A stretch of DNA of 64,000 nt from Kitasatospora xanthocidica (GTDB lineage: Bacteria; Actinomycetota; Actinomycetes; Streptomycetales; Streptomycetaceae). The notes below the pieces were generated by a model that did no database searches, was not told where the DNA came from, and saw nothing but the letters and a program-made list of their open reading frames with translations. Position 1 is the stretch's first letter; the number at the start of each line of letters is the position of its first letter. The DNA is taken from the NCBI RefSeq assembly GCF_014656195.1, contig NZ_BNBY01000009.1, positions 62,001 to 126,000 on the forward strand, written 5' to 3'. Positions 1-64,000 of this stretch are shown piece by piece. The position numbers were made by a program, and so were the translations under genes.

Positions 1-265
1 ACACGCGTCCGGCGAGCAGTCCGAGTCCGGTCGCTATCGCGGTGCCGGCGGCGAAGGCCGCGATCGAGGGGTTGGCGAACCGGTCCAGCGGGGTGCGGGA
101 GATCATCAGGAAGAGCGCGGCCGGCATCGCCACGTGGAAGACGAACCGGTTGAGCACCGCCTCGGCGTGCGGCCCGAGCAGCCCGGTGCGGCCGACGACG
201 TAACCGACTCCGGTGAGCGCCCAGATCGGGGCGAAGCCGGACAGCAGAGGATGCAGGGATGGCAT
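1..265 (-). CDS. AEC-family permease, N-terminal part (cut by window edge)
   Basis: Reading the minus strand from the ATG at 265 gives an open frame to the window edge (88 codons) that begins MPSLHPLLSGFAPIWALTG and continues with a GVGYVVGRTGLL loop and hydrophobic segments. This is the start pattern of auxin efflux carrier (AEC) family permeases: a first membrane helix, a short G-rich loop, then LNRFVFHVAMPAALF in the second helix. Family members are inner-membrane exporters of organic acids or unknown solutes. The substrate cannot be told from this fragment. The gene is divergent from the HD-domain gene at 453. Confidence 0.75.
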   Translation of the reverse strand, partial: MPSLHPLLSGFAPIWALTGVGYVVGRTGLLGPHAEAVLNRFVFHVAMPAALFLMISRTPLDRFANPSIAAFAAGTAIATGLGLLAGRV

Positions 266-452
266 GGTTCCTCGGATCGCTCGGACGAGTCTGCCGGGTG
301 CGGCAGGGGTTTCCGCCGGGGGCGTCAACTCCCTGGCTGGTGAACCCTCGAAGCCGTGAACCCCCGGGGCAGTAAACCAGTGACCGTCCACGCGCTGATC
401 ACGGGCCTACGATGAGCCGAGGGGGAGGCGACGGACGAACCGGGGGAAGCCC

Positions 453-1079
453 GTGGTCGGACCGCTGGACCAGGTGATGGATCAACCGATGGACGAACCG
501 ATGGACGAACCGATGGACGAACCGAGGGGTGGGCCGGTGGACGATCCGGCGCGGGAGCAGCGGGAGCAGCGGGAGCAGCGGGAGCAGCGGGAGCAGCGGG
601 ACGAGCCGGGCGGCGGGCCGACGGCGGACGGGTTCCTGAGCCTGTCCGAGGTGGAGGCGATCGCCCGCCGCGCCCACCGGGGACAGGTGGACAAGAACGG
701 CCACCCGTACGGCGAGCACATCGCGGCGGTCGCGCACGGGACGGCCGCGCGGGGCGGCAGCGCGGCGCAGATCGCGGCGGGCTGGCTGCACGACACCGTC
801 GAGGACGACCGGCTGAGCCGGGAGTGGCTGGCGGCGGCCGCGCTGCCCGAGGAGACCAAGGCGATCGTGGACGCGCTCACCCGGCGCTCCGGGGAACCGG
901 TCGAGGAGTACGCGGCGCGCATCCTGGCCACGCCCGGCGCCCTGCTGGTCAAGCGCGCCGACCTGGCCCACAACTCCGACCCGGCCCGGCTGGCCGTGCT
1001 GGACCGGGCGACCGCCGAGCGGCTGGCCGCGAAGTACGCGCGGATGCGCGAGCTGCTGGGGCTGACGGGCGAGCCGTAG
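453..1079 (+). CDS. HD-domain phosphohydrolase-like protein with repeat-rich N-terminus
   Basis: A 208-residue protein. Residues 62-200 look like a compact HD-superfamily domain as in the SpoT/RelA hydrolase half or short (p)ppGpp hydrolases: His75 in RAHRGQ, His89 in GEHI, and the His113-Asp114 pair in HDTVEDD, with a later LLVKRADLAHN segment. I infer a metal-dependent phosphohydrolase; the substrate is unknown. The first 57 residues are low complexity: three MDEP units followed by five REQ units, encoded by perfect 12-base and 9-base tandem repeats. The start is uncertain: GTG at 453 gives the longest form, but the ATGs at 477, 489, 501 and 513 are in frame and the domain would be intact from any of them. 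A terminator hairpin follows the stop. Confidence 0.72.
   Translation: MVGPLDQVMDQPMDEPMDEPMDEPRGGPVDDPAREQREQREQREQREQRDEPGGGPTADGFLSLSEVEAIARRAHRGQVDKNGHPYGEHIAAVAHGTAARGGSAAQIAAGWLHDTVEDDRLSREWLAAAALPEETKAIVDALTRRSGEPVEEYAARILATPGALLVKRADLAHNSDPARLAVLDRATAERLAAKYARMRELLGLTGEP
477..603 (+). repeat. In-frame tandem repeats (12-base and 9-base units) in the HD protein gene
   Basis: Three tandem copies of a 12-base unit reading atggacgaaccg encode MDEP, and a little further on five near-perfect copies of a 9-base unit cgggagcag encode repeated Arg-Glu-Gln. Both units are multiples of three, so copy number changes keep the frame. Confidence 0.85.
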
Positions 1080-1114
1080 GCCGGGAGGTGCGGGCGGGTC
1101 GGCGGTGGAAACCA

Positions 1115-1160
1115 CGAGAGGGCCCGGGCCACGCGGATCGCGCGGGTCCGGGCCCTCTCG
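1115..1160. terminator. Bidirectional hairpin between convergent genes
   Basis: A perfect 13-bp inverted repeat (CGAGAGGGCCCGG at 1115-1127 with its complement at 1148-1160) around a 20-base loop lies between the plus-strand HD gene and the minus-strand lysozyme-like gene. Typical streptomycete terminator without a long U-run. Confidence 0.8.
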
Positions 1161-1245
1161 GGCACCCCGGTGGTCCCTGTCCGACCCCGGGGTGAGGGGG
1201 AGTGGTCAGGGGGCGGGAGGGGATACGTGGGCCGACGGGGCCGGC

Positions 1246-1641
1246 TTAGTACCAGTGGTGGTTCTGCCAGAAGGCCCAGGCGGCGTTCGGGCTGCCGTAG
1301 CGGGAGTTCATGTAGTCCAGCGCCCACTTGATCTGGGTGCTGGGGTTGGTCTGCCAGTCCGCGCCGGCCGAGGCCATCTTGGAGCCCGGCAGCGCCTGGG
1401 CCAGGCCGTACGCGCCCGAGCTCGGGTTGGTCGCGGTCACGTTCCAGCTGGACTCGTGCGAGATGATCTGGCTGAACGAGGCCAGCTGGTTCGCCGGGAC
1501 GATCTGGGCGGCGATCGCCTGCGGGGAGGCGGTGGCGGCGTTCGCGGTGGCGGGCAGGACACCGGCGCCCAGGGCGGTCAGACCGGCGGCGCCGGCGAGA
1601 ATCGCGGCCGAAGTACGCATACGGAGCTTGAAAGCGGGCAT
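1246..1641 (-). CDS. Secreted lysozyme-like transglycosylase (SLT domain)
   Basis: A 131-residue exported protein. Residues 1-35 form a Sec signal peptide (basic start, hydrophobic core, cleavage near ATANA). Residues 45-131 match a single small transglycosylase/lysozyme-like SLT domain: Glu63 in SHESSWN is the expected catalytic acid, followed by NPSSGAYGLAQALPGSKM, the usual second SLT motif, and an aromatic C-terminus. It should cleave peptidoglycan glycan strands outside the membrane, as the actinobacterial Rpf/SLT group does. I chose the ATG at 1641 because a GAGG ribosome-binding site sits about 11 bases upstream and the signal peptide then begins correctly; an upstream in-frame ATG at 1695 gives a longer unlikely start. 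The upstream gap is long (563 bases). Confidence 0.85.
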   Translation of the reverse strand: MPAFKLRMRTSAAILAGAAGLTALGAGVLPATANAATASPQAIAAQIVPANQLASFSQIISHESSWNVTATNPSSGAYGLAQALPGSKMASAGADWQTNPSTQIKWALDYMNSRYGSPNAAWAFWQNHHWY

Positions 1642-2204
1642 GAAGAACAAGACCTCAATCAGGTTGGGCCGGGTCGCGCCCCGCCCAGGACCCACGGCCG
1701 GACAGGGGCCAATGCGGTCACGGGGTGCGACTCGGCAGTAAGCCGTTCACCGGCGGGACAGGAGCCGGTGCGGCTGACGACTGAGCCATTGTTGCCAGAC
1801 CGGATCGGCCGTCGCCAAGACCCCCTCGTTACGACCGGCGGTCGTACGGCGCGCGGTCGCCGTGGATTCGAAGGGCCGGTCGCGCGAAGCGCGCCGACCC
1901 GTTCTGACCTGCGCGAACATGGGCTACGGGGGGCCAGGGGCGGCCCCGCACCGCGCGGCGGGGACTACTACGGACCGTCGTGGACGCCGATTCCGTGTGA
2001 GCGCACTCACCGTTTGAGCCGTTCGGGCCGTCACCCGCCGGTCCGGGGGAGGAACTTTGGGTACAGACGATCAACGCGGTGGGTGAGACCGGGGCCACGC
2101 CCTGCGACCCCTCGGGGGAGTGGTCGACCGGTGGACAGCCGGTGGACGGCCGGGTGTCGGTCGGCGAGCGGTCGGCAGGCGGCCGGTGGCCGGTCAGTGG
2201 CCGG
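1642..2204. other. Long gene-free region upstream of the lysozyme-like gene
   Basis: No convincing gene. It probably holds the promoter and a long leader of the minus-strand lysozyme-like gene. I see a small inverted repeat GTGAG-N4-CTCAC at 1997-2010. Related cell-wall hydrolase genes of streptomycetes often carry a c-di-AMP (ydaO) riboswitch in such leaders, but I could not match the conserved ydaO core here, so I do not call one. Confidence 0.4.
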
Positions 2205-3851
2205 TCAGCGGAGGTCGCCCAGCCGCCGGTGGCGGACGGCCCTGGCGGCGAGCCGGTCCGCGTCGGGCGTCGCGGTGAGGGCGCCGAGCGCCGCACCGAC
2301 CGCCCGGCCGAGCCGGGCGCAGAAGGCCTCCGGTTCGTCGGCGGCGTCCGGCAGCTCCGGGATCACCTCGTCCACGAGGCCGACCTCCGCCAGGTGGTGC
2401 GCCCCGATGCCCTGCGCCCGGGCCAGCTCGGCGGCGTGCCCGCCGTCCCGGTGGACGATCGCCGAGGCCCCCTCGGGCGGCAGCGGCGCCAGCCAGGCGT
2501 GTCCGGCGGCGAGCACCCGGTCGGCCGGCAGCAGCGCGAGCGCGCCCCCTCCCGAACCCTGGCCGAGCAGCACCGCCAGCACGGGGGTGCGCAGCGCGAG
2601 CAGGGTGGTCAGGCAGTGCGCGATCTCCACCGCGACGCCCTCCCGCTCGGCCCCGGCGGACAGCTCGGCGCCGGCCGTGTCCACCACGGTGACCAGCGGC
2701 AGTCCGAGCTGCTCGGCCAGGCCGGCGGAGCGCCGGACCGCCCGCAGGTCGGCGGCGGTGAAGGGGCGCTCGTGCTCCGGGGTCTGCCGCTGCTGGCCGA
2801 CGACCAGGACGGGCCGGCCGCCGAGCACGGCGAGCGCGCGGACCAGGGCACCGCCGCGTCCGCCGGGGGCGTCCAGCAAGACCAGCTCTTCGGCGGTGTG
2901 CCGCAGGAACTCGCGGGTGCCCGGACGGTCCGGACGGCGGGTGCGGAGCACGGAGTCCCAGGCGTCGGGGGCGGCCGGCTCGGTGGAGGGGGCGCTGACA
3001 GAGGTGGAGGACGTGGAAGGGGTGTCGGTGACAGGGGCTGCCGTCGGAGCGTCGGCCGGTGGCGTCGTGCCGAGGACGGCGAGCGTGCGGCGGACCAGCT
3101 CGCGCAGCTCCTGCGGCGGTACGACGGCGTCCACCAGTCCCTGCTCGGCCAGCGTCTCGGCCCGCTGGACGTCCGGCGGCAGCTCCACGCCGCGCAACTC
3201 CTCGTACACGCGCGGGCCGAGGAAGCCGAGCCGGGCGCCCGGCTCGGCGAGGACCAGTTGGCCGAGGGTGCCCCAGGAGGCGAAGACCCCGCCCATGGTG
3301 GGGTTGCGCAGATAGGTGAGGTAGGGGAGACCGGCCGCGCGGTGGGCCTGGACGGCGGCGGTGATGCGCAGCATGCAGAGGAAGGCCGCGGAGCCCTCCT
3401 GCATCCGGGTGCCGCCCGAGACCGGCAGGGCGAGCAGCGGCAGGCGTTCGGCGGTGGCGCGCTCGACGGCCCGGGTGATCCGTTCGGCGGTCGCGACGCC
3501 GATCGAGCCGCCGAGGAAGCCGAACTCGGAGGCGACCAGGGCGACCGGCCGGCCGTCGATCAGGCCGCGGCCGGTGAGGACGGCCTCGTCCAGGCCGGTG
3601 CGGGCGCGGGCCCGGTCGAGCGAGGCGCGGTAGCCGGGGTCGGCGGGCGGGCCCGGGGTCGGCTCGTCCCAGCCGTGGAAGCTGCCGGGGTCGACGAGCA
3701 GGCCGATCAGCTGGTGCGCGGTCAGCGCGGTGGAGGGCCTGGCGACTCCGGCGGTCCCGGCGGCCTCGGGGGCTTTCCGGGCCGTGGGGTGCGGTGTCGC
3801 GGTCGGTGCCGTCCGTGCGCCGTCGTCGTCGTTCGCAGCCATGTCGTCCAC
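2205..3851 (-). CDS. Fused acyl-CoA carboxylase carboxyltransferase (beta-like plus alpha-like)
   Basis: A 548-residue protein with two crotonase-fold carboxyltransferase halves. Residues about 40-275 resemble the AccD side (SEFGFLGGSIGVATAERI, then SGGTRMQEGS and PTMGGVFAS, the oxyanion and acyl-CoA regions). A Pro/Ser/Thr-rich linker follows (about 275-315). Residues 315-548 resemble the AccA side (TVVDTAGAELSAGAEREG, then LLGQGSGGGALALLPADR). Such fusions transfer the carboxyl group from carboxybiotin to acetyl-CoA or another acyl-CoA. The N-terminal zinc-finger cysteines of bacterial AccD are absent. No biotin carboxylase or biotin carrier gene lies nearby, so it must pair with subunits encoded elsewhere. 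Start: ATG 3851, with a second ATG three codons later at 3842. Confidence 0.85.
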   Translation of the reverse strand: MDDMAANDDDGARTAPTATPHPTARKAPEAAGTAGVARPSTALTAHQLIGLLVDPGSFHGWDEPTPGPPADPGYRASLDRARARTGLDEAVLTGRGLIDGRPVALVASEFGFLGGSIGVATAERITRAVERATAERLPLLALPVSGGTRMQEGSAAFLCMLRITAAVQAHRAAGLPYLTYLRNPTMGGVFASWGTLGQLVLAEPGARLGFLGPRVYEELRGVELPPDVQRAETLAEQGLVDAVVPPQELRELVRRTLAVLGTTPPADAPTAAPVTDTPSTSSTSVSAPSTEPAAPDAWDSVLRTRRPDRPGTREFLRHTAEELVLLDAPGGRGGALVRALAVLGGRPVLVVGQQRQTPEHERPFTAADLRAVRRSAGLAEQLGLPLVTVVDTAGAELSAGAEREGVAVEIAHCLTTLLALRTPVLAVLLGQGSGGGALALLPADRVLAAGHAWLAPLPPEGASAIVHRDGGHAAELARAQGIGAHHLAEVGLVDEVIPELPDAADEPEAFCARLGRAVGAALGALTATPDADRLAARAVRHRRLGDLR

Positions 3852-4136
3852 CCCGTCAGAGCTCGTTCCGGCCCATCATGATCCGTCACTCTATGCGGCG
3901 CGCTCCGGGCGCGGCGAGGGCCTGAGGGGCGGAGGAGGGCGGCTCCGAGGCTAGTTCGACGACGGTCGATCCTTGTGTCGTCCGGACGGTTCGTGGACGG
4001 CGTCGGCGAGTGGGCGGGGAGGGGCGGCGGGGGTCGAAGTACGCGCCAAGTCCTGCTAGGTAAAGGGGAGTTACTCACTGGTTAACATTTGGATGGAGGG
4101 CTTCCGGATTTGACCGTGTCTCGCCAGACTGGGGAC

Positions 4137-4529
4137 ATGTCTCGCACTCTACGCGCGTGGAAGTCCCGCGCTGCCGCCGTCACCGCCGTCGCCCTGATGA
4201 CCCTCGCGCCGCTCGCCGTCACCACGGAGGCGCACGCCACCGTGAGCGGAACGGTCTGCCTCTCCGCGCTCCCGCCGGAGGCCGGCGACACCCTCGACCT
4301 CATCGCCTCCGACGGGCCGTTCCCCTACTCCCAGGACGGCGTGGTGTTCCGGAACAGCGAGCGCGTCCTGCCCAGCCAGTTCTCCGGGTACTACCACGAG
4401 TACACCGTCGTCACCCCGGGCTCCCGGACCCGCGGGGCCCGCCGGATCGTGACCGGTCAGGGCAACCAGGAGGACTACTACACCGGCGACCACTACGCCA
4501 CGTTCTCCCTGATCGACCAGGGCTGCTGA
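4137..4529 (+). CDS. rnaSA: Secreted guanyl-specific ribonuclease (RNase Sa type)
   Basis: A 130-residue precursor with a signal peptide of about 34 residues (cleavage after EAHA or close by) and a 96-residue mature enzyme. The mature part is closely similar to RNase Sa of Streptomyces aureofaciens. Using RNase Sa numbering the key residues all fall in place: disulfide cysteines 7 and 96 (precursor 41 and 130), catalytic Glu54 (88), Arg65 and Arg69 (99 and 103) and His85 (119). It cleaves RNA 3' of guanosine outside the cell. The ATG at 4137 is preferred over an upstream frame extension because it starts a proper signal peptide (SRTLRAWKSR then hydrophobic core). No barstar-like inhibitor gene is adjacent. 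A terminator and a 58-base repeat array follow. Confidence 0.95.
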   Translation: MSRTLRAWKSRAAAVTAVALMTLAPLAVTTEAHATVSGTVCLSALPPEAGDTLDLIASDGPFPYSQDGVVFRNSERVLPSQFSGYYHEYTVVTPGSRTRGARRIVTGQGNQEDYYTGDHYATFSLIDQGC

Positions 4530-4544
4530 CCACCCCGGCACGAC

Positions 4545-4578
4545 GGCGGCCCCGGCACACTTCCCCACCGGGGCCGCC
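4545..4578 (+). terminator. Terminator of the RNase gene
   Basis: An 11-bp perfect inverted repeat (GGCGGCCCCGG, 4545-4555, pairing with 4568-4578) with a 12-base loop, 16 bases after the RNase stop codon. Confidence 0.75.
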
Positions 4579-4602
4579 ACCGCCCCCGTCGACCCGTCGC
4601 AC

Positions 4603-4737
4603 CCGCCGACCCGTCGACGGTTCGATCCACCGCACCCGCCGATCCACCGCACCCGCTGACCCGCCGACCCGTCGACGGTTCGATCCACCGCACCCGCCGA
4701 TCCACCGCACCCGCTGACCCGCCGACCAGTCGACGGG
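4603..4737. repeat. 58-base tandem repeat, about 2.3 copies
   Basis: Two identical 58-base units (4603-4660 and 4661-4718) and a partial third copy (4719-4737) lie between the convergent RNase and MOSC genes. Each unit itself contains shorter repeats of the kind gatccaccgcacccg. No gene is seen in it. Confidence 0.9.
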
Positions 4738-4746
4738 CCGGCGGGC

Positions 4747-5565
4747 TCACAGCTCGGACGGCCCCCAGGCGCTCACCGACAGCTCGTCCCCGACCCGCAG
4801 CGAGCCCGGCCGCAGCACGGAGAACTTGCTGCCGAACGCGACCCCGCCCGCCGCGGCCCGGCGGTACCGGGCCAGCGTGCGCAGCGGCTCCGGCCCGGCC
4901 TTGGCCCCGCTGGACTGGTCCACCATCGTCACCGCGCAGCGGATCGCCAGCTTGGTGTAGCCCAGTTCGGCGCCGCCCACCGTGAGGCGCCGGACCAGGT
5001 CCTCGGTGTGCGGCTCCGGCCAGCCGTCCACCACCAGGTTCGGGCGGAACCGGTCCACGGACAGCGCGGCGGCACCCGACAGCTCGTTGAAGCGGTCCAG
5101 CGTGGCACGCGACAGCAGGTGCACGGCGCTGCTGTCGGCGTAGCCGGAGGTGCCCGGGGTCAGACCGTCGGTCACCCGGTCGTGCTCCGGGGGCACCCGG
5201 ACCAGCCGACTGGGCACGCCCAGCACCTCCGAGAACCAGTCCGCCGCCTCCTTCCCCTGGTCGATGCCCAGGAACGGTGCGCCGAACAGCCGCACCTCGC
5301 GGCGCGGACCCTCGGTGTCCACCGCGACCGTCAGCGGCTCCACCCCCGCGGCGGCCAGCGCCAGCACCTGGCCGCCCTCCAGCACCACCGGGCGGACGGC
5401 GGCCAGCAGCGGGTCCCGGCGCTGGGAACGGAACACGCCGAGCTCGTCCACCACCATGAACTCCCGGTCATGGGCCAGCCCCGCCGGCGTCAGCTCCGCC
5501 CGCGCCGCCGACACCCCGCCGCACCCCTTCACCGGGTAGTACCGCAGCTCCGTCACCGTGGCCAT
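4747..5565 (-). CDS. MOSC-domain molybdenum-cofactor sulfurase-like protein
   Basis: A 272-residue protein with the two-part layout of mARC/YcbX-type proteins: an N-terminal MOSC beta-barrel domain (residues 1-120; YYPVKGCGG near the start, DREFMVVDE at 33-41) and a C-terminal MOSC domain (130-270; DRFRPNLVVDG at 171-181 and the conserved cysteine Cys210 in IRCAVTMVD). The cysteine is expected to bind or transfer a sulfur ligand of the molybdenum cofactor. Family members reduce N-hydroxylated compounds or handle sulfur carrier chemistry; no ferredoxin domain is fused here. The gene is convergent with the RNase gene and divergent from the TetR gene at 5722. Confidence 0.85.
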   Translation of the reverse strand: MATVTELRYYPVKGCGGVSAARAELTPAGLAHDREFMVVDELGVFRSQRRDPLLAAVRPVVLEGGQVLALAAAGVEPLTVAVDTEGPRREVRLFGAPFLGIDQGKEAADWFSEVLGVPSRLVRVPPEHDRVTDGLTPGTSGYADSSAVHLLSRATLDRFNELSGAAALSVDRFRPNLVVDGWPEPHTEDLVRRLTVGGAELGYTKLAIRCAVTMVDQSSGAKAGPEPLRTLARYRRAAAGGVAFGSKFSVLRPGSLRVGDELSVSAWGPSEL

Positions 5566-5721
5566 GAATTCCCCCGCCCCCGTCGATCTTTCCGGACCCG
5601 ATCGATCCGTAGGGTAGTTGAGCGGTCCACTCGCCCCGCGCGGGACCCCGCTCGACCACCGCGACCGGGCCGGTCAGGTCGTCGGCGGTCCACCCGCCCC
5701 GCGCTTGCTAGGGTCGGACGC

Positions 5722-6402
5722 ATGGCACCGAGCAGCGCGAACCCTCCGGGACGGCTCCGGCGAGACGCGCAGCGCAACCGGGACCTGCTGCTCGCCGCCG
5801 CCCGCGACATGTTCTCCCGGAACGGCCTGGACGTGCCGCTGGACCAGATCGCCAAGGAGGCCGGCGTCGGCAACGCCACCCTCTACCGGCACTTCCCGAC
5901 CCGCGAGGCACTCATCGGCGAAGTGTTCGCGGACGCCGGAGCCGGCCTGGCCGCCGCGGGAGAAGAGGCCCTCGCCACCGACGACGCCTGGACCGGCCTC
6001 GAACGGTACTTCGGCCGGATCTTCGAACTCGTCGCCGCCGACCGGGGCGTCAACGACCTGGTCACCCAGGCCATCCCGGCCATCCCCGGCATGCTGGAGA
6101 TCAGCCGGCAGCACGCCACCACCGTCGGCACCCTCATCGCCCGCGCCCAGGACCAGGGCACCATGCGGCGCGACGTGGTCACCATGGACCTGCTGTTCCT
6201 CCTCGGCCCGCTCTGCCGCGCCCTGCCCGCCGCCACCGAAATCCGCCCCGACCTCTGGCGCCGCTACCTCGCCCTCCTCCTGGACGGCTTCCGCGCCCGG
6301 GCCGCCCACCCGCTGCCGGTCCCGCCGATCGGCGAGGAACACCTCGACCGGATGTTCGCGGACCTCTGGGAAGCGGAGACACCGGCGACCCCCGAGGGCT
6401 GA
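5722..6402 (+). CDS. TetR-family regulator
   Basis: A 226-residue DNA-binding repressor-type protein. The helix-turn-helix lies at about residues 38-57 (VPLDQIAKEAGVGNATLYRHF), followed by the standard FPTREALIGEVF third helix and an all-helical ligand/dimer domain of the type often seen in streptomycete SbtR-like regulators. ATG 5722 is chosen because it is the first start after a long upstream frame that lacks protein character; the domain begins about 15 residues in. It is divergent from the MOSC gene, which is its most likely neighbour target; the intervening 156 bases should hold both promoters. Confidence 0.88.
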   Translation: MAPSSANPPGRLRRDAQRNRDLLLAAARDMFSRNGLDVPLDQIAKEAGVGNATLYRHFPTREALIGEVFADAGAGLAAAGEEALATDDAWTGLERYFGRIFELVAADRGVNDLVTQAIPAIPGMLEISRQHATTVGTLIARAQDQGTMRRDVVTMDLLFLLGPLCRALPAATEIRPDLWRRYLALLLDGFRARAAHPLPVPPIGEEHLDRMFADLWEAETPATPEG

Positions 6403-6626
6403 GCAGGGCTGCGAAGGGCCGAGCAGAGAAAGGCTGAGCAGGGCTGAGAGCGGCGGCCTCCCGGCATCAGGGACGCGTACGGAACACCCGGCCCCGCGTC
6501 AGAGCCCCGTCAACGAGCGGTGGCCGCCCGGCCGTGGGGCGCTTTGCTGGGCCCGACGGTCCGCGGTTCGGCGGTCTGAGGTTCGGCGGGCCGCGACAGC
6601 GGCGACAGCAGCGGGAGGGGCGGAGC

Positions 6627-7151
6627 ATGGCGGGCAGCGGTGCGGACGGGAGCCGGATCGTGGTCGGCATCAGCGGCTCGCTGGGCAGCCTCGCCGCCCT
6701 CCACCACGCCGTCGCCGAGGCCCGCAGGACCGACACCGAGGTGCTCGCCGTACTCTGCTGGACCCCGCCCGGCGACGAACTCGGCTACCGCCGCACACCC
6801 TGCCCGCCGGTGGTCACCGCCGGCCGCGACGCCGCCGTGGCCCGGCTGCGCCAGGCCCTCGACGAGGCCTTCGCCGGCCGGTACGCGGGCGTGCGGCTGA
6901 GCTGCCAGGCCGTCCGTGGCGACACCGGCCACTCCCTGGTGCGCTGCGCCGACCGCCCCGGCGACCTGCTCGTCCTCGGCGCCGGCCGCGAACGCGGCCG
7001 CCTCGCCCGGCTGGTCCACCCCTCGGTCACCGCCTACTGCGTCCGGCACGCGAGCTGCCCCGTGCTGGCCGTCCCGCGCCCGCCGCTGCAACGCGACCTC
7101 GACGCCCTCGAACGCGGCCACGGCCTGCGGGCGCCGGCGGCACGGAACTGA
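6627..7151 (+). CDS. Universal stress protein-like (UspA fold)
   Basis: A 174-residue single-domain Usp protein: IVVGISGSLGSLAALHHAVAEA at the start (beta1-helix1) and DRPGDLLVLGAGRERGRLARLVHPSVTAYCVRHASCPVLAVP near the end, where the family places the G-x2-G-x9-G-S/T nucleotide loop. The loop is degenerate, so ATP binding is doubtful. A C-terminal tail (QRDLDALERGHGLR) is shared with a second copy at 19168, so the two are paralogues of one lineage-specific subgroup. ATG 6627 is supported by a GGGAGGGG ribosome-binding site. Role in stress or dormancy is inferred from the family only. Confidence 0.82.
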   Translation: MAGSGADGSRIVVGISGSLGSLAALHHAVAEARRTDTEVLAVLCWTPPGDELGYRRTPCPPVVTAGRDAAVARLRQALDEAFAGRYAGVRLSCQAVRGDTGHSLVRCADRPGDLLVLGAGRERGRLARLVHPSVTAYCVRHASCPVLAVPRPPLQRDLDALERGHGLRAPAARN

Positions 7152-7208
7152 CCGGCCGCGCCCGGACCGGCCCCGCCCGGACCGGCCCCGCCCGGACCGG
7201 CGGCGTCG

Positions 7209-7919
7209 CTAGGCCAGTCCCGCCGCCTCGGCGAGGACGGCGGCCGTGCGGCGCCCGGCCGCCACGGTGCCGGCGTCGGTCGCGGGCACGCAGCGTCGGG
7301 CCTCGGGGCTGTAGCGGGTCATCACCACGCCCGCGTGGTCGGTGGGGAGTTCGAGTACGGCGGCGGCCGGTACGGCGTCGCCCAGCTCGCGGGTGTGCTC
7401 GACGTCCACGATGTCGTCGGCCGTGCCGTGCACCAGCCAGAGCGGGACGGGGGAGGGACTCGCCGCCAGGTGGTCGAGCGGGGCGTCGCCGGTGGTGACG
7501 GCCGGGTCGGCGTAGCGCGAGGCGATGCCGACGGCGGCGGTGGGCCGGAGTTCGGCGGGCGTGCTCGGGTGGGTGGCCACCGCGACGGCCTCCCGGCCGC
7601 CCCAGGACCAGCCGGCCAGTACGAAACGGGCCGGGTCCCCGCCGAACCCGGAGGCGATGCGGCGTGCCGTGGCGAGGGAGGCGAACAGCTCGGCGGCGCC
7701 GCCGTCCGCCCCCTGCGGGTCGAAGTCCGGGACGAGCACCAGCAGTCCCAGCCCGGCGGCCTCCTGGGCCAACGGCCGCAGCACATCCCGCTCGTCCGCC
7801 CCGCTGCCGTGCCACAACAGGACGACCGGAGCCGGCCCACCGGCAGCGCCGACCGGCCGGTGGACGTCCAGAAAACGACCGTCGGTATACGGAACGACCT
7901 CGGGTTCAGGGCGGGTCAT
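7209..7919 (-). CDS. Alpha/beta hydrolase (dienelactone hydrolase-like)
   Basis: A 236-residue cytosolic alpha/beta hydrolase. The nucleophile elbow is G-W-S-W-G-G with Ser105, the acid is Asp169 in HGTADD, and the histidine is His195 in TDHAGV, giving a full Ser-Asp-His triad; the LLWHGSGADE stretch at 35-43 forms the oxyanion hole. Substrate unknown (ester or lactone). Start at ATG 7919, not the upstream ATG at 7952, because GGAGG stands at the right distance before it. A small RNA gene starts divergently just upstream (promoter at 7958-7966). Confidence 0.85.
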   Translation of the reverse strand: MTRPEPEVVPYTDGRFLDVHRPVGAAGGPAPVVLLWHGSGADERDVLRPLAQEAAGLGLLVLVPDFDPQGADGGAAELFASLATARRIASGFGGDPARFVLAGWSWGGREAVAVATHPSTPAELRPTAAVGIASRYADPAVTTGDAPLDHLAASPSPVPLWLVHGTADDIVDVEHTRELGDAVPAAAVLELPTDHAGVVMTRYSPEARRCVPATDAGTVAAGRRTAAVLAEAAGLA

Positions 7920-7957
7920 ACGGGGTTCGCCTCCGATTCGGTGACTGATCACTGAAC

Positions 7958-7966
7958 TGGTACTGT
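7958..7966 (+). promoter_or_regulatory. Extended -10 promoter of small RNA copy 1
   Basis: TGG followed by TACTGT: a TGn-extended -10 element. The same TGn-TACTGT stands before the second copy (41516-41524), at an identical distance from the first base of RNA similarity. No good -35 hexamer is seen. Confidence 0.6.
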
Positions 7967-7973
7967 ACTTCTT

Positions 7974-8120
7974 GTCGCGAGGGAGATGATTCCTCGTCAG
8001 GCGTCAGCGGTGCTACCAGAGCACGTCCTACTTTCAGTAGGAAGAGTCCGTGCGATCCGGGCCTGGCGCTCTACTGTCGGACAGGGTCCGGTGCCTTTCA
8101 CAGGTGCCGGGCCCTGTTCG
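7974..8120 (+). ncRNA. Putative small RNA, copy 1 of a two-member family
   Basis: About 147 bases from the inferred start to the end of a strong terminator hairpin. The core 7998-8071 is 70/74 identical to 41573-41646. Elements in order: a 5' hairpin (CGAGG 7978-7982 with CCTCG 7992-7996), a 31-base invariant block (7998-8028), a hairpin TCCTAC-TTTCA-GTAGGA (8026-8042) enclosed by GCACG/CGTGC (8021-8025 with 8049-8053), an outer CAGGC/GCCTG pairing (7998-8002 with 8061-8065), then the terminator. In copy 2 the two hairpins carry paired base changes. It lies between two minus-strand genes and its terminator is antisense to the last codons of the aldo-keto reductase. Function unknown; a trans-acting regulatory RNA is the simplest guess. 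Confidence 0.7.
8078..8120. terminator. Terminator of small RNA copy 1
   Basis: A 19-bp stem (8078-8096 with 8102-8120, including a few G-U pairs) and loop TTCAC. It overlaps the stop codon and last seven codons of the minus-strand aldo-keto reductase, so it may also stop that transcript. Confidence 0.8.
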
Positions 8121-9012
8121 CGTTCGTCAGGCGGGACAGTTCGTCCTCGGTGAGTGTCAATTCGCCGGCGGCGGCGGAATCGCGGATGGTCTCCGGGCGA
8201 CTGGAGCCCGGGATCGGGATGGTCACCGGGGAGGTGGCCAGCAGCCAGGCGAGGGCGACGCGTTGCGGGCTGACTCCGCGTTCGGCGGCGACGGCGGCGA
8301 ACGCTTCGCCGGCTCCGCCGAGTCCGGCGGAGTGGCCGATGCCGCCGAGGGGGCTCCAGGGGAGGAAGGCCAGGCCCAGTTCGGTGCACAGGTCGAGCAC
8401 CGGCTGGTGTGTGCGGACGGCGGGGGAGTACTCGTTCTGGACCGAGACCAGGGCGTCGCCGAGGATCTCGCGGGCGAGCCGGACCTGGGCGACGTCGACG
8501 TTGGAGATGCCGGCCGCGCGGATCTTTCCCGCCTGGTGGAGGTCCCGGATCGCGCCGAGCGAGTCGGCGTACGGGATGTGCCGGTCCGGGTGGTGCAGCT
8601 GGTAGAGGCCGATCGCCTCGACGCCGAGGCGGCGCAGTGAGCCCTCGCAGGCGCGCTCGAGGTGGGCCGGGTCGCCGTTGACGGTCCAGGTGCCGTCGCC
8701 GGGGCGGCCGCGGCCGCCCTTGGTGGCGATCAGGACGCGGTCGGCGTCCGGGCCGTAGGCGGTGAGGGCCCGGGCGATCAGGTCCTCGTTGTGGCCGTAC
8801 TCGTCGGCGTGCCAGTGGTAGGAGTCGGCGGTGTCGATCAGGGTGATGCCCGCGTCGAGGGCGGCGTGGACGGTGGCGACGGCGCGGGCCTCGTCCGGGC
8901 GGCCCTCGACGGAGAGCGGCATGGCGCCGAGGCCGATCGCGCTGGTCCGGACGGTGCCGAGGAGGCGGGTGGCGGGGTTGGTGGTCGGGCGGATGGCCGG
9001 GTCGGTGGTCAT
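8098..9012 (-). CDS. Aldo/keto reductase
   Basis: A 304-residue NADPH-dependent aldo/keto reductase with the full catalytic tetrad: Asp60 (LIDTAD), Tyr65 (DSYHW), Lys98 (ATKGG) and His140 (LYQLHH). The C-terminal IPIPGSSRPETI stretch is the cofactor phosphate-binding motif. It is the second gene of a two-gene operon: its ATG overlaps the stop of the epimerase gene by 4 bases (ATGA), so translation is probably coupled. Likely reduces a sugar or small aldehyde/ketone handled together with the epimerase. Confidence 0.9.
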   Translation of the reverse strand: MTTDPAIRPTTNPATRLLGTVRTSAIGLGAMPLSVEGRPDEARAVATVHAALDAGITLIDTADSYHWHADEYGHNEDLIARALTAYGPDADRVLIATKGGRGRPGDGTWTVNGDPAHLERACEGSLRRLGVEAIGLYQLHHPDRHIPYADSLGAIRDLHQAGKIRAAGISNVDVAQVRLAREILGDALVSVQNEYSPAVRTHQPVLDLCTELGLAFLPWSPLGGIGHSAGLGGAGEAFAAVAAERGVSPQRVALAWLLATSPVTIPIPGSSRPETIRDSAAAGELTLTEDELSRLTNANRARHL

Positions 9013-9935
9013 GCGGGGAGCTCCTGTCCACGGGTGGCGGCGAGCAGGCCGGGGAGCCAGTCACGGGTGTGCGAGAGGGGGTGGCCGAGCCGCTGGGCGC
9101 GGGAATTGTCCATGCCGTAGTAGCGGTCGAAGGAGAACGGCGAGGCCTCTTCGCCGGGGCCGGGTGCGGCCGTGCGGTAGGGGCGGCCGGCCGCGATGAG
9201 GTCGCAGAGGTCGGTGGCGGTCAGTTCGCCGTGCGAGGAGAGGTTGACCGGGCCGGTGAACTCCTCGGCGGCGGCCCAGGCCAGGAAGGCCGCGGCTTCG
9301 GCCTCGTGGGTGTAGGAGGAGGGCAGGTTCCCGGGGTGCACCAGGACGGGCGCGCCGGTCTCGATCCGCTCGGTGTAGTGGGCGAGCCGGCCGGTGAAGT
9401 CGCCGGCGCCCAGGACGTGTCCGAGCCGGACGGAGACGAACGGGAACGCCCCGCTGCGGGTCAGCACGGCCTCGGCCTGGCGCTTGCCCTCGCCGTACGA
9501 GGTGTCGAGGAACTCCCGGTCGGTCCAGGGGAGTTCCATCCTGACCGGCCATCCGGCCGGGTCGACGGCGGACTCGGCCAGGGGCCGGCCGACGGGGTGC
9601 GGTTCACCGGTGCCACCGGTCCCACCGGTGTCGTAGACCTCGATGGTGGAGGTCATCAGGTAGCGGCCGGTCCGCCCGGTGAAGGCGCGGACGGCGAGTT
9701 CGGCCTGGCGCGGGGTGTAGCAGACCTGGTCGATCACCGTGTCGAAGTCCCGGCCGGCGAGTGCGGCGGTCAGCGCCTTCTCGTCCGCCCGGTCGGCGAC
9801 GAGTGCGGTGACGCCGGGGGGTGGCGGCGTCGAGCCCCGGTTGAGCACGCTGACCCGGACTCCGGAGTCGCGCAGTCGGCTGACCAACTGCCGTCCGAAG
9901 TACCGGTTTCCCCCGATGACGAGCACGTTTTCCAT
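9009..9935 (-). CDS. NAD-dependent epimerase/dehydratase (extended SDR)
   Basis: A 308-residue protein with an N-terminal Rossmann motif LVIGGNRYFGRQLV (a G-x-x-x-x-x-G variant seen in atypical or extended SDRs) and the catalytic Y-x-x-x-K as Tyr147 and Lys151 (SYGEGKR). Family members act on nucleotide sugars or reduce related ketones. The start at ATG 9935 gives the correct Rossmann beginning; the bases before it hold no purine-rich binding site, so a leaderless or very short leader transcript is possible. It is divergent from the Lrp-type regulator at 9981, with only 45 bases between the two starts. Confidence 0.85.
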   Translation of the reverse strand: MENVLVIGGNRYFGRQLVSRLRDSGVRVSVLNRGSTPPPPGVTALVADRADEKALTAALAGRDFDTVIDQVCYTPRQAELAVRAFTGRTGRYLMTSTIEVYDTGGTGGTGEPHPVGRPLAESAVDPAGWPVRMELPWTDREFLDTSYGEGKRQAEAVLTRSGAFPFVSVRLGHVLGAGDFTGRLAHYTERIETGAPVLVHPGNLPSSYTHEAEAAAFLAWAAAEEFTGPVNLSSHGELTATDLCDLIAAGRPYRTAAPGPGEEASPFSFDRYYGMDNSRAQRLGHPLSHTRDWLPGLLAATRGQELPA

Positions 9936-9980
9936 ACCCACAAGTGTTATGGTGCGGCGCGGTTCGATGAAGGGGTGATC

Positions 9981-10520
9981 ATGGGAGTTCAGGCGCTGCG
10001 ACCGAAAGACCAACGGCAGTCGGGCGGTTCGGCCGACGATTCGTCGGTGGGTGCCCGGGGCGGTGCCGGCGGGGGTCTGGACGCGGTCGACCTGCGGCTG
10101 CTGGAGCTGCTCCAGTCGGAGGGCCGGATCACGCTCAGCGAGCTGGGCCGGCGGGTGAACCTCAGCCCGGCCGCGGTCGGGGAGCGGGTGCGCCGGCTGG
10201 AGGCGGGCGGCACGATCACCGGGTACGCGGCGCAGGTCGCGCCGGAGCGGCTGGGGTACGGCATCCGGGCCTTCGTCCGGGTCTCGCCGCACGCCCGGAT
10301 GACGGTGAAGTACCTGCGCAGCCAGGACCTGCTGCACCGGCCGGAGGTGCTGGAGGTGCACCACGTGATCGGTGAGGACTGCTGGGTGTTCAAGGTCGCG
10401 GCGCGGGACACCGCGCACCTGGAGGAGCTGATCGAGGTGATCTCGCTGCTGGGACGGACGACGACCTCGGTGATCCTCTCCTCGCCGGTGGACCAGCGGG
10501 TGCTGCTGCCCTCGGACTGA
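9981..10520 (+). CDS. Lrp/AsnC-family regulator
   Basis: A 179-residue regulator. Residues about 35-80 form the AsnC-type winged helix-turn-helix (LDAVDLRLLELLQSEGRI then LSELGRRVNLSPAAVGERVRRL), and residues 90-175 a single RAM effector domain (FVRVSPHARM, EVLEVHHVIGEDCWVFKV). A glycine/serine-rich 30-residue extension precedes the HTH. ATG 9981 follows GAAGGGG. The 45-base divergent spacing to the epimerase/reductase operon strongly suggests it controls that operon and itself. Confidence 0.9.
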   Translation: MGVQALRPKDQRQSGGSADDSSVGARGGAGGGLDAVDLRLLELLQSEGRITLSELGRRVNLSPAAVGERVRRLEAGGTITGYAAQVAPERLGYGIRAFVRVSPHARMTVKYLRSQDLLHRPEVLEVHHVIGEDCWVFKVAARDTAHLEELIEVISLLGRTTTSVILSSPVDQRVLLPSD

Positions 10521-10569
10521 CGGGGCGCCCCGGCCGGACTGACGGGGGTTCGAAGACGGGCCCGGGGGC

Positions 10570-11376
10570 TCAGGACGGTTGCCGGTCCGAGCCCAGTTCG
10601 CGCGAGATCCGCAGCCCGGCCTGGGCCACGACCGGACCGAGGGCGCGCACCCGGGCGGCCGTCATCCGCGAGGTGAGTCCGGAGACGGAGAGCGCCGCCG
10701 TCACCTCGCCGGTGTGGTCGAAGATCGGCGCGGCGACGCAGCGCACCTCGGGCTCGTTCTCCCGGTCGTCGATGGAGTAGCCGCGGGCGCGGATCCGGGC
10801 GAGGTCGGCGCGCAGCCGGGTCTCGTCCGCGATGGTCCAGGCGGTCACCGGGCGCAGGCCGGCCGCGACGACCTCGGTGACGGCCTCGTCGGGGAGCCAG
10901 GCGAGGATGGCCTTCCCGGTGGCGGTGCAGTAGGCGGGGGCGCGGCTGCCGACCCGGGAGGCCATCCGGACGTTGGTCTCGTCCTCGACCTTGTCCAGGT
11001 AGACGATGCCGGGGGCCTGCCAGACGGTCAGGTGGACGGTCTCGCCGGCCTCGCGCTGGAGCCGGCGCAGGTGTTCGGCGGCGACGCTGCGCAGGTCGAG
11101 GGTGGTCAGGTAGGCCTGGCCGAGGCGCAGCGAGCCGTGGCCGAGCCGGAACCACCCGGTCTCGCGGTCGCGGTCGAGCAGGTGCTCGTCGAGCAGTGGT
11201 CCGGCGAGCCGCAGCACGGTGCTCTTGTTGAGGTCGAGGGCCTCGGCGAGTTGGGCGAGCGGGACGCCGCGCCCGTCGGCGTGGTCGCGGACGTAGCCGA
11301 GGACGGCGAGCGCGCGGCGCAGCGAGGAGGACTGGTTGCGTTCGGTCGCGGGCTTCTTGGGTGCCGTCTCCGTCAT
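10570..11376 (-). CDS. IclR-family regulator
   Basis: A 268-residue regulator with an N-terminal winged HTH (about 18-75; LAVLGYVRDHADGRGVPLAQLAEALDLNKSTVLRL) and a C-terminal IclR effector domain (about 85-262; LTVWQAPGIVYLDKVE, then YCTATGKAILAWLP, a hallmark of the family, and RCVAAPIFDHTGEVTAALSVSG). It is divergent from the sugar ABC transporter operon at 11763, so I infer it represses that operon and responds to its imported substrate. Confidence 0.92.
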   Translation of the reverse strand: MTETAPKKPATERNQSSSLRRALAVLGYVRDHADGRGVPLAQLAEALDLNKSTVLRLAGPLLDEHLLDRDRETGWFRLGHGSLRLGQAYLTTLDLRSVAAEHLRRLQREAGETVHLTVWQAPGIVYLDKVEDETNVRMASRVGSRAPAYCTATGKAILAWLPDEAVTEVVAAGLRPVTAWTIADETRLRADLARIRARGYSIDDRENEPEVRCVAAPIFDHTGEVTAALSVSGLTSRMTAARVRALGPVVAQAGLRISRELGSDRQPS

Positions 11377-11762
11377 GGGTCGGGTCCGTTCCCTGGTGGT
11401 GTGTTCCCCGGTGGTGTTTCCCGGTGGTGCGTGCCGGTGCCGTGTTCCCCGGTGGTGTTCCGCGGGTGTTCCCCCGCGCGTCGGCGGCGGTTGTCAGAAC
11501 GTACCCGTTCGAGGCCGTGGCACCGCGTCTTCGATACAACGTTGTGCATTGCAAAACTTTCGTCAACCCCCTCTTGTTGGCGCCGATCGCCCCCGCCTAA
11601 CGTCCCTGCCATCGAGCAGGCGACGTCGCCCACCCGAGCGCTGCGGCCTGCCCCCACCCCACCACTTCACCCACCATCGGCCCCGGTCAGGGCCTGCTTC
11701 GACGCGCCCGCCCCCGGCGGCGCGCGTCCCGGCGGCAGCTGTCGGGAGGGGAGGTCTCCACC
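11377..11762. promoter_or_regulatory. Divergent control region of IclR regulator and ABC transporter
   Basis: A 386-base gene-free region. Near the IclR start it holds a loose array of ccggtggtgttcc-like units (about 11390-11470). A perfect 10-base palindrome ACAACGTTGT at 11536-11545 in an unusually A/T-rich stretch, followed by TGCATTGCA, is the best operator candidate. No gene is seen. Confidence 0.5.
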
Positions 11763-13118
11763 ATGCGACCCATCGGACGGACCGCGGTGGCCGCGGTGCT
11801 CGCCGCCGGCTGCCTGGCCGCCACCGCCTGCGCCCCGGGCACCGCCTCGTCGGCGGGCGGCAGGGCCGGTGACGACCGGACCGGCACGCTGCAGGTCTGG
11901 CTGTACAACGAGGCGGGCAACGCGGCCAAGGAGGCCGTGATCGCCAAGGCCGTCAGCGAGTTCCACTCCTCCCACCAGGGCGTCACCGTCAACGTCAGCT
12001 ACATCGACACCGACGCCTCGGCCCGCGCGGCCAAGATGAAGGGCGCCTTCAACGACCCCAACAGCGCCCCGGACCTGGTCGAGTTCGGCAACACCGACCT
12101 GCCCGGCTACGTCGCCGCCGGCGGCCTCGCCGAGATCGGCGCCGACCTGGACGCCTGGAAGGACAAGGGCGACCTCGACCCGGCGATCGCCAGGACCGCC
12201 GTGGTGGACGGCAGGACCTACGGCCTGCCCTGGTGGGTCGGCGTACGCGCGCTCTACTACCGCACCGACCTGTTCGCCGAGGCCGGGCTCACCCCGCCGA
12301 CCTCGTACGCCGAACTGGTCACCGCCACCCGGAAGATCCACGCCGCGCACCCGGACACCTTCGGCATCGCGGTCGGCGGCAAGTACACCTTCGGCGCGCT
12401 GCCCTTCGTCTGGGACGCGGGCGGCGACATCGCGGCGAAGGACGGCGCGACGAAGGACGGTGCCGCCAAGGACGGTGCCGCCAAGGACGGTGCCGCGTTC
12501 AAGGCGGCCCTCGACTCGCCCGCCTCGCAGGCCGGGATCAGGCGCTACACCGACCTCTTCGGCGCCGACGGCTGTCCCGCCCAGCAGTGCGCGGACCTGA
12601 CCGGCGGGAAGACCGTCGACCTGTTCGCCGCCGGGAAGTCGGCGATGGCGATCCTGCTCAACTCCAACCGCGGCAAGGTGGAGGCGGGCGCGGCCAAGGG
12701 CAGGTACGGCGTGGTGCCGCTGCCCGGCGAGAAGCCCGGCTCGGTCGCCCCGGCCTTCGCCGGCGGCAACAACCTGGGCGTCATGAAGGCGGCCAGGCAC
12801 CGCACGCTGGCCGTCGAGTTCGCCGAGCTGCTGGCGAGCCCGGCGTACCAGGAGCAGATGTACGACGCGATGGGCAACCTGCCGACGCTCAGGTCCGTCA
12901 GCGGCAAGGTCGCGGCGAAGGACCCGTTCCTGAAGCCGTTCACCGACACCATCGCGGCCGGCACCAGGTTCGTCCCGCTCCACCAGGCCTGGGCGCAGAT
13001 CGACGCCCAAGCGGTGATCCCGACGATGCTGCAGCAGGTCGTCACCGGCAAGGCGGACGTGGCCAAGGCCTCCGGCGACGCCGCGGCGCAGATCGACGCG
13101 GCCTTCGCCGGGCACTGA
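11763..13118 (+). CDS. Carbohydrate ABC transporter, solute-binding lipoprotein
   Basis: A 451-residue binding protein of the sugar-binding family 1. The N-terminus is a lipoprotein signal with a plausible lipobox cysteine at 23 (ATAC). The body has the family features: LQVWLYNEAGN, DLVEFGNTDLPGYVAAGGLAEI, YGLPWWVGVRALYYRTDLFAEAGL and AIVEFAELLASP-like C-terminus. It delivers a sugar to the two permeases that follow. No ATPase gene is nearby; streptomycetes commonly share the MsiK ATPase among such systems. Unusual: residues about 221-245 contain three to four KDGAA units from a 15-base tandem repeat. Start at ATG 11763 after GGGAGGGGAGG. Confidence 0.9.
   Translation: MRPIGRTAVAAVLAAGCLAATACAPGTASSAGGRAGDDRTGTLQVWLYNEAGNAAKEAVIAKAVSEFHSSHQGVTVNVSYIDTDASARAAKMKGAFNDPNSAPDLVEFGNTDLPGYVAAGGLAEIGADLDAWKDKGDLDPAIARTAVVDGRTYGLPWWVGVRALYYRTDLFAEAGLTPPTSYAELVTATRKIHAAHPDTFGIAVGGKYTFGALPFVWDAGGDIAAKDGATKDGAAKDGAAKDGAAFKAALDSPASQAGIRRYTDLFGADGCPAQQCADLTGGKTVDLFAAGKSAMAILLNSNRGKVEAGAAKGRYGVVPLPGEKPGSVAPAFAGGNNLGVMKAARHRTLAVEFAELLASPAYQEQMYDAMGNLPTLRSVSGKVAAKDPFLKPFTDTIAAGTRFVPLHQAWAQIDAQAVIPTMLQQVVTGKADVAKASGDAAAQIDAAFAGH
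12437..12500 (+). repeat. 15-base in-frame repeat inside the sugar-binding protein gene
   Basis: Four near-identical units of aaggacggtgccgcc encode K-D-G-A-A/T in tandem within the binding protein, a surface-loop insertion not expected in the family. Confidence 0.85.
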
Positions 13119-13167
13119 CGACGGCTGGCGGTCGGGCGTGCCCCGCACCGTCGTGTGTCCGACGCTC

Positions 13168-13238
13168 ACGCGCCTGACGGTCCCGCGCCTGACGGCCACC
13201 CACCTGACGGCCCCGCGCCTGACGCTCCCAGTCCCGGT
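13168..13238 (+). repeat. Imperfect repeat upstream of first permease
   Basis: Four near-copies of cgcctgacggyccc in the 145-base gap between the binding protein and the first permease. No gene is called here. Confidence 0.6.
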
Positions 13239-13263
13239 TCGTCACAGAGAGCAGGTCCCGCAC

Positions 13264-14187
13264 GTGTCCGCATCCACCACGGCACCCCCGGGCGGCCGGC
13301 GCCGTCGGCCCCCGTTGCTGCTGCTCCTGCCGGCCGCACTCGTCCTGATCCCGCTGGTCGCCTACCCGATCTACCAGCTCGGCCTGCTGTCCGTCCTGGA
13401 CTTCGGGCAGGCCCAGGCGTCCGGCGGCGTGCCGACCTCCTTCGTCGGGTTCGGCAACTACGCCACGATCCTGGCGGACGAGCAGTTCTGGACGGTGCTG
13501 CTGCAGACCGTCGGCTTCGCCGCGTTCTGCGTGGTCGCCACCCTGGCCGTCGGCGCCACCCTCGCGGTGCTGCTCACCAAGGTCGGCCGATGGCCGCGGC
13601 TGCTGCTGACCACCGCGGCCGTCGCGGCCTGGGCGGCGCCGGCGATGACCGGTTCGACGGTGTGGAGCTTCCTGTTCGACACCAACCTCGGCCTGGTCAA
13701 CCACACCCTGGAGCGGATCGGGCTCTCCGGCTTCCACGAGTTCAACTGGTTCTACGACAAGTGGACGGCGTTCCTGATCGTCGGCGCCGTGGTGGTGTGG
13801 CACTCCTTCCCGTTCGTGATGGTCACCCTGTACGCGGGCATCCGCGCCATCCCGGAGGAGGTCATGGAGGCGGCCGCGCTGGACGGCGCCGGCACCTGGA
13901 CCACCTTCCGCCGGATCACCGCGCCGATGCTGCGGCCGATCCTGACCATCGTGGTGATCCAGTCGGTGATCTGGGACTTCAAGGTCTTCACCCAGATCTA
14001 CGTGATGACCGAGGGCGGCGGCATCGCCGGCCAGAACCTGGTGCTCAACGTGTACGCGTACCAGAAGGCCTTCGCCTCCTCGCAGTACGGGCTGGGCGCG
14101 GCGATCGGCGTGATCATGCTGCTGATCCTGGTGGTCCCGACGGTCCTGTACATCCGCGGCCTGCGACGGACGGGGAACGAGCTGTGA
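13264..14187 (+). CDS. Carbohydrate ABC transporter permease (MalF type)
   Basis: A 307-residue inner-membrane protein with about six helices. The cytoplasmic EAA loop that contacts the ATPase reads EEVMEAAALDGAGTWTTFRRITAPML (around 198-223). I prefer the GTG at 13264, after GAGAGCAGG, to longer in-frame starts because the N-terminus then reads as a short basic lead into helix 1. The stop overlaps the GTG of the next gene by 4 bases. Confidence 0.88.
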   Translation: MSASTTAPPGGRRRRPPLLLLLPAALVLIPLVAYPIYQLGLLSVLDFGQAQASGGVPTSFVGFGNYATILADEQFWTVLLQTVGFAAFCVVATLAVGATLAVLLTKVGRWPRLLLTTAAVAAWAAPAMTGSTVWSFLFDTNLGLVNHTLERIGLSGFHEFNWFYDKWTAFLIVGAVVVWHSFPFVMVTLYAGIRAIPEEVMEAAALDGAGTWTTFRRITAPMLRPILTIVVIQSVIWDFKVFTQIYVMTEGGGIAGQNLVLNVYAYQKAFASSQYGLGAAIGVIMLLILVVPTVLYIRGLRRTGNEL

Positions 14188-15089
14188 ACATCCTCCGCAA
14201 CAGCCGCAACAGCCGCAACAGCCGCAACAGCCGCAACAGCCGCAACAGCCGCGGCCGGTGGCGGCTCGCGGCCGACACCGGCGCGGTCGTGGTGGCGCTG
14301 GTCACCGCCTTCCCGGTTTTCTGGATGGTGCTCTCGGCCTTCAAGCCCAAGGGCGAGGTGCAGTCGCTGGACCCGAAGCCCTGGACGGCCCACCCCACGC
14401 TGGAGAGCTTCCGCCAGGTGCTGAGCGTGGACGGCTTCGGCCGGTACTTCCTGAACAGCCTGGTGGTCGCGCTGTCGGTGGTGGTGCTCTCGGCGGTCGT
14501 GGTGTTCCTGGCCGCGGTGGCGGTGACCAGGTTCAGGTTCCGGTTCCGCACCACGATCATGGTGATGTTCCTGATCGCCCAGATGATCCCGGTCGAGGCG
14601 CTGACCATCCCGCTGTTCTTCATGTTCCGCGACGCCGGGCGGTTCGTCCCGGGCGTCGGGCTGAACACCCTGGCCTCGCTGGTCCTGGTGCAGTTGGCGT
14701 TCTCGCTGCCGTTCGGGATCTGGATGATGCGCGGCTTCGTCGCCGCCGTCCCGGTGTCGATCGAGGAGGCCGCGCAGATCGACGGCGCGAGCCGGACCCG
14801 CATCCTGTGGCGGATCCTGCTGCCGCTGGTGGCCCCCGGCCTCGCCGCGACCAGCGTGTTCTCCTTCATCGCGGCGTGGAACGACTTCGTCTTCGCCAAG
14901 ACCTTCATCATCAGCGCCACCGACAACCAGACGCTGCCCTCGGCGCTGCTGGTCTTCTTCAAACCGGACGAGAACGACTGGGGCGGCATCATGGCGGCGT
15001 CCACGCTGATGACGGTGCCGGTGCTGATCTTCTTCGTCGCGGTGCAGCGCAAGCTGGTGTCCGGACTGGCGGGCGCGGTGAAGGACTGA
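14184..15089 (+). CDS. Carbohydrate ABC transporter permease (MalG type) with NSR-repeat N-terminus
   Basis: A 301-residue partner permease. It has about six helices and the EAA loop IEEAAQIDGASRTRILWRILLPL. Translation is coupled to the first permease by a GTGA overlap (14184-14187). Very unusual N-terminus: residues 6-23 are six exact Asn-Ser-Arg units encoded by a 9-base tandem repeat (14199-14252), placing 6 arginines on the cytoplasmic side before helix 1. The rest is an ordinary member of the family. Confidence 0.88.
   Translation: MNILRNSRNSRNSRNSRNSRNSRGRWRLAADTGAVVVALVTAFPVFWMVLSAFKPKGEVQSLDPKPWTAHPTLESFRQVLSVDGFGRYFLNSLVVALSVVVLSAVVVFLAAVAVTRFRFRFRTTIMVMFLIAQMIPVEALTIPLFFMFRDAGRFVPGVGLNTLASLVLVQLAFSLPFGIWMMRGFVAAVPVSIEEAAQIDGASRTRILWRILLPLVAPGLAATSVFSFIAAWNDFVFAKTFIISATDNQTLPSALLVFFKPDENDWGGIMAASTLMTVPVLIFFVAVQRKLVSGLAGAVKD
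14199..14252 (+). repeat. 9-base tandem repeat x6 (NSR units) in permease gene
   Basis: Six exact copies of aacagccgc, in frame, encoding (Asn-Ser-Arg)6 at the extreme N-terminus of the second permease. Confidence 0.95.
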
Positions 15090-15161
15090 CGCGGTGAAGG
15101 CCCGGCGCGGTGGAAGACCGAGGCGGTGACGGACTGACCGGAGGACCGGTACCCGGTCGGC

Positions 15162-15920
15162 TCAGGCCGCCCGCGCGGACTCCCGGGACGGGACGGCGAC
15201 CAGGACGAACACCGCCCCGGCGTCGTCCCGGACCAGTGCGGCGCGGCCGAACGGCGTCGGCCCGGGCCCGGTGAGGACGGTGCCGCCGAGGGCGCGCAGC
15301 AGGTCGGCGGCGCGGTCGGTGTCGGCGGTGCCGAAGTGGGCCAGCCAGCGCGCTTCGTCACCGGCACCGGACGGGCCGAGGCTGCAGGCCGGGAGGCCGC
15401 CGGCCCGGGCGAGGGAGTGGCCGGCCCGTGGCCGGTCGTAGGTGTAGCCGAAGACGCGGCGGTAGAAGGCGCGGGCGGCGTCGGGCTCGGGGGAGAGGTG
15501 CTCGTTCCAGGTGAGCGCACCGGGCTCGTCCACCAGGCCGGCCCCGTCGATGGCGCCCGCCTGCCAGAGGCCGAAGGGCGCGCCGAGCGGGTCCACGGCG
15601 AGCGCGGCCCGCCCCTGGTCGGGGACCTCGTACGGTTCGCGGGTGATCCGGCCGTCCGCGGCGCGGATCAGCGTGGCGGTGCGGCGGAGGTCGGCGCAGG
15701 CGAGGTGGGTGGTCCAGCCGACGGGCAGCGCGGGGTCCGGGGGTGGTCCGACGGCCGCGACCTGGGCGCCGTACCGGGTGGCGACCGCCTCGGCGGGGCC
15801 GGTCGGGACGAACTCCCAGTCGAACAGGGCGCCGTAGAAGCGCTGCGCCCCGGGGCCGTCCGGGGTCGTGAGCACGACCCAGCAGGGGACGCCCTCGTGG
15901 TACCTGCCCGGCTTCGGCAT
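15162..15920 (-). CDS. Glyoxalase/VOC-family protein, two tandem VOC domains
   Basis: A 252-residue protein made of two glyoxalase-like domains: residues 5-118 (VPCWVVLTTPDGPGAQRFYGALFDWEF) and 128-245 (LTWNEHLSPEPDAARAFYRRVFGYTYD). Each has the F-Y-x-x-x-F-x-W/Y signature of the VOC fold. The metal and substrate are not clear; similar streptomycete proteins are often annotated as hydroxylases or bleomycin-resistance-like without proof. Start ATG 15920 after GGAGGG; an upstream ATG at 15965 lacks a binding site. Confidence 0.8.
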   Translation of the reverse strand: MPKPGRYHEGVPCWVVLTTPDGPGAQRFYGALFDWEFVPTGPAEAVATRYGAQVAAVGPPPDPALPVGWTTHLACADLRRTATLIRAADGRITREPYEVPDQGRAALAVDPLGAPFGLWQAGAIDGAGLVDEPGALTWNEHLSPEPDAARAFYRRVFGYTYDRPRAGHSLARAGGLPACSLGPSGAGDEARWLAHFGTADTDRAADLLRALGGTVLTGPGPTPFGRAALVRDDAGAVFVLVAVPSRESARAA

Positions 15921-16046
15921 GCCGCCGCCCTCCTGCTGCCACTGGCCACAGCCACCGGCCCCCACCCGCCAGCCTCCGCGCCGGGCGGGGGCGCGGCAAC
16001 CGGGGGCGGGGCAGCGAGTGGCGCGGCGGCCGAGCCGGTCCGGGGC

Positions 16047-16688
16047 TCAGGCCACGCCGTGCGGCCGGAACTGGATGCTGATCCGCGGCCCCACCGGGCG
16101 GGCGGTCTTGGGGATCGCGTGCTCCCAGGTGCGCTGGCAGGAGCCGCCCATCACCACCAGGTCGCCGTGCCCGAGCGGCCGCCGGACGACCGTCCCGCCG
16201 CCGAACCGCGGCCGCAGCGCGAGGGTGCGGGGCTCGCCGACGGAGAGGATCGCCACCATGGTGTCCTCGCGGGCGCCGCGCCCGATCCGGTCGCCGTGCC
16301 AGGCGACGCTGTCCCGGCCGTCCCGGTAGTAGCAGAGCCCGAGGGTGCGGAACGGTTCGCCCAGCTCGTCCGCGTAGTGCCGGCTCAGTGCCGTGCGGGC
16401 CTGCCCGAGCACCGGGTGCGGCGGTTCGGTGTCCGCCGGGTAGGAGGCCAGCAGGCGGGGGACGTCGACCGTCCGCTCGTACATCTCGCGGCGCTCGGCC
16501 CGCCAGGGCACGGTCGTGGCCAGCTGTTCGAACAGCTCGTCGGCGCCGTGCAGCCACCCGGGCAGGACGTCCAGCCAGGCGCCGTCACCGAGCTCCTGCC
16601 GGCGCAGGCCGACGAGCGGGCCGAGGCGGACGCCGTCCTGCTCCGCGTCGTCGAACAGCGAGGGCTGGAGGTGGAGGGTGCCGTGCAT
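16047..16688 (-). CDS. AlkB-like 2-oxoglutarate/Fe(II) dioxygenase
   Basis: A 213-residue protein with all marks of the AlkB DNA/RNA-repair dioxygenases: metal ligands His131 and Asp133 (WHGDRIG) and His190 (TWEHAIPK), 2-oxoglutarate-binding Arg202 and Arg208 (RISIQFR), and the NYYRDG-like LCYYRDGRDS lead-in. It should remove alkyl groups from nucleic-acid bases by oxidation. The N-terminal FDDAEQD and LPGWLHGADELFEQL segments match AlkB-like proteins of actinobacteria. Start at ATG 16688 (MHGTLHLQPSLF). Confidence 0.9.
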   Translation of the reverse strand: MHGTLHLQPSLFDDAEQDGVRLGPLVGLRRQELGDGAWLDVLPGWLHGADELFEQLATTVPWRAERREMYERTVDVPRLLASYPADTEPPHPVLGQARTALSRHYADELGEPFRTLGLCYYRDGRDSVAWHGDRIGRGAREDTMVAILSVGEPRTLALRPRFGGGTVVRRPLGHGDLVVMGGSCQRTWEHAIPKTARPVGPRISIQFRPHGVA

Positions 16689-16747
16689 GGGGCCAGCGTA
16701 CGCCCTCATTCGAACACCTGCTCGAAAATCTCGTCGCGATCGGCAGC

Positions 16748-16795
16748 GTACGGCCGGGGTACGGCCGGGGTACGGCCGGGGTGCGGCCGGGGCAA
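16748..16795. repeat. 11-base tandem repeat, about four copies
   Basis: Four near-identical gtacggccggg units between the AlkB-like gene and the SnoaL-like gene. Confidence 0.85.
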
Positions 16796-16813
16796 CCGCC
16801 GGGGCTCCCGAAG

Positions 16814-16831
16814 ACCCCAGACTTCTGGGGT
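16814..16831. promoter_or_regulatory. Perfect palindromic operator candidate
   Basis: ACCCCAGACTTCTGGGGT is a perfect 8-bp inverted repeat with a 2-base centre, 34 bases before the SnoaL-like start codon, where a regulator would overlap the promoter or start site. Confidence 0.65.
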
Positions 16832-16865
16832 ACCGGCCGGGCCCGGCGGGTCGAAGACTGCGGGT

Positions 16866-17285
16866 ATGGACACCATCGAACGGAACAAGAGCACGGTCAC
16901 CGCGTTCATCGACGCGCTCTTCAGCAAGGGTGACCTGGGGGCCGTCGACGAATACCTCGCCGAGGACTTCGTCAACCACGACCCGCCGTTGGGCGGCGGC
17001 GCCGACCGTGAGGGGATGCGCCGGGCCGGAGCGCTGTTCCAGGCCGCGTGCCCCGACTGGCACAGCGACCAGGACCTGGTCATCGGGGAGGGTGACCTGG
17101 TGGTCGAGCACTTCACCGCGAGCGGCACGCACCGGGGCGAGCTGTTCGGTGTGGCTCCCAGCGGCCGACCGCTCAGTCTGCCCGGGATCAACATCTTCCG
17201 GGTCCGCGACGGGCGGATCGTCGAGCGGTGGGGCCGCCTCGACGAGCTCGGACTGCTGAGGCAGCTGGGCCTGGCGCAGGAGTAA
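16866..17285 (+). CDS. SnoaL-like ester cyclase-family protein
   Basis: A 139-residue NTF2-fold protein of the SnoaL-like group (ester cyclase annotation): NKSTVTAFIDALFSKGDLGAVDEYLAEDFVNHDP, then the second half with SGTHRGELFGVAPSGRPLSLPGINIFRVRDGRIVERWGRLDELGLLRQLG. The HRGELFGVAPTG-like motif is the standard for this subgroup. Many members are not in polyketide clusters and have no proven reaction. The downstream LuxR gene begins 10 bases after its stop, so the two probably form an operon, with the palindrome at 16814 in control. A second homologue sits at 51081. Confidence 0.85.
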   Translation: MDTIERNKSTVTAFIDALFSKGDLGAVDEYLAEDFVNHDPPLGGGADREGMRRAGALFQAACPDWHSDQDLVIGEGDLVVEHFTASGTHRGELFGVAPSGRPLSLPGINIFRVRDGRIVERWGRLDELGLLRQLGLAQE

Positions 17286-17295
17286 CGTCGGTCCC

Positions 17296-18393
17296 ATGGC
17301 GGCATCACTGGTGGAACGCCGGACGGCCGGGCTCGTCGAACGCTGCTACGCCGGGTCGGACCCGGTCCGCTTCCGGGCGGACGTGGTGCCGCGCCTGCGG
17401 CGACTGGTCTCGGCCGAGGCGGTGTTCTTCGCCACCGTGGACCCCGCCTCCCTGCTGTTCACCTCCGCCGTCGCGGAGGACCCGCTGGCAGCCGAGACCG
17501 CCCGCTTCCTCGAGAACGAGTTCGGCCGGGCCGACGCCAACAAGTTCTCCGAGCTGGCGGGGGCCGCCGACCCGGTGGCCACGCTCGGCCGGGCGACCCG
17601 GGGCGACCTCACGGCCAGCCCCCGCTACCGGGAGATCATGGCGCCGCTCGGTCTCGGTGACGAGCTCCGGGTGGCCCTGCGGTACGGCGGGTGCTGCTGG
17701 GGCGTGCTGTGCCTGCACCGGGAACGGGCGGACACCGGTTTCGACGACGGGGACCTCACGGTGCTGCGGGCCGTCGCGCCGCACCTGGCCGAGGGGATCC
17801 GGCGCTCGGTCGCCCTCGGTCCGGCCGCCCTCGGTCCGGCCGGCGCGGGGCCGGCGCCGCCCCGGCCGGAGGTCCCCGGAGTCCTGCTGCTCGGCGTCGG
17901 ACCGGCGCTGCTCTCCGCCAGCGGGGAGGCCCGCGAGTGGCTCGCCCGACTCGACCCGGCGGACTTCCCGCCCGGCGCCCAACTCCCCTTCGCCGTCAGC
18001 GCAGTGGCCGCGAGGCTGGCACGGCTCGACCACGAGCCGCCCGACCGGGTGCCGCCGCCGTCGGTCCGGGTGCGTGACCGCTTCGGCGAGTGGTGGAGCG
18101 TCCACGCCACCCGGCTCACCGGCCCGCCCCGGCCGCAGACCGCGGTGGTCGTCGAGCCCGCGCCGCCGCAACAGCGGTACTCCCTCCTGCTCAGCGCGTA
18201 CGGGCTGAGCCCGGCGCAGACCCGGGTCGCCACCCTCGTCCTGCGCGGCCGTTCGACCCGCGAGATCACGGACGAACTGTGCATCTCGACGAACACCGTG
18301 CAGGAGCACCTCACCGCCGTCTTCGACCGGCTCGGCGTCCGCAGCCGCCGGGAGCTGGTCGCGCTCGCCTTGGCAGGGGGCGGCCCGGCCTGA
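17296..18393 (+). CDS. LuxR-family regulator with GAF-like sensor region
   Basis: A 365-residue regulator. The N-terminal part (about 25-180) resembles a GAF-type sensor (ELRVALRYGGCCWGVLCLHRERADTGFDDGDLTVLRAVAPHLAEGI is the usual end of GAF domains in this group). The C-terminal 65 residues form a LuxR HTH (LSPAQTRVATLVLRGRSTREITDELCISTNTVQEHLTAVFDRLGV). It probably controls the SnoaL-like gene and itself. An Ala/Gly/Pro linker with a repeated LGPAALGPAGAGP segment joins the halves. A small hairpin follows the stop. Confidence 0.88.
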   Translation: MAASLVERRTAGLVERCYAGSDPVRFRADVVPRLRRLVSAEAVFFATVDPASLLFTSAVAEDPLAAETARFLENEFGRADANKFSELAGAADPVATLGRATRGDLTASPRYREIMAPLGLGDELRVALRYGGCCWGVLCLHRERADTGFDDGDLTVLRAVAPHLAEGIRRSVALGPAALGPAGAGPAPPRPEVPGVLLLGVGPALLSASGEAREWLARLDPADFPPGAQLPFAVSAVAARLARLDHEPPDRVPPPSVRVRDRFGEWWSVHATRLTGPPRPQTAVVVEPAPPQQRYSLLLSAYGLSPAQTRVATLVLRGRSTREITDELCISTNTVQEHLTAVFDRLGVRSRRELVALALAGGGPA

Positions 18394-18414
18394 CCGGGTG
18401 GGCGTCGCGGGCGG

Positions 18415-18432
18415 GGGCCTGAAGGCAGGCCC
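18415..18432 (+). terminator. Short hairpin after the LuxR gene
   Basis: GGGCCTG (18415-18421) pairs with CAGGCCC (18426-18432) around AAGG. Short, and only 13 bases before the next start codon, so it may act as an attenuator or be incidental. Confidence 0.35.
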
Positions 18433-18444
18433 TAGCCTGCCGGT

Positions 18445-19062
18445 ATGGCGATCAACGGCTTCGGGATGACCGAGTTCCAGCTGGTGCTGCTGCGCCGGAT
18501 GGCCGACTACCAGCCCGGGCTGGTGGAGGAGGCGGTGCGGCGGCTCGGGGCGACCAGGGGCTCGATGCGGGAGGCGAACAAGCGGTGGCAGGCGATGGTC
18601 AGGGCGCCCCGGTTCCCGCGCGGGGCGGCCCGGTTCACCGCCGTGCTCGGGCCGGCCGGGGCGAGTGTGCCGCGGCGGATCGGGGACCTCGCGTGCACCG
18701 CGCGCCAGTGGGAGCTGCCGCTCTGGCCCGAGCTGAGGTTCGAGGTCCTGCTGGGCCCGGCGGAGATCGGCTCGCCGGTGCTGAACGAGTGGCTGGTGCG
18801 GGCGGCCGGGGTGCCGCTGCCCGCGCTGCGCACGCTCGCCGATCTGCGGCCGTGGAGCTGTGTGGTGGGGGATGTGGGTGCGGCGTTCCCGGCCGCGGTG
18901 CCGCGCGAGGGGAGTGCGCCGACCCGGTTCCAGCTGGACTTCGGGGCGCCGGACGGCGCCGGGCGGGTGGGCCGGTGGACGGCGGACTTCACCTGGGGGC
19001 TGCTCCAGGAGGTTCGGCCGGTGGACGGTACGCCTGGCCACGGCGCGGGAGGGGTCGAGTGA
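18445..19062 (+). CDS. Conserved hypothetical protein
   Basis: A 205-residue soluble protein that I do not recognise. It begins MAINGFGMTEFQLVLLRRMADYQPGLVEEAVRRLG, has several Trp-containing stretches in the second half (ARQWELPLWPELRFEVLLGP, RWTADFTWGLLQEVRPVDG), and has no signal peptide or membrane helix. Codon use matches its neighbours, so it is real. The N-terminal RRLGATRGSMREANKRWQAM is basic and helical. Context gives no firm clue: LuxR upstream, Usp downstream. Confidence 0.65.
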   Translation: MAINGFGMTEFQLVLLRRMADYQPGLVEEAVRRLGATRGSMREANKRWQAMVRAPRFPRGAARFTAVLGPAGASVPRRIGDLACTARQWELPLWPELRFEVLLGPAEIGSPVLNEWLVRAAGVPLPALRTLADLRPWSCVVGDVGAAFPAAVPREGSAPTRFQLDFGAPDGAGRVGRWTADFTWGLLQEVRPVDGTPGHGAGGVE

Positions 19063-19167
19063 TGCAAGGAGATATTCAGTTAATGCCTTCGATTTGCAGG
19101 CAATAAAGGAAGCATGGCAGCATAATCGCAGTCACCTTGAAAGCCTGACATCGGAAAGCGAAGGATC
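19063..19167 (+). promoter_or_regulatory. A/T-rich leader and promoter region of second Usp gene
   Basis: About 105 bases with far more A/T than anything around them. A CATAAT hexamer at 19121-19126 could be a -10, but the TTGCAG at 19094-19099 is 21 bases away, too far for a standard -35. It ends with GAAGGATC just before the ATG. Confidence 0.4.
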
Positions 19168-19686
19168 ATGTCGGACGGCGCTCGCGTCATCGTCGGAGTA
19201 ACCGGTTCACTGCACAGCCTGACCGCCCTGCACCGGGCTGCCGAGGAGGCCCGGATCCGGCAGGCCGTCCTGGTCCCGGTGCTGGCCTGGACGCCGGTCG
19301 GCGGCGAGCGCAACTACCGGGCCCGGCCGTGCCCGCCGCTGCTCCGTGCCTGGCAGGACCTCGCCGACGCGCGGATGGAGCGCGCCCTGGAGCAGGCCTT
19401 CGGCGGGCTCCCGATCGGCGTGCCGGTGCGGCCGCTGGTCGTGCGCGGCGAGGCCGGGCCGGTGCTGACCGAGCTGGCCGACCGCCCGGGCGACCTGCTG
19501 GTGATCAGCACCGGCGAGCAGGGCGGCCTGCGCGCCCGGCTGCGCCGGCTGACGCGCCGCTCGGTCACCCGCCACTGCCTCGACCACGCCCGCGCCGGGG
19601 TGCTCGTCGTCCCGCCGTCCACGCTGCACGAGGACCTGCGCGCGCTGCACCGCGGCATCGACCTGCGGGAACTGGTCGCCGCCTGA
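19168..19686 (+). CDS. Universal stress protein-like (UspA fold), second copy
   Basis: A 172-residue paralogue of the protein at 6627: the same VIVGVTGSLHSLTALHRAAEEAR start, the same NYRARPCPPLL midsection, and the same C-terminal tail (LHEDLRALHRGIDLRELV). The nucleotide loop (STGEQGGLRARLRRLTRRSVTRHCLDHARAGVLVVP) keeps part of the family pattern. Its leader is unusually A/T-rich, suggesting its own special promoter. Function inferred only from the family. Confidence 0.82.
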   Translation: MSDGARVIVGVTGSLHSLTALHRAAEEARIRQAVLVPVLAWTPVGGERNYRARPCPPLLRAWQDLADARMERALEQAFGGLPIGVPVRPLVVRGEAGPVLTELADRPGDLLVISTGEQGGLRARLRRLTRRSVTRHCLDHARAGVLVVPPSTLHEDLRALHRGIDLRELVAA

Positions 19687-19708
19687 CCCTGCGACCCTCC
19701 CCTTCTGT

Positions 19709-19723
19709 CTGACTGGCAGTCAG
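19709..19723. terminator. Small hairpin between convergent genes
   Basis: CTGACT-GGC-AGTCAG, a 6-bp stem that overlaps the stop codon of the minus-strand amidohydrolase and follows the Usp gene by 22 bases. Confidence 0.4.
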
Positions 19724-21354
19724 GAGTTGTGAACAGTCCGGCCGTTGACCACCGTACGGCTGGGGAGGAGGTCGCGCAGCGCGTCCACCGGGCAGTCCAG
19801 CGGGTCGAGCGGCCACACCGTGAGGTCGGCGAACGCCCCCGGCCGCAGGCTGCCGCGGACGGTGTCCTCGCCGGTCAGCCGGGCCGCGTTGACGGTGTGC
19901 AGCGCGATCGCCTCGGCCCGGTCGATCCGGTGCTCGGGGCCGACCACCCCGGCCGTGGTGCCCCGGGTCGTCATGCCCCACACCGAGACCATCGCGCCGT
20001 ACGGGCCGACCGGGAAGTCCGAGCCGCCGGTCAGCAGCGCGCCCTCGTCCAGCCACTCGCGCAGCGGGAACAGCGCGGCCGTGCGCTCCTCGCCCCAGGC
20101 CCGCTGCTGGGCGAGCGCACCGTCGTGCAGCAGCGGGTGCTGGACGGTCACCGGGATGCCGAGCGCCACCGCCCGGGCCCGCTGGTCCGGGCGGGCCAGG
20201 CCGCCGTGCTCCACCACCAGCGTGCCGGGCGCGAGGCCGGGGTGCCGCTTGAGCACCCGCTCGAAGACGTCCAGCAGGACGCGCAGACCGCGGTCGCCCC
20301 ACGCGTGCACGCCGACCCGCCAGCCGCGCCGGACCACCCGGTCCACCGCTTCGAGCAGCTCGTCCGGCTCCCAGAGCAGTCGGCCGTGGTAGCACGGCTG
20401 CCCCTGGTACGGCTCCTCCAGCGCGCCCGCCTCGAAGCCGCCGTCGATGCCGAACTTGACGCCCCACAGCCGCAGTCGGTCGTCGTCGCGGCCGTCCGCG
20501 CGCCAGGCGTCCATCCGGTCCAGCAGGGCGTCCACCTGCTCGGGCGTGCGGGCCGCGAAGCCGGACACCAGCGCCCGGACCCGGACGGCGAGCGCGCCCT
20601 CGGCCCGGGCCGCGTCCAGCACGTCGAGGTCCTCGACCGGGACCAGACAGTCGCGGACGGTGCCGATCCCGGTGGCGGCGTAGTCGGCGGAGGCTGCGCG
20701 CAGCCCGTCGATCCGCTCGGCGAGGGTGGGGCTCGGCAGCACCCGCTCGACCGGCTCGACCGCCCGGTTGATCAGCCGCCCGGTGAGCCGCCCCCGCTCG
20801 TCGCGCTCGATCACGCCCCCGGGCGGGGCCTCGCTGGCGTCGGTGATCCCGGCCAGCCGCAGCGCGGCCGAGTTGAGCACCATGTTGTACGCGCCGCGGC
20901 GCACCAGTACGGGGTGGTCGGTGGTGGCGGCGTCCAGCTCCTCGGTGGTGGGCATCCGCTGCTCCGCCAGCAGCACCTCCTGCCAGTTGATCGTGGTCCG
21001 GATCCACTCCCCGGCCGGGGTCCGGGCGGCGCGCTCGCGGATCAGCGCGAGGAACCCGGCGAGGTCGCGGGCCCGGTGGACGGGCACCCCGTGCACGCTG
21101 TGGGCGGCCAGGACCAGGTGGGTGTGGGTGTCGTCGAAGGCGGGCAGCACGGTCGAGCCGGGGGCGTCCACGACCTCGGTGTCCGGGCCGATCAGGGCGT
21201 CCAGGCCGTCGGGCGCGGGGGAGAGCGCGGTGACCCGGCCGTCGGTGACGGCGATCGCGCGCCGCGGCGGCTCGCCGGGCACCAGCATGTGCACGGCGGC
21301 GGCGCGGATCAGCAGGTCGGCGGGGGGCTGGCCGGCGGGGGGCTGGGGGGTCAT
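19720..21354 (-). CDS. Amidohydrolase (YtcJ-like, amidohydrolase 3 family)
   Basis: A 544-residue metal-dependent hydrolase of the amidohydrolase 3 group. The first metal motif is PAFDDTHTHL (His77, His79), later metal-site regions are VHAWGDRG and VEHGG, and the C-terminal GSDFPVGPYG supplies the catalytic aspartate. Substrate unknown; related proteins act on N-substituted amides or imides. Its ATG overlaps the stop of the PaaX-family gene by 4 bases (ATGA), so the two are translated together. The location at the tail of the aromatic catabolic cluster suggests a feeder amide or ester substrate, but this is inference. Confidence 0.85.
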   Translation of the reverse strand: MTPQPPAGQPPADLLIRAAAVHMLVPGEPPRRAIAVTDGRVTALSPAPDGLDALIGPDTEVVDAPGSTVLPAFDDTHTHLVLAAHSVHGVPVHRARDLAGFLALIRERAARTPAGEWIRTTINWQEVLLAEQRMPTTEELDAATTDHPVLVRRGAYNMVLNSAALRLAGITDASEAPPGGVIERDERGRLTGRLINRAVEPVERVLPSPTLAERIDGLRAASADYAATGIGTVRDCLVPVEDLDVLDAARAEGALAVRVRALVSGFAARTPEQVDALLDRMDAWRADGRDDDRLRLWGVKFGIDGGFEAGALEEPYQGQPCYHGRLLWEPDELLEAVDRVVRRGWRVGVHAWGDRGLRVLLDVFERVLKRHPGLAPGTLVVEHGGLARPDQRARAVALGIPVTVQHPLLHDGALAQQRAWGEERTAALFPLREWLDEGALLTGGSDFPVGPYGAMVSVWGMTTRGTTAGVVGPEHRIDRAEAIALHTVNAARLTGEDTVRGSLRPGAFADLTVWPLDPLDCPVDALRDLLPSRTVVNGRTVHNS

Positions 21355-22292
21355 GACGGCTCCTGGGGGTGCTCCTGGGGGCGGGACAGACCGGTGACCT
21401 TCTCGACGTACCGCAGACTGGGCTCGGCGAGCAGTCCGTGCAACTCGGTGAAGACCGCGCGGGCCGGGACGGCGTTCCAGTCGGCGGGCAGCAGCTGCGC
21501 GGGCAGCCCCGGGTCCAGGTAGGGCAGGCGGCGCCACTGGGTGAGCATCGGGACGTAGGCGCGGAACGCCTCGGCGGGGTCGGGCCGGGGCGGTCGTCGC
21601 TCACCGGGTTCCCGGCGCTCACCGGTCGCCCTGGGCTCACCGGTCGCCCCGGGCTCACCGGTCGCCCTGGGCTCGCCGGGCTCCCTGAGCTGGTCGGCCA
21701 CCGGGCGCCAGGCGTCGGTGAAGGCCGCGTACTGCGCCTCGATCGCCGGGAGGTCCCACCAACCCGCCACCGCCGTACGGAGGTCGGCGAAGCCCGCGTA
21801 CTCGGCGGAGAGGAAGAGGTGCACGTAGGCGCTCAGCCCGAGGCGCTCCAGCAGCCGGCGGGCGTCCGGCAGCAGCCGGGCGGGGGCCAGCCAGACGCCG
21901 GGCGCGGCGTTGCCGAAGCCGAGCCAGCTCAGCCGGGACCGCAGCTGGTGGCGGTGGGCGCGCTCGGACTCGGGGACCGAGAAGACCGCCACCGCCCAGC
22001 CGTCGGCGAGCCCGGCGGGCTCCAGGCTGTGGAAGATCCGCCGGTCGCCCTCCTCGAACACCGGCTCCATCGCCGGGGCGAGCCGGTAGCCGGTCCCCGC
22101 CCGGCGCTCCTGGAGGAGGGTGCCGGCCTTCTTCAGCCGGGACGTCGCCGAGCGGACCGCCGGGCCGTCGACGTCCAGTTCGGCCATCAGCGCGATCAGG
22201 TCGGCGATCGATATCCAGCCGCCGAGGCGGCGGACGAACTCCCCGTAGACGGTGTGGATCAGCGAACTCGGCCGGGGCGTGCTCTCCGACAT
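21351..22292 (-). CDS. PaaX-family transcriptional regulator
   Basis: A 313-residue regulator of the PaaX group, the repressors of phenylacetate and other aromatic-CoA pathways. The N-terminal winged HTH starts SLIHTVYGEFVRRLGGWISIADLIALMAELDVDGPAVRSATSRLKKAGTL; then the central domain (WAVAVFSVPESERAHRHQLRSRLSWLGFGNAAPGVWLAP) and the C-terminal domain follow. Between central and C-terminal parts is an in-frame repeat (GEPRATGEPGATGEPRATGE). PaaX-type regulators sense aryl-CoA thioesters, which fits the aryl-CoA ligase of the cluster. Start at ATG 22292. A -10-like TATGAT on the minus strand (22419-22424) could give the gene its own promoter. Confidence 0.9.
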   Translation of the reverse strand: MSESTPRPSSLIHTVYGEFVRRLGGWISIADLIALMAELDVDGPAVRSATSRLKKAGTLLQERRAGTGYRLAPAMEPVFEEGDRRIFHSLEPAGLADGWAVAVFSVPESERAHRHQLRSRLSWLGFGNAAPGVWLAPARLLPDARRLLERLGLSAYVHLFLSAEYAGFADLRTAVAGWWDLPAIEAQYAAFTDAWRPVADQLREPGEPRATGEPGATGEPRATGERREPGERRPPRPDPAEAFRAYVPMLTQWRRLPYLDPGLPAQLLPADWNAVPARAVFTELHGLLAEPSLRYVEKVTGLSRPQEHPQEPS

Positions 22293-22441
22293 GCGTGGGC
22301 GCTCCTCCCCGGCGAATGGTGGTGCCCCGGCGGTCCGGTGGCGGGGTGCCCCCGTGAACCGGCGCGTGACCGGGCGACTGAACCGGCGCGTGAACCGGTG
22401 CCCCGGTGACCGCTGGTGATCATAGCCTCGGTCCCGGAGGT

Positions 22442-23200
22442 TCAGGCCTCCGCGTAGGCGCCGGAGAGCAGGTGCCCGGCCCCGGGCGCGACGGCGGGCA
22501 GGCCGAGCGCGCGCAGCAGCTGGTGGGTGGTGCAGATCGCGGCCGAGACCACCGGTTTGCCCAGCTGCTGCTCGGCCTCCTCGACGGCGGACAGCGAGGG
22601 CATCTGCACGCACGCGGAGAGCACCACCGCGTCCGCGTCGGCGTGGGCGAGGCCGCGGGCGATCGCGGGCAGCCGGGCCGGGTCGTGGGCGGCCACGTCG
22701 AGGTTGTCGGCGATCTCCAGGGCGGCGTGGTCGAGCACCTCGATGCCCTCCTCGGCGAGGTAGTCGACGACCGTCCGGGCCAGGGGCCGCAGGTACGGGG
22801 TGACCATCGCGACCTTCTTGGCGCCGAGCGTCCGCAGCCCGGCGACCAGGGCCCCGGCGCTGGTGACCACGGGCGCCGGCGCGCCGTTCTCCACGGTGCG
22901 CCGGTGCAGCCGCCGTTCGGCCTCGCGGTGGTAGCCGGGGCCGGTGGCCATCACGGCGACCAGGCAGGCGTAGCCGATCACGTCCACCCGGGCGTCCGAG
23001 AGTTCGGCGGCGCAGCGGTCGGACTCGCCGTCCATGGCCCGCAGTTGCTCGGGGGTGACCCTGGTCATCCGCATCCGGCTGGAGTGGAAGGTGAACCGCT
23101 CGGGGGCGACCGCCTCACGGGCCCGCAGCAGGGCGGGCACCTCGGTCTCCATGGTGACGTTGGAGCTCGGGACGATCTGGCCGATCCGGTACGGCGGCAT
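22442..23200 (-). CDS. Maleate isomerase (Asp/Glu racemase superfamily)
   Basis: A 252-residue member of the maleate cis-trans isomerase group. The two catalytic cysteines expected for this fold are Cys79 (VIGYACLVAVM) and Cys197 (VVLSACVQMPS), with the substrate-binding SSN at 12-14 (IVPSSNVTMETE). The enzyme turns maleate into fumarate without a cofactor. In this cluster it follows the FAH-family hydrolase and the gentisate dioxygenase, so it should complete a route from maleylpyruvate through maleate to fumarate. The close relatives arylmalonate decarboxylase and Asp/Glu racemases are less likely given context. Confidence 0.85.
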   Translation of the reverse strand: MPPYRIGQIVPSSNVTMETEVPALLRAREAVAPERFTFHSSRMRMTRVTPEQLRAMDGESDRCAAELSDARVDVIGYACLVAVMATGPGYHREAERRLHRRTVENGAPAPVVTSAGALVAGLRTLGAKKVAMVTPYLRPLARTVVDYLAEEGIEVLDHAALEIADNLDVAAHDPARLPAIARGLAHADADAVVLSACVQMPSLSAVEEAEQQLGKPVVSAAICTTHQLLRALGLPAVAPGAGHLLSGAYAEA

Positions 23201-23215
23201 CAGCGGGTGCTCCCT

Positions 23216-24109
23216 TCAGCGGGCGTCGATCACGGGGTTGGCGAGCGTGCCGATCCGTTCGATGGTGGCCTCGACCAGGTCGCCGGGCTGCAGGAACTGG
23301 GGCGGGACCATGCCGGCGCCGACGCCCGAGGGGGAGCCGGTGGAGATCACGTCGCCCGGTTCCAGGGTGACGCCGGAGGAGATGTCGGCGATCAGCCGGG
23401 CGACGCCGAACAGCATGTGGCGGGTGTTGGAGTCCTGCCGCGGTTCGCCGTTGACCCGCAGCGAGAGGTCGAGCCGCTGCGGGTCGGGGATCTCGTCGGC
23501 GGTCACCACGACCGGGCCGAAGGGCGCGTAGCTGTCCTGCCCCTTGGAGAAGAACCACTGCCCGGAGCGGCGCTGGTCGCGGGCGCTGACGTCGTTGACG
23601 ATGCTGTAGCCGAACACGTGCCGCAGGGCGTCCCGTTCGTCGACCTGGAAGGCGGGTTCGCCGATCACCACGGCGAGTTCGCACTCCCAGTCGAGCTGCT
23701 TGGTGAGGTTCGCGTTGTGCCGGATGGGCTGGCCCGGGCCGGTGACGGCGGTGGACGGCTTGCCGAACAGCACCGGGCGGTCCGGCAGTTCGCGCTCGGT
23801 GTCCAGGGTGCGGTGCGACTCGGCCACGTGCTCCACGTAGTTGAGACCGACGCCGACGATCTTGCCGGGACGCAGCGGCGCGCGCAGCGTCACCTCGGCG
23901 AGCGGCCGGGTGGCCGGCGCCCCGGCGGTCAGTTCGCGTGCCGTGGCCAGGGCGGGCGCCCCGGCGCTGATCAATCCGAGGAGGTCGCCCGGCAGTTCGG
24001 CCCCTGCGGCGGTGGCGAGGGCGGTGAGGTCGGCGACCCGGTCCCCGGCGAGCAGCGCGCCGAGGCGCGGGGTGTCGTCGCCGTCGGCGCAGTAGGTCAA
24101 GAGGTGCAT
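23216..24109 (-). CDS. Fumarylacetoacetase-family hydrolase (maleyl- or fumarylpyruvate hydrolase)
   Basis: A 297-residue FAH-fold protein. Metal ligands are Glu142 and Glu144 (DWECELAVVIG) and Asp173 (IVNDVSARD); the C-terminal VISTGSPSGVGAG is the family end motif. In gentisate pathways this fold hydrolyses maleylpyruvate or fumarylpyruvate to pyruvate and maleate or fumarate. Because a maleate isomerase follows and no glutathione- or mycothiol-dependent maleylpyruvate isomerase is present, direct maleylpyruvate hydrolysis is the better guess. It starts at ATG 24109; the gap to the dioxygenase stop is 65 bases. Confidence 0.87.
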   Translation of the reverse strand: MHLLTYCADGDDTPRLGALLAGDRVADLTALATAAGAELPGDLLGLISAGAPALATARELTAGAPATRPLAEVTLRAPLRPGKIVGVGLNYVEHVAESHRTLDTERELPDRPVLFGKPSTAVTGPGQPIRHNANLTKQLDWECELAVVIGEPAFQVDERDALRHVFGYSIVNDVSARDQRRSGQWFFSKGQDSYAPFGPVVVTADEIPDPQRLDLSLRVNGEPRQDSNTRHMLFGVARLIADISSGVTLEPGDVISTGSPSGVGAGMVPPQFLQPGDLVEATIERIGTLANPVIDAR

Positions 24110-24174
24110 GGCGGTGGGTCTCCTGGTCGGGCGGTTCGGCGGGCAGGCGGGTAGGCGGTCGAGGGGTTGGGCGG

Positions 24175-25296
24175 TCAGCCGGTGGTGGTGGGCTGGTGCC
24201 CGTCGTGGTCCTGGTAGGCCTCCTCGCGGTACAGGCCGAGCGAGTGCGTCACCGGGAAGTCGTTGAAGGAGAACAGGCAGGCGTCCTCGCCCTGGTCGAG
24301 GTTCGCGTGCTCGTGCCAGGCCCAGGACGGGACGACGAAGATGTCCCCCTGCTGCCACTCGAAGCGCTGCCCGGCGATCACCGAGACGCCCCGCCCTTTG
24401 GCCGCCGTGTAGACCACCGAGCCGGTGTGCCGGTGGGCGCGGGTGGCCTGGCCCGGGCGCAGCAGTTGCAGGTGGGCGGCCATGGTCGGCATCACCGAGC
24501 CGCCGGTGACCGGGTTGGTGTACTCCATGATGACGCCGTCGTACGGTGATCCCTCGGTGGCGCGGGCCAGTCGGCACAGCGCGTGGTAGCTGGGCTCCCA
24601 GGGCCAGCCGAACAGCGGCGAGTACGGCCGGCTCCACTTCTCGGAGCCGTACGGCAGCAGGTTGCCGCCGTAGCTGAGCAGCGAGGAGTTCACCACCGGG
24701 CCGGGGCGCTGGTACAGCTCCGGGTGGACCTCGTAGAAGTTGGCGTCAAGCGTGTTGACCAGCGGGATGTCCAGGCCGTCCTGCCAGATCACCGGGGCGT
24801 CGTCGGACTCGTTCCCGTGTTCGTGCCAGGTGTTGTTGGGGGTGATCGCGAAGTCGCGCGGGCCGACCTTGAGCCGCTGGCCGTCCACGACGGTCCAGGC
24901 GCCGTTGCCCTCGTGGACGAAGCGCAGCGCGGAGGCCTGGTGGCGGTGCGCGGTCATCGCCTCGCCGGGGCCCATGATCTGCAGACCGGTGTACAACAGG
25001 CCGACCGCTGCGCTCAGTTCGCGGCGGCCGGGGTTCACCAGCATCACCACCCGGCGGCCGGCGTCATCGGCCTTCACCAGGGGCAGCGCCTTGCGCACCA
25101 GCGGGCGCAGCTCCGTGTAGCGCCAGAGCACCGGCACGGACTTGGGCCGCGGGTACCAGGGCTCGATCTCGTTCGCCACGGTCCACAGCGCACCGGCCTC
25201 GTGCTTGGCCAACTCCTCGTAGTAGGCGAGCAGTTCGGGGCTGTCGGGGACGCGGGCCCGGCCGATCCGGTCGTCGTCGTGACTGCTGTCGGTCAT
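24175..25296 (-). CDS. Gentisate 1,2-dioxygenase
   Basis: A 373-residue bicupin ring-cleaving dioxygenase. The iron site in the N-terminal cupin is formed by His117 and His119 (MTAHRHQ) with His158/His160 in NTWHEHGN; the second cupin (about 270-350, RAHRHTGS and SWAWHEHAN) is also conserved. It opens gentisate (2,5-dihydroxybenzoate) between C1 and C2 to give maleylpyruvate, the central step of this cluster. The gene overlaps the nitrilase stop by 4 bases (25293-25296), so translation is coupled. Product identity is strongly supported by the neighbouring hydroxylase, FAH hydrolase and maleate isomerase. Confidence 0.92.
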   Translation of the reverse strand: MTDSSHDDDRIGRARVPDSPELLAYYEELAKHEAGALWTVANEIEPWYPRPKSVPVLWRYTELRPLVRKALPLVKADDAGRRVVMLVNPGRRELSAAVGLLYTGLQIMGPGEAMTAHRHQASALRFVHEGNGAWTVVDGQRLKVGPRDFAITPNNTWHEHGNESDDAPVIWQDGLDIPLVNTLDANFYEVHPELYQRPGPVVNSSLLSYGGNLLPYGSEKWSRPYSPLFGWPWEPSYHALCRLARATEGSPYDGVIMEYTNPVTGGSVMPTMAAHLQLLRPGQATRAHRHTGSVVYTAAKGRGVSVIAGQRFEWQQGDIFVVPSWAWHEHANLDQGEDACLFSFNDFPVTHSLGLYREEAYQDHDGHQPTTTG

Positions 25297-26273
25297 GACT
25301 CCTCCTCCTCTTCCTCGGGGAACACCAGGGGCCGCAGCGGGCGGTCGTTCACGTGCAGCCGGAAGACGTCGAAGCGGTTGTAGTGGCCGACGATGTCGTG
25401 CATCTGCTTGGGCTGGATGCAGCGGCCGAGGTCGATCTCGGCGTAGACGATGCCCTCCTCGTCCACCAGTGGCTCGGTGACGGCGCGGCCGTCGGGGCCG
25501 AAGATCCCGGAGAGGGCGTTGCGGGGGCGGGAGAGCTGCTTGCGGATCTGCGGGTCGTCGCCGGCGATCTCGTCCACGATCTCGGGCGAGATGGTGGAGC
25601 AGGAGACGACGGTGAACAGCTTGCCCTCGAAGCAGTGGGCGGCGGCGCGCAGGGCGATGGCCTCGGCCATGTCGTAGTCCTCCGGGGCCACCGGCAGGGC
25701 GATGTAGGCGGCGGCGTGGACGAGTTCGCCCTGGGCCAGCAGGGTGAAGCGGGCCAGCGTGTTGGTGTTCTCGCCGCAGGCGAGCGCGCCGAGCGGCCCG
25801 ACCTTGGTGCGGTGCACCTTGAGGGTGCTGCCGTCGCCCTGGGTCCAGGTCAGCTTCTCGGCCCAGGTCGGCACCAACTTGCGGTGGACGCTCAGCAGTT
25901 CGCCGTCCGAGTCGATGATCAGCAGGGTGTTGTGGAGCACCCCGAGGCTGTGCCGGCCGCGCTCGTTGACGCCGATCACCAGCACCACGCCGGCCTGCCG
26001 GGCGGCGGCGCGCAGGGTGTCGACGTACGGACCGGGCACGTCCACGGCGGCCCGGTAGAGGCGCTCGTACCAGGGCGAGCCCTGCAGCGGGGTCATCGTC
26101 CAGTTCCAGTACGGGTAGCCGGGCACGAAGACCTCGGGGAAGACCACCAGTTCGGCGCCGTGCCCGGCCGCCTCCTGGATCAGCGCGACGGCCTTGTCGA
26201 CGGTGGCGGCCGGGTCCAGGTAGACGGGGGCGGCCTGGACGGCGGCGGCGGTGAAGCGGCGCAGGTGGGGCAT
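25293..26273 (-). CDS. Nitrilase
   Basis: A 326-residue carbon-nitrogen hydrolase with the Glu-Lys-Cys triad: Glu47 (FPEVFVPG), Lys132 (HRKLVPT) and Cys166 (ALACGEN). The FVPGYPYWNW stretch and the length fit true nitrilases, which turn R-CN into R-COOH plus ammonia, rather than amidases. The C-terminus is a run of glutamates (FPEEEEEES). Placement between the hydroxylase and gentisate dioxygenase genes, with translational coupling to the latter, suggests it makes the aromatic acid that the ligase activates, for example from a 2-hydroxybenzonitrile or similar. That substrate is inference. Confidence 0.9.
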   Translation of the reverse strand: MPHLRRFTAAAVQAAPVYLDPAATVDKAVALIQEAAGHGAELVVFPEVFVPGYPYWNWTMTPLQGSPWYERLYRAAVDVPGPYVDTLRAAARQAGVVLVIGVNERGRHSLGVLHNTLLIIDSDGELLSVHRKLVPTWAEKLTWTQGDGSTLKVHRTKVGPLGALACGENTNTLARFTLLAQGELVHAAAYIALPVAPEDYDMAEAIALRAAAHCFEGKLFTVVSCSTISPEIVDEIAGDDPQIRKQLSRPRNALSGIFGPDGRAVTEPLVDEEGIVYAEIDLGRCIQPKQMHDIVGHYNRFDVFRLHVNDRPLRPLVFPEEEEEES

Positions 26274-26348
26274 GTGCTCAGCACTCCTCGGTGCTCGTCA
26301 CTGCTCGGTTCTCGTCTCTCCTCGGTCCGCGTCGGTCCTCGGTCCTCG

Positions 26349-28721
26349 TCACTCCTCGGGCGGGGTCGCCGACCAGCGGCGGTGGACGGGGGCGGGCGGC
26401 TCGCGCAGCAGGTGCAGCCGTGGGGCGACCCGGTCGGTGCCCGGGCCGGGCGGCTTGCGGCTGCCCGCCCGCCAGGGTTCGGGCCAGTGGATGCCCGGCC
26501 CGGTGTAGCCCCGCTCGGCGGCCGCGTGCAGGGTCCAGAGCGGGTCGTACAGCTGGGCCCGGCCGACCGCGACCAGGTCGGCCCGCCCGGCCAGCAGCAC
26601 GGAGTCGGCGTCGTCGGCCCCGGAGATCGCGCCGACCGCGACGGTCGGCAGTCCGGTGGCGGTGCGGACCAGCTCGGCGAAGGGCGTCTGGTAGCCGCGC
26701 CCGTACGGCGGCCGCTGGTGCGCCACCACCTCGCCGGTGGAGACGTCCACCGCGTCCGCCCCGGCCTCGCCGAGCGCCCGGCAGACCGCCACCGCCTCGG
26801 CCTCGGTGGTACCGCCGGGCGCCCAGTCGCAGGCCGAGATCCGCACCAGCAGCGGCTTGCCGGCCGGCCAGGCGGCACGCACCGCCGCCAGCACCTCCAG
26901 CGGCAGCCGCAGCCGGTGGGCGAGCGGGCCGCCGTACTGGTCGGTGCGGCGGTTGGTCAGCGGGGAGAGGAAGGAGGAGACGAGGTGCCCGTGGCCGAAC
27001 TGCAGCTCCAGCACGTCGAAACCGGCCCGCGCCGCCCGCTCGGCGGCGGCCGCGAAGTCGGCGGTGACGGCGGCCAGCTGGATGTGGTTGGCCTCGTGCG
27101 GCACCGGACTGCCGGCGTCCCAGGGGATCGCCGAGGGGGCGAGCAGCGGCCAGCCCTCGGCGAGCGGGCGCCCGATGCCGTCCGGCCCGGGGACGGCGGT
27201 GGCGCCCCGGCGCCCGGCGTGGGTCAGCTGGATGCCGAGCGGGGTGTCGCTCACCGCTCGTACGGACCGGACGAGTTCGCGCCAGGCGGCCTCCTGGTGG
27301 TCGCTCCACAGGCCCGGGCAGTGGTCGGTGGCCCGGCCCTCGGGGGTGACGGCGGTCATTCCGGCGAGGACCAGCCCGGCGCCGCCGAGCGCGTGCCCGG
27401 TGAGCTGGGCCCGGTCGAAGGCGCTGGGCAGCGCGTCCGGGGAGGTGAAGGTCGCGAGCGGCGGCACCACGACGCGGTTGCGCAGCTCCAGCGCGCCCAG
27501 CTTCAGCGGCCGGAACATCGGCGGCACCCCGGGCGAGCCGCCGAAGGCGGTGTCCACCGCGTCCACGAAGCCGGCGTCGCGGGCCCGCAGGTTGTCGTAG
27601 GTGACCCGCCGGCTGCGGGTCAGCAGGTTGAAGGCGAACCGGTCGATGTCCTGCCCGGTGCGCCGGTCGACGGTCTCGAACCACTCCAGGCTGGCCTGCG
27701 CGGCCCGCTGGGTGGACTCCACCACCGGGCGCCGCTCGGCCTCGTAGGCGGCCAACGCCTCGGCGGTGGTGGGCTGTTCGCTCAGTGCGGCGGCCAGGGC
27801 GAGGGCGTCCTCCAGGGCCAGCTTGGTGCCGGAGCCGATCGAGAAGTGCGCGGAGTGCGCGGCGTCGCCGAGCAGCACCACGTTGCGGTGGTGCCAACTC
27901 GCGTTCCGTACCGTGGTGAAGCGGATCCAGCGGGAGGCGTTCGGGATCAGCCGGTGCCCGTCCAGGTGGCCGGCGAGCAGTTCGGCGCAGCGCCGCACGC
28001 TCTGCCCGTCGCTCTCGCCGCGCGCGAACTCCCGTGCGGCGAAGGCCTCGAAGCCCGCCCGGCGCCAGGCGTCCTCGGCGATCTCGACGATGAAGGTGGA
28101 GCGGGTGGTGCTGTACGGGTAGGCGTGCACCTGCAGCACGCCGAAGTCGAACCGCTCGACGATGAAGGTGAAGGCCTCGAAGACCCTGTCGGTGGCGAGC
28201 CAGATGTAGCGGCAGTGCCGTTCGTCCGTGGTGGGACGGAACGCCTGCGACCAGGCCGCCCGGGTGCCGGAGTGGATGCCGTCGGCGGCCACCACCAGGT
28301 CGTACTCGGCGGCGAGCCGCTCGACGGGCGGCGCGGGGGTGCGGTAGCGCACGTCCACCGCCAGTTCCTCGCAGCGCTGCCGCAGGACGGCGCGCAGCCG
28401 GTTGCGGTCCAGGGCGGCGAAGCCGTGGCCGCCGCTGGTGCGGACCCCGCCCGCGTAGCGGACGTCGATGTCGCTCCAGTGGGCGAACTCGGCGCTGATC
28501 GCGGCGAAGACCCGCGGGTCGGCCTCGGCGATGCCGTCCAGGGTCTCGTCGGAGAAGACCACGCCGAAGCCGAACTCGTCGTCCCGGCCGTCCCGTTCGA
28601 AGACGGTGAGCTCCCGGTCCGGCGCCAGCTGCTTGGCCAGGGCGGCGAAGTAGAGCCCGCCGGGGCCGGCGCCGATCACCGCGATGCGACGGGCCGGAGC
28701 GCCGCCCGGCGCGGTACTCAT
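26349..28721 (-). CDS. Bifunctional salicylyl-CoA 5-hydroxylase/flavin oxidoreductase fusion
   Basis: A 790-residue fusion of two flavoenzymes. Residues 1-390: an FAD monooxygenase (dinucleotide motif VIGAGPGG at 15-22, the DG motif VVAADGIHSG near 155, the GD motif LLGDAAHSAHFSIGSGTKLALED near 300). Residues 400-785: an old-yellow-enzyme type NADH:flavin oxidoreductase (PPMFRPLKLGALELRNRVVVPPL start, VLELQFGHGHLVSSFLSPLTNRRTDQYGG centre). This layout is that of salicylyl-CoA 5-hydroxylase and anthraniloyl-CoA monooxygenase/reductase. The gentisate dioxygenase in the same operon favours salicylyl-CoA as substrate. GAGGCGGG precedes ATG 28721. Confidence 0.9.
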   Translation of the reverse strand: MSTAPGGAPARRIAVIGAGPGGLYFAALAKQLAPDRELTVFERDGRDDEFGFGVVFSDETLDGIAEADPRVFAAISAEFAHWSDIDVRYAGGVRTSGGHGFAALDRNRLRAVLRQRCEELAVDVRYRTPAPPVERLAAEYDLVVAADGIHSGTRAAWSQAFRPTTDERHCRYIWLATDRVFEAFTFIVERFDFGVLQVHAYPYSTTRSTFIVEIAEDAWRRAGFEAFAAREFARGESDGQSVRRCAELLAGHLDGHRLIPNASRWIRFTTVRNASWHHRNVVLLGDAAHSAHFSIGSGTKLALEDALALAAALSEQPTTAEALAAYEAERRPVVESTQRAAQASLEWFETVDRRTGQDIDRFAFNLLTRSRRVTYDNLRARDAGFVDAVDTAFGGSPGVPPMFRPLKLGALELRNRVVVPPLATFTSPDALPSAFDRAQLTGHALGGAGLVLAGMTAVTPEGRATDHCPGLWSDHQEAAWRELVRSVRAVSDTPLGIQLTHAGRRGATAVPGPDGIGRPLAEGWPLLAPSAIPWDAGSPVPHEANHIQLAAVTADFAAAAERAARAGFDVLELQFGHGHLVSSFLSPLTNRRTDQYGGPLAHRLRLPLEVLAAVRAAWPAGKPLLVRISACDWAPGGTTEAEAVAVCRALGEAGADAVDVSTGEVVAHQRPPYGRGYQTPFAELVRTATGLPTVAVGAISGADDADSVLLAGRADLVAVGRAQLYDPLWTLHAAAERGYTGPGIHWPEPWRAGSRKPPGPGTDRVAPRLHLLREPPAPVHRRWSATPPEE

Positions 28722-28794
28722 GCGCCCGCCTCGCAGCGCTCGGCAGGGGCATTCGCCCATACGCACCTTTCGATGGTGTGCTCGCTGCGCTTGC

Positions 28795-30822
28795 TCACGT
28801 CACCACCTCCGGCTGCTGCGGCCCGGCCTCGCTCAGCGCCCGGCGCACCCGCGCGGGCCAGGGCTCGGCACCCTCGGCGTGCGGTGCGGCGTGCACCACC
28901 GACATCCGGCCGCTCGCGGCCAGGCCGTGCGGGCCGTGCACCTCGAAGGCGTAGTGCAGCGAGGAGCCGCCGACCCGGTCCACCCGCAGCTCGGTGCGGA
29001 CCACGTCGCCGAACCAGAGCCGCTCGCGGTAGTCGGCCTCGAAGTGCACCCGGGGGATCCGCCCGAACAGCTCCGCCAGCCCGAGCCGGCGCAGCAGCGC
29101 CGCCTCCGCCGCCTCGGCCCAGCGCTGCACGGCGGAGAAGTGGTAGTGCCCGGCCGCGTCGGTGTCGGACCACTCGACCCGGCGCTCGATCGTCACGCTG
29201 GCCGGGGCCAGCGAGGCCCGTCGCCGCAGCTCGGCGCGGTGCAGCTTGCCGGTGGCGGTGCGCGGCAGCTCGGTGACGAACTCGACCACCCGCGGGTACT
29301 TGTACGGGGCGATGGCGCGTTTGACGTGCTCCTGGAGGGCGCGTGCCGTCTCCGGCCCGGCCGGGATGCCCGGGCGCGGCACCACGTACGCCTTGACCAC
29401 GGTGCCGCGCCGCTCGTCCGGCGCGCCGACCACCGCGCAGTCGGCCACGTCGGGGTGGGCGGCGAGCGCCTGCTCCACCTCGGGTCCGGCGATGTTGTAG
29501 CCGGCCGAGACGATCATGTCGTCGTTGCGCGCCTGGTACCAGAAGTAGCCCTCCGGGTCGCGGACGTAGGTGTCGCCGGTGAGGTTCCAGCCGTCCCGGA
29601 CGTAGCTGAGCTGGCGCTCGTCGTCCAGGTAGCGGCAGCCGGTCGGGCCCTTGACGGCGAGCAGCCCGGGTTCGCCGTCCGGCACCGGGCGGCCCCGGCC
29701 GTCCAGGACTGCGGCGCGGTAGCCGGGCACGGGCTTGCCGGTGGAGCCGGGGCGGACGGCCTCGTCGGCGGCCGAGATGAACACGTGCAGCAGCTCGGTG
29801 GCGCCGATGCCGTCGATCAGCCGCTGTCCGGTGGCCGCGTGGAAGGCCCGCCAGACGGCGGCGGGCAGCGGTTCGCCCGCCGAGACGCAGCGCCGTACGC
29901 CGGCCAGCCGGTCGGCCAGTCCGGCGGCCAGGATCGCCCGGTAGGCGGTCGGCGCGGTGAACAGCACGCTCACCCGGTGCTCCCGGACCCGCTCGGCCAG
30001 CTGCTCGGGGGTGGCCTGTTCCAGCAGCAGGCTGGCGGCGCCGGCCCGCAGCGGGAAGACCAGCAGGCCGCCGAGGCCGAAGGTGAAGCCGAGCGGCGGG
30101 GTGCCGGCGAACAGGTCGTCGGGGGTGGGGCGGAGCAGGTGGCGGGAGAAGGTGTCGGCGTTGGCGAGCACGTCGCGGTGGAAGTGCAGGGTGGCCTTGG
30201 GGCGGCCGGTGGTGCCGGAGGTGAAGGCGATCAGCGCGACGTCGTCGGCGGCGGTCGGGACGGCGGTGAAGCCGGGCGGTACGGCGGCGCAGCGGGCGGT
30301 GAGGTCCTCCGGACCGCTGCCGCCGTAGGGGAGGATCCGCAGGCCCGGGGTGCGGGCCCGCCGCAGTTCGTCCAGGAAGCGGTGGTCGCACAGGGCGAGG
30401 ACGGGCCTGGCGACGGAGGTCAGCTCGGTCAGTTCGGTGGCGCGCAGCAGCGGCATGGTGGTGACGACGACCCCGCCGGCCTTCAGTACGCCGAGCCAAC
30501 AGGCAGCCAGCCATGGGGTGTTGGGGCCGCGCAGCAGTACCCGGTTGCCGGTGGCGAGGCCGAGCTGCTCGGTCAGCAGGCGGGCGATCCGGTCGGCGTG
30601 GTCGCGCAGTTCTCCGTAGGACCACTGCTCGGTGGGGGTGAGCAGGCAGCGGCGGTCCGGTCCGAGGCGGTCGATGGTGTCGTCGAGTAGGGCGGCGGCG
30701 CAGTTCAGTCGGTCGGGGTAGGCCAACTCCGGTAGGTCGAAGAGGAGTTCTGGCCACTGCTCGAAGGGCGGGAGGTGGTCTCGGCAGAACGTGTCCACAT
30801 GCGCCGAGGGGGAGAGCTCCAT
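28795..30822 (-). CDS. Aryl-CoA ligase fused to hotdog thioesterase
   Basis: A 675-residue two-domain protein. Residues 1-530: an ANL-family acid-CoA ligase of the benzoate/2-aminobenzoate-CoA ligase type, with the AMP-loop IAFTSGTTGRPKATLHFH (about 200-217), the GATELLH motif and the C-terminal GYNIAGPEVE and PRTATGKLHR (catalytic Lys) motifs. Residues 540-660: a 4-hydroxybenzoyl-CoA thioesterase-like hotdog (VEWSDTDAAGHYHFSAVQRWAEAAEAALLRRLG). One protein would thus load the aryl acid onto CoA and later release the hydroxylated product as free gentisate. Start ATG 30822 after GAGGTG; a second in-frame ATG at 30837 lacks a binding site. First gene of the catabolic operon. Confidence 0.9.
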   Translation of the reverse strand: MELSPSAHVDTFCRDHLPPFEQWPELLFDLPELAYPDRLNCAAALLDDTIDRLGPDRRCLLTPTEQWSYGELRDHADRIARLLTEQLGLATGNRVLLRGPNTPWLAACWLGVLKAGGVVVTTMPLLRATELTELTSVARPVLALCDHRFLDELRRARTPGLRILPYGGSGPEDLTARCAAVPPGFTAVPTAADDVALIAFTSGTTGRPKATLHFHRDVLANADTFSRHLLRPTPDDLFAGTPPLGFTFGLGGLLVFPLRAGAASLLLEQATPEQLAERVREHRVSVLFTAPTAYRAILAAGLADRLAGVRRCVSAGEPLPAAVWRAFHAATGQRLIDGIGATELLHVFISAADEAVRPGSTGKPVPGYRAAVLDGRGRPVPDGEPGLLAVKGPTGCRYLDDERQLSYVRDGWNLTGDTYVRDPEGYFWYQARNDDMIVSAGYNIAGPEVEQALAAHPDVADCAVVGAPDERRGTVVKAYVVPRPGIPAGPETARALQEHVKRAIAPYKYPRVVEFVTELPRTATGKLHRAELRRRASLAPASVTIERRVEWSDTDAAGHYHFSAVQRWAEAAEAALLRRLGLAELFGRIPRVHFEADYRERLWFGDVVRTELRVDRVGGSSLHYAFEVHGPHGLAASGRMSVVHAAPHAEGAEPWPARVRRALSEAGPQQPEVVT

Positions 30823-30858
30823 GGGCGGGCACCTCATCGTGCGAGCGGGAGTGAGGCC

Positions 30859-30886
30859 AGTATGGCGTGCTCGTGACGCCAGTCAA
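30859..30886 (-). promoter_or_regulatory. Promoter and overlapping operator of the aromatic catabolic operon
   Basis: On the minus strand TTGACT (30881-30886) and CATACT (30859-30864) are 16 bases apart, a near-consensus HrdB promoter. An inverted repeat TGGCGT-N7-ACGCCA (30863-30881) fills the spacer and touches both hexamers, so a bound repressor would block polymerase. The ligase start follows about 30 bases after the expected transcription start. Confidence 0.75.
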
Positions 30887-31065
30887 GAGAGCGATACATG
30901 CATTCGGGCGACGGCCGTCGCGGCGCCCCGCTCCGGCCCGGCGGGCGGTACCGGGGCCAGGGCACACGGAAGGGTGGGGCTGGCCACACTCCTCCGCTGA
31001 TCAGGGCGTCGGCCGGCTCCGGCTGGTGCAGAGTGGGGGCATCGAACGGAGGCCGAGGAGCGGGG

Positions 31066-32373
31066 ATGATGAGACAGCTGGCTTCGTGGGGCGCGCGCGT
31101 CGGAGTGGGGTTCCTCCGGGCCTGCGCGGTGGCGGTCGTCACCCTGCTGATCCCGGTGGTGTGGGCCGGCGCGGTCGCGCTGGGGATCCTCTGGGGGCCG
31201 GCGAACCCGTGGTCCTGGCTGCTGCCGGTGGTGCTGGTGGGCACCGGCACGCTCACCCTCGCCCGTCCGGTCTGCCGGGCCGTGCGCTTCCTGGTCGAGC
31301 GGTGGACCGGCACGGTCGTCCCGCCCGGATACCGGGAGCCCGGGCCGGTCACCCGGATGTCCACCGGCTACTGGTGGAACGGCCACTCCTACGAGCGCAG
31401 CCGCCGGGACGCAGTGCGGGACCAGGCCTGGCGCACCTGGTGGGGCGACCCGGCGACCTGGCGGGACCTGCGGTTCGCCGGGACCGCCCCGTTCACGGCG
31501 GGCCTGGCCGCGGCCGTCCCGCCGGCCGCGCTGGCCGCCGCGGTCCTCGCACTGGCCGGGCCGTCGCCGCTCTCCCGGCTGGTCGGGGCCCTCTTCGCGG
31601 CGCCGGCCGCCGCCTCCGCGCCGTACGCCTGGCGGCTGCTGGAGCCGGTGGCCGTCCGCTCCCTCGGCCCTTCGCGCGCCATGCTGCTGGCCGAGCGGGT
31701 GGACGAACTGACCGCCCAGCGCGCGGACGTGACCGTCGCCCAGGCCGCCGAGCTCCGCCGGATCGAACGCGATCTGCACGACGGCGCGCAGGCGGGCCTG
31801 GTCGCGCTCGGGCTCTCGCTGGCCACGGCCGAGAAGCTGATGGAGTCCGATCCGGAGCGGGCCCGCGCACTGATGCGCTCGGCGCGGGCCGGCGCGGCCG
31901 GCTCGCTGGCCGAACTGCGGGACCTGGTCCGGGGGATCAACCCGCCGGTGCTGACCGAGCGCGGCCTGGTGGACGCCGTCCGGGCGCTCGCCCTGAACAG
32001 CCCGCTCGACGTGACCGTCACCGCCGACGGGGGGTTCCGGCTGGAGCCGCCGATCGAGTCCGCCGTGTACTTCGGGGTCGCCGAACTGCTCACCAACGCC
32101 ACCAAGCACGCCGGGGCGAGCCGGGTGCGGATCACCGTCCGCCGCGGCGAGACCGGCATCGTGGTGGAGGTCGAGGACGACGGCCGCGGAGGCGCGGTGA
32201 CGGGCGATGCGGTGACGGGTGGCGTGGCGACGGGAGGCGCGGTGACCGGCGCCGAGGGCGGGCTCGCGGGCCTGCGCCGCCGGCTGGCGGTGTTCGACGG
32301 CACCCTGGAGATCAGCAGCCCCGACGGCGGACCGACCCGGGCGACGATGATGGTGCCATGCGAATCGTCGTAG
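31066..32373 (+). CDS. Sensor histidine kinase (NarL/DesK type)
   Basis: A 435-residue membrane kinase. Hydrophobic segments at about 15-40 and 45-65 and again at 140-190 anchor it. The dimer/phosphoacceptor motif is IERDLHDGAQ with His238, the N-box is NATKHAG with Asn344, and the G-box region (VEDDGRGG ... GGLAGLRRRLAVFDG) contains an inserted in-frame repeat (AVTGDAVTGGVATGGAVTG). It phosphorylates the response regulator that overlaps its 3' end by 16 bases. ATG 31066 (or 31069) follows GAGGAG. Signal unknown. Confidence 0.9.
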   Translation: MMRQLASWGARVGVGFLRACAVAVVTLLIPVVWAGAVALGILWGPANPWSWLLPVVLVGTGTLTLARPVCRAVRFLVERWTGTVVPPGYREPGPVTRMSTGYWWNGHSYERSRRDAVRDQAWRTWWGDPATWRDLRFAGTAPFTAGLAAAVPPAALAAAVLALAGPSPLSRLVGALFAAPAAASAPYAWRLLEPVAVRSLGPSRAMLLAERVDELTAQRADVTVAQAAELRRIERDLHDGAQAGLVALGLSLATAEKLMESDPERARALMRSARAGAAGSLAELRDLVRGINPPVLTERGLVDAVRALALNSPLDVTVTADGGFRLEPPIESAVYFGVAELLTNATKHAGASRVRITVRRGETGIVVEVEDDGRGGAVTGDAVTGGVATGGAVTGAEGGLAGLRRRLAVFDGTLEISSPDGGPTRATMMVPCESS

Positions 32374-33005
32374 CCGAGGACCTCTACCTGCTCCGGGACG
32401 GCATGGTCCACCTCCTGGAGGCCTACGGGCACGAAGTGGTCGCCACCGCGGCCACCGGCCCGGAGACCCTGAACGCCCTGCTGACCCACCGTCCGGACGC
32501 CGCCGTCGTCGACGTCCGGATGCCGCCGACCCAGTCGGACGAGGGCCTGCAGGCCGCCCTCGCCGCCCGCCGCCAGGTGCCCGGACTGCCGGTGCTGATC
32601 CTCTCCCAGCACGTGGAGCAGCTGTACGCCCGGGAGCTGCTGGCCGACGGCGCGGGCGGCATCGGGTACTTCCTCAAGGAGAGCGTGTTCGACGGCGAGC
32701 AGTTCGTCGACGCCCTGGAACGCGTCGCCAAGGGCGGAACGGCCATGGACCCGGCCGTGATCGCCGCGCTGGTCTCCTCCGCCCCCTCGAACCGCCGGCT
32801 CGACCGGCTCACCGAGCGCGAGCTGGAGGTGCTCGGCCTGATGGCGGAGGGGCTGTCCAACCAGGCCATCGCGCAGCGGCTGTTCCTCAGCGACAGCGCG
32901 ATCAGCAAGTACACCACCTCGATGTTCGGCAAGCTCGGGCTCACCGACGACGAGAACGGCAACCGGCGGGTCCTCGCGGTCCTCGCCTACCTCAACAAGC
33001 CCTGA
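32358..33005 (+). CDS. Response regulator, NarL/LuxR type
   Basis: A 215-residue response regulator paired with the kinase upstream. Receiver domain 1-125 with the acidic pocket Glu7-Asp8, phosphoacceptor Asp52 (AAVVDVRMPP) and the Lys of YFLKES. The C-terminal LuxR HTH covers about 148-210 (LTERELEVLGLMAEGLSNQAIAQRLFLSDSAISKYTTSMFGKLGL). Its start lies inside the end of the kinase gene, so expression is coupled. Target genes unknown; this arrangement often regulates an adjacent transporter, but none is present here. Confidence 0.92.
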   Translation: MRIVVAEDLYLLRDGMVHLLEAYGHEVVATAATGPETLNALLTHRPDAAVVDVRMPPTQSDEGLQAALAARRQVPGLPVLILSQHVEQLYARELLADGAGGIGYFLKESVFDGEQFVDALERVAKGGTAMDPAVIAALVSSAPSNRRLDRLTERELEVLGLMAEGLSNQAIAQRLFLSDSAISKYTTSMFGKLGLTDDENGNRRVLAVLAYLNKP

Positions 33006-33008
33006 CCG

Positions 33009-34109
33009 TCAGGGTGTCGATGGGGTGTTCGCGGCGGCGTCGGGGGTGCGGCCGTCCTGGGCCTGCCGGGCGCGCTCGGCGAGCAGCCGGGCGAACACGG
33101 TGAGCCAGGGCGCGGTGACGGCCGCCCCCGGCCCGTCGTCGTGCACCAGGAGCACCACACCGCCGACCCGCACCAGCGCCACCGCCGAGGAGGCGCCACG
33201 GGTGCGGACGGCGCTCTGGTCGCCGATCCGGGGGAGGGCCACCGCCCCCGAGTCCTCGCCCGCGGTGCGGTCGAGCGTGGTGTCGAAGGCCCGGGCGGCC
33301 GCCTCGGCCGAGGCGAAGGTGACCACCTCGAACTCCACCGTCTGGATGTCGGCCGCGCTGAAACTGACTGTGGCATAGGCGAGTTGCTGCTCGCAGGAGT
33401 CCGGCAGCAGGCATGGCACGTCGCCGTCCGTGCCCGTCCCCGACTGCGGTGCGCGCCGCACCTGCCAGCCGCCCGGCATGGCCCCCGCGTCGGGCAGCAC
33501 GCCCCGCACCAGCGCCGGGTCGCTCAGCGGCGCGGCGTGCGCCAGGCCCGGCCCGCCCGGCCTCAGCAGCGGGCGCGAGCCCAGGTGGATGCCGATGGCG
33601 ACCAGCGCGGCGAGCAGGACCAGCACGAGGGCCAGCACGATCGGCGTCGCGCCCCGGCGGGCCGCGAGGGCCTGGGCACGGGCGGCCTCCACCGGGTCGA
33701 CCCGCAGCTGGACGGTCGAGGGGCCCTTCGGCGGCGTAGTGGGCGGGCCGGTCCGCAATTGGACGGTCGAGGGGCCCTTCGGTGGCGTGCCGGCCGGGCC
33801 CGTCCGCAGCTGGACGGTGCCGGGGTCGGTCCGCAGGTGGACCGTCGGCGGATCGGCCGGCCGGCCGAGCGCGGTGGTCGCCAGGTAGCCGGCGAACGCC
33901 TGGTCGGAGGCCAGCAGGTGCTCGACCGCGAGGGACAGCCGGTCCCGGGCCCGCGGGTCCTCCGGGCTCGCCTCGGCCGCCGCGAGCGCCCGCGCGCCCT
34001 CCGGCACCAGCCGCAGCCGCGCCCGCACCACGTCCGCCACGGCCTGGTGCGGGCCGCCGACCAGCAGCGCCTCCACCACGCCGGGTACCGTCCCGCGGCC
34101 GTCCCCCAT
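33009..34109 (-). CDS. Single-TM protein with cytoplasmic repeat region and extracytoplasmic domain
   Basis: A 366-residue protein I do not recognise by family name. Residues 1-85 are helical and charged. Residues 88-139 consist of four TVQLRTxP units, two of them with a longer TPPKGPS link. One membrane helix lies at 155-176 (TPIVLALVLVLLAALVAIGIHL). Residues 180-366 should face outside, contain a likely disulfide pair (CLLPDSC) and read as an alpha/beta domain of the kind found in PknH-like or lipoprotein-type sensor domains (GWQVRRAPQSG, VEFEVVTFASAEAAARAFD). ATG 34109 follows GGGGAG. Convergent with the response regulator gene. Confidence 0.75.
   Translation of the reverse strand: MGDGRGTVPGVVEALLVGGPHQAVADVVRARLRLVPEGARALAAAEASPEDPRARDRLSLAVEHLLASDQAFAGYLATTALGRPADPPTVHLRTDPGTVQLRTGPAGTPPKGPSTVQLRTGPPTTPPKGPSTVQLRVDPVEAARAQALAARRGATPIVLALVLVLLAALVAIGIHLGSRPLLRPGGPGLAHAAPLSDPALVRGVLPDAGAMPGGWQVRRAPQSGTGTDGDVPCLLPDSCEQQLAYATVSFSAADIQTVEFEVVTFASAEAAARAFDTTLDRTAGEDSGAVALPRIGDQSAVRTRGASSAVALVRVGGVVLLVHDDGPGAAVTAPWLTVFARLLAERARQAQDGRTPDAAANTPSTP
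33675..33850 (-). repeat. In-frame repeats encoding TVQLRT units
   Basis: Four copies of a unit encoding Thr-Val-Gln/His-Leu-Arg-Thr/Val, the middle ones inside a duplicated 57-base segment, in the cytoplasmic linker of the single-TM protein. Confidence 0.8.
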
Positions 34110-34571
34110 GGCAACTCCCCTTGCCGGACCAGTCGTCGTCTCCACGATCCCGGACCGGCCGGTACTTCGTACGCCCGTCGAAACGGAACGGAGACTCAAC
34201 CGCAACCGGCTCCGGACGTTGCCGGTGGGGGAGGGGCGTGAGGGACGGGTGGGGCGGGACGGTTCCGCCGCCGGCGGCCACCGTGCCCCGCACCTCCCGG
34301 TGGGACTCCGGCCGGTACGGGGCCTCGGGGCCGAGCGCGACTCTCGGGACGGCCGCGGTCGTCCGCTGCGCCTCCGCCAGGGTGAGGGCCCGCGGCGAGG
34401 CGCGGACCGTCAGGCCCGCGTCCCGTGAACGCTCGTCCCGGTGAACGCTCGCCCCGGTGAACGGCGAGGTCGAGCAGGCGCCGGGCGCTCGCGCAGCAGG
34501 AGTACCGCCGACGCGACCCCGCTCGCAGGTCACAGCGGTTCTTCGGGGTCGTGCGGGGCCTCCCGGGGCCG
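34110..34571. other. Gene-free region between two minus-strand genes
   Basis: 462 bases. Frames that stay open here lack the codon bias of real genes. It must hold the promoter for the single-TM protein gene, but I can point to no clear hexamers. Several short direct repeats (gtgaacgctcgtcccg / gtgaacgctcgccccg at about 34425-34455) are present. Confidence 0.4.
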
Positions 34572-35912
34572 CTACCGGTCGGGCTCGGCCGCTGCCGCCT
34601 CCTCGGTGAGCGCGGCGATGACCTCCGCCGGCAGGGCCGGGTTGGCCGCGGCGGCTTCGGCGGTGCGTTCGTCCGGGGAGGCGAGGCACCGGGCGAGGGC
34701 CGCGGGCCCGGCGTGGGGGTGGGCCGCGATGGCGCGCAGGGCCTTGACCGGCACCGGTTCGGTGGCGGCGATCCGGTCGAGCAGTGCGGTCGGGGCGTCC
34801 GGGTTGGCGGCGAGGCCGGTGGCGACCTTGGCGGCGAACCGGTCCAGCAGGGCGGTGAGTCGCGCGGAGGTCAGGCCGGGGTGCGGGGCGACGGAGTTGG
34901 CCACCGCGGCGTCCGGGTCGGCGGCGAGCGCGTCCCGGACGGCGGCGGGCAGGTCACGGCGGCGGGCGACGAGCATCCGCACCCGGGGCTCCGAGGACGC
35001 CGCCAGCCGGGTGACTTCGGCCGGCCCGGCGGCGGCGACCCGGGGGAGCAGGGCGGCCCCGATCCGGACGGTGACGGCGAGCCGTTCGACCAGGTCGAGC
35101 GGGATGGCCGGATGGTGCGCGAGCCGGCGCCGGACGTCCGGATCGTCGTCGGCGGCGAGCCGGTGCATCAACGGCAGGTCGATCCCCGGGTTGTCGGCGA
35201 GGTTGCCCCGGACCCAGGGGGCGGGGTCCTCGGCGAGCCGGTGGTAGACCGCCGCGGGCAGCCCGGGGTGCTCGGAGAGCTGGTGGCGGACCGTCGGCTC
35301 GTCGTCGACGTGCCGGGCGGCCGCCGTGCCGGGGGTCGCGGGGTTGCCCGCCGCCTGGCGCCGGACCAGGACGTCCCGGTCGGCCAGCAGCGCGGTCAGC
35401 AGACCGGGCGGCGCGGCCTCGTTCGCCGCGACCCACCGCCGCACCTCGGCCTCCGGGTGGGCGGCGAGCCGCACCAGCAGGTCAGGGCGCTCGCTGTAGA
35501 GGCCGAGTTCGGACACCACGTCGACGGATTCGTCCACCGCGAGGAGGTCGGCGGTCTCGTCCGGCAGCCCGGGGCAGGAGCCGAGCCGCATCCGGACGTA
35601 CGGGTCCGGGTCCCGGGCCAGCTGGCGGGCCCAGGCCGGGTCCCCGCGCCCCTCGTCCAGGAGGGCGAGCGCGACGAGGGGCCGGGTGACCGGGTCGACG
35701 TCCGCCGCGCGCAGCAGGCCGCCGTAGGCGAGCCGGACGGCCGTCTCCTCGTCGCGCCCGGCGAGCCGGCACACCTGCTCGGGCCCGAGGTCCGGCCGGT
35801 CGGCCAGCGCCTCGGCCAGGTCCCCGTCGGCGTCGGCGGCTTCGATCAGTCGGCCGAGGAGCTCGGGCGGCAGCGCGGGGTTGAGGGCGACGGCGTACAG
35901 CAGGGACGGCAT
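34572..35912 (-). CDS. Leucine-rich-repeat-variant (LRV) solenoid protein
   Basis: A 446-residue protein built almost entirely of about 24-residue helical repeats of the LRV/HEAT-like kind, with units such as NPALPPELLGRLIEAAD, HPEAEVRRWVAANEAAPPGLLTALLADRD and DPAPWVRGNLADNPGIDLPLMHRLAADDDPDVRR. The pattern D-x-V-R-x-x-x-A-x-N-P-x-x-P-x-x-L-L-x-x-L recurs 14 or more times. LRV proteins in Azotobacter carry an Fe-S cluster at the N-terminus; no Cys cluster is seen here. Probably a protein-binding scaffold. Function unknown. Confidence 0.8.
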   Translation of the reverse strand: MPSLLYAVALNPALPPELLGRLIEAADADGDLAEALADRPDLGPEQVCRLAGRDEETAVRLAYGGLLRAADVDPVTRPLVALALLDEGRGDPAWARQLARDPDPYVRMRLGSCPGLPDETADLLAVDESVDVVSELGLYSERPDLLVRLAAHPEAEVRRWVAANEAAPPGLLTALLADRDVLVRRQAAGNPATPGTAAARHVDDEPTVRHQLSEHPGLPAAVYHRLAEDPAPWVRGNLADNPGIDLPLMHRLAADDDPDVRRRLAHHPAIPLDLVERLAVTVRIGAALLPRVAAAGPAEVTRLAASSEPRVRMLVARRRDLPAAVRDALAADPDAAVANSVAPHPGLTSARLTALLDRFAAKVATGLAANPDAPTALLDRIAATEPVPVKALRAIAAHPHAGPAALARCLASPDERTAEAAAANPALPAEVIAALTEEAAAAEPDR

Positions 35913-36018
35913 CCGGGCATTGTGCCCGCCGCCCGGCCGGGCGCGCCCCCGAATTCCGCCGACCGACCGACTGGGTCTGCCGACCGGACCGACCGACCGG
36001 ACCGGGCCCGCCGACGGG

Positions 36019-36516
36019 TCAGCGCACGGTCGTCGACATGTAGACCGCGCGCCGCCCGTAACAGGCCGGCACCGCCACCTCCCGGTGCGCGCGGTAGCCG
36101 ATCAGCCGCAGCAGGATCTCCGCGCCGCGCACCGCGACCATCGAGATCCGCTCGAAGCCCAGCTCCTCCGCCCGCTCCCGGAAGTGCCGCATGAACCCCA
36201 GGGCGACCTCCCGGCCGCGCAGGTCCTCGGCGATCACCAGGTCGTGCACGTGCAGGTTGTCCGACTCGTACCGCGCGTCCTCCGGCCGGGTGAGGTCGGG
36301 GCAGCGCAGCGGCGGGTACGGGAGGCTCAGCAGGTAGCCGCGGACCGTGCCGCCCTGTTCCAGGACGAAGCAGGTCTCCGGTGAGCCGAGCGCGCGGGAC
36401 TGCAGCGCCTCCCGGCCCTCCGACAGGCCGTCGGCCGCGTAGGCCTCGTGTTCCAGCGCGACCACGGCGTCCCAGTCCCCGTCGGCCAGCAGCCGGATCC
36501 GGAGGTCCCCGCTCAC
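36019..36516 (-). CDS. GNAT-family N-acetyltransferase
   Basis: A 165-residue single-domain acetyltransferase: IRLLADGDWDAVVALEHEAYAADGL, the central beta strand VHDLVIAEDLRGREVALGFMRHF (pyrophosphate loop region) and GFERISMVAVRGAEILLRLIGYR. Acetyl acceptor unknown. The GTG at 36516 overlaps the stop of the upstream gene by 4 bases (36513-36516), so the product most likely acts in the same process as the glycosyltransferase-like protein. Confidence 0.85.
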   Translation of the reverse strand: MSGDLRIRLLADGDWDAVVALEHEAYAADGLSEGREALQSRALGSPETCFVLEQGGTVRGYLLSLPYPPLRCPDLTRPEDARYESDNLHVHDLVIAEDLRGREVALGFMRHFRERAEELGFERISMVAVRGAEILLRLIGYRAHREVAVPACYGRRAVYMSTTVR

Positions 36517-37880
36517 CGGGACGGCTCCTCCGTCGCGGCGTCGAGCCCTTCCGTCGCGGCGCCGAGCCCCTCCGTCGCGGTGCCGAGCCCCTCCGTGCGG
36601 GCGGTGGCCACCAGCGCGGCCCAGGCCTCCACCAGCACCGCCCAGCGTTCGGCGTCCTGCCGTGCCTCGTCCAGGAGCTGCTGCCGCCGCCCGGCCACCG
36701 CGTCCGCGAGCTCGGCGTACTTGCCGCCCAGCTTGCGGTAGGAGCGGTCCAGGACGTCCAGGCAGTGCTCGTTCCCGGCCCGGTCCCAGTCGACGCTGCC
36801 CCGCACCAGGTCGAGGATCGGCTCGACCTTCAGCCCGTGCCGCTCGTCCAGCAGTCCGCGGCCGAGGTCGATCATCCCGCCGTAGACCGGGTACAGGTAC
36901 AGCATCGAGAGCAGGAACTTGACGAACCGCAGCTGGTAGGCGATGAAGCCGGCGCCGGTGCGGCGCTCGGGCGTGTAGTAGTTGACGATGTGGCGGTTGT
37001 GGGTGACGCCGGGCAGCCGGGAGTGGACCAGGGCGTGCAGCAGGGCGTAGTCGCTGCCGATGGTCTCGACCGAGGGCAGCAGCGGCAGCACCTCGTAGGC
37101 CCGGTGGTCCAGGGCGATGTTGCACATGTAGACGTCCCAGATGTCGGGCACGCCGAGGACGGATTCGTCGGTGGTGAACGGCTCGGAGCCGGCGCCCTTG
37201 AAGGAGACGTCCACCATCGCGTCCCGCTCCTCCTCCGACCAGACCGGCGGGGTCCACAGCCGCACCACGTCGCGGTAGACGGCCGGGTCCAGTTCGTGGA
37301 TCTCGCTGATGTCCACGTTGAGTTCGCCGATGAAGGAGCCGCTGACCAGCATCACCGGCTTGTCCGCGTCGGCCGGGTCGAGCTCGGAGCGGGACACGCC
37401 GGCCGCCGCCTCGCCGGCCGGGCGGCCGATCGAGAGCAGCTCGTGGTGGATCGGGAAGACCTTCCGGCCGTCGACCACCTGGAAGTCGGCGTCGTCGTTG
37501 CGCAGGTGCGCCGAGGTGCAGCCCAGGGCCGCCGCGCCCAGGAAGAGGCGGTTGACGCAGGAGCCGTACGCGACGGCCCGCGGGAGCATCAGGTCGAGCA
37601 GCAGCCCGGGGTCGGCGGCGCCGGAGCGCTCGGTCACCCGGCGCAGGAAGTCCCGCTGCCGCGCCTCGCCGAGGTGGTGGACGACCACGCCGGGGGTGGG
37701 CTCCAGCGCGGCCACGGCCTCCGCGTTCTCCGCGAACCCGGCGGCGTCGGTGGTGTCGACGACGAGGAGGTGCACCTCGACCCCGAAGTTCGCGACGGCG
37801 TAGGCCGCCTCCTCGGCGAGTTCCGCGATGGTGTCGGGGCAGGGCCGCATGGTGGGCAGGGCGAGGCAGACTCTTTGCAT
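36513..37880 (-). CDS. Glycosyltransferase-like protein of unknown family (DUF6271-like)
   Basis: A 455-residue cytosolic protein. The N-terminal 230 residues read like a GT-A fold: VCLALPTMRPCPDTI, VEVHLLVVDTTDA, and an acidic DDAD motif at 129-132 (LRNDDADFQVVDG) where a metal/nucleotide-sugar site would be. The rest is helical, with a D-W-D-x-A-G-N-E-H segment. I believe this is the family listed as DUF6271, whose function is unproven. The C-terminus has a repeat (TEGLGTATEGLGAATEGLDAATEE). Upstream lies a TTGACA hexamer and a DasR-like site. Coupled to the GNAT gene. Confidence 0.65.
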   Translation of the reverse strand: MQRVCLALPTMRPCPDTIAELAEEAAYAVANFGVEVHLLVVDTTDAAGFAENAEAVAALEPTPGVVVHHLGEARQRDFLRRVTERSGAADPGLLLDLMLPRAVAYGSCVNRLFLGAAALGCTSAHLRNDDADFQVVDGRKVFPIHHELLSIGRPAGEAAAGVSRSELDPADADKPVMLVSGSFIGELNVDISEIHELDPAVYRDVVRLWTPPVWSEEERDAMVDVSFKGAGSEPFTTDESVLGVPDIWDVYMCNIALDHRAYEVLPLLPSVETIGSDYALLHALVHSRLPGVTHNRHIVNYYTPERRTGAGFIAYQLRFVKFLLSMLYLYPVYGGMIDLGRGLLDERHGLKVEPILDLVRGSVDWDRAGNEHCLDVLDRSYRKLGGKYAELADAVAGRRQQLLDEARQDAERWAVLVEAWAALVATARTEGLGTATEGLGAATEGLDAATEEPSR

Positions 37881-38238
37881 GGTGCGGGTCTCTCCATCGG
37901 ATCGTCAGGTTCGGTTCCACGGCGGTCAGTTGGACGCACGGGAATGCCCGGGTGCGAGGCTTTCGGCGGTCCGCCGGACCACCGTGGACTAGACCACTTT
38001 TGATGTCAACGATTGACAGCGGCGCCCCGACGGGGTGGAATGCGCCCCCTTCCGCGCGATCGACCGCACCCGCACGGGCGCCCGAATCGCACGCGGGGGC
38101 GAATGGCCCCCGCCGAGTCGAACGGCCGGACGGATACGGGGGGTTCAGTACCGGGCATTTGCGCCGTCGGGGTCAATCCGTGACCCGTACCTGCCGATAC
38201 CGGAGGTGATGCCCTCACACCGTTCGGAGGAGCCAGCA
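37881..38238. promoter_or_regulatory. Divergent promoter region with two TTGACA boxes
   Basis: A 358-base gap between divergent genes. On the plus strand TTGACA (38013-38018), 17 bases, then TGGAAT (38036-38041) form a good promoter for the endolysin-like gene. On the minus strand TTGACA (38004-38009) faces the glycosyltransferase-like gene; its -10 is weak. A dre-like site lies in between the minus -35 and that gene. Confidence 0.6.
37983..37998 (-). promoter_or_regulatory. DasR-like operator (dre)
   Basis: AGTGGTCTAGTCCACG on the minus strand differs from the dre palindrome core TGGTCTAGACCA at one position (T for A). It begins 5 bases downstream of the minus-strand TTGACA, inside the promoter of the glycosyltransferase-like/GNAT pair, where the GlcNAc-6-phosphate-responsive repressor DasR could act. 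Confidence 0.6.
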
Positions 38239-39438
38239 ATGCCCGAACTGTGGCTGCCCGGTGCCGAGATCCACGACCTCGGCGACCACGCGCCGACCGA
38301 CCAGCAGTACCCGCCGAAGGCCATCGCCCACATCACCTGGGACCGCAACGCGACCGCCGCCGCCCCGCAGGATTGGTGCAGCTACGAGGACCTGGTGAAC
38401 TACTTCACCGGCAGCGGCGCCGGCAACGCGCCGCACCTCGTCTGGGACCCGTTCAGCGGCCGGACGACGCAGCTGTTCCCGGCCGACTCCCGCTCGAAGA
38501 GCGTGCTCAGCCCGCCCGAGAGCCCGACCCGCACCAACCGGGCCGGGCGCGTGGTGATCCAGATCGAGGCGGTGTTCTTCCCCTACTGCCGCTACCGGGG
38601 TCGGGTCTACCCGCGACTGGTCGACACCCCGTGCGCGGGCTGGGACCGGATCCACGCCTGGACCGCCTCCTGGGGCGTGCCCGACGTGTGGCCGATGGGC
38701 CGGCCGGCCGGCTTCTCCGGCCGCCGCGACGAGCACGTCTGGGAGACCCGCGGCGGCTGGTACGCGCACGCCGACGTGCCGTTCAACGACCACACCGACC
38801 CCGGCTCCTGGCCCGACTTCACGGCCGGCCCCGGCTCCCCGGACGACCCGCCCTCGCAGCAGCACCCGGTGCCCCCGGCGGACCGGACGCCCGCCCGGTA
38901 CCAGGTCTCCATCAACGGCCTGCCGTACGGTTACGGCGCCCGGGGCTACCAGGTGACGGCCGTCGGGCGGGCGCTCGTCGCGCGTGGCTTCGGCTCCCAC
39001 TACCACTCCGGCCCCGGGCCGAACTGGACGGACGCGGACACCGAGAACTACGCCGACTACCAGGGGAGTCTGGGCTACTCCGGGCCGGCGGCGGACGGCG
39101 TCCCCGGCGAGGGCTCGCTCAACCGGCTGCTCGGCTACATCCCCGGGCAGCGGTCGGTGTCGGTCTCCCACGTGGTCTCCGCCGCGCGGACCGACCCGGG
39201 CGCGGAGCAGGGGCACCGGACGTACGGTTCCGAGGTGGCGATCGTGGAGCAGGCGCTGGTGGACGAGGGGCTGCTCGAACAGCAGTGGGCGGACGGCTCG
39301 TTCGGCACCCGTACGGTCGCCGCGTACGCCGCCTGGCAGCGGCGCTGCGGGTACGAGGCCGGGGCGGCGGACGGCATCCCGGGGCCGTCCTCGCTCCACC
39401 GGCTGGGTGCGGCGCAGGGCTTCACGGTGACCGACTGA
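38239..39438 (+). CDS. Endolysin-like amidase with peptidoglycan-binding repeats, no signal peptide
   Basis: A 399-residue protein. Residues 1-205 resemble an amidase/PGRP-like enzymatic part of phage endolysin type (AIAHITWDRNATA at 29-41, then APHLVWDPFSGRTTQLFPADSRSKSVLSP and VVIQIEAVFF). Residues about 225-320 and 330-395 are two peptidoglycan-binding repeats (NWTDADTENYADYQGSLGYSGPAADGVPGEGSLNRLL and SFGTRTVAAYAAWQRRCGYEAGAADGIPGPSSLHRL). No signal peptide or membrane anchor precedes it, which is odd for a wall enzyme and typical of phage lysins, but no phage genes surround it. GGAGGA precedes ATG 38239; a good promoter lies 200 bases upstream. Confidence 0.8.
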   Translation: MPELWLPGAEIHDLGDHAPTDQQYPPKAIAHITWDRNATAAAPQDWCSYEDLVNYFTGSGAGNAPHLVWDPFSGRTTQLFPADSRSKSVLSPPESPTRTNRAGRVVIQIEAVFFPYCRYRGRVYPRLVDTPCAGWDRIHAWTASWGVPDVWPMGRPAGFSGRRDEHVWETRGGWYAHADVPFNDHTDPGSWPDFTAGPGSPDDPPSQQHPVPPADRTPARYQVSINGLPYGYGARGYQVTAVGRALVARGFGSHYHSGPGPNWTDADTENYADYQGSLGYSGPAADGVPGEGSLNRLLGYIPGQRSVSVSHVVSAARTDPGAEQGHRTYGSEVAIVEQALVDEGLLEQQWADGSFGTRTVAAYAAWQRRCGYEAGAADGIPGPSSLHRLGAAQGFTVTD

Positions 39439-39500
39439 GCGGTGCCGCCCTCCGGTGGTACTCCTCCTGAAGGTGTGTCGACCCGTTCGGGCGGGGGCGC

Positions 39501-39545
39501 CTACTCGCGGGGGAGTAGACGGAGTTACTTCCGTCGGCAGATGTC
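39501..39545. promoter_or_regulatory. Palindromic control site upstream of the membrane protein gene
   Basis: A short region (gggagtagacggagttacttccgtcgg) contains ACGGA-N6-TCCGT, an inverted repeat of the kind seen before streptomycete genes under NarL-type regulators. The next gene starts about 80 bases later. Confidence 0.4.
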
Positions 39546-39609
39546 CGATGGGGGGCGGAGGGGAGAGTCTGGGGCCGTCCTCGTGACCCCGACTCGAAGG
39601 AGGTACCCC

Positions 39610-40308
39610 GTGCGCCCGTCCATCGGAGCCTCGGACGCTGCCGGTGTCGCCGGTGCGGTCGGTGCCGCCGGTGCCGCCGACGCGGTCGGTGCCGCGGACG
39701 CCGCCGGTGCGGTCGGTGCCGTCGCGACGCCCGGCCCGGCCCCCGGCGGCAGACGGCGATCGGCGGACCGCCGCCTGCCGCCGGGGGTGCGCAAGCCCCT
39801 GGTCGTCCTGCACGTCGTCGCCTCGGTGAGCTGGCTGGCGCTGATGCTCTGCCTCCTCACCCTGGCGGTGACGGCGCTGACGACCGCGGACGCCGACCGG
39901 CTGCGCGCCGCCTACCGGGCGATGGGCATGCTCGGCGACGCGCTGGTCCTGCCGCTGAGCCTGCTCACCTTCCTGAGCGGGGTGGCGCTCGGGCTCGGCA
40001 CCTCCTGGGGGCTGTTCCGGTACTACTGGGTGAGCACCAAGTTCTGGCTGACGCTCGCGGCGATGGCCGCCTCGGTCTTCGCCCTCACCGCCCGGCTGCA
40101 CGACGCGGTGCGCGTGGCGGACGTGCACCCGAGCGGCCCGATCCCGGTGGCGGAGCTCGGCTTCGTCCGCTACAACACGGTCATCGTCCCGGCGGTCGCC
40201 CTGTCGCTCTACCTCTTCAACGTGGCCCTCTCGGTGTACAAGCCCTGGGGCCGCCGCGGCACGGCCACCGCGCGCCGGCGCCGAATACCGGAGGCGGGCG
40301 GCGCCTGA
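39610..40308 (+). CDS. Small integral membrane protein (DUF2269-like)
   Basis: A 232-residue protein with four membrane helices between about 65 and 215 (VVLHVVASVSWLALMLCLLTLAVTAL, ALVLPLSLLTFLSGVALGLG, FWLTLAAMAASVFALTARL, TVIVPAVALSLYLFNVALSVYKPWG). The pattern fits the DUF2269 group, whose function is unknown. The first 45 residues are Ala/Gly/Val/Asp only, encoded by short tandem repeats. GTG 39610 is chosen for the very strong GAAGGAGGT site before it. Confidence 0.75.
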   Translation: MRPSIGASDAAGVAGAVGAAGAADAVGAADAAGAVGAVATPGPAPGGRRRSADRRLPPGVRKPLVVLHVVASVSWLALMLCLLTLAVTALTTADADRLRAAYRAMGMLGDALVLPLSLLTFLSGVALGLGTSWGLFRYYWVSTKFWLTLAAMAASVFALTARLHDAVRVADVHPSGPIPVAELGFVRYNTVIVPAVALSLYLFNVALSVYKPWGRRGTATARRRRIPEAGGA

Positions 40309-40458
40309 GCCGACAGCCGTCGGCCCGGGGCGCTGCCCAGGTGCGCCGAACCCCGTGGTGCCGAATCTCGGGGCGCCGAATCTCGGGCGTCGCAGGCCCC
40401 GGGCCCGAACCCCTGACCGGGGGAATGGCCGCGCGTCCGGTGGGCGTTGTCCACCCAC

Positions 40459-41466
40459 GTGATCAGCGCTACGCCCACCGTCAGGCTCTCCGTGCTCGAC
40501 CGCTCCCGTACCCGGCAGGGGGAGGAGCCGGCCCGGGCGCTGCGGGACACGGTGGACTTCGCCCGTGAGGCCGAGCGGCTCGGGTACCACCGGTTCTGGG
40601 TCTCCGAGCACCACGGGGTGCCGGGGGTGGCCGGTTCGGCGCCCACCGTGCTCGCCGCGGCGGTGGCATCGGCCACCTCGCGGATCCGGGTCGGCACCGG
40701 CGGGGTGATGCTGCCCAACCACCGGCCGATGGTGGTGGCCGAGCAGTTCGGGGTGCTCGCGGCGCTCTTCCCGGGCCGCATCGACATGGGCCTCGGCCGG
40801 TCGGTCGGGTTCACCGACGGTGTCCGGCGGGCGCTCGGGCGGGAGAAGGACGCGGCGGACGACTTCGGCGCCCAGCTTGCCGAGCTGCTCGGCTACTTCG
40901 ACGGCTCGCAGGACGCGCACCGCGGGGTCCACGCCCGTCCGGCCGAGGGCCTGCACGTGCCGGCCTTCGTCCTGGCCACCGGCGCGGGCGCCGACCTGGC
41001 CGCCGACGCCGGCCTGCCCCTGGTCATCGCGGCCGCCCGCGGCGAGGAGCGGATGCTCGCGGCGATCGACCGCTACCGCGCCCGCTTCCGCCCCTCGGCG
41101 CAGGCCGCCGAGCCGTACGTGGTGGTCTCGGGGACGGTCGCGGTCGCCGACACCGCCGAGCAGGCCCAGGAACTGCTCGTCCCGGAGGCCTGGTCCGGCG
41201 CCTACTCCCGCACCCACGGCGAGTTCCCGCCGCTGGCCCCTGTCGCCGAGATCCACGCCCGGTCGATGACCGAGCGGGAGCGGGCCGCGTACGAGGCCTC
41301 GCTCAAGGGCCACATCGCGGGCACCCCGGAGCGGGCGGCCGCCGAGCTGACCGCGCTGGTGGAGCGCAGCGGTGCGGACGAGTTCCTGGTCACCACCAGC
41401 ACCTACGACCGCACCGCTCTTCTCGACTCCTACCGGCTGCTCGCCGAGGCGGTCGGCCAGGCCTGA
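40459..41466 (+). CDS. LLM-class flavin-dependent oxidoreductase (luciferase-like)
   Basis: A 335-residue bacterial luciferase-like flavoenzyme of the MsnO8 type. Signature segments: VRLSVLDRSRTRQGEEPARALRDTVDFAREAERLGYHRFWVSEHH, then IRVGTGGVMLPNHRPMVVAEQFGVLAALFPGRIDMGLGRSVG, and C-terminal FLVTTSTYDRTALLDSYRLLAEAV. It uses reduced FMN and oxygen on an unknown substrate. I prefer GTG 40459, since the family begins close to VRLSVLD; a TTG at 40447 is in frame too. A hairpin terminator follows. Confidence 0.87.
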   Translation: MISATPTVRLSVLDRSRTRQGEEPARALRDTVDFAREAERLGYHRFWVSEHHGVPGVAGSAPTVLAAAVASATSRIRVGTGGVMLPNHRPMVVAEQFGVLAALFPGRIDMGLGRSVGFTDGVRRALGREKDAADDFGAQLAELLGYFDGSQDAHRGVHARPAEGLHVPAFVLATGAGADLAADAGLPLVIAAARGEERMLAAIDRYRARFRPSAQAAEPYVVVSGTVAVADTAEQAQELLVPEAWSGAYSRTHGEFPPLAPVAEIHARSMTERERAAYEASLKGHIAGTPERAAAELTALVERSGADEFLVTTSTYDRTALLDSYRLLAEAVGQA

Positions 41467-41478
41467 ACCGGGGTGGCC

Positions 41479-41509
41479 CGGCCCCGGTCCCGATTTCTTG
41501 CCGGGGCCG
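41479..41509 (+). terminator. Terminator of the LLM gene
   Basis: CGGCCCCGG (41479-41487) pairs with CCGGGGCCG (41501-41509) around a 13-base loop, 13 bases after the stop. It separates this gene from the small RNA gene that starts about 20 bases later. Confidence 0.75.
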
Positions 41510-41515
41510 CTGACC

Positions 41516-41524
41516 TGCTACTGT
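41516..41524 (+). promoter_or_regulatory. Extended -10 promoter of small RNA copy 2
   Basis: TGC then TACTGT, matching TGG-TACTGT before copy 1; in both cases the first conserved RNA base (GTCG) is 8 bases after the last T. Confidence 0.6.
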
Positions 41525-41531
41525 TCATTCC

Positions 41532-41690
41532 GTCGAGAGGAAATGATCTTCCGAAACGGAGATCTTCTCGAGCAGGCGTCAGCGGTGCTACCAGAGCACG
41601 TCCCACTTTCAGTGGGAAGAGTCCGTGCAACCCGGGCCTGGCGCTCCACCCGAAGGGGCTCGTTCCGTCCAACGGAACGGGCCCCTTCGT
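41532..41690 (+). ncRNA. Putative small RNA, copy 2 of a two-member family
   Basis: About 159 bases. The 5' hairpin is longer than in copy 1: TCGAGA (41533-41538) pairs with TCTCGA (41566-41571) and encloses a second stem, GATCT/AGATC. The core 41573-41646 matches copy 1 in 70 of 74 bases. The internal hairpin is TCCCAC-TTTCA-GTGGGA (41601-41617) where copy 1 has TCCTAC/GTAGGA, a compensatory change; CGAGA/TCTCG versus CGAGG/CCTCG is another. It ends in its own terminator with a sequence unrelated to that of copy 1. It lies between terminator of the LLM gene and the Roadblock operon. An ATG-started frame exists within it but has rare codons and no stop before the terminator. Confidence 0.7.
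41651..41689 (+). terminator. Terminator of small RNA copy 2
   Basis: A 17-bp stem (41651-41667 with 41673-41689, one wobble pair) and loop TCCAA. One of the strongest hairpins in the window. Confidence 0.85.
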
Positions 41691-42060
41691 CATGCGCTCC
41701 GGAGGTCTTCCGCCCACGGCGTGGCGTCAGGTGTTCGACCCTCGCGGAAACGTCCCTCTATCGCACTCGCGGGCTCGAAACCCTCCGGCGCGGCCGGGTA
41801 TCGGCCAAGGTCCCGTTCCAGGTGGCCGATGAACGCCGTTCCCGAACGGTCCACCGGCCAGCGGATTTGCCCCTCCGGCATGGCTGACGCATCGTCATAC
41901 CTTGGCCGGAACTAGCTGCTTCTGGTGTGAATATGCCATTGGAATGTTCGTCGTATGGGATCCGGCAGTAGCCTTCCGTGTCGGATCTGCCACTGCTGGT
42001 GGCGACCCGGCCGGTGCCGCGCGGCGCTCCGGCCGCCCCAGACCCCGCGAAGGAGCCGGT
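41691..42060. other. Gene-free region before the Roadblock operon
   Basis: 370 bases. No frame here has gene-like codon use. It includes a somewhat A/T-rich part at about 41895-41965, probably with the operon promoter, but I cannot pick reliable hexamers. Confidence 0.4.
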
Positions 42061-42444
42061 GTGCCGGGTATTGACGAATGTCTCTCCGGAGCGATGGCGA
42101 TCGCCGGAGCCCGCGCCGCGAGCCTGGTCGACTGGGGCAGCGGGCTCGCCCTCGGCAGCCTCGGGGACGGCCCCACGGGCGAACACGAGACCTCCGCCGC
42201 CGAGGCAACGGACCTGGTGCGAGCGGCTGTTGAGAGCCAGACCTTCACGGCGGCGGAGGACCGGCGGTCCCCGCTGGAGGACATCATCGTCACTGCCGGC
42301 CGCAGTTACCACCTGATCCGCTTCATCGACACCGTCTTCGACAGCAGGCTCGTCCTGCACCTCTGGCTGGACCGCGCCGAGGGCAACCTCGCCGCCGCAC
42401 GCTTCCGCCTCCAGGCGCTGGCCGAGGAGCTGGTGCTGGGGTGA
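42061..42444 (+). CDS. Roadblock/LC7-like protein, first in operon
   Basis: A 127-residue protein related to the one at 44375 over its whole length: IDECLSGAMAIAGARAASLVDWGSGLALGSLG at the start and LEDIIVTAGRSYHLIRFIDTVFDSRLVLHLWLDRAEGNLAAARFRLQAL at the end. This is the Roadblock/LC7 (MglB-like) fold, usually a dimeric regulator of small Ras-like GTPases. GTG 42061 is preferred because AAGGAG precedes it and the homology starts there; a longer frame upstream has poor codon use. Its stop overlaps the next small gene by 4 bases. Confidence 0.78.
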   Translation: MPGIDECLSGAMAIAGARAASLVDWGSGLALGSLGDGPTGEHETSAAEATDLVRAAVESQTFTAAEDRRSPLEDIIVTAGRSYHLIRFIDTVFDSRLVLHLWLDRAEGNLAAARFRLQALAEELVLG

Positions 42445-42665
42445 AGACGACGCCGATGCCCTCCGCTCCGTCCCTGCCGCCCGTCGCTTTTCGGCCGCCG
42501 GCCCGCCGTGCCGGCAGTACTGCCCGTACGGCCAGTACTGGCAGTACTGCCAGTACTGCCAGTACTGCCAGTACTGGCCGTACGGGCCGCACGGGCCATC
42601 TCGCGAAGCGCGTGACCGGTTCCGGCACCCGCCGTACCACCGGCCTCCGGCGGTGGGCCGTATGA
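42441..42665 (+). CDS. Small Ser/Thr/Arg-rich protein, coupled at both ends
   Basis: A 74-codon frame starting with GTG at 42441 and ending with TGA at 42665. Its start overlaps the stop of the Roadblock gene (GTGA, 42441-42444) and its stop overlaps the ATG of the PATAN-like gene (ATGA, 42662-42665). Two such 4-base couplings at once are hard to explain by chance, so I call it real. The protein is basic and simple: residues 25-50 are repeats of A-S-T-G/A-S-T (TARTASTGSTASTASTASTG), encoded by gccagtactg-like units rich in the palindrome CAGTACTG. No signal peptide or membrane helix. No family recognised. The alternative is a translated spacer with no function of its own. Confidence 0.6.
   Translation: MKTTPMPSAPSLPPVAFRPPARRAGSTARTASTGSTASTASTASTGRTGRTGHLAKRVTGSGTRRTTGLRRWAV
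42518..42588. repeat. Repeats rich in CAGTACTG palindromes
   Basis: Six CAGTACTG palindromes in about 70 bases, flanked by gtacgggc/ggccgtac. At RNA level these could form many alternative hairpins between the first two reading frames of the operon. Confidence 0.85.
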
Positions 42666-43789
42666 CCACCGCCACCGGTACCGTCCCGCCCCCGGCCGAG
42701 TACGCCGCGCCGAGGACGCCGGGCGAAGCCCTCGCCCTGCTCGCCGACCGCCGCGCCACCGGCGCCCTGTACGGTCCGCTCGGCACCCTGCACCTCGTCG
42801 ACGGCGAGGTGGTCGGCGCCGAGTCCCCCCGGGCGCCCGGTCTCGCCGACCTGCTCACCGGCTGCGGCCGGATCACCCCCGAGCACTGGTCGGAGCTCGT
42901 CCACGTCCACGGCCCGCGGGCGCGGGTCGGCGAGGTGCTGGTCGAGCGGCGGCTGATCACCCGGGGAGAGCTCGAACTCGGCCACCTGGGGACGCTGTTC
43001 GACGCCGCCTTCTTCGTCCTGGCCGATCACGGCGGCGGCTTCTGGCGGTTCGAGTCCGACACCCGGCACTGGCTCGGGCCGGTCGCGACGGTCGACCCGG
43101 AGCGGCTGTGCCGTGAGGTCGAACGCCGGCGCCGACTCCTCGACCGGATCTGGCCCTGGGCGCAGCTGGACACCGCGCCGGTCCGCCCGGTGGAGCACAG
43201 CCGCCGGCCGTCCCACCGCCCGCCCGGCCGCCGGCGCCGCGAACTGCTCGACCACGCCGACGGCCGAAGAACCCCGGCGGACCTGGCCCGCCTGCTCGGC
43301 CGCTCCGGCTTCGGCGTGACGGCGGACGTCCGCCGCCTGGCGGCCGCCGGACTGCTCGACGCGCCGTCGGCCACCGTGCCGTCGACCACCCTGCCGTCCA
43401 GCGCGGTGCCGTCGGCCACCGAACCTCCCGTCGCGGCCTCCCAGGCCGCCGTGCCGCCGCCGGTCGCCCGTGCGGCCGCCGCCGGACGCACCCTCGGCGG
43501 CCTGCACCGCCGGATCCCCGGCGCCAGCCTGCGCGGCGCCGCGCAGTCCGGAGCGGTGATCGTCGGCACCGTGCAGGTGGGCCCGGTGGTCGCGGCGCCG
43601 GCCGCCGCCGCACGAGCCGCCGCCCCGGGACCCGCAGTCCCGGGACCCGTCGCCCCGGGACCAGCCGCCGGAACGTCCGCCCGCCCCGAACGCCAGCCCA
43701 CCCCGGCAGCGGCCCACCCGCTGACCGTCCCCGACCCGGACATCGCGCTGCTGACCCGGGTCCGAGACCTTCTGGAGGCCCGACTTTGA
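42662..43789 (+). CDS. PATAN/DUF4388-like protein with winged-helix-like segment
   Basis: A 375-residue cytosolic protein. The N-terminal 120 residues fit the DUF4388/PATAN pattern common next to Roadblock proteins: GEALALLADRRATGALYGPLGTLHLVDGEVVGAESPRAPGLADLLTGCGRITPEHWSELV and VGEVLVERRLITRGELELGHL. Residues 190-235 look like a winged helix (RRRRELLDHADGRRTPADLARLLGRSGFGVTADVRRLAAAGLL). The last 140 residues are Ala/Pro-rich with repeats, ending in a short helix. ATG 42662 is coupled to the small gene before it. It may link Roadblock proteins to DNA or another partner. Confidence 0.72.
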   Translation: MTTATGTVPPPAEYAAPRTPGEALALLADRRATGALYGPLGTLHLVDGEVVGAESPRAPGLADLLTGCGRITPEHWSELVHVHGPRARVGEVLVERRLITRGELELGHLGTLFDAAFFVLADHGGGFWRFESDTRHWLGPVATVDPERLCREVERRRRLLDRIWPWAQLDTAPVRPVEHSRRPSHRPPGRRRRELLDHADGRRTPADLARLLGRSGFGVTADVRRLAAAGLLDAPSATVPSTTLPSSAVPSATEPPVAASQAAVPPPVARAAAAGRTLGGLHRRIPGASLRGAAQSGAVIVGTVQVGPVVAAPAAAARAAAPGPAVPGPVAPGPAAGTSARPERQPTPAAAHPLTVPDPDIALLTRVRDLLEARL

Positions 43790-43823
43790 CCCACTCCCCG
43801 CCCGCGACCCCGTCGTTCCGGCC

Positions 43824-44267
43824 ATGAGGCGGGCACTCAAGCAGCGAGTCGGAAGGAGACAACTGATCGCCTTGGAGACCGAGCTGCTCGCCGAACTGCG
43901 CGCCTGCAAGCACCGCGTCCCGCACCTGGCGGGCGGTCTGGTGGCCAGCGTGGACGGTCTGCTGGTCGCGCACGACACCCACGGGACGGAGCCCTCCGGA
44001 CTGGCCGCGATGACGGCGGCCTCGCTCTCGCTGGCCCAACGGCTGGCCGACACCACCGGCCAGGGGGAGTTCCGGGAGTCCCTGGTGCGCGGCGAGAACG
44101 GCTACGTCGCGACCTACGCGGCCGGCGGCAGCTGTGTGCTGACCCTGCTGGCGCACCCGGACGTCAACGTGGGCCGCCTGCACCTGGAGGCCCGCCGCAG
44201 CGCCCAGCGCATCGCCGGGCTGCTCAACGACAGCCTCCTGCCCAAGGACCCGCGCGACGCGGGCTGA
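43824..44267 (+). CDS. Roadblock/LC7-domain protein, second in operon
   Basis: A 147-residue Roadblock protein: LETELLAELRACKHRVPHLAGGLVASVDGLLVAHDTHGTEPSGLAAMTAASLSLAQRLADTTGQGEFRESLVRGENGYVATYAAGGSCVLTLLAHPDVNVGRLHLEARRSAQRI is a full LC7 fold with the G-L-L-V-A-H-D core. The start is open: ATG 43824 has no binding site, whereas GGAAGGAG at 43851-43858 sits before in-frame CTG 43863 and TTG 43872, which would begin exactly at the domain. I give the ATG form but the shorter one may be correct. Confidence 0.82.
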   Translation: MRRALKQRVGRRQLIALETELLAELRACKHRVPHLAGGLVASVDGLLVAHDTHGTEPSGLAAMTAASLSLAQRLADTTGQGEFRESLVRGENGYVATYAAGGSCVLTLLAHPDVNVGRLHLEARRSAQRIAGLLNDSLLPKDPRDAG

Positions 44268-44374
44268 CCCGGACCGACCCCGACCGACCCCGACTGACCA
44301 CCTCACCACCGCAGAACCCCAGAAGCCCAGCACCCAAGAACCCGACAACCCAACCACCGAACGGGAGTTACCAG

Positions 44375-44749
44375 ATGACCGACGCAGCCGGCGCACTCAA
44401 GCAGGCCATGACCAGCATCGAGGGCGCCATCGGCGCCGCCCTGGTGGACTACAACAGCGGCATGGCGCTCGCCACCCTCGACGGCCCCGGCGGCCTGGAC
44501 CTCAACGTGGCCGCGGCCGGGAACACCGACGTGGTCCGCGCCAAGATGCGCACGATGGACATGCTCGGCCTGCAGGACGGGATCGAGGACATCCTGATCA
44601 CGCTGTCCAGCCAGTACCACCTGATCCGCCCGCTGACCGGCCGCACCGGCAAGGGCCTGTTCCTCTACCTCGCGCTGGACAAGGCCCGGGCCAACCTGGC
44701 GATGGCCCGCCACCAGCTGGTCAAGATCGAGGCGGACCTGGAGGTCTGA
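44375..44749 (+). CDS. Roadblock/LC7-like protein, third in operon
   Basis: A 124-residue protein homologous to the one at 42061: LKQAMTSIEGAIGAALVDYNSGMALATLDGPGG, GIEDILITLSSQYHLIRPLTGRTGKGLFLYLALDKARANLAMARHQLVKIEADL. Such proteins form dimers and in other streptomycete operons (conservons) act with a Ras-like GTPase, a nitrate-sensor-like kinase and DUF742; none of those is present here. GGGAG precedes ATG 44375. The 107-base gap before it is C/A-rich with short repeats. Confidence 0.85.
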   Translation: MTDAAGALKQAMTSIEGAIGAALVDYNSGMALATLDGPGGLDLNVAAAGNTDVVRAKMRTMDMLGLQDGIEDILITLSSQYHLIRPLTGRTGKGLFLYLALDKARANLAMARHQLVKIEADLEV

Positions 44750-44845
44750 CGCCCGCCCGGGCGCCGGAGGAGTCCCCGGCGGCGGCTCACGCCCCGCCGG
44801 GCTCCCCCGCGGGCCCGGACCCGCACCCCTCCCGCACCCCGCCCC

Positions 44846-45271
44846 TCACCCCGTCCCCGGCCCGGACGCGTGCTCCGCTCCCTGCTCCTCCCAGCGGACC
44901 TCGCCGCCCGGCAGCCCCGCGCACGCCACGCCCCCGGCGGTCAGTACGCTCCACGGCGCCAGCTGAGCGTGCGGCGGGACGGACAGCGCACCGCCCCCGG
45001 CGAAGCCCAGCTCCAGGCCGCCGGCCAGGGTGATCAGCGCGGTGTCGACGGTCCGCCCGACCAGCGCCAGCAGCGGGGCGCTCGGCTGGACGGTCAGTGC
45101 CGGGAAGAAGTGCCCGACCTCCTCCGGCGCGGTGAACGACGGCGCCGCGAAGCGGAATTCGTGCGCCACCCGGACGGTCACCCCGCCCGCCAGCCGCAGG
45201 TCCAGCCGTCCGCCCCCGCTGACCGACTCCACCAGACGGCCGGCCAGCACCTCCGTGATCGCGTTCTGCAT
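44846..45271 (-). CDS. Conserved hypothetical protein (DUF6188-like)
   Basis: A 141-residue soluble protein resembling the DUF6188 group by its pattern VTVRVAHEFRF, VDTALITLAGGLELGFAGGGALSVPPHAQLAPWSV. These small beta-rich proteins are common in streptomycetes and often encoded near immunity-type genes, but function is unknown. The start ATG 45271 (MQNAITEVLAGRLVES) is preferred over one six codons upstream. Neighbours do not suggest a role. Confidence 0.65.
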   Translation of the reverse strand: MQNAITEVLAGRLVESVSGGGRLDLRLAGGVTVRVAHEFRFAAPSFTAPEEVGHFFPALTVQPSAPLLALVGRTVDTALITLAGGLELGFAGGGALSVPPHAQLAPWSVLTAGGVACAGLPGGEVRWEEQGAEHASGPGTG

Positions 45272-45391
45272 GCCCTCAGTCTGTCCCACCCGGGCCCCGC
45301 CATCACTTCCTGCCGCCCGACCGAACGACCGCCCGACCGGCCACCGGCCCGCCCCGACCGGCCGTCCCCCCGCCGACCGGCCCCCCTCCCG

Positions 45392-46606
45392 CTAGTCCGC
45401 CGCCAGCCCGCCCACCAGCTCGACCGGTCCGCCCGTCCCCGCGCGGGCGGCCAGTGCGGCGGCCGTACGGCCCCAGGACGGCCCGGTCAGCAGGGTCCGC
45501 GCCTCGGCGGGATCGCAGAGCCGCCACTCCACCAGCTCCGCCTCCTGCAGCACGATCGAGCCGAGCATCCCGTCCGTGACCGTGCCCCCGTCGTACACGT
45601 ACACCAGGACGGCGGTGTCCCGGCCGGTGGCGGGGTTCGCCGCCGGATCGGCGGCGGCGCCCGGCTGCCAGTCCAGGGCGAGCAGCTTGCCGGGCTCGAC
45701 CTCCCAGCCGAGCTCCTCGTGGATCTCCCGCCGGGCCGCCGTCCGGGGCGTCTCCCGGTCCGCCTCGACGCCGCCGCCCGGCAGCGTCCAGTACGGTTCC
45801 TGGCCGCGCGGGCCGTCCCAGGGCCGCAGTCGTACCAGCAGCACCCGCCCGGCGGTGTCGGTGAACAGGGCCCGGGCCTTCGCCCGGATCCTCGGTCGGG
45901 TGGCGTAGTAGGTGTCCCGGTCGAGCGGGGGCTCCGGCCGCTGTTCGACCTCGGGGTGCAGTTCCGGGGCGGCGGCGAGTCCGAGGTACTCGGGCACCGG
46001 CCCGTCGGCGGGCAGCTCCCGCAGGGTGTGCCCGACCGGCCGGCTGTCCTCCAGTTCCAGCGGCCCGGCCGCCCGGGGTGTCCGCAGGCAGGCCGTCACC
46101 CGGCGCGACAGCAGGGGCGGCAGGGCCTGGCCCGCCCGGTCGGTGGTCAGCCAGGTCCATCCGCCGACCTCCGCCGCGTCCGGCCGGATCACCGCCGCCT
46201 GCTGCTCCGTCAGCGGCTCCGCCCAGTACAGGTAGGCGACGATCGGCGGACGGTCCTCGCGGAGCGCCCAGTCGACGCAGGCCAGCGGCCCCAGCCGCGG
46301 TGTGAACCCGAGCTCCTCGGCGATCTCCCGCCGCGCCGTCTCCCGCGGCGACCGGTCCGTCGGTTCCCAGCCGCCGCCGGGGATCGCCACCGGATGCTTC
46401 CCGTCGTACGGCAGCCGCACCACGAGCAGCCGCCCCTCCCGGTCCGGGAACAGCACCCCGGCCGCCGCCAGAATCCCCCGGCCGCCCGCTTCCGCGTTCT
46501 CCACCCCGGCTCCCTCCGTCACGCTCTCCCGGCCCTCCCGGGTCATGTCGTTCCCGGTCGTGCTCTCCCCGGTCACGACAACCGCGGCCACCCCCATGGT
46601 TCCCAC
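45392..46606 (-). CDS. Protein with two tandem Nudix hydrolase domains
   Basis: A 404-residue protein with two complete Nudix boxes: GGGWEPTDRSPRETARREIAEELGF (about 98-120) and GGGVEADRETPRTAARREIHEELGW (about 268-291). Both keep the R-E-x-x-E-E-x-G metal-binding core, so both sites should be active toward nucleoside diphosphates linked to other groups. Domain spacing of about 170 residues suggests an internal duplication with divergence. The start is uncertain: ATG 46606 gives the longest form, but ATG 46546 is in frame and still precedes the first domain. Confidence 0.85.
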   Translation of the reverse strand: MGTMGVAAVVVTGESTTGNDMTREGRESVTEGAGVENAEAGGRGILAAAGVLFPDREGRLLVVRLPYDGKHPVAIPGGGWEPTDRSPRETARREIAEELGFTPRLGPLACVDWALREDRPPIVAYLYWAEPLTEQQAAVIRPDAAEVGGWTWLTTDRAGQALPPLLSRRVTACLRTPRAAGPLELEDSRPVGHTLRELPADGPVPEYLGLAAAPELHPEVEQRPEPPLDRDTYYATRPRIRAKARALFTDTAGRVLLVRLRPWDGPRGQEPYWTLPGGGVEADRETPRTAARREIHEELGWEVEPGKLLALDWQPGAAADPAANPATGRDTAVLVYVYDGGTVTDGMLGSIVLQEAELVEWRLCDPAEARTLLTGPSWGRTAAALAARAGTGGPVELVGGLAAD

Positions 46607-46697
46607 CCGGCCGCCGCCCCGATCACCACCGCCGGGTGACGCCGTACGGACGAGCGCCCCCGGGCGGCGCCGTGCGGGCCACCGCCCCCGCGCGGGG

Positions 46698-47582
46698 CTA
46701 CCCCAGGGAGGCCAGTGCCTGAGCCGCCGCCCGGGCCATCTGCTCGTCGTGCCGTCCGCTCGCGCCGCGCAGACGGGCGACGGTCTCGGAGGCCGCCAGT
46801 GCCAGCAGCCCGGGCAGCAGGTCGGTGCTGCGGGCGGCGACCCAGCGGGTGCCCCGGGTGGCCATCCACCAGAGGTCGGCGGCCAGTCCGGGCGGGGGCT
46901 CGGCCGGTGCGGAGGAGGGCGGCGGCCCGAGGGGGTGTCCGGCCTCGGCGAGGAGTCCGTGGAAGCGGTGGGCGATCAGGTGGTGGCCCTCGGCGCTGGG
47001 GTGCAGACGGTCGACGCTCAGGAGCCGTCGTTCCTCCAGCCAGGGCAGGTCGGCGAGGTGCAGGTGCACCGCCCGGTGGCGCGCGGTGAGGGCGTGCACC
47101 ACGGTGTTGACGGCCCGCATCCGCCGTGCCAACGGCCGGGCGAGCGGGGCCGGGAGGCGGAGCAGGGTGCCGGGGTCGGGCAGGCAGGCGGTGAGCAGTA
47201 CGGCGCCGTGGCCGGAGAGTTCCCCCAGGGTGGCGTCCAGTTCCAGGGTGGTGCGCCGGATGTCGAAGCCGGCCCGGAGGGTGTCGTTGCCGCCGACCAC
47301 CACGGCGGCCAGCTGCGGCCGGGCCGCCAGCGCGTCGGGAAGTTGGCGAGTCGTCAGATCACTGGTGAGCGCCCCGCTGTAGGCGAGGTTGGTGAACTCG
47401 GCCTCCCGGCCCTCGGGGAGCAGCGCATGGGCGAGGACGGCCGCCCAGCCGCGCCACCCCTCGCCCGTCGAGTCGCCGACCCCTTCGGTGAGCGAGTCCC
47501 CGAGCGCGACGAACCGGGCCAACTCGCCCGCCGGTGACCGCTCCCCGGTGACCCGGTCAGGTCCAGTGCCGAGCACGCTCAT
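46698..47582 (-). CDS. SGNH/GDSL hydrolase
   Basis: A 294-residue esterase-type enzyme. The four SGNH blocks are visible: GDSLTEG with Ser30, the Gly in NLAYSGALT, VVGGNDT with Asn99, and DRLHPSAEGH with the catalytic Asp-x-x-His. No signal peptide, so it acts in the cytosol. The gene start overlaps the end of the glycosyltransferase gene by 26 bases, making it the third gene of a three-gene operon; deacylation of a glycolipid or glycan made by the two transferases is a reasonable guess. Confidence 0.88.
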   Translation of the reverse strand: MSVLGTGPDRVTGERSPAGELARFVALGDSLTEGVGDSTGEGWRGWAAVLAHALLPEGREAEFTNLAYSGALTSDLTTRQLPDALAARPQLAAVVVGGNDTLRAGFDIRRTTLELDATLGELSGHGAVLLTACLPDPGTLLRLPAPLARPLARRMRAVNTVVHALTARHRAVHLHLADLPWLEERRLLSVDRLHPSAEGHHLIAHRFHGLLAEAGHPLGPPPSSAPAEPPPGLAADLWWMATRGTRWVAARSTDLLPGLLALAASETVARLRGASGRHDEQMARAAAQALASLG

Positions 47583-48852
47583 CCTGACCCCCTTCCCCGG
47601 CCTCGCCGTTCCGCACGCCGTACGGTTCCGTGCCGTCTCCGCTCGGCACGCCGTACGGTTCCGTGCCGTCTCCGCTCCGCGCGCCGTGCGGTCCCGCGCC
47701 CTCTCCGCTCCGCACCCCGTGCGCCGCCAGGAACGCGGTCACCGCGGCCGGCCAGCCGTACCGTTCCGCCTGTGTCCGGGCGGCGGACCGGCGTACGCCC
47801 TCCGGCCGGTCAAGCAACTGCCGTACCGCGGTGGCGAACCCGGCGCCGGTGTCGACGGCGGCCACCCCGGCGAGCCCGACCAGGCCGGGCAGCGCGGAGG
47901 AGCGGCTGACCACCACCGGTGTGCCGCAGGCCAGGGCCTCCATCGCGGCGAGCCCGAAGGTCTCCACCGGCCCGGGTGCGAGCGCCACGTCCGCGGACCC
48001 CAGCAGTCGGGCCAGCGCCTCGCGGCCGCTCAGGTGGCCGAGGAAGCGCACCGGGACCCGCAGCCGCGCGGCCCGGTCCGCCAGCCGTTCCCGGAGCGGG
48101 CCGGTTCCGGCGACCACGAGGACGGCCGGCACCCGGCGCGCCCGCAGTGCGGCCAGCGCCTCGACGGCCCGCTCGGGGCGCTTCTCCGCGGAGAGCCGCG
48201 AGCAGAGCACCAGCAGCACCTCCTCGGGCGCGGCGTACCGGGCCCGTTCGACGGCCCGTTCGGTCCGGGGCAGCGGCCGCATCGCGTCCAGGTCGACCCC
48301 GAGCGGTGCCCGGACCAGGTTCGGCGTGCCGATCCGCCGGAACTCGGCCGCCGCCCAGTCGGTGGTGCACAGCACGGAGTCGTACGCGCGGGCGGTCGCC
48401 GCGTTCAGCCGGTCGGCGGCGGTGCCGGCCAACGGTCCGGGAACGCCCCAGGTGCGCAGCACCCCGGTGGCGCTCTCGTGGGACACCATCACCGAGCGCA
48501 CCCCGTGCCGCCGGGCCCAGGCGCCGGTCCAGCGCAGCGTGGTGCGGTCGGACACCTCCAGCCGGTCGGGGGTGAGCCTGGTCAGCTCGGCGGCCACCGC
48601 CCGGCGGTCGGTGAGCAGCCGGTAGCCGCCGCTGGCCGGCAGTACCGGGCCGGGCAGGGTGACCACCAGGCCCTGCTCGGTCTCCTCCTCGGAGCGCCGC
48701 TCCCCGGGCACGATCAGGACCGGCCGGTGCCCGGCGGCCCGGTACCCGGCGCCGAGGTGTCGCAGCGCGGTGCGCAGGCCGCCGGAGACCGGGGTGACGA
48801 AGTTGGCGAGCCGCACGATGGTGAGCGCCTCGCGGTTCGGGGCGGAGGTCAT
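47557..48852 (-). CDS. GT4-family glycosyltransferase
   Basis: A 431-residue GT-B glycosyltransferase. N-half: ANFVTPVSGGLRTALRHLGAGYRAAGH (acceptor side). C-half: LVLCSRLSAEKRPERAVEALAALR and LAPGPVETFGLAAMEALACGTPVVVSRSSALPGLV, the E-x7-E nucleotide-sugar motif of GT4. The ATG overlaps the stop of the upstream transferase by 4 bases. The C-terminal 50 residues contain three SGDGTEPYG-type repeats encoded by a 30-base tandem unit (about 47620-47715) outside the fold. Confidence 0.9.
   Translation of the reverse strand: MTSAPNREALTIVRLANFVTPVSGGLRTALRHLGAGYRAAGHRPVLIVPGERRSEEETEQGLVVTLPGPVLPASGGYRLLTDRRAVAAELTRLTPDRLEVSDRTTLRWTGAWARRHGVRSVMVSHESATGVLRTWGVPGPLAGTAADRLNAATARAYDSVLCTTDWAAAEFRRIGTPNLVRAPLGVDLDAMRPLPRTERAVERARYAAPEEVLLVLCSRLSAEKRPERAVEALAALRARRVPAVLVVAGTGPLRERLADRAARLRVPVRFLGHLSGREALARLLGSADVALAPGPVETFGLAAMEALACGTPVVVSRSSALPGLVGLAGVAAVDTGAGFATAVRQLLDRPEGVRRSAARTQAERYGWPAAVTAFLAAHGVRSGEGAGPHGARSGDGTEPYGVPSGDGTEPYGVRNGEAGEGGQDERARHWT
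47620..47720 (-). repeat. 30-base tandem repeat in glycosyltransferase 3' end
   Basis: Three to four copies of a 30-base unit (gcacgccgtacggttccgtg then ccgtctccgctc) encode GVPSGDGTEPY-type units at the C-terminus, just before the overlap with the SGNH gene. Confidence 0.88.
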
Positions 48853-50150
48853 GCCGGCAGTTCCTCCGGCAGCGCGCTGCCGGCCGCCTCGCCCCCGGCG
48901 GCCGCACCAATCCCAGCGCCCCCGGCGGTCGAGACCGCACCGTCCGTAGAAGCGACGACCCCCGCGACCGCGGGGGAGAGCAGCGGAGCGAGGGACCCGA
49001 CCGGCACCCCCCGGTGCTCCGCCAGCACCTCGGCGTAGTGCCGCAGCAGCAGGTCGCCGACCGCCTCCCAGGTGCGGGCGGTCACCTCCGCCCGGCCGGC
49101 CCGGCCGTACGCGGCCCGCCGCGCCGGGTCGGCGGCCAGTTCGGCGACCGCCCGGGCCACGGCCGCGCCGTCCCGGGGCGGTACCAGCAGGCCGGTGCGG
49201 TGGTGCCCGACCAGGTCCAGCGGGCCGCCCGCCGCCGGGCCGATCACCGGCACCCCGCTCGCCATCGCCTCCTGGATGGTCTGACAGAAGGTCTCCAGCG
49301 GGCCGGTGTGCACGAACACGTCCAGGGTCGCGAAGCAGCGGGCCAGTTCCTCACCCGTCCGGCGGCCCAGGAAGACCGCGCCGGGCATCGAGGCCTTGAG
49401 TCCGGGCGCCGTGGGTCCGTCCCCGACGATCACCACCCGCACCCCGGGCAGTGCCGAGGCGGCCGCCAGCAGGTCGACCCGCTTCTCCGGCGCCAGCCGC
49501 CCCACGTAGCCGACCAGCACCTCGCCGCCGGGCGCGAGAGCCCGGTGCAGTGCCTCGTCCCGGTGCCGGGGGTGGAACCGCACCGAGTCCACCCCGCGCG
49601 GCCACAGCTGCACCCGGGGCACCCCGTGCGCGGTCAGGTCCTGCGCCGCCGGTGTGGACGGCGCCAGCGTCCGGGCGGCCGCCCGGTGCACGGCCCGGAT
49701 CCGCCGCCACGCGGCGGCCTCCCCGAGGCCCCGGCCGGCCCGGTAGGCGTGCGCGTACCCGGCGAGGTCGGTCTGGTAGACGGCCACGGCGGGCACCCCG
49801 AGCCGGGCGGCCACCTGCATCCCGCGCGCGCCGAGCACGAACGGGCTGGCCAGGTGCACGATGTCCGGCCGGTGCCCGGCGACCGCGGCCGCGAGTTGCC
49901 GGCTCGGCAGGGCGATCCGCACCTGCGGGTACCCCGGCAGCGGCATCGACGGGATGCGGACCACGGGGATCGCGGCCGCCCCGGCGCTCCCGAAGCTCTC
50001 CGGCGGGCACTCCGCGCCCCGCGCCGGCGCGGGGGTGACGACGAGGGGCTGATGGCCGCGGCGGACCAGATGCTCGGCCGTCCGCAGCACGCTGTGGGCG
50101 ACCCCGTTGACCTCGGGAGGGAAGGATTCGGTGACGATGACGACGCGCAT
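48849..50150 (-). CDS. GT4-family glycosyltransferase (mannosyltransferase-like)
   Basis: A 433-residue GT-B transferase that opens with VVIVTESFPPEVNGVAHSVLRTAEHLVRRGH, the typical acceptor loop of actinobacterial alpha-mannosyltransferases (MgtA/PimB-like), and ends with VGYVGRLAPEKRVDLL and VFVHTGPLETFCQTIQEAMASGVPVIGPAAGGP. Likely uses GDP-mannose on a membrane lipid, by family similarity only. First gene of the transferase/transferase/SGNH operon, start ATG 50150. The C-terminal 45 residues are Ala/Gly-rich. Confidence 0.9.
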   Translation of the reverse strand: MRVVIVTESFPPEVNGVAHSVLRTAEHLVRRGHQPLVVTPAPARGAECPPESFGSAGAAAIPVVRIPSMPLPGYPQVRIALPSRQLAAAVAGHRPDIVHLASPFVLGARGMQVAARLGVPAVAVYQTDLAGYAHAYRAGRGLGEAAAWRRIRAVHRAAARTLAPSTPAAQDLTAHGVPRVQLWPRGVDSVRFHPRHRDEALHRALAPGGEVLVGYVGRLAPEKRVDLLAAASALPGVRVVIVGDGPTAPGLKASMPGAVFLGRRTGEELARCFATLDVFVHTGPLETFCQTIQEAMASGVPVIGPAAGGPLDLVGHHRTGLLVPPRDGAAVARAVAELAADPARRAAYGRAGRAEVTARTWEAVGDLLLRHYAEVLAEHRGVPVGSLAPLLSPAVAGVVASTDGAVSTAGGAGIGAAAGGEAAGSALPEELPA

Positions 50151-50270
50151 GCCAGTGTTCTGTCCCTGCCCGGCGTGCACCCGGCCAAAGGGATCTGTCG
50201 TACAAGCGAACGCGGGTCGGCGATTTGCACCACCGACCCGCGTCCCCCGTCACCTGCCGCCGTTCCGGGC

Positions 50271-50459
50271 TCACAGCGAGCCGGCGGCCTCCTTGAGCTC
50301 GGCGTACGGCGCGAGCTTGCGGATCGACTCGATGCTCTTCAGGCAGTCGTCCTTGCTCTCCTCCGGGTCCCCGGTCACCACGACCGACCCGTTGCTCGCC
50401 TTGAGCTGGAACCGGTGCATCCCGGTTTCGTCCACGTACAGCTCGAACCTACCCGCCAT
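50271..50459 (-). CDS. YegP-like DUF1508 small protein
   Basis: A 62-residue protein of the DUF1508 family: MAGRFELYVDETGMHRFQLKASNGSVVVTG, then the KDDCLKSIESIRKLAP half. These single-repeat proteins adopt a beta-alpha fold and are of unknown function, often conserved near housekeeping genes. ATG 50459 is chosen because the domain begins exactly there; an upstream ATG at 50543 would add residues with no family match. AAGGAAGG-like bases stand about 16 upstream. Confidence 0.88.
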   Translation of the reverse strand: MAGRFELYVDETGMHRFQLKASNGSVVVTGDPEESKDDCLKSIESIRKLAPYAELKEAAGSL

Positions 50460-50711
50460 GACAGAAACAGCCTTCCGTTCGGAGTGCCCCCTGGCACCGG
50501 ACCGTAGGCTCAACACCCCTGCGCCGCACGTCAGAAGAGCCATCCGAGTGGGAACCCCCGGGCGGTCGTCGGCCGTCTGCCCGATGCCTCAGGGTAGTGG
50601 GTGGGGGATCAGCGGGGACGCGGGCGCGCGGGGGAGTCCGAGGCGGAAAGAGACGGGCGACCGACCGCGGTGCGCGGCCCGTTAGCCGGTCGCCACGACG
50701 GAGCGAATGAC

Positions 50712-50748
50712 CGAAGGCTCCCCCGGCACACGGCCGGGGGAGCCTTCG
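50712..50748. terminator. Strong terminator after the small secreted protein gene
   Basis: A perfect 15-bp inverted repeat (50712-50726 with 50734-50748) around loop CACACGG, 8 bases beyond the minus-strand stop at 50756. Confidence 0.85.
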
Positions 50749-50755
50749 CCACCGC

Positions 50756-50965
50756 TCAGTAGTGCCCTTGGTTCTGCCTGTCCGTCACCGGATGCACGGG
50801 CGTGGCGGTGTCGGAGGTGTCGGCGGGTTCGTCGGCTCGATGGGCAGCGGAGACCGGCGCCTGCGGTGCGGCGGCGTGCGACGGTGTCGCGAGGCCGAAC
50901 GCGGCGCTCGCCACGACGGCGCTCATGACGGTCATCTTCGCGAGCCCGCCACCGAAGTCCGGCAT
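50756..50965 (-). CDS. Small secreted protein of unknown function
   Basis: A 69-residue protein with a signal peptide (residues 1-31; KMTVMSAVVASAAFGLATPSHA) and a short, disordered mature part rich in Ala, Thr, Asp and Pro ending DRQNQGHY. GGGGGAGGT before ATG 50965 is nearly ideal, and a strong terminator follows, so it is a monocistronic expressed gene. I recognise no family. Confidence 0.7.
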   Translation of the reverse strand: MPDFGGGLAKMTVMSAVVASAAFGLATPSHAAAPQAPVSAAHRADEPADTSDTATPVHPVTDRQNQGHY

Positions 50966-51080
50966 GTGATACCTCCCCCGTTCATCTCCCGCCCCACCGG
51001 CGGGAGTTGATGCCGTCAGCAAACCACCGGCCGGGGGCGGGAGCAACCCTCCGGGGCCCCTGGTCGCGGGCGGCGGTGGG

Positions 51081-51491
51081 TCACTCGCCCTTGAGCTGCT
51101 GGACCAGGCCGAGCCGGTCGATGACGGCGTGCCGCTCGCTGATGCGGTCGCCGACGAAGCGGAACAGGGCGAAGGCCTCCGTGCTGACGCGCTTGCCGGT
51201 GGCCGGGACGCCCATCAGCGGGCCGGAGTGGGTGGCCGTCATGCGCCAGCGGACGACGACGTCCTCGCCCTCGCCGAGCAGGTCGAGGATCTCGAACGAC
51301 GGGTCGGCGTGGGTGGCGTGCACCTCGCGGATGGCGTCCTTGAAGCCCTGCGGGCCCCGGACGTTCTGGTGCTTGCCCTCGGTGGTGGTGAAGTCCGCGG
51401 TGAACAGTTCGTCGGCGACGTCCAGGTCGCCGGCCTCAAGTGCCTTGTAGAGGCGGCGGACGGCGTTCTTGCGGTACTCGACGGTGGTCAT
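51081..51491 (-). CDS. SnoaL-like ester cyclase-family protein
   Basis: A 136-residue NTF2-fold protein of the same broad group as 16866 (RRLYKALEAGDLDVADELFTADFTTTEGK, VVVRWRMTATHSGPLMGVPATGKRVSTEAFALFRFVGDRISERHAVIDRLGLVQQL). Reaction unknown. It is divergent from a TetR gene at 51620 and the two share a 128-base intergenic region with two palindromic operators, so it is the likely target of that repressor. Confidence 0.85.
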   Translation of the reverse strand: MTTVEYRKNAVRRLYKALEAGDLDVADELFTADFTTTEGKHQNVRGPQGFKDAIREVHATHADPSFEILDLLGEGEDVVVRWRMTATHSGPLMGVPATGKRVSTEAFALFRFVGDRISERHAVIDRLGLVQQLKGE

Positions 51492-51533
51492 GGGTCCCCT
51501 CCCGAGGTGGATTGCGAGCGGATCGCCGAGCGA

Positions 51534-51583
51534 CTTACTGAGCGATCCCTCAGTAAGTTAACCTGTTCCTGAGCGATTACTCA
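51534..51583. promoter_or_regulatory. Two TetR operator candidates
   Basis: CTTACTGAG (51534-51542), 6 bases, CTCAGTAAG (51549-51557) form a perfect 9-bp inverted repeat. A weaker second copy with the same spacing, TGAG-N6-CTCA, lies at 51570-51583. They sit between the divergent SnoaL-like and TetR genes. Confidence 0.8.
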
Positions 51584-51619
51584 AGTAGTCGAGGCGGCGG
51601 GAAGAGACGGAGGCCGGAG

Positions 51620-52315
51620 ATGGCTCAGGCGCGAAGCGGTCGGCCCTCGACCGGGGTGCGGGAGGCGGTGCTCAAGGCGACCGAGGAGGCGCTCGGGGAG
51701 GCCGGACTGGCGCTGTCCACCAAGGAGATCGCGCGCCGGGCGGGCGTCGCGGAGTCGAGCATCTTCTACCACTTCGGCGACCGGCTGGGCCTGCTCCAGG
51801 CCGTCATCGGGCTGCACCTGCCCGCCTTCGCCGACGCGACGGCCATCCTCGGTGCGCCGGAGGCCGACCCGGAGACCGACGCGCGGACCGACCCGGAGAC
51901 CGACGCGCGGACCGGCCCGGAGGCCGACCCGGGGGCCGGCCCGGGAACCGACCTTGAGGCCGATCTCACCGCCCTGCTCACCCGCCTCGAACAGTTCTAC
52001 CGCCGGATCATGCCGATCCTCGGCGCCGTCCAGTCCGACGTCCAGCTGCGCGGGCTGCTCTCCGAGCGCGGCGGCGAGATCGGCCCGCACCTCGCCCTCG
52101 GGGCGGTCGCCGACGCCGTCCGGGCCCGGCAGGCCGCGGGTCGGCTCCCGGCCGCGCTGGACCCGGCCGCCGCGGCCGTCCTCCTCGTCGGCGCCGCCCA
52201 TCAGCGCGCCCTCCACGCCCATCTGCTGGGGGAGGCCGCGGCCCGCTTCCTCCCTCCGGTCGAGACGGTCGCCCGCACCCTCGCCCCGGCCTTCGGGCGG
52301 CACCCGAACAGGTAG
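51620..52315 (+). CDS. TetR-family regulator with repeat insertion
   Basis: A 231-residue repressor. The HTH lies at about 34-55 (LSTKEIARRAGVAESSIFYHFGDRLGLLQAVI). Residues 80-112 are an acidic insertion of repeats (ADPETDARTDPETDARTGPEADPGAG) between the DNA-binding and ligand domains; such an insertion is not normal for the family and comes from an 18-24-base tandem duplication. The ligand domain (115-225) ends LGEAAARFLPPVETVARTL. It probably controls the divergent SnoaL-like gene and itself through the palindromes at 51534. Confidence 0.88.
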   Translation: MAQARSGRPSTGVREAVLKATEEALGEAGLALSTKEIARRAGVAESSIFYHFGDRLGLLQAVIGLHLPAFADATAILGAPEADPETDARTDPETDARTGPEADPGAGPGTDLEADLTALLTRLEQFYRRIMPILGAVQSDVQLRGLLSERGGEIGPHLALGAVADAVRARQAAGRLPAALDPAAAAVLLVGAAHQRALHAHLLGEAAARFLPPVETVARTLAPAFGRHPNR

Positions 52316-52385
52316 CGCTCGAACAGGTAGCGCTCGAACGGGAAGCGCCCGAACGGCAAGCGCCCGGTCGGGCGGTGCCCGAACA
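52313..52385. repeat. Tandem repeat between convergent TetR genes
   Basis: Four imperfect copies of a 15-18-base unit of the form gaacaggtagcgctc in the short gap between the two convergent regulators. Confidence 0.75.
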
Positions 52386-52396
52386 CGACCCCGTCC

Positions 52397-53056
52397 CTAC
52401 GGCCGGGGTCCGCCGCTCCCCGGACCGTCCGCGAGCAGCGTGCCGAACCCCGCGCACAGCAGCCGGACGCTCCGGGTGAACTTCTCGTCCTGGTCGGGGC
52501 GCGGTGCCGACGGGTCCATGAGCAGGGGGAAGCGCCGGCACAGGTCGGCGTAGAGCTCGGCGGTGACGGGCGGTGGCGCGGCCGGCTGGTTCTGCTCCTG
52601 GAGTACGAAGCCGGTGACGTGGCTGAGCAGGGTGTCGGCGGCGATGACGCAGTGGTCGGCGGGCAGGCCCGCGTCGTGGAGGGTGCGCAGCAGCCGTTCC
52701 ATGAGGGAGAGGGCGCCGGTGCTGAGCGTGCCCGGGCTCTCGGCGAGGAGTTGGGCGCCGCCCGGGTGCTGTTTGATGCTCAGGCGCAGGGTGGCGGCCT
52801 GGGCTTCGACGCGGTCCTGCCAGGCGGCGTCGGGCGGGAGGGCGGCGATGGCTTCGGTGCCGGCGTCGTACGCCTGGCGGCAGACCCGGTCGGCCATCAG
52901 GGCGAGCAGTTCGTCCTTGCCGCGCACGTGGTAGTAGAGGCTGCCCGCGTGGGTGTCGAGCCGGTCGGCGACCTGGCGCATGGACAGGTTCTGGTAGCCG
53001 ACCTCGGCGAAGACGGCCATGCCCGCGTCGACGATGCGCTCCTTGGTGAGCTTCAT
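52397..53056 (-). CDS. TetR-family regulator (TetR_C-type)
   Basis: A 219-residue regulator whose N-terminal HTH (ERIVDAGMAVFAEVGYQNLSMRQVADRLDTHAGSLYYHVRGKDELLALMADRV) has the long helix-rich form with SLYYHV typical of TetR itself and relatives. C-terminal domain contains IKQHPGGAQLLAESPGTLSTGALSLMERLLRTLHDAGLP, a TetR_C-like ligand domain. ATG 53056 (MKLTKER) is preferred: the bases before it give GGTGGA at the right distance. Divergent from the membrane protein at 53168 with a 21-bp palindrome between. Confidence 0.88.
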   Translation of the reverse strand: MKLTKERIVDAGMAVFAEVGYQNLSMRQVADRLDTHAGSLYYHVRGKDELLALMADRVCRQAYDAGTEAIAALPPDAAWQDRVEAQAATLRLSIKQHPGGAQLLAESPGTLSTGALSLMERLLRTLHDAGLPADHCVIAADTLLSHVTGFVLQEQNQPAAPPPVTAELYADLCRRFPLLMDPSAPRPDQDEKFTRSVRLLCAGFGTLLADGPGSGGPRP

Positions 53057-53075
53057 GGGATCCACCGTAACAAGC

Positions 53076-53096
53076 TTTTCCAACACTGTTAGAAAA
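53076..53096. promoter_or_regulatory. 21-bp palindromic TetR operator candidate
   Basis: TTTTC, one base, AACA-C-TGTT, one base, GAAAA: a 21-bp palindrome with a single mismatched pair, 20 bases before the TetR start and 72 bases before the membrane protein start. The region is A/T-rich and should contain both promoters. Confidence 0.8.
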
Positions 53097-53167
53097 CTGT
53101 GCTAGTTTTGCGCCATCAGGTTTTCGAACGGCGTTGGAAGCGCCGTCACCAGGGGGAGGAGCCGGCA

Positions 53168-53833
53168 ATGGAGGCGATCGTCTTCAATGTGACCACGGCC
53201 GCGCTGATGGTCATGATGGTCAACAGTGGACTCGGCGTGGTCGGCCGGGACACCCTGCGCGGGCGGCCGCTCCCCTGGGCGGCGATCGCCCTGACCGCGA
53301 TCGCCGTCGGCGGCGTGCTGCTGCAGCTGGTGTGGTCCGGTGCCATGGACGCGCTGGACGGCGACCCGTCGAAGTCCGGCTGGTGGCGCGAGTTCACCTC
53401 GGTGTTCATGCAGAACGGCGGCCTCTTCGGCGGCCTGTGGAACCTCGTCACCCTGGCCGCCGTCGCCGCGCTCGCCCACTGGTACTGGGGCGGACCGCTC
53501 ACCCTCGCCTTCTTCCTCGCCGGCATCGTGCTCCCCGGCCGGATCGACACCCTGCTCGGCTTCGGCGAGGGCCCCAGCACCGACCCGCGCAACTTCGCCG
53601 GCAGCTCCGGCGCCACCTACTTCCTCGGCGCCACCCTGGCCCTCGCCTTCCTCACCCGCACCCGCCTCCCCAAGGAGATCGCCCTGGCCGCCGGTGTCCC
53701 CGCGCTCGGCCTCGCGATGTGGCTCGCCCAGGACAACGGCCACGGGCTCGTCTCCGTCTACGGCTTCGTCCTCGCGGCGGCGGTCTGGGCGGTCCGCCGG
53801 CGGCTGCCCCGCCCGGTCGAGCGGACGGCCTGA
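53168..53833 (+). CDS. Polytopic membrane protein of unknown function
   Basis: A 221-residue membrane protein with about six helices (VFNVTTAALMVMMVNSGLGVVG, WAAIALTAIAVGGVLLQLVW, NLVTLAAVAALAHWYWG, LTLAFFLAGIVLPG, YFLGATLALAFLTRTR, VYGFVLAAAVWAVRRRL). The GGLFGGLWNLVTL and FGEGPSTDPRNFAGSSGATYFLGA loops are conserved in a streptomycete family I know only as hypothetical. Probably induced when the divergent TetR repressor binds its ligand. ATG 53168 follows GGGGGAGGAG. Confidence 0.75.
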   Translation: MEAIVFNVTTAALMVMMVNSGLGVVGRDTLRGRPLPWAAIALTAIAVGGVLLQLVWSGAMDALDGDPSKSGWWREFTSVFMQNGGLFGGLWNLVTLAAVAALAHWYWGGPLTLAFFLAGIVLPGRIDTLLGFGEGPSTDPRNFAGSSGATYFLGATLALAFLTRTRLPKEIALAAGVPALGLAMWLAQDNGHGLVSVYGFVLAAAVWAVRRRLPRPVERTA

Positions 53834-53920
53834 CCCCCGAACGGCCCGGGCCGGCAACACCACACGGCACCACCACCCAGCACCACCACCCGGCGGCACG
53901 GCATCTGCCACCCGCCGCCG

Positions 53921-53945
53921 AAGGCCCGCCGATCCGGCGGGCCTT
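53921..53945 (+). terminator. Hairpin terminator of the membrane protein gene
   Basis: AAGGCCCGCC (53921-53930) and its complement (53936-53945) around GATCC. Confidence 0.75.
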
Positions 53946-54108
53946 AGCCGTTCGCCGTCACGAGCGTCTGGCGCGGGCGCGGATCCCCGGCCGTCCGGCC
54001 CGCAGTGGCTCGAAGTCGGCGGCCACCGGCCGCGGTTGCTGCCCGGCATCGCATCCGAGGCCCGCCCCTCCGCACCTCGCCCGACCGCGCGCCGGAGGGC
54101 GCGGCTAA

Positions 54109-54137
54109 GCCCCGCGCCGTGGGCCGGGGCGCGGGGC
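54109..54137 (-). terminator. Hairpin terminator of the HNH nuclease gene
   Basis: GCCCCGCGCC (54109-54118) pairs with its complement (54128-54137), 20 bases beyond the minus-strand stop. Confidence 0.7.
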
Positions 54138-54157
54138 GTCACGCAATGGGCCTGGGG

Positions 54158-54805
54158 TCAGCAGCCGTTGAGGATGCCGGTGAGGGCGGTCTTCTCGGCG
54201 CTGTCGACGCCGAGGCCGTAGTACTGCTTCACCTGCACCCAGGCACGGGCGTAGGTGCAGCGGTAGGAGGCCTGGGGGAGCCACTCGGCGGGGTCGCGGT
54301 CGCCCTTGGAGCGGTTGCTGCTGGCGGAGACCAGGAGCAGCTGGGGGCGGGTGACGTCGTTGGCGAAGGCCTGGCGCTGGGCGGTGGTCCAGGACCAGGC
54401 GCCGGAGGCCCAGGCCTCGGACAGCGGCACCAGGTGGTCGACGTCGAAGGAGGAGGCGTTGGTGGTGGTCGCGTTGTCGTACGGCGAGGACCAGGAGCCG
54501 CTGGTGGCCTTGCAGGAGGTGTCGGTGGCGACGTTGCTGCCGTCGCGCTTGACGACCCACTCGCGGGTGTCGCAGGTGCCGCTGACGGTGATCCAGGTGG
54601 GGAACAGCGTCCGGTCGTAGGTGCTCGCGTGGGTCTCGGCGGTGGCGGGCATCGCGGCGAGGTAGGACCGGGCGGTGGCCGCGGAGATCGGGGTCGGGAG
54701 GGCGGCCTGGGCGGGGGTGCCGGCGGTGAGCACGGTCGCGGCGGCGAGGACGGCGGCGGCCGGGACGAGGGGCAGGAACCGGCGTATGGACGCGGTGGGG
54801 GCCAT
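54158..54805 (-). CDS. Secreted HNH-type nuclease (DUF1524/GmrSD-C-like)
   Basis: A 215-residue exported protein. Residues 1-35 are a signal peptide ending APAQA-A. The catalytic region is FDVDHLVPLSEAWASGA (His124 in DVDHLVPL) followed by NDVTRPQLLLVSASSNRSKGDRDPAEWLP, the H-N-x-x-K part of the HNH fold found in DUF1524 nucleases; two or three cysteine pairs (CDTREW, SCKATSG, YRCTYAR, NGC) fit an extracellular enzyme. It should degrade extracellular DNA or RNA. ATG 54805 starts the signal peptide; the longer in-frame ATG at 54958 is rejected. Confidence 0.87.
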   Translation of the reverse strand: MAPTASIRRFLPLVPAAAVLAAATVLTAGTPAQAALPTPISAATARSYLAAMPATAETHASTYDRTLFPTWITVSGTCDTREWVVKRDGSNVATDTSCKATSGSWSSPYDNATTTNASSFDVDHLVPLSEAWASGAWSWTTAQRQAFANDVTRPQLLLVSASSNRSKGDRDPAEWLPQASYRCTYARAWVQVKQYYGLGVDSAEKTALTGILNGC

Positions 54806-55098
54806 GGCGAACGCTCCATCATCAGATCGGATGAGCTGCTGAATTGCGTGCGCCAGTGTGGCGAGCGGGTCACCTACGCGGGTAGACCCGGGAGGTGAAA
54901 TCCTCGTGGATATCGGCCCCGTACCGGGCCACGGCCGGACAAGTCCGGCGTCCGCCAAGGGGGTTCACAACCACCTCGGGCCCCGGAACCGCATCCGTCC
55001 CGGCCCCCGGAGCCGCACCGGCCCGGCCCCCGGAAGCACAGCGGCCCCGGCCGCGCGAACCGCGACCGGGGCCTTGCCGGGGGAGCTGGGACCGGAGG
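54806..55098. other. Promoter region of nuclease gene and terminator of APC gene
   Basis: The first about 70 bases carry the nuclease promoter and are less GC-rich. At 55043-55073 a hairpin GGCCCCGG/CCGGGGCC (8 bp, 15-base loop with its own inner pairing) likely ends the APC transporter transcript. No gene. Confidence 0.5.
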
Positions 55099-56481
55099 TC
55101 AGTCGCGGCGCCGGCCCGCCATCCAGACGTAGACCAGGATCCCCGCGAACAGGAACAACACGCCCTGGTAGACGGCGGCGTAGCCGGCGCCGGCGAGGAG
55201 CCAGAGCGAGAAGGCGAAGGCGCCCAGCCCGAGGACGGCGTCCCGGACGAGCCGGCCGTGGTCGACCTTCTCGGTGGCGCCGCGGACCAGCCAGTACAAC
55301 TGGGCGGCGGTGGAGAGCAGATACGGGACGGTGGCGGTGAAGGTGGTGACCAGCACCAGCATGTCGAAGGCGTGCTTCGCGCCACTGGCGAAGTTGAGGA
55401 CGGTCAGCACCGAGGCCAGGGCGACGCTCACCAGCACGCCGAAGGTCGGCACCCCGCGCCGTTCCTTCCCGAAGGCGGCCGGGAACAGGCCGTCCTGGGC
55501 GGCCGCGTACGGCGCCTGGGCGGCGAGCAGGGTCCAGCCGTTGAGGGCGCCGGTCATCGAGACCAGCGCGGCGACGGCGATCGCCGTGCCGCCCCAGGAG
55601 CCGCCGAACATGCCGTTCACGGCGTCCGAGAACGGTGCGGTGGAGTGGACGAGCCGGTCGTGCGCGACGCTGCCGAAGACGGCCAGCGTGCCCAGCAGGT
55701 AGACCACCGCCGCCCCGGTGGTGCCGAGCACGCTGGCCCGGCCGACGTTGCGCTCCGGGTCGCGGACCTGGCCCGCGCTCATCGCGGCGGACTCCACGCC
55801 GAGGTAGCTGAACAGCAGGATGGCCGCGGCGGCGGTCATGCCGCCCGCCCAGCCCTGGCCGCTGCCGTCGAAGGGGCCGAGGTTCTTCGGGTCGAAGAAG
55901 AACAGGCCGCCCACCGAGACCAGCAGCAGCGGGATGAACTTCAGGACGGTGGAGACGAGTTGGACGGCCCCGACGTACCGGGTGCCGGCCAGGTTCGCCA
56001 GCGCGGGCAGCCACTGGAAGGCCAGCGCGGCGGTGATCTCCAGCGCGATGTCGTGGTGGATCGGCACCAGCACGTCCAGGTAGCCGACGGCGGCCACGGC
56101 GAGCGCGGCGTTGCTGACCCAGGTGGTGATCCAGTACGACCAGGCGGACAGGAAGCCGGCGAAGTCCCCGAAGGCCTCGCGGGCGTAGACGTACGGCCCG
56201 CCGGTGCGCGGGTTGCGGCGGGCCAGTTGCCCGAAGACCAGCGCCAGCACGATCGCGCCGACGGTGAGCACCGCGAAGGCGAGCAGGCTGACCGTCCCGT
56301 ACGGGGCCACGGCGGCGGGGATCATGAAGATGCCGCCGCCGATGATGTTGCCCATCACCAGGGCGGTGGCGGTCGCCAGCCCGAAGCGGCCGTTCTTCGC
56401 GGGGGTGGGGTCGACCGGGCCCGGGTCTGTCGGGCCGTCCGGTCGGGTCGCCTGCCGGGGCGCGGCGGGACTGGTCTGCAT
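55099..56481 (-). CDS. APC-family amino acid permease (arginine/agmatine antiporter-like)
   Basis: A 460-residue, twelve-helix transporter of the amino acid-polyamine-organocation family. The helix-1 unwound substrate motif reads GNIIGGGIFMIPAAV, and further typical segments are GGPYVYAREAFGDFAGFLSAWSYWITTWVSNAALA and FSYLGVESAAMSAGQVRDPERNVGRAS, the usual helix-6 region with the ligand glutamate. Resembles AdiC/PotE antiporters. Start ATG 56481 (MQTSPAAPRQ) gives a 30-residue cytosolic tail; the binding site is weak (AAAGG, 12-13 upstream). Confidence 0.88.
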   Translation of the reverse strand: MQTSPAAPRQATRPDGPTDPGPVDPTPAKNGRFGLATATALVMGNIIGGGIFMIPAAVAPYGTVSLLAFAVLTVGAIVLALVFGQLARRNPRTGGPYVYAREAFGDFAGFLSAWSYWITTWVSNAALAVAAVGYLDVLVPIHHDIALEITAALAFQWLPALANLAGTRYVGAVQLVSTVLKFIPLLLVSVGGLFFFDPKNLGPFDGSGQGWAGGMTAAAAILLFSYLGVESAAMSAGQVRDPERNVGRASVLGTTGAAVVYLLGTLAVFGSVAHDRLVHSTAPFSDAVNGMFGGSWGGTAIAVAALVSMTGALNGWTLLAAQAPYAAAQDGLFPAAFGKERRGVPTFGVLVSVALASVLTVLNFASGAKHAFDMLVLVTTFTATVPYLLSTAAQLYWLVRGATEKVDHGRLVRDAVLGLGAFAFSLWLLAGAGYAAVYQGVLFLFAGILVYVWMAGRRRD

Positions 56482-56895
56482 GAGGGTGGTGCGCCTTTCG
56501 TGGTCCTGCTCGGGCTCCGGCCGCGCGCTCGGTGGAGCGGGTACGGGCGTGCGGAGCGACCGTTCATGCTCGGACCGGACGCCATCGGCTACCAAATCGA
56601 CGGGATTTGTTCAGTTCACCCGGCATCTGACCGCAAGTCTTACGGTCCTGCGGCGGCCGGACGGGCACTCGTCCGGCGTTCTCCGCCCGGGTGTTCGACC
56701 GTGATCACCTTCGGACCACAGGGTTCGCCCGGCCGGGGGAGTTCCCTCACCCGAATGCCTCAGTCGGGTTGCGAATGAGGCGGATTCGTGGGCGTTCGTG
56801 TGCCAACCTGTGCCGGTGCCGCGGGGTGGCCGGGTGTGTTGGTGGCCGGCCCCGGGGCACTCCTCCCATGCCAGAAACCACCCAAAGGACAGTTG
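56482..56895. promoter_or_regulatory. Divergent control region of APC transporter and small secreted peptide
   Basis: 414 bases. A 17-base near-palindrome ACCG-c-AAG-t-CTT-a-CGGT at 56630-56646 with one mismatched pair is an operator candidate. The rest shows no gene. Confidence 0.45.
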
Positions 56896-57120
56896 ATGTC
56901 GCTTCGTGGAAACGCCCGCAAGCTCGCCGTGATCGCCGCCGTGACCGGCGCCGCCGCCTTCGCGGCGCCGGTGCCGGCGATGGCCTCTTGGCACGCGTCG
57001 CACTCGGCGACCGGCACCAGCCTGGAGTCGGGTTCGGCCGGTGTCGGCCTGTTCGGCCCGCACGCCCAGTGGCTCAACGTTCACGAGCACACCGAGGACG
57101 ACTGCATCGGCGACTGCTGA
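56896..57120 (+). CDS. Small secreted His/Cys-containing peptide
   Basis: A 74-residue precursor. Residues 1-30 are a Sec signal peptide (RGNARKLAVIAAVTGAAAFAAPVPAMA), leaving a 44-residue peptide SWHASHSATGTSLESGSAGVG ending EHTEDDCIGDC. The mature part has five histidines and two C-terminal cysteines that could form a disulfide or bind metal. A binding site AAAGGA precedes ATG 56896 and a strong terminator follows the stop, so it is an expressed single gene. No family recognised; structurally it resembles neither chaplins nor known antimicrobial peptides that I can identify. Confidence 0.72.
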   Translation: MSLRGNARKLAVIAAVTGAAAFAAPVPAMASWHASHSATGTSLESGSAGVGLFGPHAQWLNVHEHTEDDCIGDC

Positions 57121-57161
57121 TCGACTGACGGTCGACCGACGGTCGGCGGCTGATCGACGAC

Positions 57162-57197
57162 TGAGCCCGGGTACCGCCACGTCGGTACCCGGGCTCA
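57162..57197. terminator. Strong terminator after the secreted peptide gene
   Basis: A perfect 15-bp inverted repeat (57162-57176 with 57183-57197) around CCACGT, between the peptide gene and the convergent MMPL gene. Confidence 0.85.
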
Positions 57198-57278
57198 CCG
57201 CTGTCCGCCCGCCGTGCCCTGTCAGTCCCGCGCGAGCCCGTCCGCCCGCCGCGCTCCGTCAGTCCCGCGAGAGCCCCG

Positions 57279-59393
57279 TCAGTCCGGTACGTCCGCCGGC
57301 TCCTGCGCGCCCGGCGCGGCCCGTGCGACCGCCCCGGGCCGGGACAGCAGGCTCGGCCACCACATGTGCCGGTCGAGGTCCATGGTCAGCGCGGTGACCA
57401 GGACCGAGCGCACCACCAGGGTGTCCAGCAGCACCCCCAGCGCCACCGCGAAGCCGATCTCGGCGAAGCCCACCACCGGCAGGGTGCCGAGCACCGCGAA
57501 GGTGCTGGCCAGGATCAGCCCGGCCGAGGTGATCACCCCACCGGTGGCGGACAGCCCGTTCAGCGCCCCCTGCCGGGTGCCGTGCTGGGCGGACTCCTCC
57601 CGGACCCGGGTCATCAGGAAGATGTTGTAGTCGATCCCCAGCGCGACCAGGAAGACGAAGACGAACAGCGGGAACGCGTTGTCCTGGCCCTGGAAGTGGA
57701 AGACGTGCTCGAAGAAGAAGACGCTGATCCCGAGCGCCGCCGCGTACGACAGCACCACGGTCGCGATCAGCACCAGCGGCGCGGTGACGGCCCGCAGCAG
57801 GACGGCGAGGATCAGCAGCACCACGCCGAGGACCAGCGGGATGATCGCCCGGTTGTCGTTGCCGGCGGCGCGTCCGGCGTCCAGGATCACGGCGGTGCTG
57901 CCGCCGACCTTGGCGTCCGCTCCCGGTACGGCGTGCACGGCGGCCCGCACCCGGTCGACGGTGGACTTGGCGGCCCCGCTGTCCGGCGGGTCGGTGAGGG
58001 TGGCCTGGAACAGGGCCTGTCCGCCGTGGACGACCGGCGGCGTGGTGGCGGCCACCCCGGCCGTGGTCCGGGCGGCCTCCCGTACGGCGGGGGCGCCGGT
58101 GCCGGTGGAGATGATCGTGAGCGGCGCGCCGGTGCCGCCCGGGAAGTGCTGCGACAGCACCTGCTGGCCGACCACCGAGTCCGGTTTCCCGGTGAAGGTC
58201 CCGGCGGTGCTGAGGCCGTTGGCGTCGAGTGAGACCAGGCCGACGCAGCAGGCCGCGAGGGCCAGCGCCGTCCCCACCCACACCTTGCGGGGCCGTCGGC
58301 CGATCCAGGCGCCGATGTGCGCCCAGCGTCCGGTCCGGGTCGGTTCCGGGGTGCCGTAGGCGGGCCGGACCGGCCAGAACACCCAGCGGCCGACGATCAC
58401 CAGCAGCGCGGGCAGCAGGGTGAGCATGGCGAGGAGCGCGATCAGCACGCCGATCGCGCAGACCGGGCCGAGGCCGCTGGTGGAGTTCATCTCGGCGATC
58501 AGCAGGCAGAGCATGGAGGCGATCACGGTCGCCGAGGAGGCGAGGATGGCGGGCCCCGCGCGGTGCAGGGCGAAGGCCATCGCCTCGTGCCGGTCCTGGT
58601 GGCGGCGCAGCTCCTCGCGGTAGCGGGCGGTGAGCAGCAGCGCGTAGTCCGTCCCCGCGCCCAGCACCAGGACGATCAGGATGCCGGCGCTCTGCGCGTT
58701 GACGGTCAGGCCGGCGTGCTTGGCGAGGAGGTAGATGAGGGCCTCGGAGACGGTCAGCGCGCCGGCGGCCGTGACCAGCGGCAGGGCCCACAGCACCGGG
58801 CTGCGGTAGGTGAGCAGCAGTAGGACGATCACCACGCTGACGGTGGCGGCGAGCAGCGAGCTGTCGATGCCGGAGAAGGCCGCGGCCTGGTCGGCGCCGA
58901 CCCCGCCGGGGCCGGTGACGTGGGTGGTCATGCCGTTGCTGTCGGCGGCGGCGGTGCGGCGCAGCTGCTCGACGGCGGGCTTCAGGTCGTTCCAGCCGTT
59001 GGTGCCGATGTCGATCGGCACGATGGTCTGCATGGCCTGGCCGTCGGTGGAGACCACCGGGCCGACCACCGGTCCGACGACGTGCGGGACGGCGGCGAAC
59101 TCCACCGCCTCGCGGGTGGCCTCGGCCCGGTCGGCGGGGGTGATGCCCCCGGCGCGCTGGTACACCACGACGGCCTGGGCGGTGTCGACCGGCTGGAAGG
59201 TCCGCTGCTCGTCGAGCACCTGGGTCGACTCGGCGTTGCCGGGCAGCCAGCTGGACGCCTGGTTGTCCTCGGCTCCCATGAGCTTGCCCGCGAGCGGGCC
59301 GAGCGCCACGAGCAGCACCAGCCAGAGGGCGAGCACCACCCACTTGCTGCGGCGTCCGCACGGCAGCGCGGCGAGTTTCCGGGTCGGAGACAT
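57279..59393 (-). CDS. MMPL-family RND transporter
   Basis: A 704-residue membrane protein with the duplicated MMPL layout: helix 1 (KWVVLALWLVLLVALGPLAG), a large outside loop (35-190), five helices (190-340, with ILIVLVLGAGTDYALLLTARYREELRR, where Asp-Tyr is the proton relay), second loop (365-520), and a second helix bundle with the same motif VFVFLVALGIDYNIFLMTRVREE. Family members export lipids, wall precursors or drugs using the proton gradient. No adjacent biosynthetic partner is seen. ATG 59393. Confidence 0.92.
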   Translation of the reverse strand: MSPTRKLAALPCGRRSKWVVLALWLVLLVALGPLAGKLMGAEDNQASSWLPGNAESTQVLDEQRTFQPVDTAQAVVVYQRAGGITPADRAEATREAVEFAAVPHVVGPVVGPVVSTDGQAMQTIVPIDIGTNGWNDLKPAVEQLRRTAAADSNGMTTHVTGPGGVGADQAAAFSGIDSSLLAATVSVVIVLLLLTYRSPVLWALPLVTAAGALTVSEALIYLLAKHAGLTVNAQSAGILIVLVLGAGTDYALLLTARYREELRRHQDRHEAMAFALHRAGPAILASSATVIASMLCLLIAEMNSTSGLGPVCAIGVLIALLAMLTLLPALLVIVGRWVFWPVRPAYGTPEPTRTGRWAHIGAWIGRRPRKVWVGTALALAACCVGLVSLDANGLSTAGTFTGKPDSVVGQQVLSQHFPGGTGAPLTIISTGTGAPAVREAARTTAGVAATTPPVVHGGQALFQATLTDPPDSGAAKSTVDRVRAAVHAVPGADAKVGGSTAVILDAGRAAGNDNRAIIPLVLGVVLLILAVLLRAVTAPLVLIATVVLSYAAALGISVFFFEHVFHFQGQDNAFPLFVFVFLVALGIDYNIFLMTRVREESAQHGTRQGALNGLSATGGVITSAGLILASTFAVLGTLPVVGFAEIGFAVALGVLLDTLVVRSVLVTALTMDLDRHMWWPSLLSRPGAVARAAPGAQEPADVPD

Positions 59394-59479
59394 CAGGGTC
59401 CCCCAGGGAGGCCAGAGGCGATGATTTTTTCCAGCCTGCCATCGGTCCGGCCATCCGGCAGCTCCGGTCCGCCGCCCGG

Positions 59480-59550
59480 CACGGGCCAGACCCTCCCCGC
59501 AGGGGCCAGACCCTCCCCGCAGGGGTCAGACCCTCCCGGCCAGGGTCAGA
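59480..59550. repeat. 21-base tandem repeat near the endonuclease IV stop codon
   Basis: Three to four copies of a ccagaccctccccgcagggg-type unit directly beyond the minus-strand endonuclease IV stop. Possible weak hairpins (CCCCGCAGGGG); a downstream terminator function is possible. Confidence 0.75.
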
Positions 59551-60487
59551 CCCGGACCGCCGCCCGCTCCCGCAGCTCCTTCAGCACCGCGATGTCCATC
59601 GCGTGCCCGGTGCCGTCCCCGCCGTGCTTGCGGTCCGGGGTCTCCACCAGCAGCGGCACGCCGGCGGTCTCCGGGTGCTCGAACAGCTCGCGGAACGGCT
59701 CGGCGCCGATCATCCCGGCGCCGATGTTGGCGTGCCGGTCCTTGCGGGCACCGACGACGTCCTCGGAGTCGTTGGCGTGGATCAGCCGCAGCCGGCCCGG
59801 ACCGGCGGCGGAGGCCAGGGCGTCCAGCGCGGCCGTCACCCCGCCGGGCACCGCCAGGTCGTGTCCGGCGGCGAAGGCGTGGCAGGTGTCCAGGCAGACC
59901 CCGACCTTGGGGTGGCCGTCCAGCGCCTCCACGTACTCGGCCAGTTCCTCCAGCCGCGAGCAGAGCGAGCTGCCCTGACCGGCGGTCGGCTCCAGCAGCA
60001 GCCAGGGCGCGTCCTCGCCGAGCGCGTCGAGCTCGTCCAGCAGCGGCCGGACGTCCTCGCGGACCTGCGCCATCGCCTCGGCCCGACGGGAGCCGCCGCC
60101 GGGCGCGGTGCCGACGGCCGAGCCGGTGTGCAGCACGACGCCGAGGGCGCCGATGGCGTGGCCGCGGCGCAGCGAGTGCCGCAGCGAGTCGGCCGAGCGC
60201 TCGCGGGTGGCCGGGTTGTCCGAGCCGAAGTTGATCAGGTAGGGCGCGTGCACCCAGGCCGGGACGCCCTGTTCGGCGCAGGCGAGGCGGAACTCCTCGT
60301 CCTGGGCCGGGTTCCCCGGGGGAGTGGCCCAGCCGCGCGGGTTGGCCACGAACACCTGCACCGTCTCGGCGCCGACCCGCCGCGCGTACGCCAGGCCCGT
60401 CCCGGCCAGCCCCCGGCCGGCCACCGGGACGTGGGCGCCGATCGGGTTGCGGACGGTGGCGACGGGCGGTACGGGCGCGATGGTCAT
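59546..60487 (-). CDS. nfo: Endonuclease IV (AP endonuclease)
   Basis: A 313-residue TIM-barrel nuclease of the Nfo family. Zinc-ligand regions are visible: HAPYLINFGSDNPATRERS, VLHTGSAVG, LLLEPTAGQGSSLCSRLEEL, VGVCLDTCHAFAAGHDL, LIHANDSEDVVGARKDRHANIGAGMIG and LLVETPD. It cuts DNA at abasic sites in base excision repair. ATG 60487 is preferred because the family N-terminus (NPIGAHVPVAGRGLAGTGLAYARRVGAETVQVFVANPRGW) begins soon after; an upstream ATG at 60607 is in frame. Confidence 0.93.
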   Translation of the reverse strand: MTIAPVPPVATVRNPIGAHVPVAGRGLAGTGLAYARRVGAETVQVFVANPRGWATPPGNPAQDEEFRLACAEQGVPAWVHAPYLINFGSDNPATRERSADSLRHSLRRGHAIGALGVVLHTGSAVGTAPGGGSRRAEAMAQVREDVRPLLDELDALGEDAPWLLLEPTAGQGSSLCSRLEELAEYVEALDGHPKVGVCLDTCHAFAAGHDLAVPGGVTAALDALASAAGPGRLRLIHANDSEDVVGARKDRHANIGAGMIGAEPFRELFEHPETAGVPLLVETPDRKHGGDGTGHAMDIAVLKELRERAAVRV

Positions 60488-60674
60488 GGCCCCGAGGATG
60501 TCACGCGGCCGGACGGGGGTGTCGGGCAGACCGGTACGGCCGTCCCGGGGGAGGCCCGGCGAAACGATCCTCTGTACTCGATCGAGTGAATTCGGGGTGG
60601 TAATCACGACCTCCGAGCTCCGGCTCCGTCACGATCCGTGACCACGTGGACTCCACGACTCCGAGGAGACGACC

Positions 60675-62075
60675 GTGACCACCGCCGAACCCGTCGAGAC
60701 CGTCGACCTGCGCGCCGACCACCTGGTCCGCGACCCCTTCACCGCCTTCGCCGACCTGCGCGAACGCGCCCCGCTCGCCCGCGCCACCATCCCCGGCGTG
60801 GACCCGTTCTGGATCGCCGTCCGCTACCAGGACGTCCGCACCGTGCTGTCCGACCCCCGCTTCGTCAACGACGTGAACACCGTCGACCACCCGGCGGACC
60901 GGACGGGCGCGGCGGGCACGACGGCGGGCGCGCCGGACGCGGCGGACACGACGGGCGAAACGGCGGACACGACGGCTGCGACGGCCGACACGGACCCGGC
61001 CGGGGTGCCCGCCCCCGCCCACCGCACCGAGCAGGTCTGGCGTGCCCGCGGCATGCCGCCCGAGTGCGCCGAGTTCCTGCGCGCCGGGGTCTTCGGTGCG
61101 GACGGCGCCCGGCACCGCCGGATGCGCGGCCTGGTGCACCCGGCCTTCACGGCCGGCGCCGTCGAGCGCCTGCGGCCCCGGATCGAAGGGCTCGCCGAGG
61201 AGTACGCCAGGGCGCTGGCCGAGCACGCCGACCCGGACGGCGTGGTCGACCTGGTCGCGCACTTCGCCTACCCGCTGCCCGTCACGGTGATCTGCGAGCT
61301 GCTCGGCATCCCCGAGTCCGACCGCCCGCAGTGGCGCCGCTGGAGTTCCTACCTCGGCCGGGGCGCCGGGCCCGGGCTGGACGAGGCGCTGCGCGCCATG
61401 GTGGCCGCCGCCCGCGAGCTGATCGAGCGCCGCCGCGCCGAGCCCGCCGAGGACCTGCTCTCCCGGCTGGCCGCCGCCGAGGGCGACACCCTCGACCCGG
61501 TCGAGACCGTCTCGCTGATCCTCAACCTGATCGTGGCCGGGCACGAGACCACCGCCACCCTGATCGGCAACGGCACGGCCGCGCTGCTCGCCCACCCCGA
61601 GCAGCTGGCCCTGGTCCGCGAGGACCCGGCCCGGCTGCCCGCCGCCGTCGACGAGCTGATGCGCTGGCGCGGACCGACCATCGGCGGCGTGCCGCGCTAC
61701 GCGACCGAGGACCTCACCCTGGCCGGCACCCTGATCCGCAAGGGCGAGGCGGTGATGCCGATCCTCGCCGGGGCCAACCACGACCCGCGGGTCTACGCCG
61801 AGCCGGAGCGACTGGACGTCTGCCGCGCGAGCGCGCCGGACCGCGACGGGCCGCACGACGCGCACCTCGGCTTCGGCCACGGCGCCCACCGCTGCCTGGG
61901 CGCGGCGCTGGCGCACGAGGAGGCGGTGGTCGCCTTCGGCGCGCTGCTGCGGACCTACCCGCGGCTGGAGCTCGCGGTCGGACCGGAGGCCGTCGAGCGC
62001 GGCCCCAACCCGGCGGCCTGGCACCTCGCCGCCGTGCCCGTCCGCCTCGGCCCGCAGGCCCCGGCGGAGGGCTGA
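60675..62075 (+). CDS. Cytochrome P450 with low-complexity insertion
   Basis: A 466-residue bacterial P450. Oxygen-activation motif AGHETT at 288-293, E-x-x-R as ELMR in VDELMRWRGPT, and heme loop FGHGAHRCLG with the heme ligand Cys407. Unusual: residues about 73-113, between the B helix and the B-C region, are an Ala/Thr/Asp/Gly insertion (GAAGTTAGAPDAADTTGETADTTAATADT) that lies near the usual substrate-access side and is built from ggcggacacgacg-like tandem units. GTG 60675 follows GAGGAGAC. It probably starts a plus-strand group with the beta-helix protein and O-methyltransferase, though a 358-base gap follows. Confidence 0.92.
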   Translation: MTTAEPVETVDLRADHLVRDPFTAFADLRERAPLARATIPGVDPFWIAVRYQDVRTVLSDPRFVNDVNTVDHPADRTGAAGTTAGAPDAADTTGETADTTAATADTDPAGVPAPAHRTEQVWRARGMPPECAEFLRAGVFGADGARHRRMRGLVHPAFTAGAVERLRPRIEGLAEEYARALAEHADPDGVVDLVAHFAYPLPVTVICELLGIPESDRPQWRRWSSYLGRGAGPGLDEALRAMVAAARELIERRRAEPAEDLLSRLAAAEGDTLDPVETVSLILNLIVAGHETTATLIGNGTAALLAHPEQLALVREDPARLPAAVDELMRWRGPTIGGVPRYATEDLTLAGTLIRKGEAVMPILAGANHDPRVYAEPERLDVCRASAPDRDGPHDAHLGFGHGAHRCLGAALAHEEAVVAFGALLRTYPRLELAVGPEAVERGPNPAAWHLAAVPVRLGPQAPAEG

Positions 62076-62433
62076 GCCTCCGCCTCGGGAGCCCGGCCGC
62101 ACCCGCGCCCGGCCGCACCCGACCCTGACCGACCCGCGCCCGACCGCACCCGCGGCCGGGCGCGTCGTCATGTCCGGGCGGAGCACGCCACGCCGGGCCC
62201 GTCCCACCACCGGCCGACGCCCCGTCAGCCCCGCAGCCCAGCCCTGGTGGCGGCTCCACCCGGGCGACCGTACCGTCGACTCGGCCGCACCCACCGGCCG
62301 TCACCACCCGGGTACAGCGCGTCAGCCCACACCCGCCGGCCCGGGCCGAACACCGCGACACGCCGCCCCACACCGCGACACCGTCCCACCCCACCTCGAA
62401 GCACCGCGCGCGCCGAAAGACAGGTCACCACTG
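62076..62433. other. Gene-free region between P450 and beta-helix genes
   Basis: 358 bases, very C-rich on the plus strand, with imperfect repeats of gcacccgcgcccggcc (about 62095-62160). No gene. A promoter for the beta-helix gene is likely here but not evident. Confidence 0.5.
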
Positions 62434-63519
62434 ATGCCCACGCGACGGGTCCACCACCTCGCCGCGGCCACCGCCGCCGCCACCACCGCCCTGACCACCG
62501 TCCTCACCACCCTGGCCGCCGCGCCCGCGGCCCACGCCGTCGACATCGGCCCGGTGCACCTCCTCCGGCCGGGCGAATCGATTCAGCACGCGGTGGACGC
62601 CGCCCACCCCGGCGACACCGTCCTGCTGCTCCCCGGCACCTACCGGGGCAGCGTCCGCATCACCACCCCCGGCCTCACCCTGCGCGGCTCCGGCCCGGAC
62701 ACCGTGGTCACCCCCGGCACCGGTACGGAGAACGCCTGCGCCACCGCCGGGCACGGCATCTGCGTGGACGGCACCGAGGCGAACCCGCTGTCCGGCGTCA
62801 CGGTCGAGTCCCTCGCCGTCACCGGCTTCGCCAAGAACGGCATCGACGCCAGCGGCACCACCGGCCTGACCGTCCGCCGCACCTACGTCCACGACAACGC
62901 CCAGCAGGGCATCAGCCAGGAGATGTCCACCCGGGCCGTCATCGTCCACAACCGCTCGACCGACAACGGCCAGTCCGGCGTCTTCCTCGCCAACTACGCC
63001 TACCGCGAGGGCGGTTCGCCCGACACCGGCGGCACCGTGGTGGAGGGCAACGAGCTGTCCGGGAACCGGGTGGGCGTCACCGTCCGCCGGCTGCGCGGGC
63101 TCACCGTCCAGAAGAACGACATCAGGGGCAACTGCGGCGGCGTCTTCGTGGTCGGCGACGAGGGCGTGCCCCGCGCCGGGAACCTCGACGTACGGAACAA
63201 CCGCGTCGTCGCCAACAACAAGTTCTGCCCGGCCAACCCGCGCCTGGGCGCCATCCAGGGCGCCGGGATCGTGGTCACCGGCACCGAGGACGTCCGGGTC
63301 ACCGGGAACGAGGTCCGCGACAACACCGGCACCTCGGACTTCTCCGGCGGCATCGTCCTCTACAAGAGCGTCGTCGGCGTCCCCAACGCCCGGACCGTCG
63401 TCACCGACAACCGGCTGAGCGGCAACGGCCCGGCCGACCTCGCCGACCGCGACGCCGGCACCGACACCACCTTCGCCCGCAACACCTGCGACCGCTCCGA
63501 GCCCTCCGGCCACTGCTGA
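62434..63519 (+). CDS. Secreted right-handed beta-helix protein
   Basis: A 361-residue exported protein. Signal peptide 1-35 (PAAHA). The rest is a parallel beta-helix of the pectin-lyase/NosD type: it opens with LLRPGESIQHAVDAAHPGDTVLLLPGTYRGSVRI and then has repeated N-x-x-G-V-x-V units (GVTVESLAVTGFAKNGIDASG, TVVEGNELSGNRVGVTVRRL, DVRNNRVVANNK, VRVTGNEVRDNTG). Two cysteine pairs are possible. Members bind or cleave polysaccharides; no catalytic residues could be assigned. ATG 62434 follows GACAGG. Confidence 0.87.
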   Translation: MPTRRVHHLAAATAAATTALTTVLTTLAAAPAAHAVDIGPVHLLRPGESIQHAVDAAHPGDTVLLLPGTYRGSVRITTPGLTLRGSGPDTVVTPGTGTENACATAGHGICVDGTEANPLSGVTVESLAVTGFAKNGIDASGTTGLTVRRTYVHDNAQQGISQEMSTRAVIVHNRSTDNGQSGVFLANYAYREGGSPDTGGTVVEGNELSGNRVGVTVRRLRGLTVQKNDIRGNCGGVFVVGDEGVPRAGNLDVRNNRVVANNKFCPANPRLGAIQGAGIVVTGTEDVRVTGNEVRDNTGTSDFSGGIVLYKSVVGVPNARTVVTDNRLSGNGPADLADRDAGTDTTFARNTCDRSEPSGHC

Positions 63520-63585
63520 ACCCCCCTCACCAAGCCCCCCGCCAAGCCCCCGCTCCCCACCCCCGCTCCACCGGGAAGGACGTCC

Positions 63586-64000
63586 ATGACCACCGCACCC
63601 GCCCACACCAGCCCGCAGGCCGCGATGCGCCTGCGCGAGCTCGTCTTCGGCGCCGCCTGCGCCGCCGCCGTCCGCGCGGCGGCCCGGCTCGGCGTCGCCG
63701 ACGCGCTCGGCGACACCCCGACCGCCGTCACCGACCTCGCCGCCGCGCTCGACACCGAGCCCCGCCAGCTGCGCCGCCTGCTGCGCGCCCTCACCTGCTA
63801 CGGGATCTTCGCCGAGACCGCCGACGACCGCTTCGAGCACACCGAGATGTCCCGGCTGCTGCGCGAGGACGCCCCCAACTCCCTGCGCTACATCTCCCTC
63901 TGGTGCACCGAGCCGTGGACCTGGGAGGCCTGGCCGAAGCTGGACGAGGCGGTCCGCTCCGGCCGCAACGTCTTCCCCGAGCTGTTCGGCAAGGAGTTCT
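63586..64000 (+). CDS. O-methyltransferase, N-terminal part (cut by window edge)
   Basis: The frame from ATG 63586 stays open to the window end (138 codons) and starts TTAPAHTSPQAAMRLRELVFGAACAAAVRAAARLGVADALGD, the dimerisation domain of methyltransferase_2-type SAM-dependent O-methyltransferases, with the winged-helix LDTEPRQLRRLLRALTCYGIFAETADDRFEHTEMSRLLREDAPNSLR. These often decorate polyketide or aromatic natural products. GGGAAGGA precedes the start. The SAM-binding part lies beyond the window. Confidence 0.85.
   Translation, partial: MTTAPAHTSPQAAMRLRELVFGAACAAAVRAAARLGVADALGDTPTAVTDLAAALDTEPRQLRRLLRALTCYGIFAETADDRFEHTEMSRLLREDAPNSLRYISLWCTEPWTWEAWPKLDEAVRSGRNVFPELFGKEF

Follow-up and report, generated by a model that had tools for sequence, protein, structure and literature searches.

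Our analyses have identified, within a window of 64,000 nucleotides of Kitasatospora xanthocidica DNA (the window being the whole stretch that was analysed), two gene copies whose shared core almost certainly represents a tRNA gene family and not a switch-like regulatory RNA. The family is a non-canonical tRNA that seems to be new, and a literature search that had subscription journals mostly outside its scope returned no paper describing this tRNA family with anticodon UUC. In the reading that we prefer, to which we assign a probability of about 0.5, both loci are single-gene units for a non-canonical charged tRNA that would serve mainly as an aminoacyl donor in a side reaction; that its main use lies outside ordinary elongation is put forward tentatively, at a little short of even odds.

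The original prediction had described two related loci that share 70 of 74 bases, carry the same extended -10 element at the same spacing and end in different strong hairpins, and all of these observations were borne out. The identity of 70/74 bases was recomputed for positions 7998-8071 versus 41573-41646, the extended -10 element reads TGGTACTGT at 7958-7966 (copy 1) and TGCTACTGT at 41516-41524 (copy 2), in both cases 7 nt upstream of GTCG, and a different terminator-like hairpin lies 3' of each core (8079-8119 versus 41651-41689). The features of the two loci and of their immediate surroundings are as follows:

7209..7952, minus strand: divergent neighbour gene of copy 1 (fam0), hydrolase-like by eye, no Pfam match (context)
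7958..7966, plus strand: copy 1 extended -10 promoter-like element, TGG-TACTGT (from sequence)
7977..7997, plus strand: copy 1 leader hairpin, 3' of the predicted start (GTCG, 7974) and 5' of the tRNA body (seen when the whole transcript is folded to minimum energy)
8001..8073, plus strand: copy 1 tRNA body (covariance model match of 103.5 bits; fold; pair counts in 39 distinct sequences)
8079..8119, plus strand: copy 1 terminator-like hairpin (fold)
40447..41466, plus strand: luciferase-like monooxygenase gene upstream of copy 2 (fam25; PF00296) (context)
41516..41524, plus strand: copy 2 extended -10 promoter-like element, TGC-TACTGT (from sequence)
41533..41571, plus strand: copy 2 leader hairpin, of the longer type (fold; leader comparison)
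41576..41648, plus strand: copy 2 tRNA body with anticodon UUC, U73 and an encoded CCA (covariance model match of 103.8 bits; cloverleaf minimum-energy fold)
41651..41689, plus strand: copy 2 terminator-like hairpin (fold)

The body of copy 1 comprises an acceptor stem, a D-arm (with A18), the anticodon UUC, a variable loop of 3 nt, a T-arm (with G55) and U73, and its 3' end is CUA, not CCA. In copy 2 the corresponding parts are the acceptor stem GCGTCAG/CTGGCGC, the D-arm GTGC-TACCAGA-GCAC, the anticodon arm TCCCA-CTTTCAG-TGGGA (UUC), the variable loop AGA and the T-arm GTCCG-TGCAACC-CGGGC, followed by U73 and CCA. Two sets of differences between the copies that had been predicted to keep structure do so, and both can now be placed: TCCTAC/GTAGGA versus TCCCAC/GTGGGA is the anticodon stem and CGAGG/CCTCG versus CGAGA/TCTCG the leader hairpin. 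The same layout is seen elsewhere in the family, viz. the degenerate pattern TGNTANNNT upstream of all 105 distinct copies with 90-nt flanks and, in 99/105 of them, a stem of 10 bp or more within the next 70 nt downstream, the six copies lacking such a stem being two of G026 and four of type B. Since the leaders and hairpins are, by eye, far more variable than the tRNA body, selection seems to act on the body.

Folding favours the tRNA form throughout. All 21 cloverleaf pairs are present in the minimum-energy fold of 36 of the 37 distinct 73-nt cores (a count that leaves out two distinct 72-nt cores) and of both full window transcripts, in which the tRNA body sits between the leader hairpin and the terminator-like hairpin; the only core that folds otherwise is that of the C25 copy. 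It had been proposed that part of the core can pair in two exclusive ways and thereby act as a conformational switch. Both pairings can be drawn, but minimum-energy folding gives the cloverleaf, and one of them is the D-arm of the tRNA. Folding thus lends no support to a conformational-switch sRNA or riboswitch with two competing conserved folds. The broader proposal of a regulatory RNA family survives in so far as this is a family of RNA genes with structure-keeping changes, promoter-like elements, hairpins and further copies; for a regulatory role there is no evidence.

Further copies in the genome had likewise been expected, and its 9.27 Mb contain eight that span the core in full length (E at most 2.5e-10), the identity over the part matched being 91-100% for seven of them and 79% for the other. 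They are part of a set of 15 matches at E <= 1, of which the other seven are short (E 0.066 to 0.8) and were taken as chance. A covariance model, as the original prediction had advised, was built from the eight copies. Of the 70 genomes of the genus that were searched, 30 had matches at a threshold of E <= 1e-3, 130 in total, with 1-8 copies per positive genome that are often arranged in tandem. One locus (G036; L079:7282-7987) holds a four-copy tandem array with a 211-bp period and a -10-like element and hairpin at each copy. The 24 genomes whose full GlyRS scores are lowest (<= 268.2 bits) all carry copies, and so does G041, in which GlyRS is fragmentary; the other five positive genomes are G006, with one copy, and G015, G017, G052 and G064, with four each. 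The RNA-positive genomes of low GlyRS score look like a clade.

Comparative evidence comes from an alignment in which 95 sources, some containing the same place twice, were given to the covariance model and yielded 133 matches, or 39 distinct sequences once such duplicates are removed. In the distinct sequences 817/817 helix cells are paired, and sliding the partners by 1-3 columns leaves 27-50% paired. Double changes affect 5 pairs and 26 cells, and 0/500 shuffles were as high on either measure; further pair types are not above chance, the observed number being reached by 500/500 shuffles of these 39 sequences. The pairing score is favoured by the fact that the alignment was fitted to the structure of the model, but positions 18 and 55 are not a pair in that model, and their joint change is, like the ARAGORN calls given below, independent of the fitting: A18 occurs with G55 in 31 and G18 with U55 in 8 of the 39 distinct sequences, and no mixture is seen. 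Hence the U55 of the T-loop (T-psi-C) is absent in 31/39 sequences, where G55 always accompanies A18, and both window copies have G55. The two 72-nt cores, both with GG and UUC, have their columns 18-19 read one position off. All 39 distinct sequences carry the anticodon loop CUUUCAG, a CCA end is found in 124/133 rows, and the helix lengths, U33, U73 and the 7-nt anticodon loop are tRNA-like.

Standard tools recover only a part of this family. According to the original prediction a match to a known Rfam family would remove novelty, and this applies to one part of the family and not to another: the window copies stay below the Rfam gathering score and give no tRNA match at E <= 5, whereas the eighth copy of the same genome (L008) matches RF00005 (tRNA) with 43.1 bits against a cut-off of 29. 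ARAGORN calls L008 tRNA-Glu(ttc) and makes the same call at a U55 copy in each of the 12 scanned loci that hold one (L008 and 11 further loci); among the loci scanned it calls none of the A18/G55 copies, which are the commoner form, and misses both window copies. At L085:1507-2112 it reports a permuted tmRNA (tag APTGRRPGAG), which is probably a false call. A tRNA search of the same genome left the eighth copy unlisted despite its 43.1 bits, and absence from that search therefore means little.

The two halves of the molecule carry different identity signals. The bacterial tRNA-Gly acceptor determinants are U73, G1-C72, C2-G71 and G3-C70 (PMC9976931), and all four are present in 39/39 distinct sequences. 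In the anticodon the glycine feature C36 is also present, and U35 replaces the C35 of glycine in 39/39; C35 being a main glycine determinant, GlyRS may charge this tRNA poorly. The Glu anticodon features U34, U35 and C36 together with A37 are found in 39/39, U11-A24 also fits Glu, and the Glu features U2-A71 and U13-G22 are missing. Judged from these positions, the acceptor end is of Gly type and the anticodon of Glu type, and we consider it somewhat more probable than not that this mismatch is functionally meaningful. A further signal lies in the T-stem, where the family has G49-C65 and C51-G63 (U51 in 2/39 distinct sequences). The strong EF-Tu pairs G49-U65 and G51-C63 are replaced in three Staphylococcus aureus tRNA-Gly that are thought to serve the cell wall (PMC4052509), and such tRNAs are well charged and poorly bound by EF-Tu (PMC8007984). 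Both strong pairs are present in three tRNA-Gly types read from the Kitasatospora genome itself and neither is found in the UUC family, which may bind EF-Tu weakly, as read from the T-stem pair types only.

The side-reaction reading joins these features as follows. The transcript would start near GTCG, RNase P would cut it before G1 and the 3' tail would be trimmed, after which the tRNA would be charged, either with Gly by way of its acceptor or with Glu by way of its anticodon. Because its T-stem lacks the two pairs that hold EF-Tu and its U55 is usually G, most of the tRNA would escape ordinary elongation and would donate its aminoacyl group in a side reaction, by analogy with the unusual Staphylococcus tRNA-Gly that serves the cell wall in this way. 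Several observations count against such a role. An anticodon conserved so strictly would make more sense in a tRNA that decodes or whose anticodon a synthetase recognises, U35 may impair charging by GlyRS, no neighbour gene is common to the dispersed copies, and no synthetase or transferase that was tested lies near the copies or tracks them. This last result, like the GlyRS and codon comparisons given below, speaks equally against mistranslation. The sample for these partner tests consisted of 30 RNA-positive and 40 RNA-negative genomes. GlyRS was matched in 70/70 genomes (with 4-5 matching pieces in some, among the matches listed, so that a second locus may be present), FemAB in 70/70, so that its presence cannot discriminate, Lant_dehydr_N in 66/70 and T-box RNA in 70/70, all T-box matches being below the curated cut-off; second full copies of GluRS occur in both positive and negative genomes. 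In G066 a second GluRS-like gene (G066:C3:291042-292423) is seemingly in two pieces, and a second full GluRS is present in several other genomes.

The main rival, which we regard as unlikely, is that of a dual-identity mistranslating tRNA which, charged with Gly by way of its acceptor end, would decode GAA/GAG so that Gly takes the place of Glu, at a rate that is low or depends on conditions. Such a tRNA would account for the Gly acceptor determinants and the Glu anticodon, both invariant, for the retention of U33 and A37 and for the nearest relatives having the Gly anticodon UCC, and tRNA-ProX provides a precedent in Streptomyces and Kitasatospora (PMC11415595). It is weakened by the missing C35, by the likely cost of a high gene dosage, and by the distance to the synthetase genes, since among the listed places, compared by eye, none of GlyRS or GluRS shares a contig with a copy at less than 150 kb, many of the contigs being short. 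GlyRS itself differs at eight positions between 10 RNA-positive and 6 RNA-negative genomes (sequences L214-L224 of multi-copy genomes versus L228-L233), in a comparison that leaves out G041 (mis-predicted) and G006 and that retains no fixed difference when both are included. All eight positions lie in residues 113-189 (own numbering) and none in the anticodon-binding end, and the two RNA-bearing type-B genomes and G006 keep the RNA-negative state at nearly all of them, so that the differences fail to track the RNA there; they probably reflect clade history. The GlyRS reading frame of G041 (L222) seems to be broken, with fragments only, perhaps owing to an assembly error. Codon usage is likewise unshifted: in each of the 20 genomes sampled GAA is the rare one of the Glu codons, and the fraction that it makes up is no smaller in genomes with the RNA than in those lacking it (0.139 versus 0.125, p = 0.21, 10 + 10 genomes).

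It is less credible that these genes encode an ordinary additional tRNA-Glu(UUC), charged by GluRS and decoding GAA, whose oddities arose by neutral drift. The anticodon UUC, A37, U11-A24 and the tRNA-Glu calls of ARAGORN for the U55 copies agree with this; however, at least one canonical tRNA-Glu(UUC) and three tRNA-Glu(CUC), all without an encoded CCA, are already present in the genome besides canonical tRNA-Gly genes, and GAA is rare. The identity of the family to these tRNA-Glu(CUC) is 0.58-0.61, within the range of the other tRNAs, and to canonical tRNAs of the same genome it is at most 0.62 (20 compared, best six shown). The family being no closer to tRNA-Glu than to other tRNAs, a duplicate of canonical tRNA-Glu was rejected as its source, and drift would hardly produce an unmixed 18-55 switch together with a fixed acceptor end.

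About as improbable, and if anything slightly more so, is an uncharged regulatory or decoy RNA (a T-box ligand, a synthetase sponge or an sRNA) that is merely tRNA-like. Single-gene units with hairpins do resemble sRNA genes, ARAGORN misses the common form, and a pseudo-tRNA of Bacillus cereus offers a precedent (PMC3399842). On the other side, CCA and the acceptor stem are strongly conserved although a decoy could dispense with them, no switch fold was found, and the T-box matches, all below the curated cut-off, occur in 70/70 genomes regardless of the RNA. That the copies are a selfish or dead repeat, i.e. a short functionless sequence copied around the chromosome, can be practically dismissed, for although they are alike over at most about 245 bp, lie in different places in different species and are often in tandem, their 39 distinct cores are paired in 100% of the cells and keep one anticodon loop unchanged, the promoter pattern (105/105) and downstream stem (99/105) accompany them, and 24/24 low-GlyRS-score genomes and G041 carry them.

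The genomic places of the copies were compared with the aid of a crude gene-calling script. A fam0 gene is the immediate neighbour of a copy in 12/16 fetched genomes, and in 7/16 a copy has a gene of fam1 or fam25 next to it, from which copies 1 and 2 of the window look like old fixed sites; in G066 and G007, too, a copy has a fam25 gene immediately upstream. The other copies of the same genome lie in places that are not common to the rest, save for a few locus pairs with shared neighbours, and no neighbour gene is common to all dispersed copies. The likeness between copies does not extend beyond the stretch of about 245 bp around the gene, and in a search for an empty site, made for the C3 copy only, the flank homology stops before the gene and no clean empty site was found. 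A regulator-like and tautomerase-like gene pair (by eye) stands upstream of a copy in two species, in opposite orientation (L099:10116-12265 and L115:2312-4432).

Relatives of the family were found beyond the genus. In a family-wide search of 345 genomes at E <= 1e-4, 65 genomes were matched, 30 of the genus and 35 outside it, the matches outside scoring 53-67 bits where listed (covariance model R1); all twenty relative loci that were fetched (L123-L142) were called tRNA-Gly(UCC), and further tRNA-Gly(UCC)-like relatives are among L258-L283. With a joint model, 125 of 394 genomes of the class pass E 1e-6, many of these matches being other tRNAs of lower score, and scores above 75 bits outside the genome itself occur only in genus g10, taken as Streptomyces, two genomes of which (G112 and G124) have 4-5 relative copies each. 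When both branches are aligned, 557/557 cells are paired and 72 cells show double changes (0/500 shuffles); the number of pairs with double changes is reached by 39/500 shuffles and that of further pair types by 251/500. The mean identity between the UUC family and the tRNA-Gly(UCC)-like relatives is 0.68-0.69, versus at most 0.62 to canonical tRNAs, and on this comparison of sequences the genes form a tRNA lineage of their own that comprises a UCC and a UUC anticodon branch. The tRNA-Gly(UCC)-like genes, which occur in Streptomyces-type genomes and in a second genus of the family, share with the present genes the acceptor ends GCG...CGCU, a nearby hairpin and -10-like element (in those printed, by eye) and, in many cases, U-G-C in the T-loop, whereas they differ in their anticodon (UCC in place of UUC), a shorter D-arm, a common A51-U63 in the T-stem and a CCA that is often unencoded.

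Several individual relatives deserve mention. At L280:1057-1131 and 1215-1289 (G177, Streptomyces-type) there are tandem tRNA-Gly(UCC)-like genes, missed by ARAGORN and adjoining a normal tRNA-Gly(GCC), whose T-loop is seemingly GUGC in place of GTTC; GUGC is the T-loop of the staphylococcal non-proteinogenic tRNA-Gly. BLAST searches with these genes found them in G177 and in 0/8 Kitasatospora-type genomes, and matches that score like them are present in many Streptomyces-type genomes (judged from the scores, not individually). A tRNA-Gly(UCC) relative with the T-loop UGCAAG lies at L193:520-593 on a 100-kb putative viral contig (IMG/VR). A phage or plasmid origin of the family was considered and rejected, as the core has no phage or plasmid match; one relative matched a phage tRNA-Gly weakly (76%).

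These results describe a multi-copy tRNA family in an antibiotic-producing genus that a standard tRNA finder mostly misses, whose halves point to different amino acids and whose elbow shows a clean tertiary covariation between positions 18 and 55. Such a tRNA may feed a side reaction or alter the reading of the genetic code. Charging with Gly would place it next to tRNA-ProX as a second natural family of dual-identity tRNAs, and exclusion from the ribosome would make it an example of how a tRNA can be set aside by the cell for side chemistry. Taken in its most specific form, the proposal is of a dedicated multi-copy Kitasatospora tRNA, with a Gly acceptor, a Glu anticodon and an A18-G55 elbow in place of G18-psi55, that acts as a programmed Glu-to-Gly misreader or as a non-ribosomal adaptor and belongs to a barely noticed UCC/UUC lineage common in Streptomyces; we offer this as a possibility somewhat less probable than its converse. 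That the lineage is common is suggested by the Streptomyces relatives.

Three known systems provide points of comparison. The first is tRNA-ProX (tRNA-ProA/N/T with ProRSx), a mistranslating tRNA (PMC10365949) of Streptomyces and Kitasatospora that brings Pro to codons for Ala, Asn or Thr and is unusual in having A15-A48 (PMC11415595). As in the present family, the acceptor of one amino acid is combined with the anticodon of another, and A15-A48 is seemingly present in 35/39 distinct sequences, with a numbering made uncertain by the 3-nt variable loop. In contrast, tRNA-ProX has a Pro body, A33, A34 and a co-encoded ProRSx, whereas the UUC family has U33, U34, U73, C72 and a Gly-type acceptor, and a search for a ProRSx-like partner, covering GlyRS and GluRS within 150 kb on the same contig (genes beside the non-window copies being unannotated), listed none. 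The second system, the non-proteinogenic tRNA-Gly(UCC) of S. aureus, resembles the family in its altered D- and T-loops, the loss of the strong EF-Tu pairs and the presence of several copies (PMC4052509, PMC8007984); it differs in that positions 18-19 are changed to UU or CU, whereas in the UUC family G18 becomes A in 31/39 distinct sequences, together with G55, G19 is kept and the anticodon is UUC. The third, tRNA-Other of Bacillus cereus, is a tRNA-like RNA thought to act outside translation, as is proposed here, but it lies within a larger RNA, whereas in the present family a promoter-like element and a hairpin directly flank the tRNA (PMC3399842).
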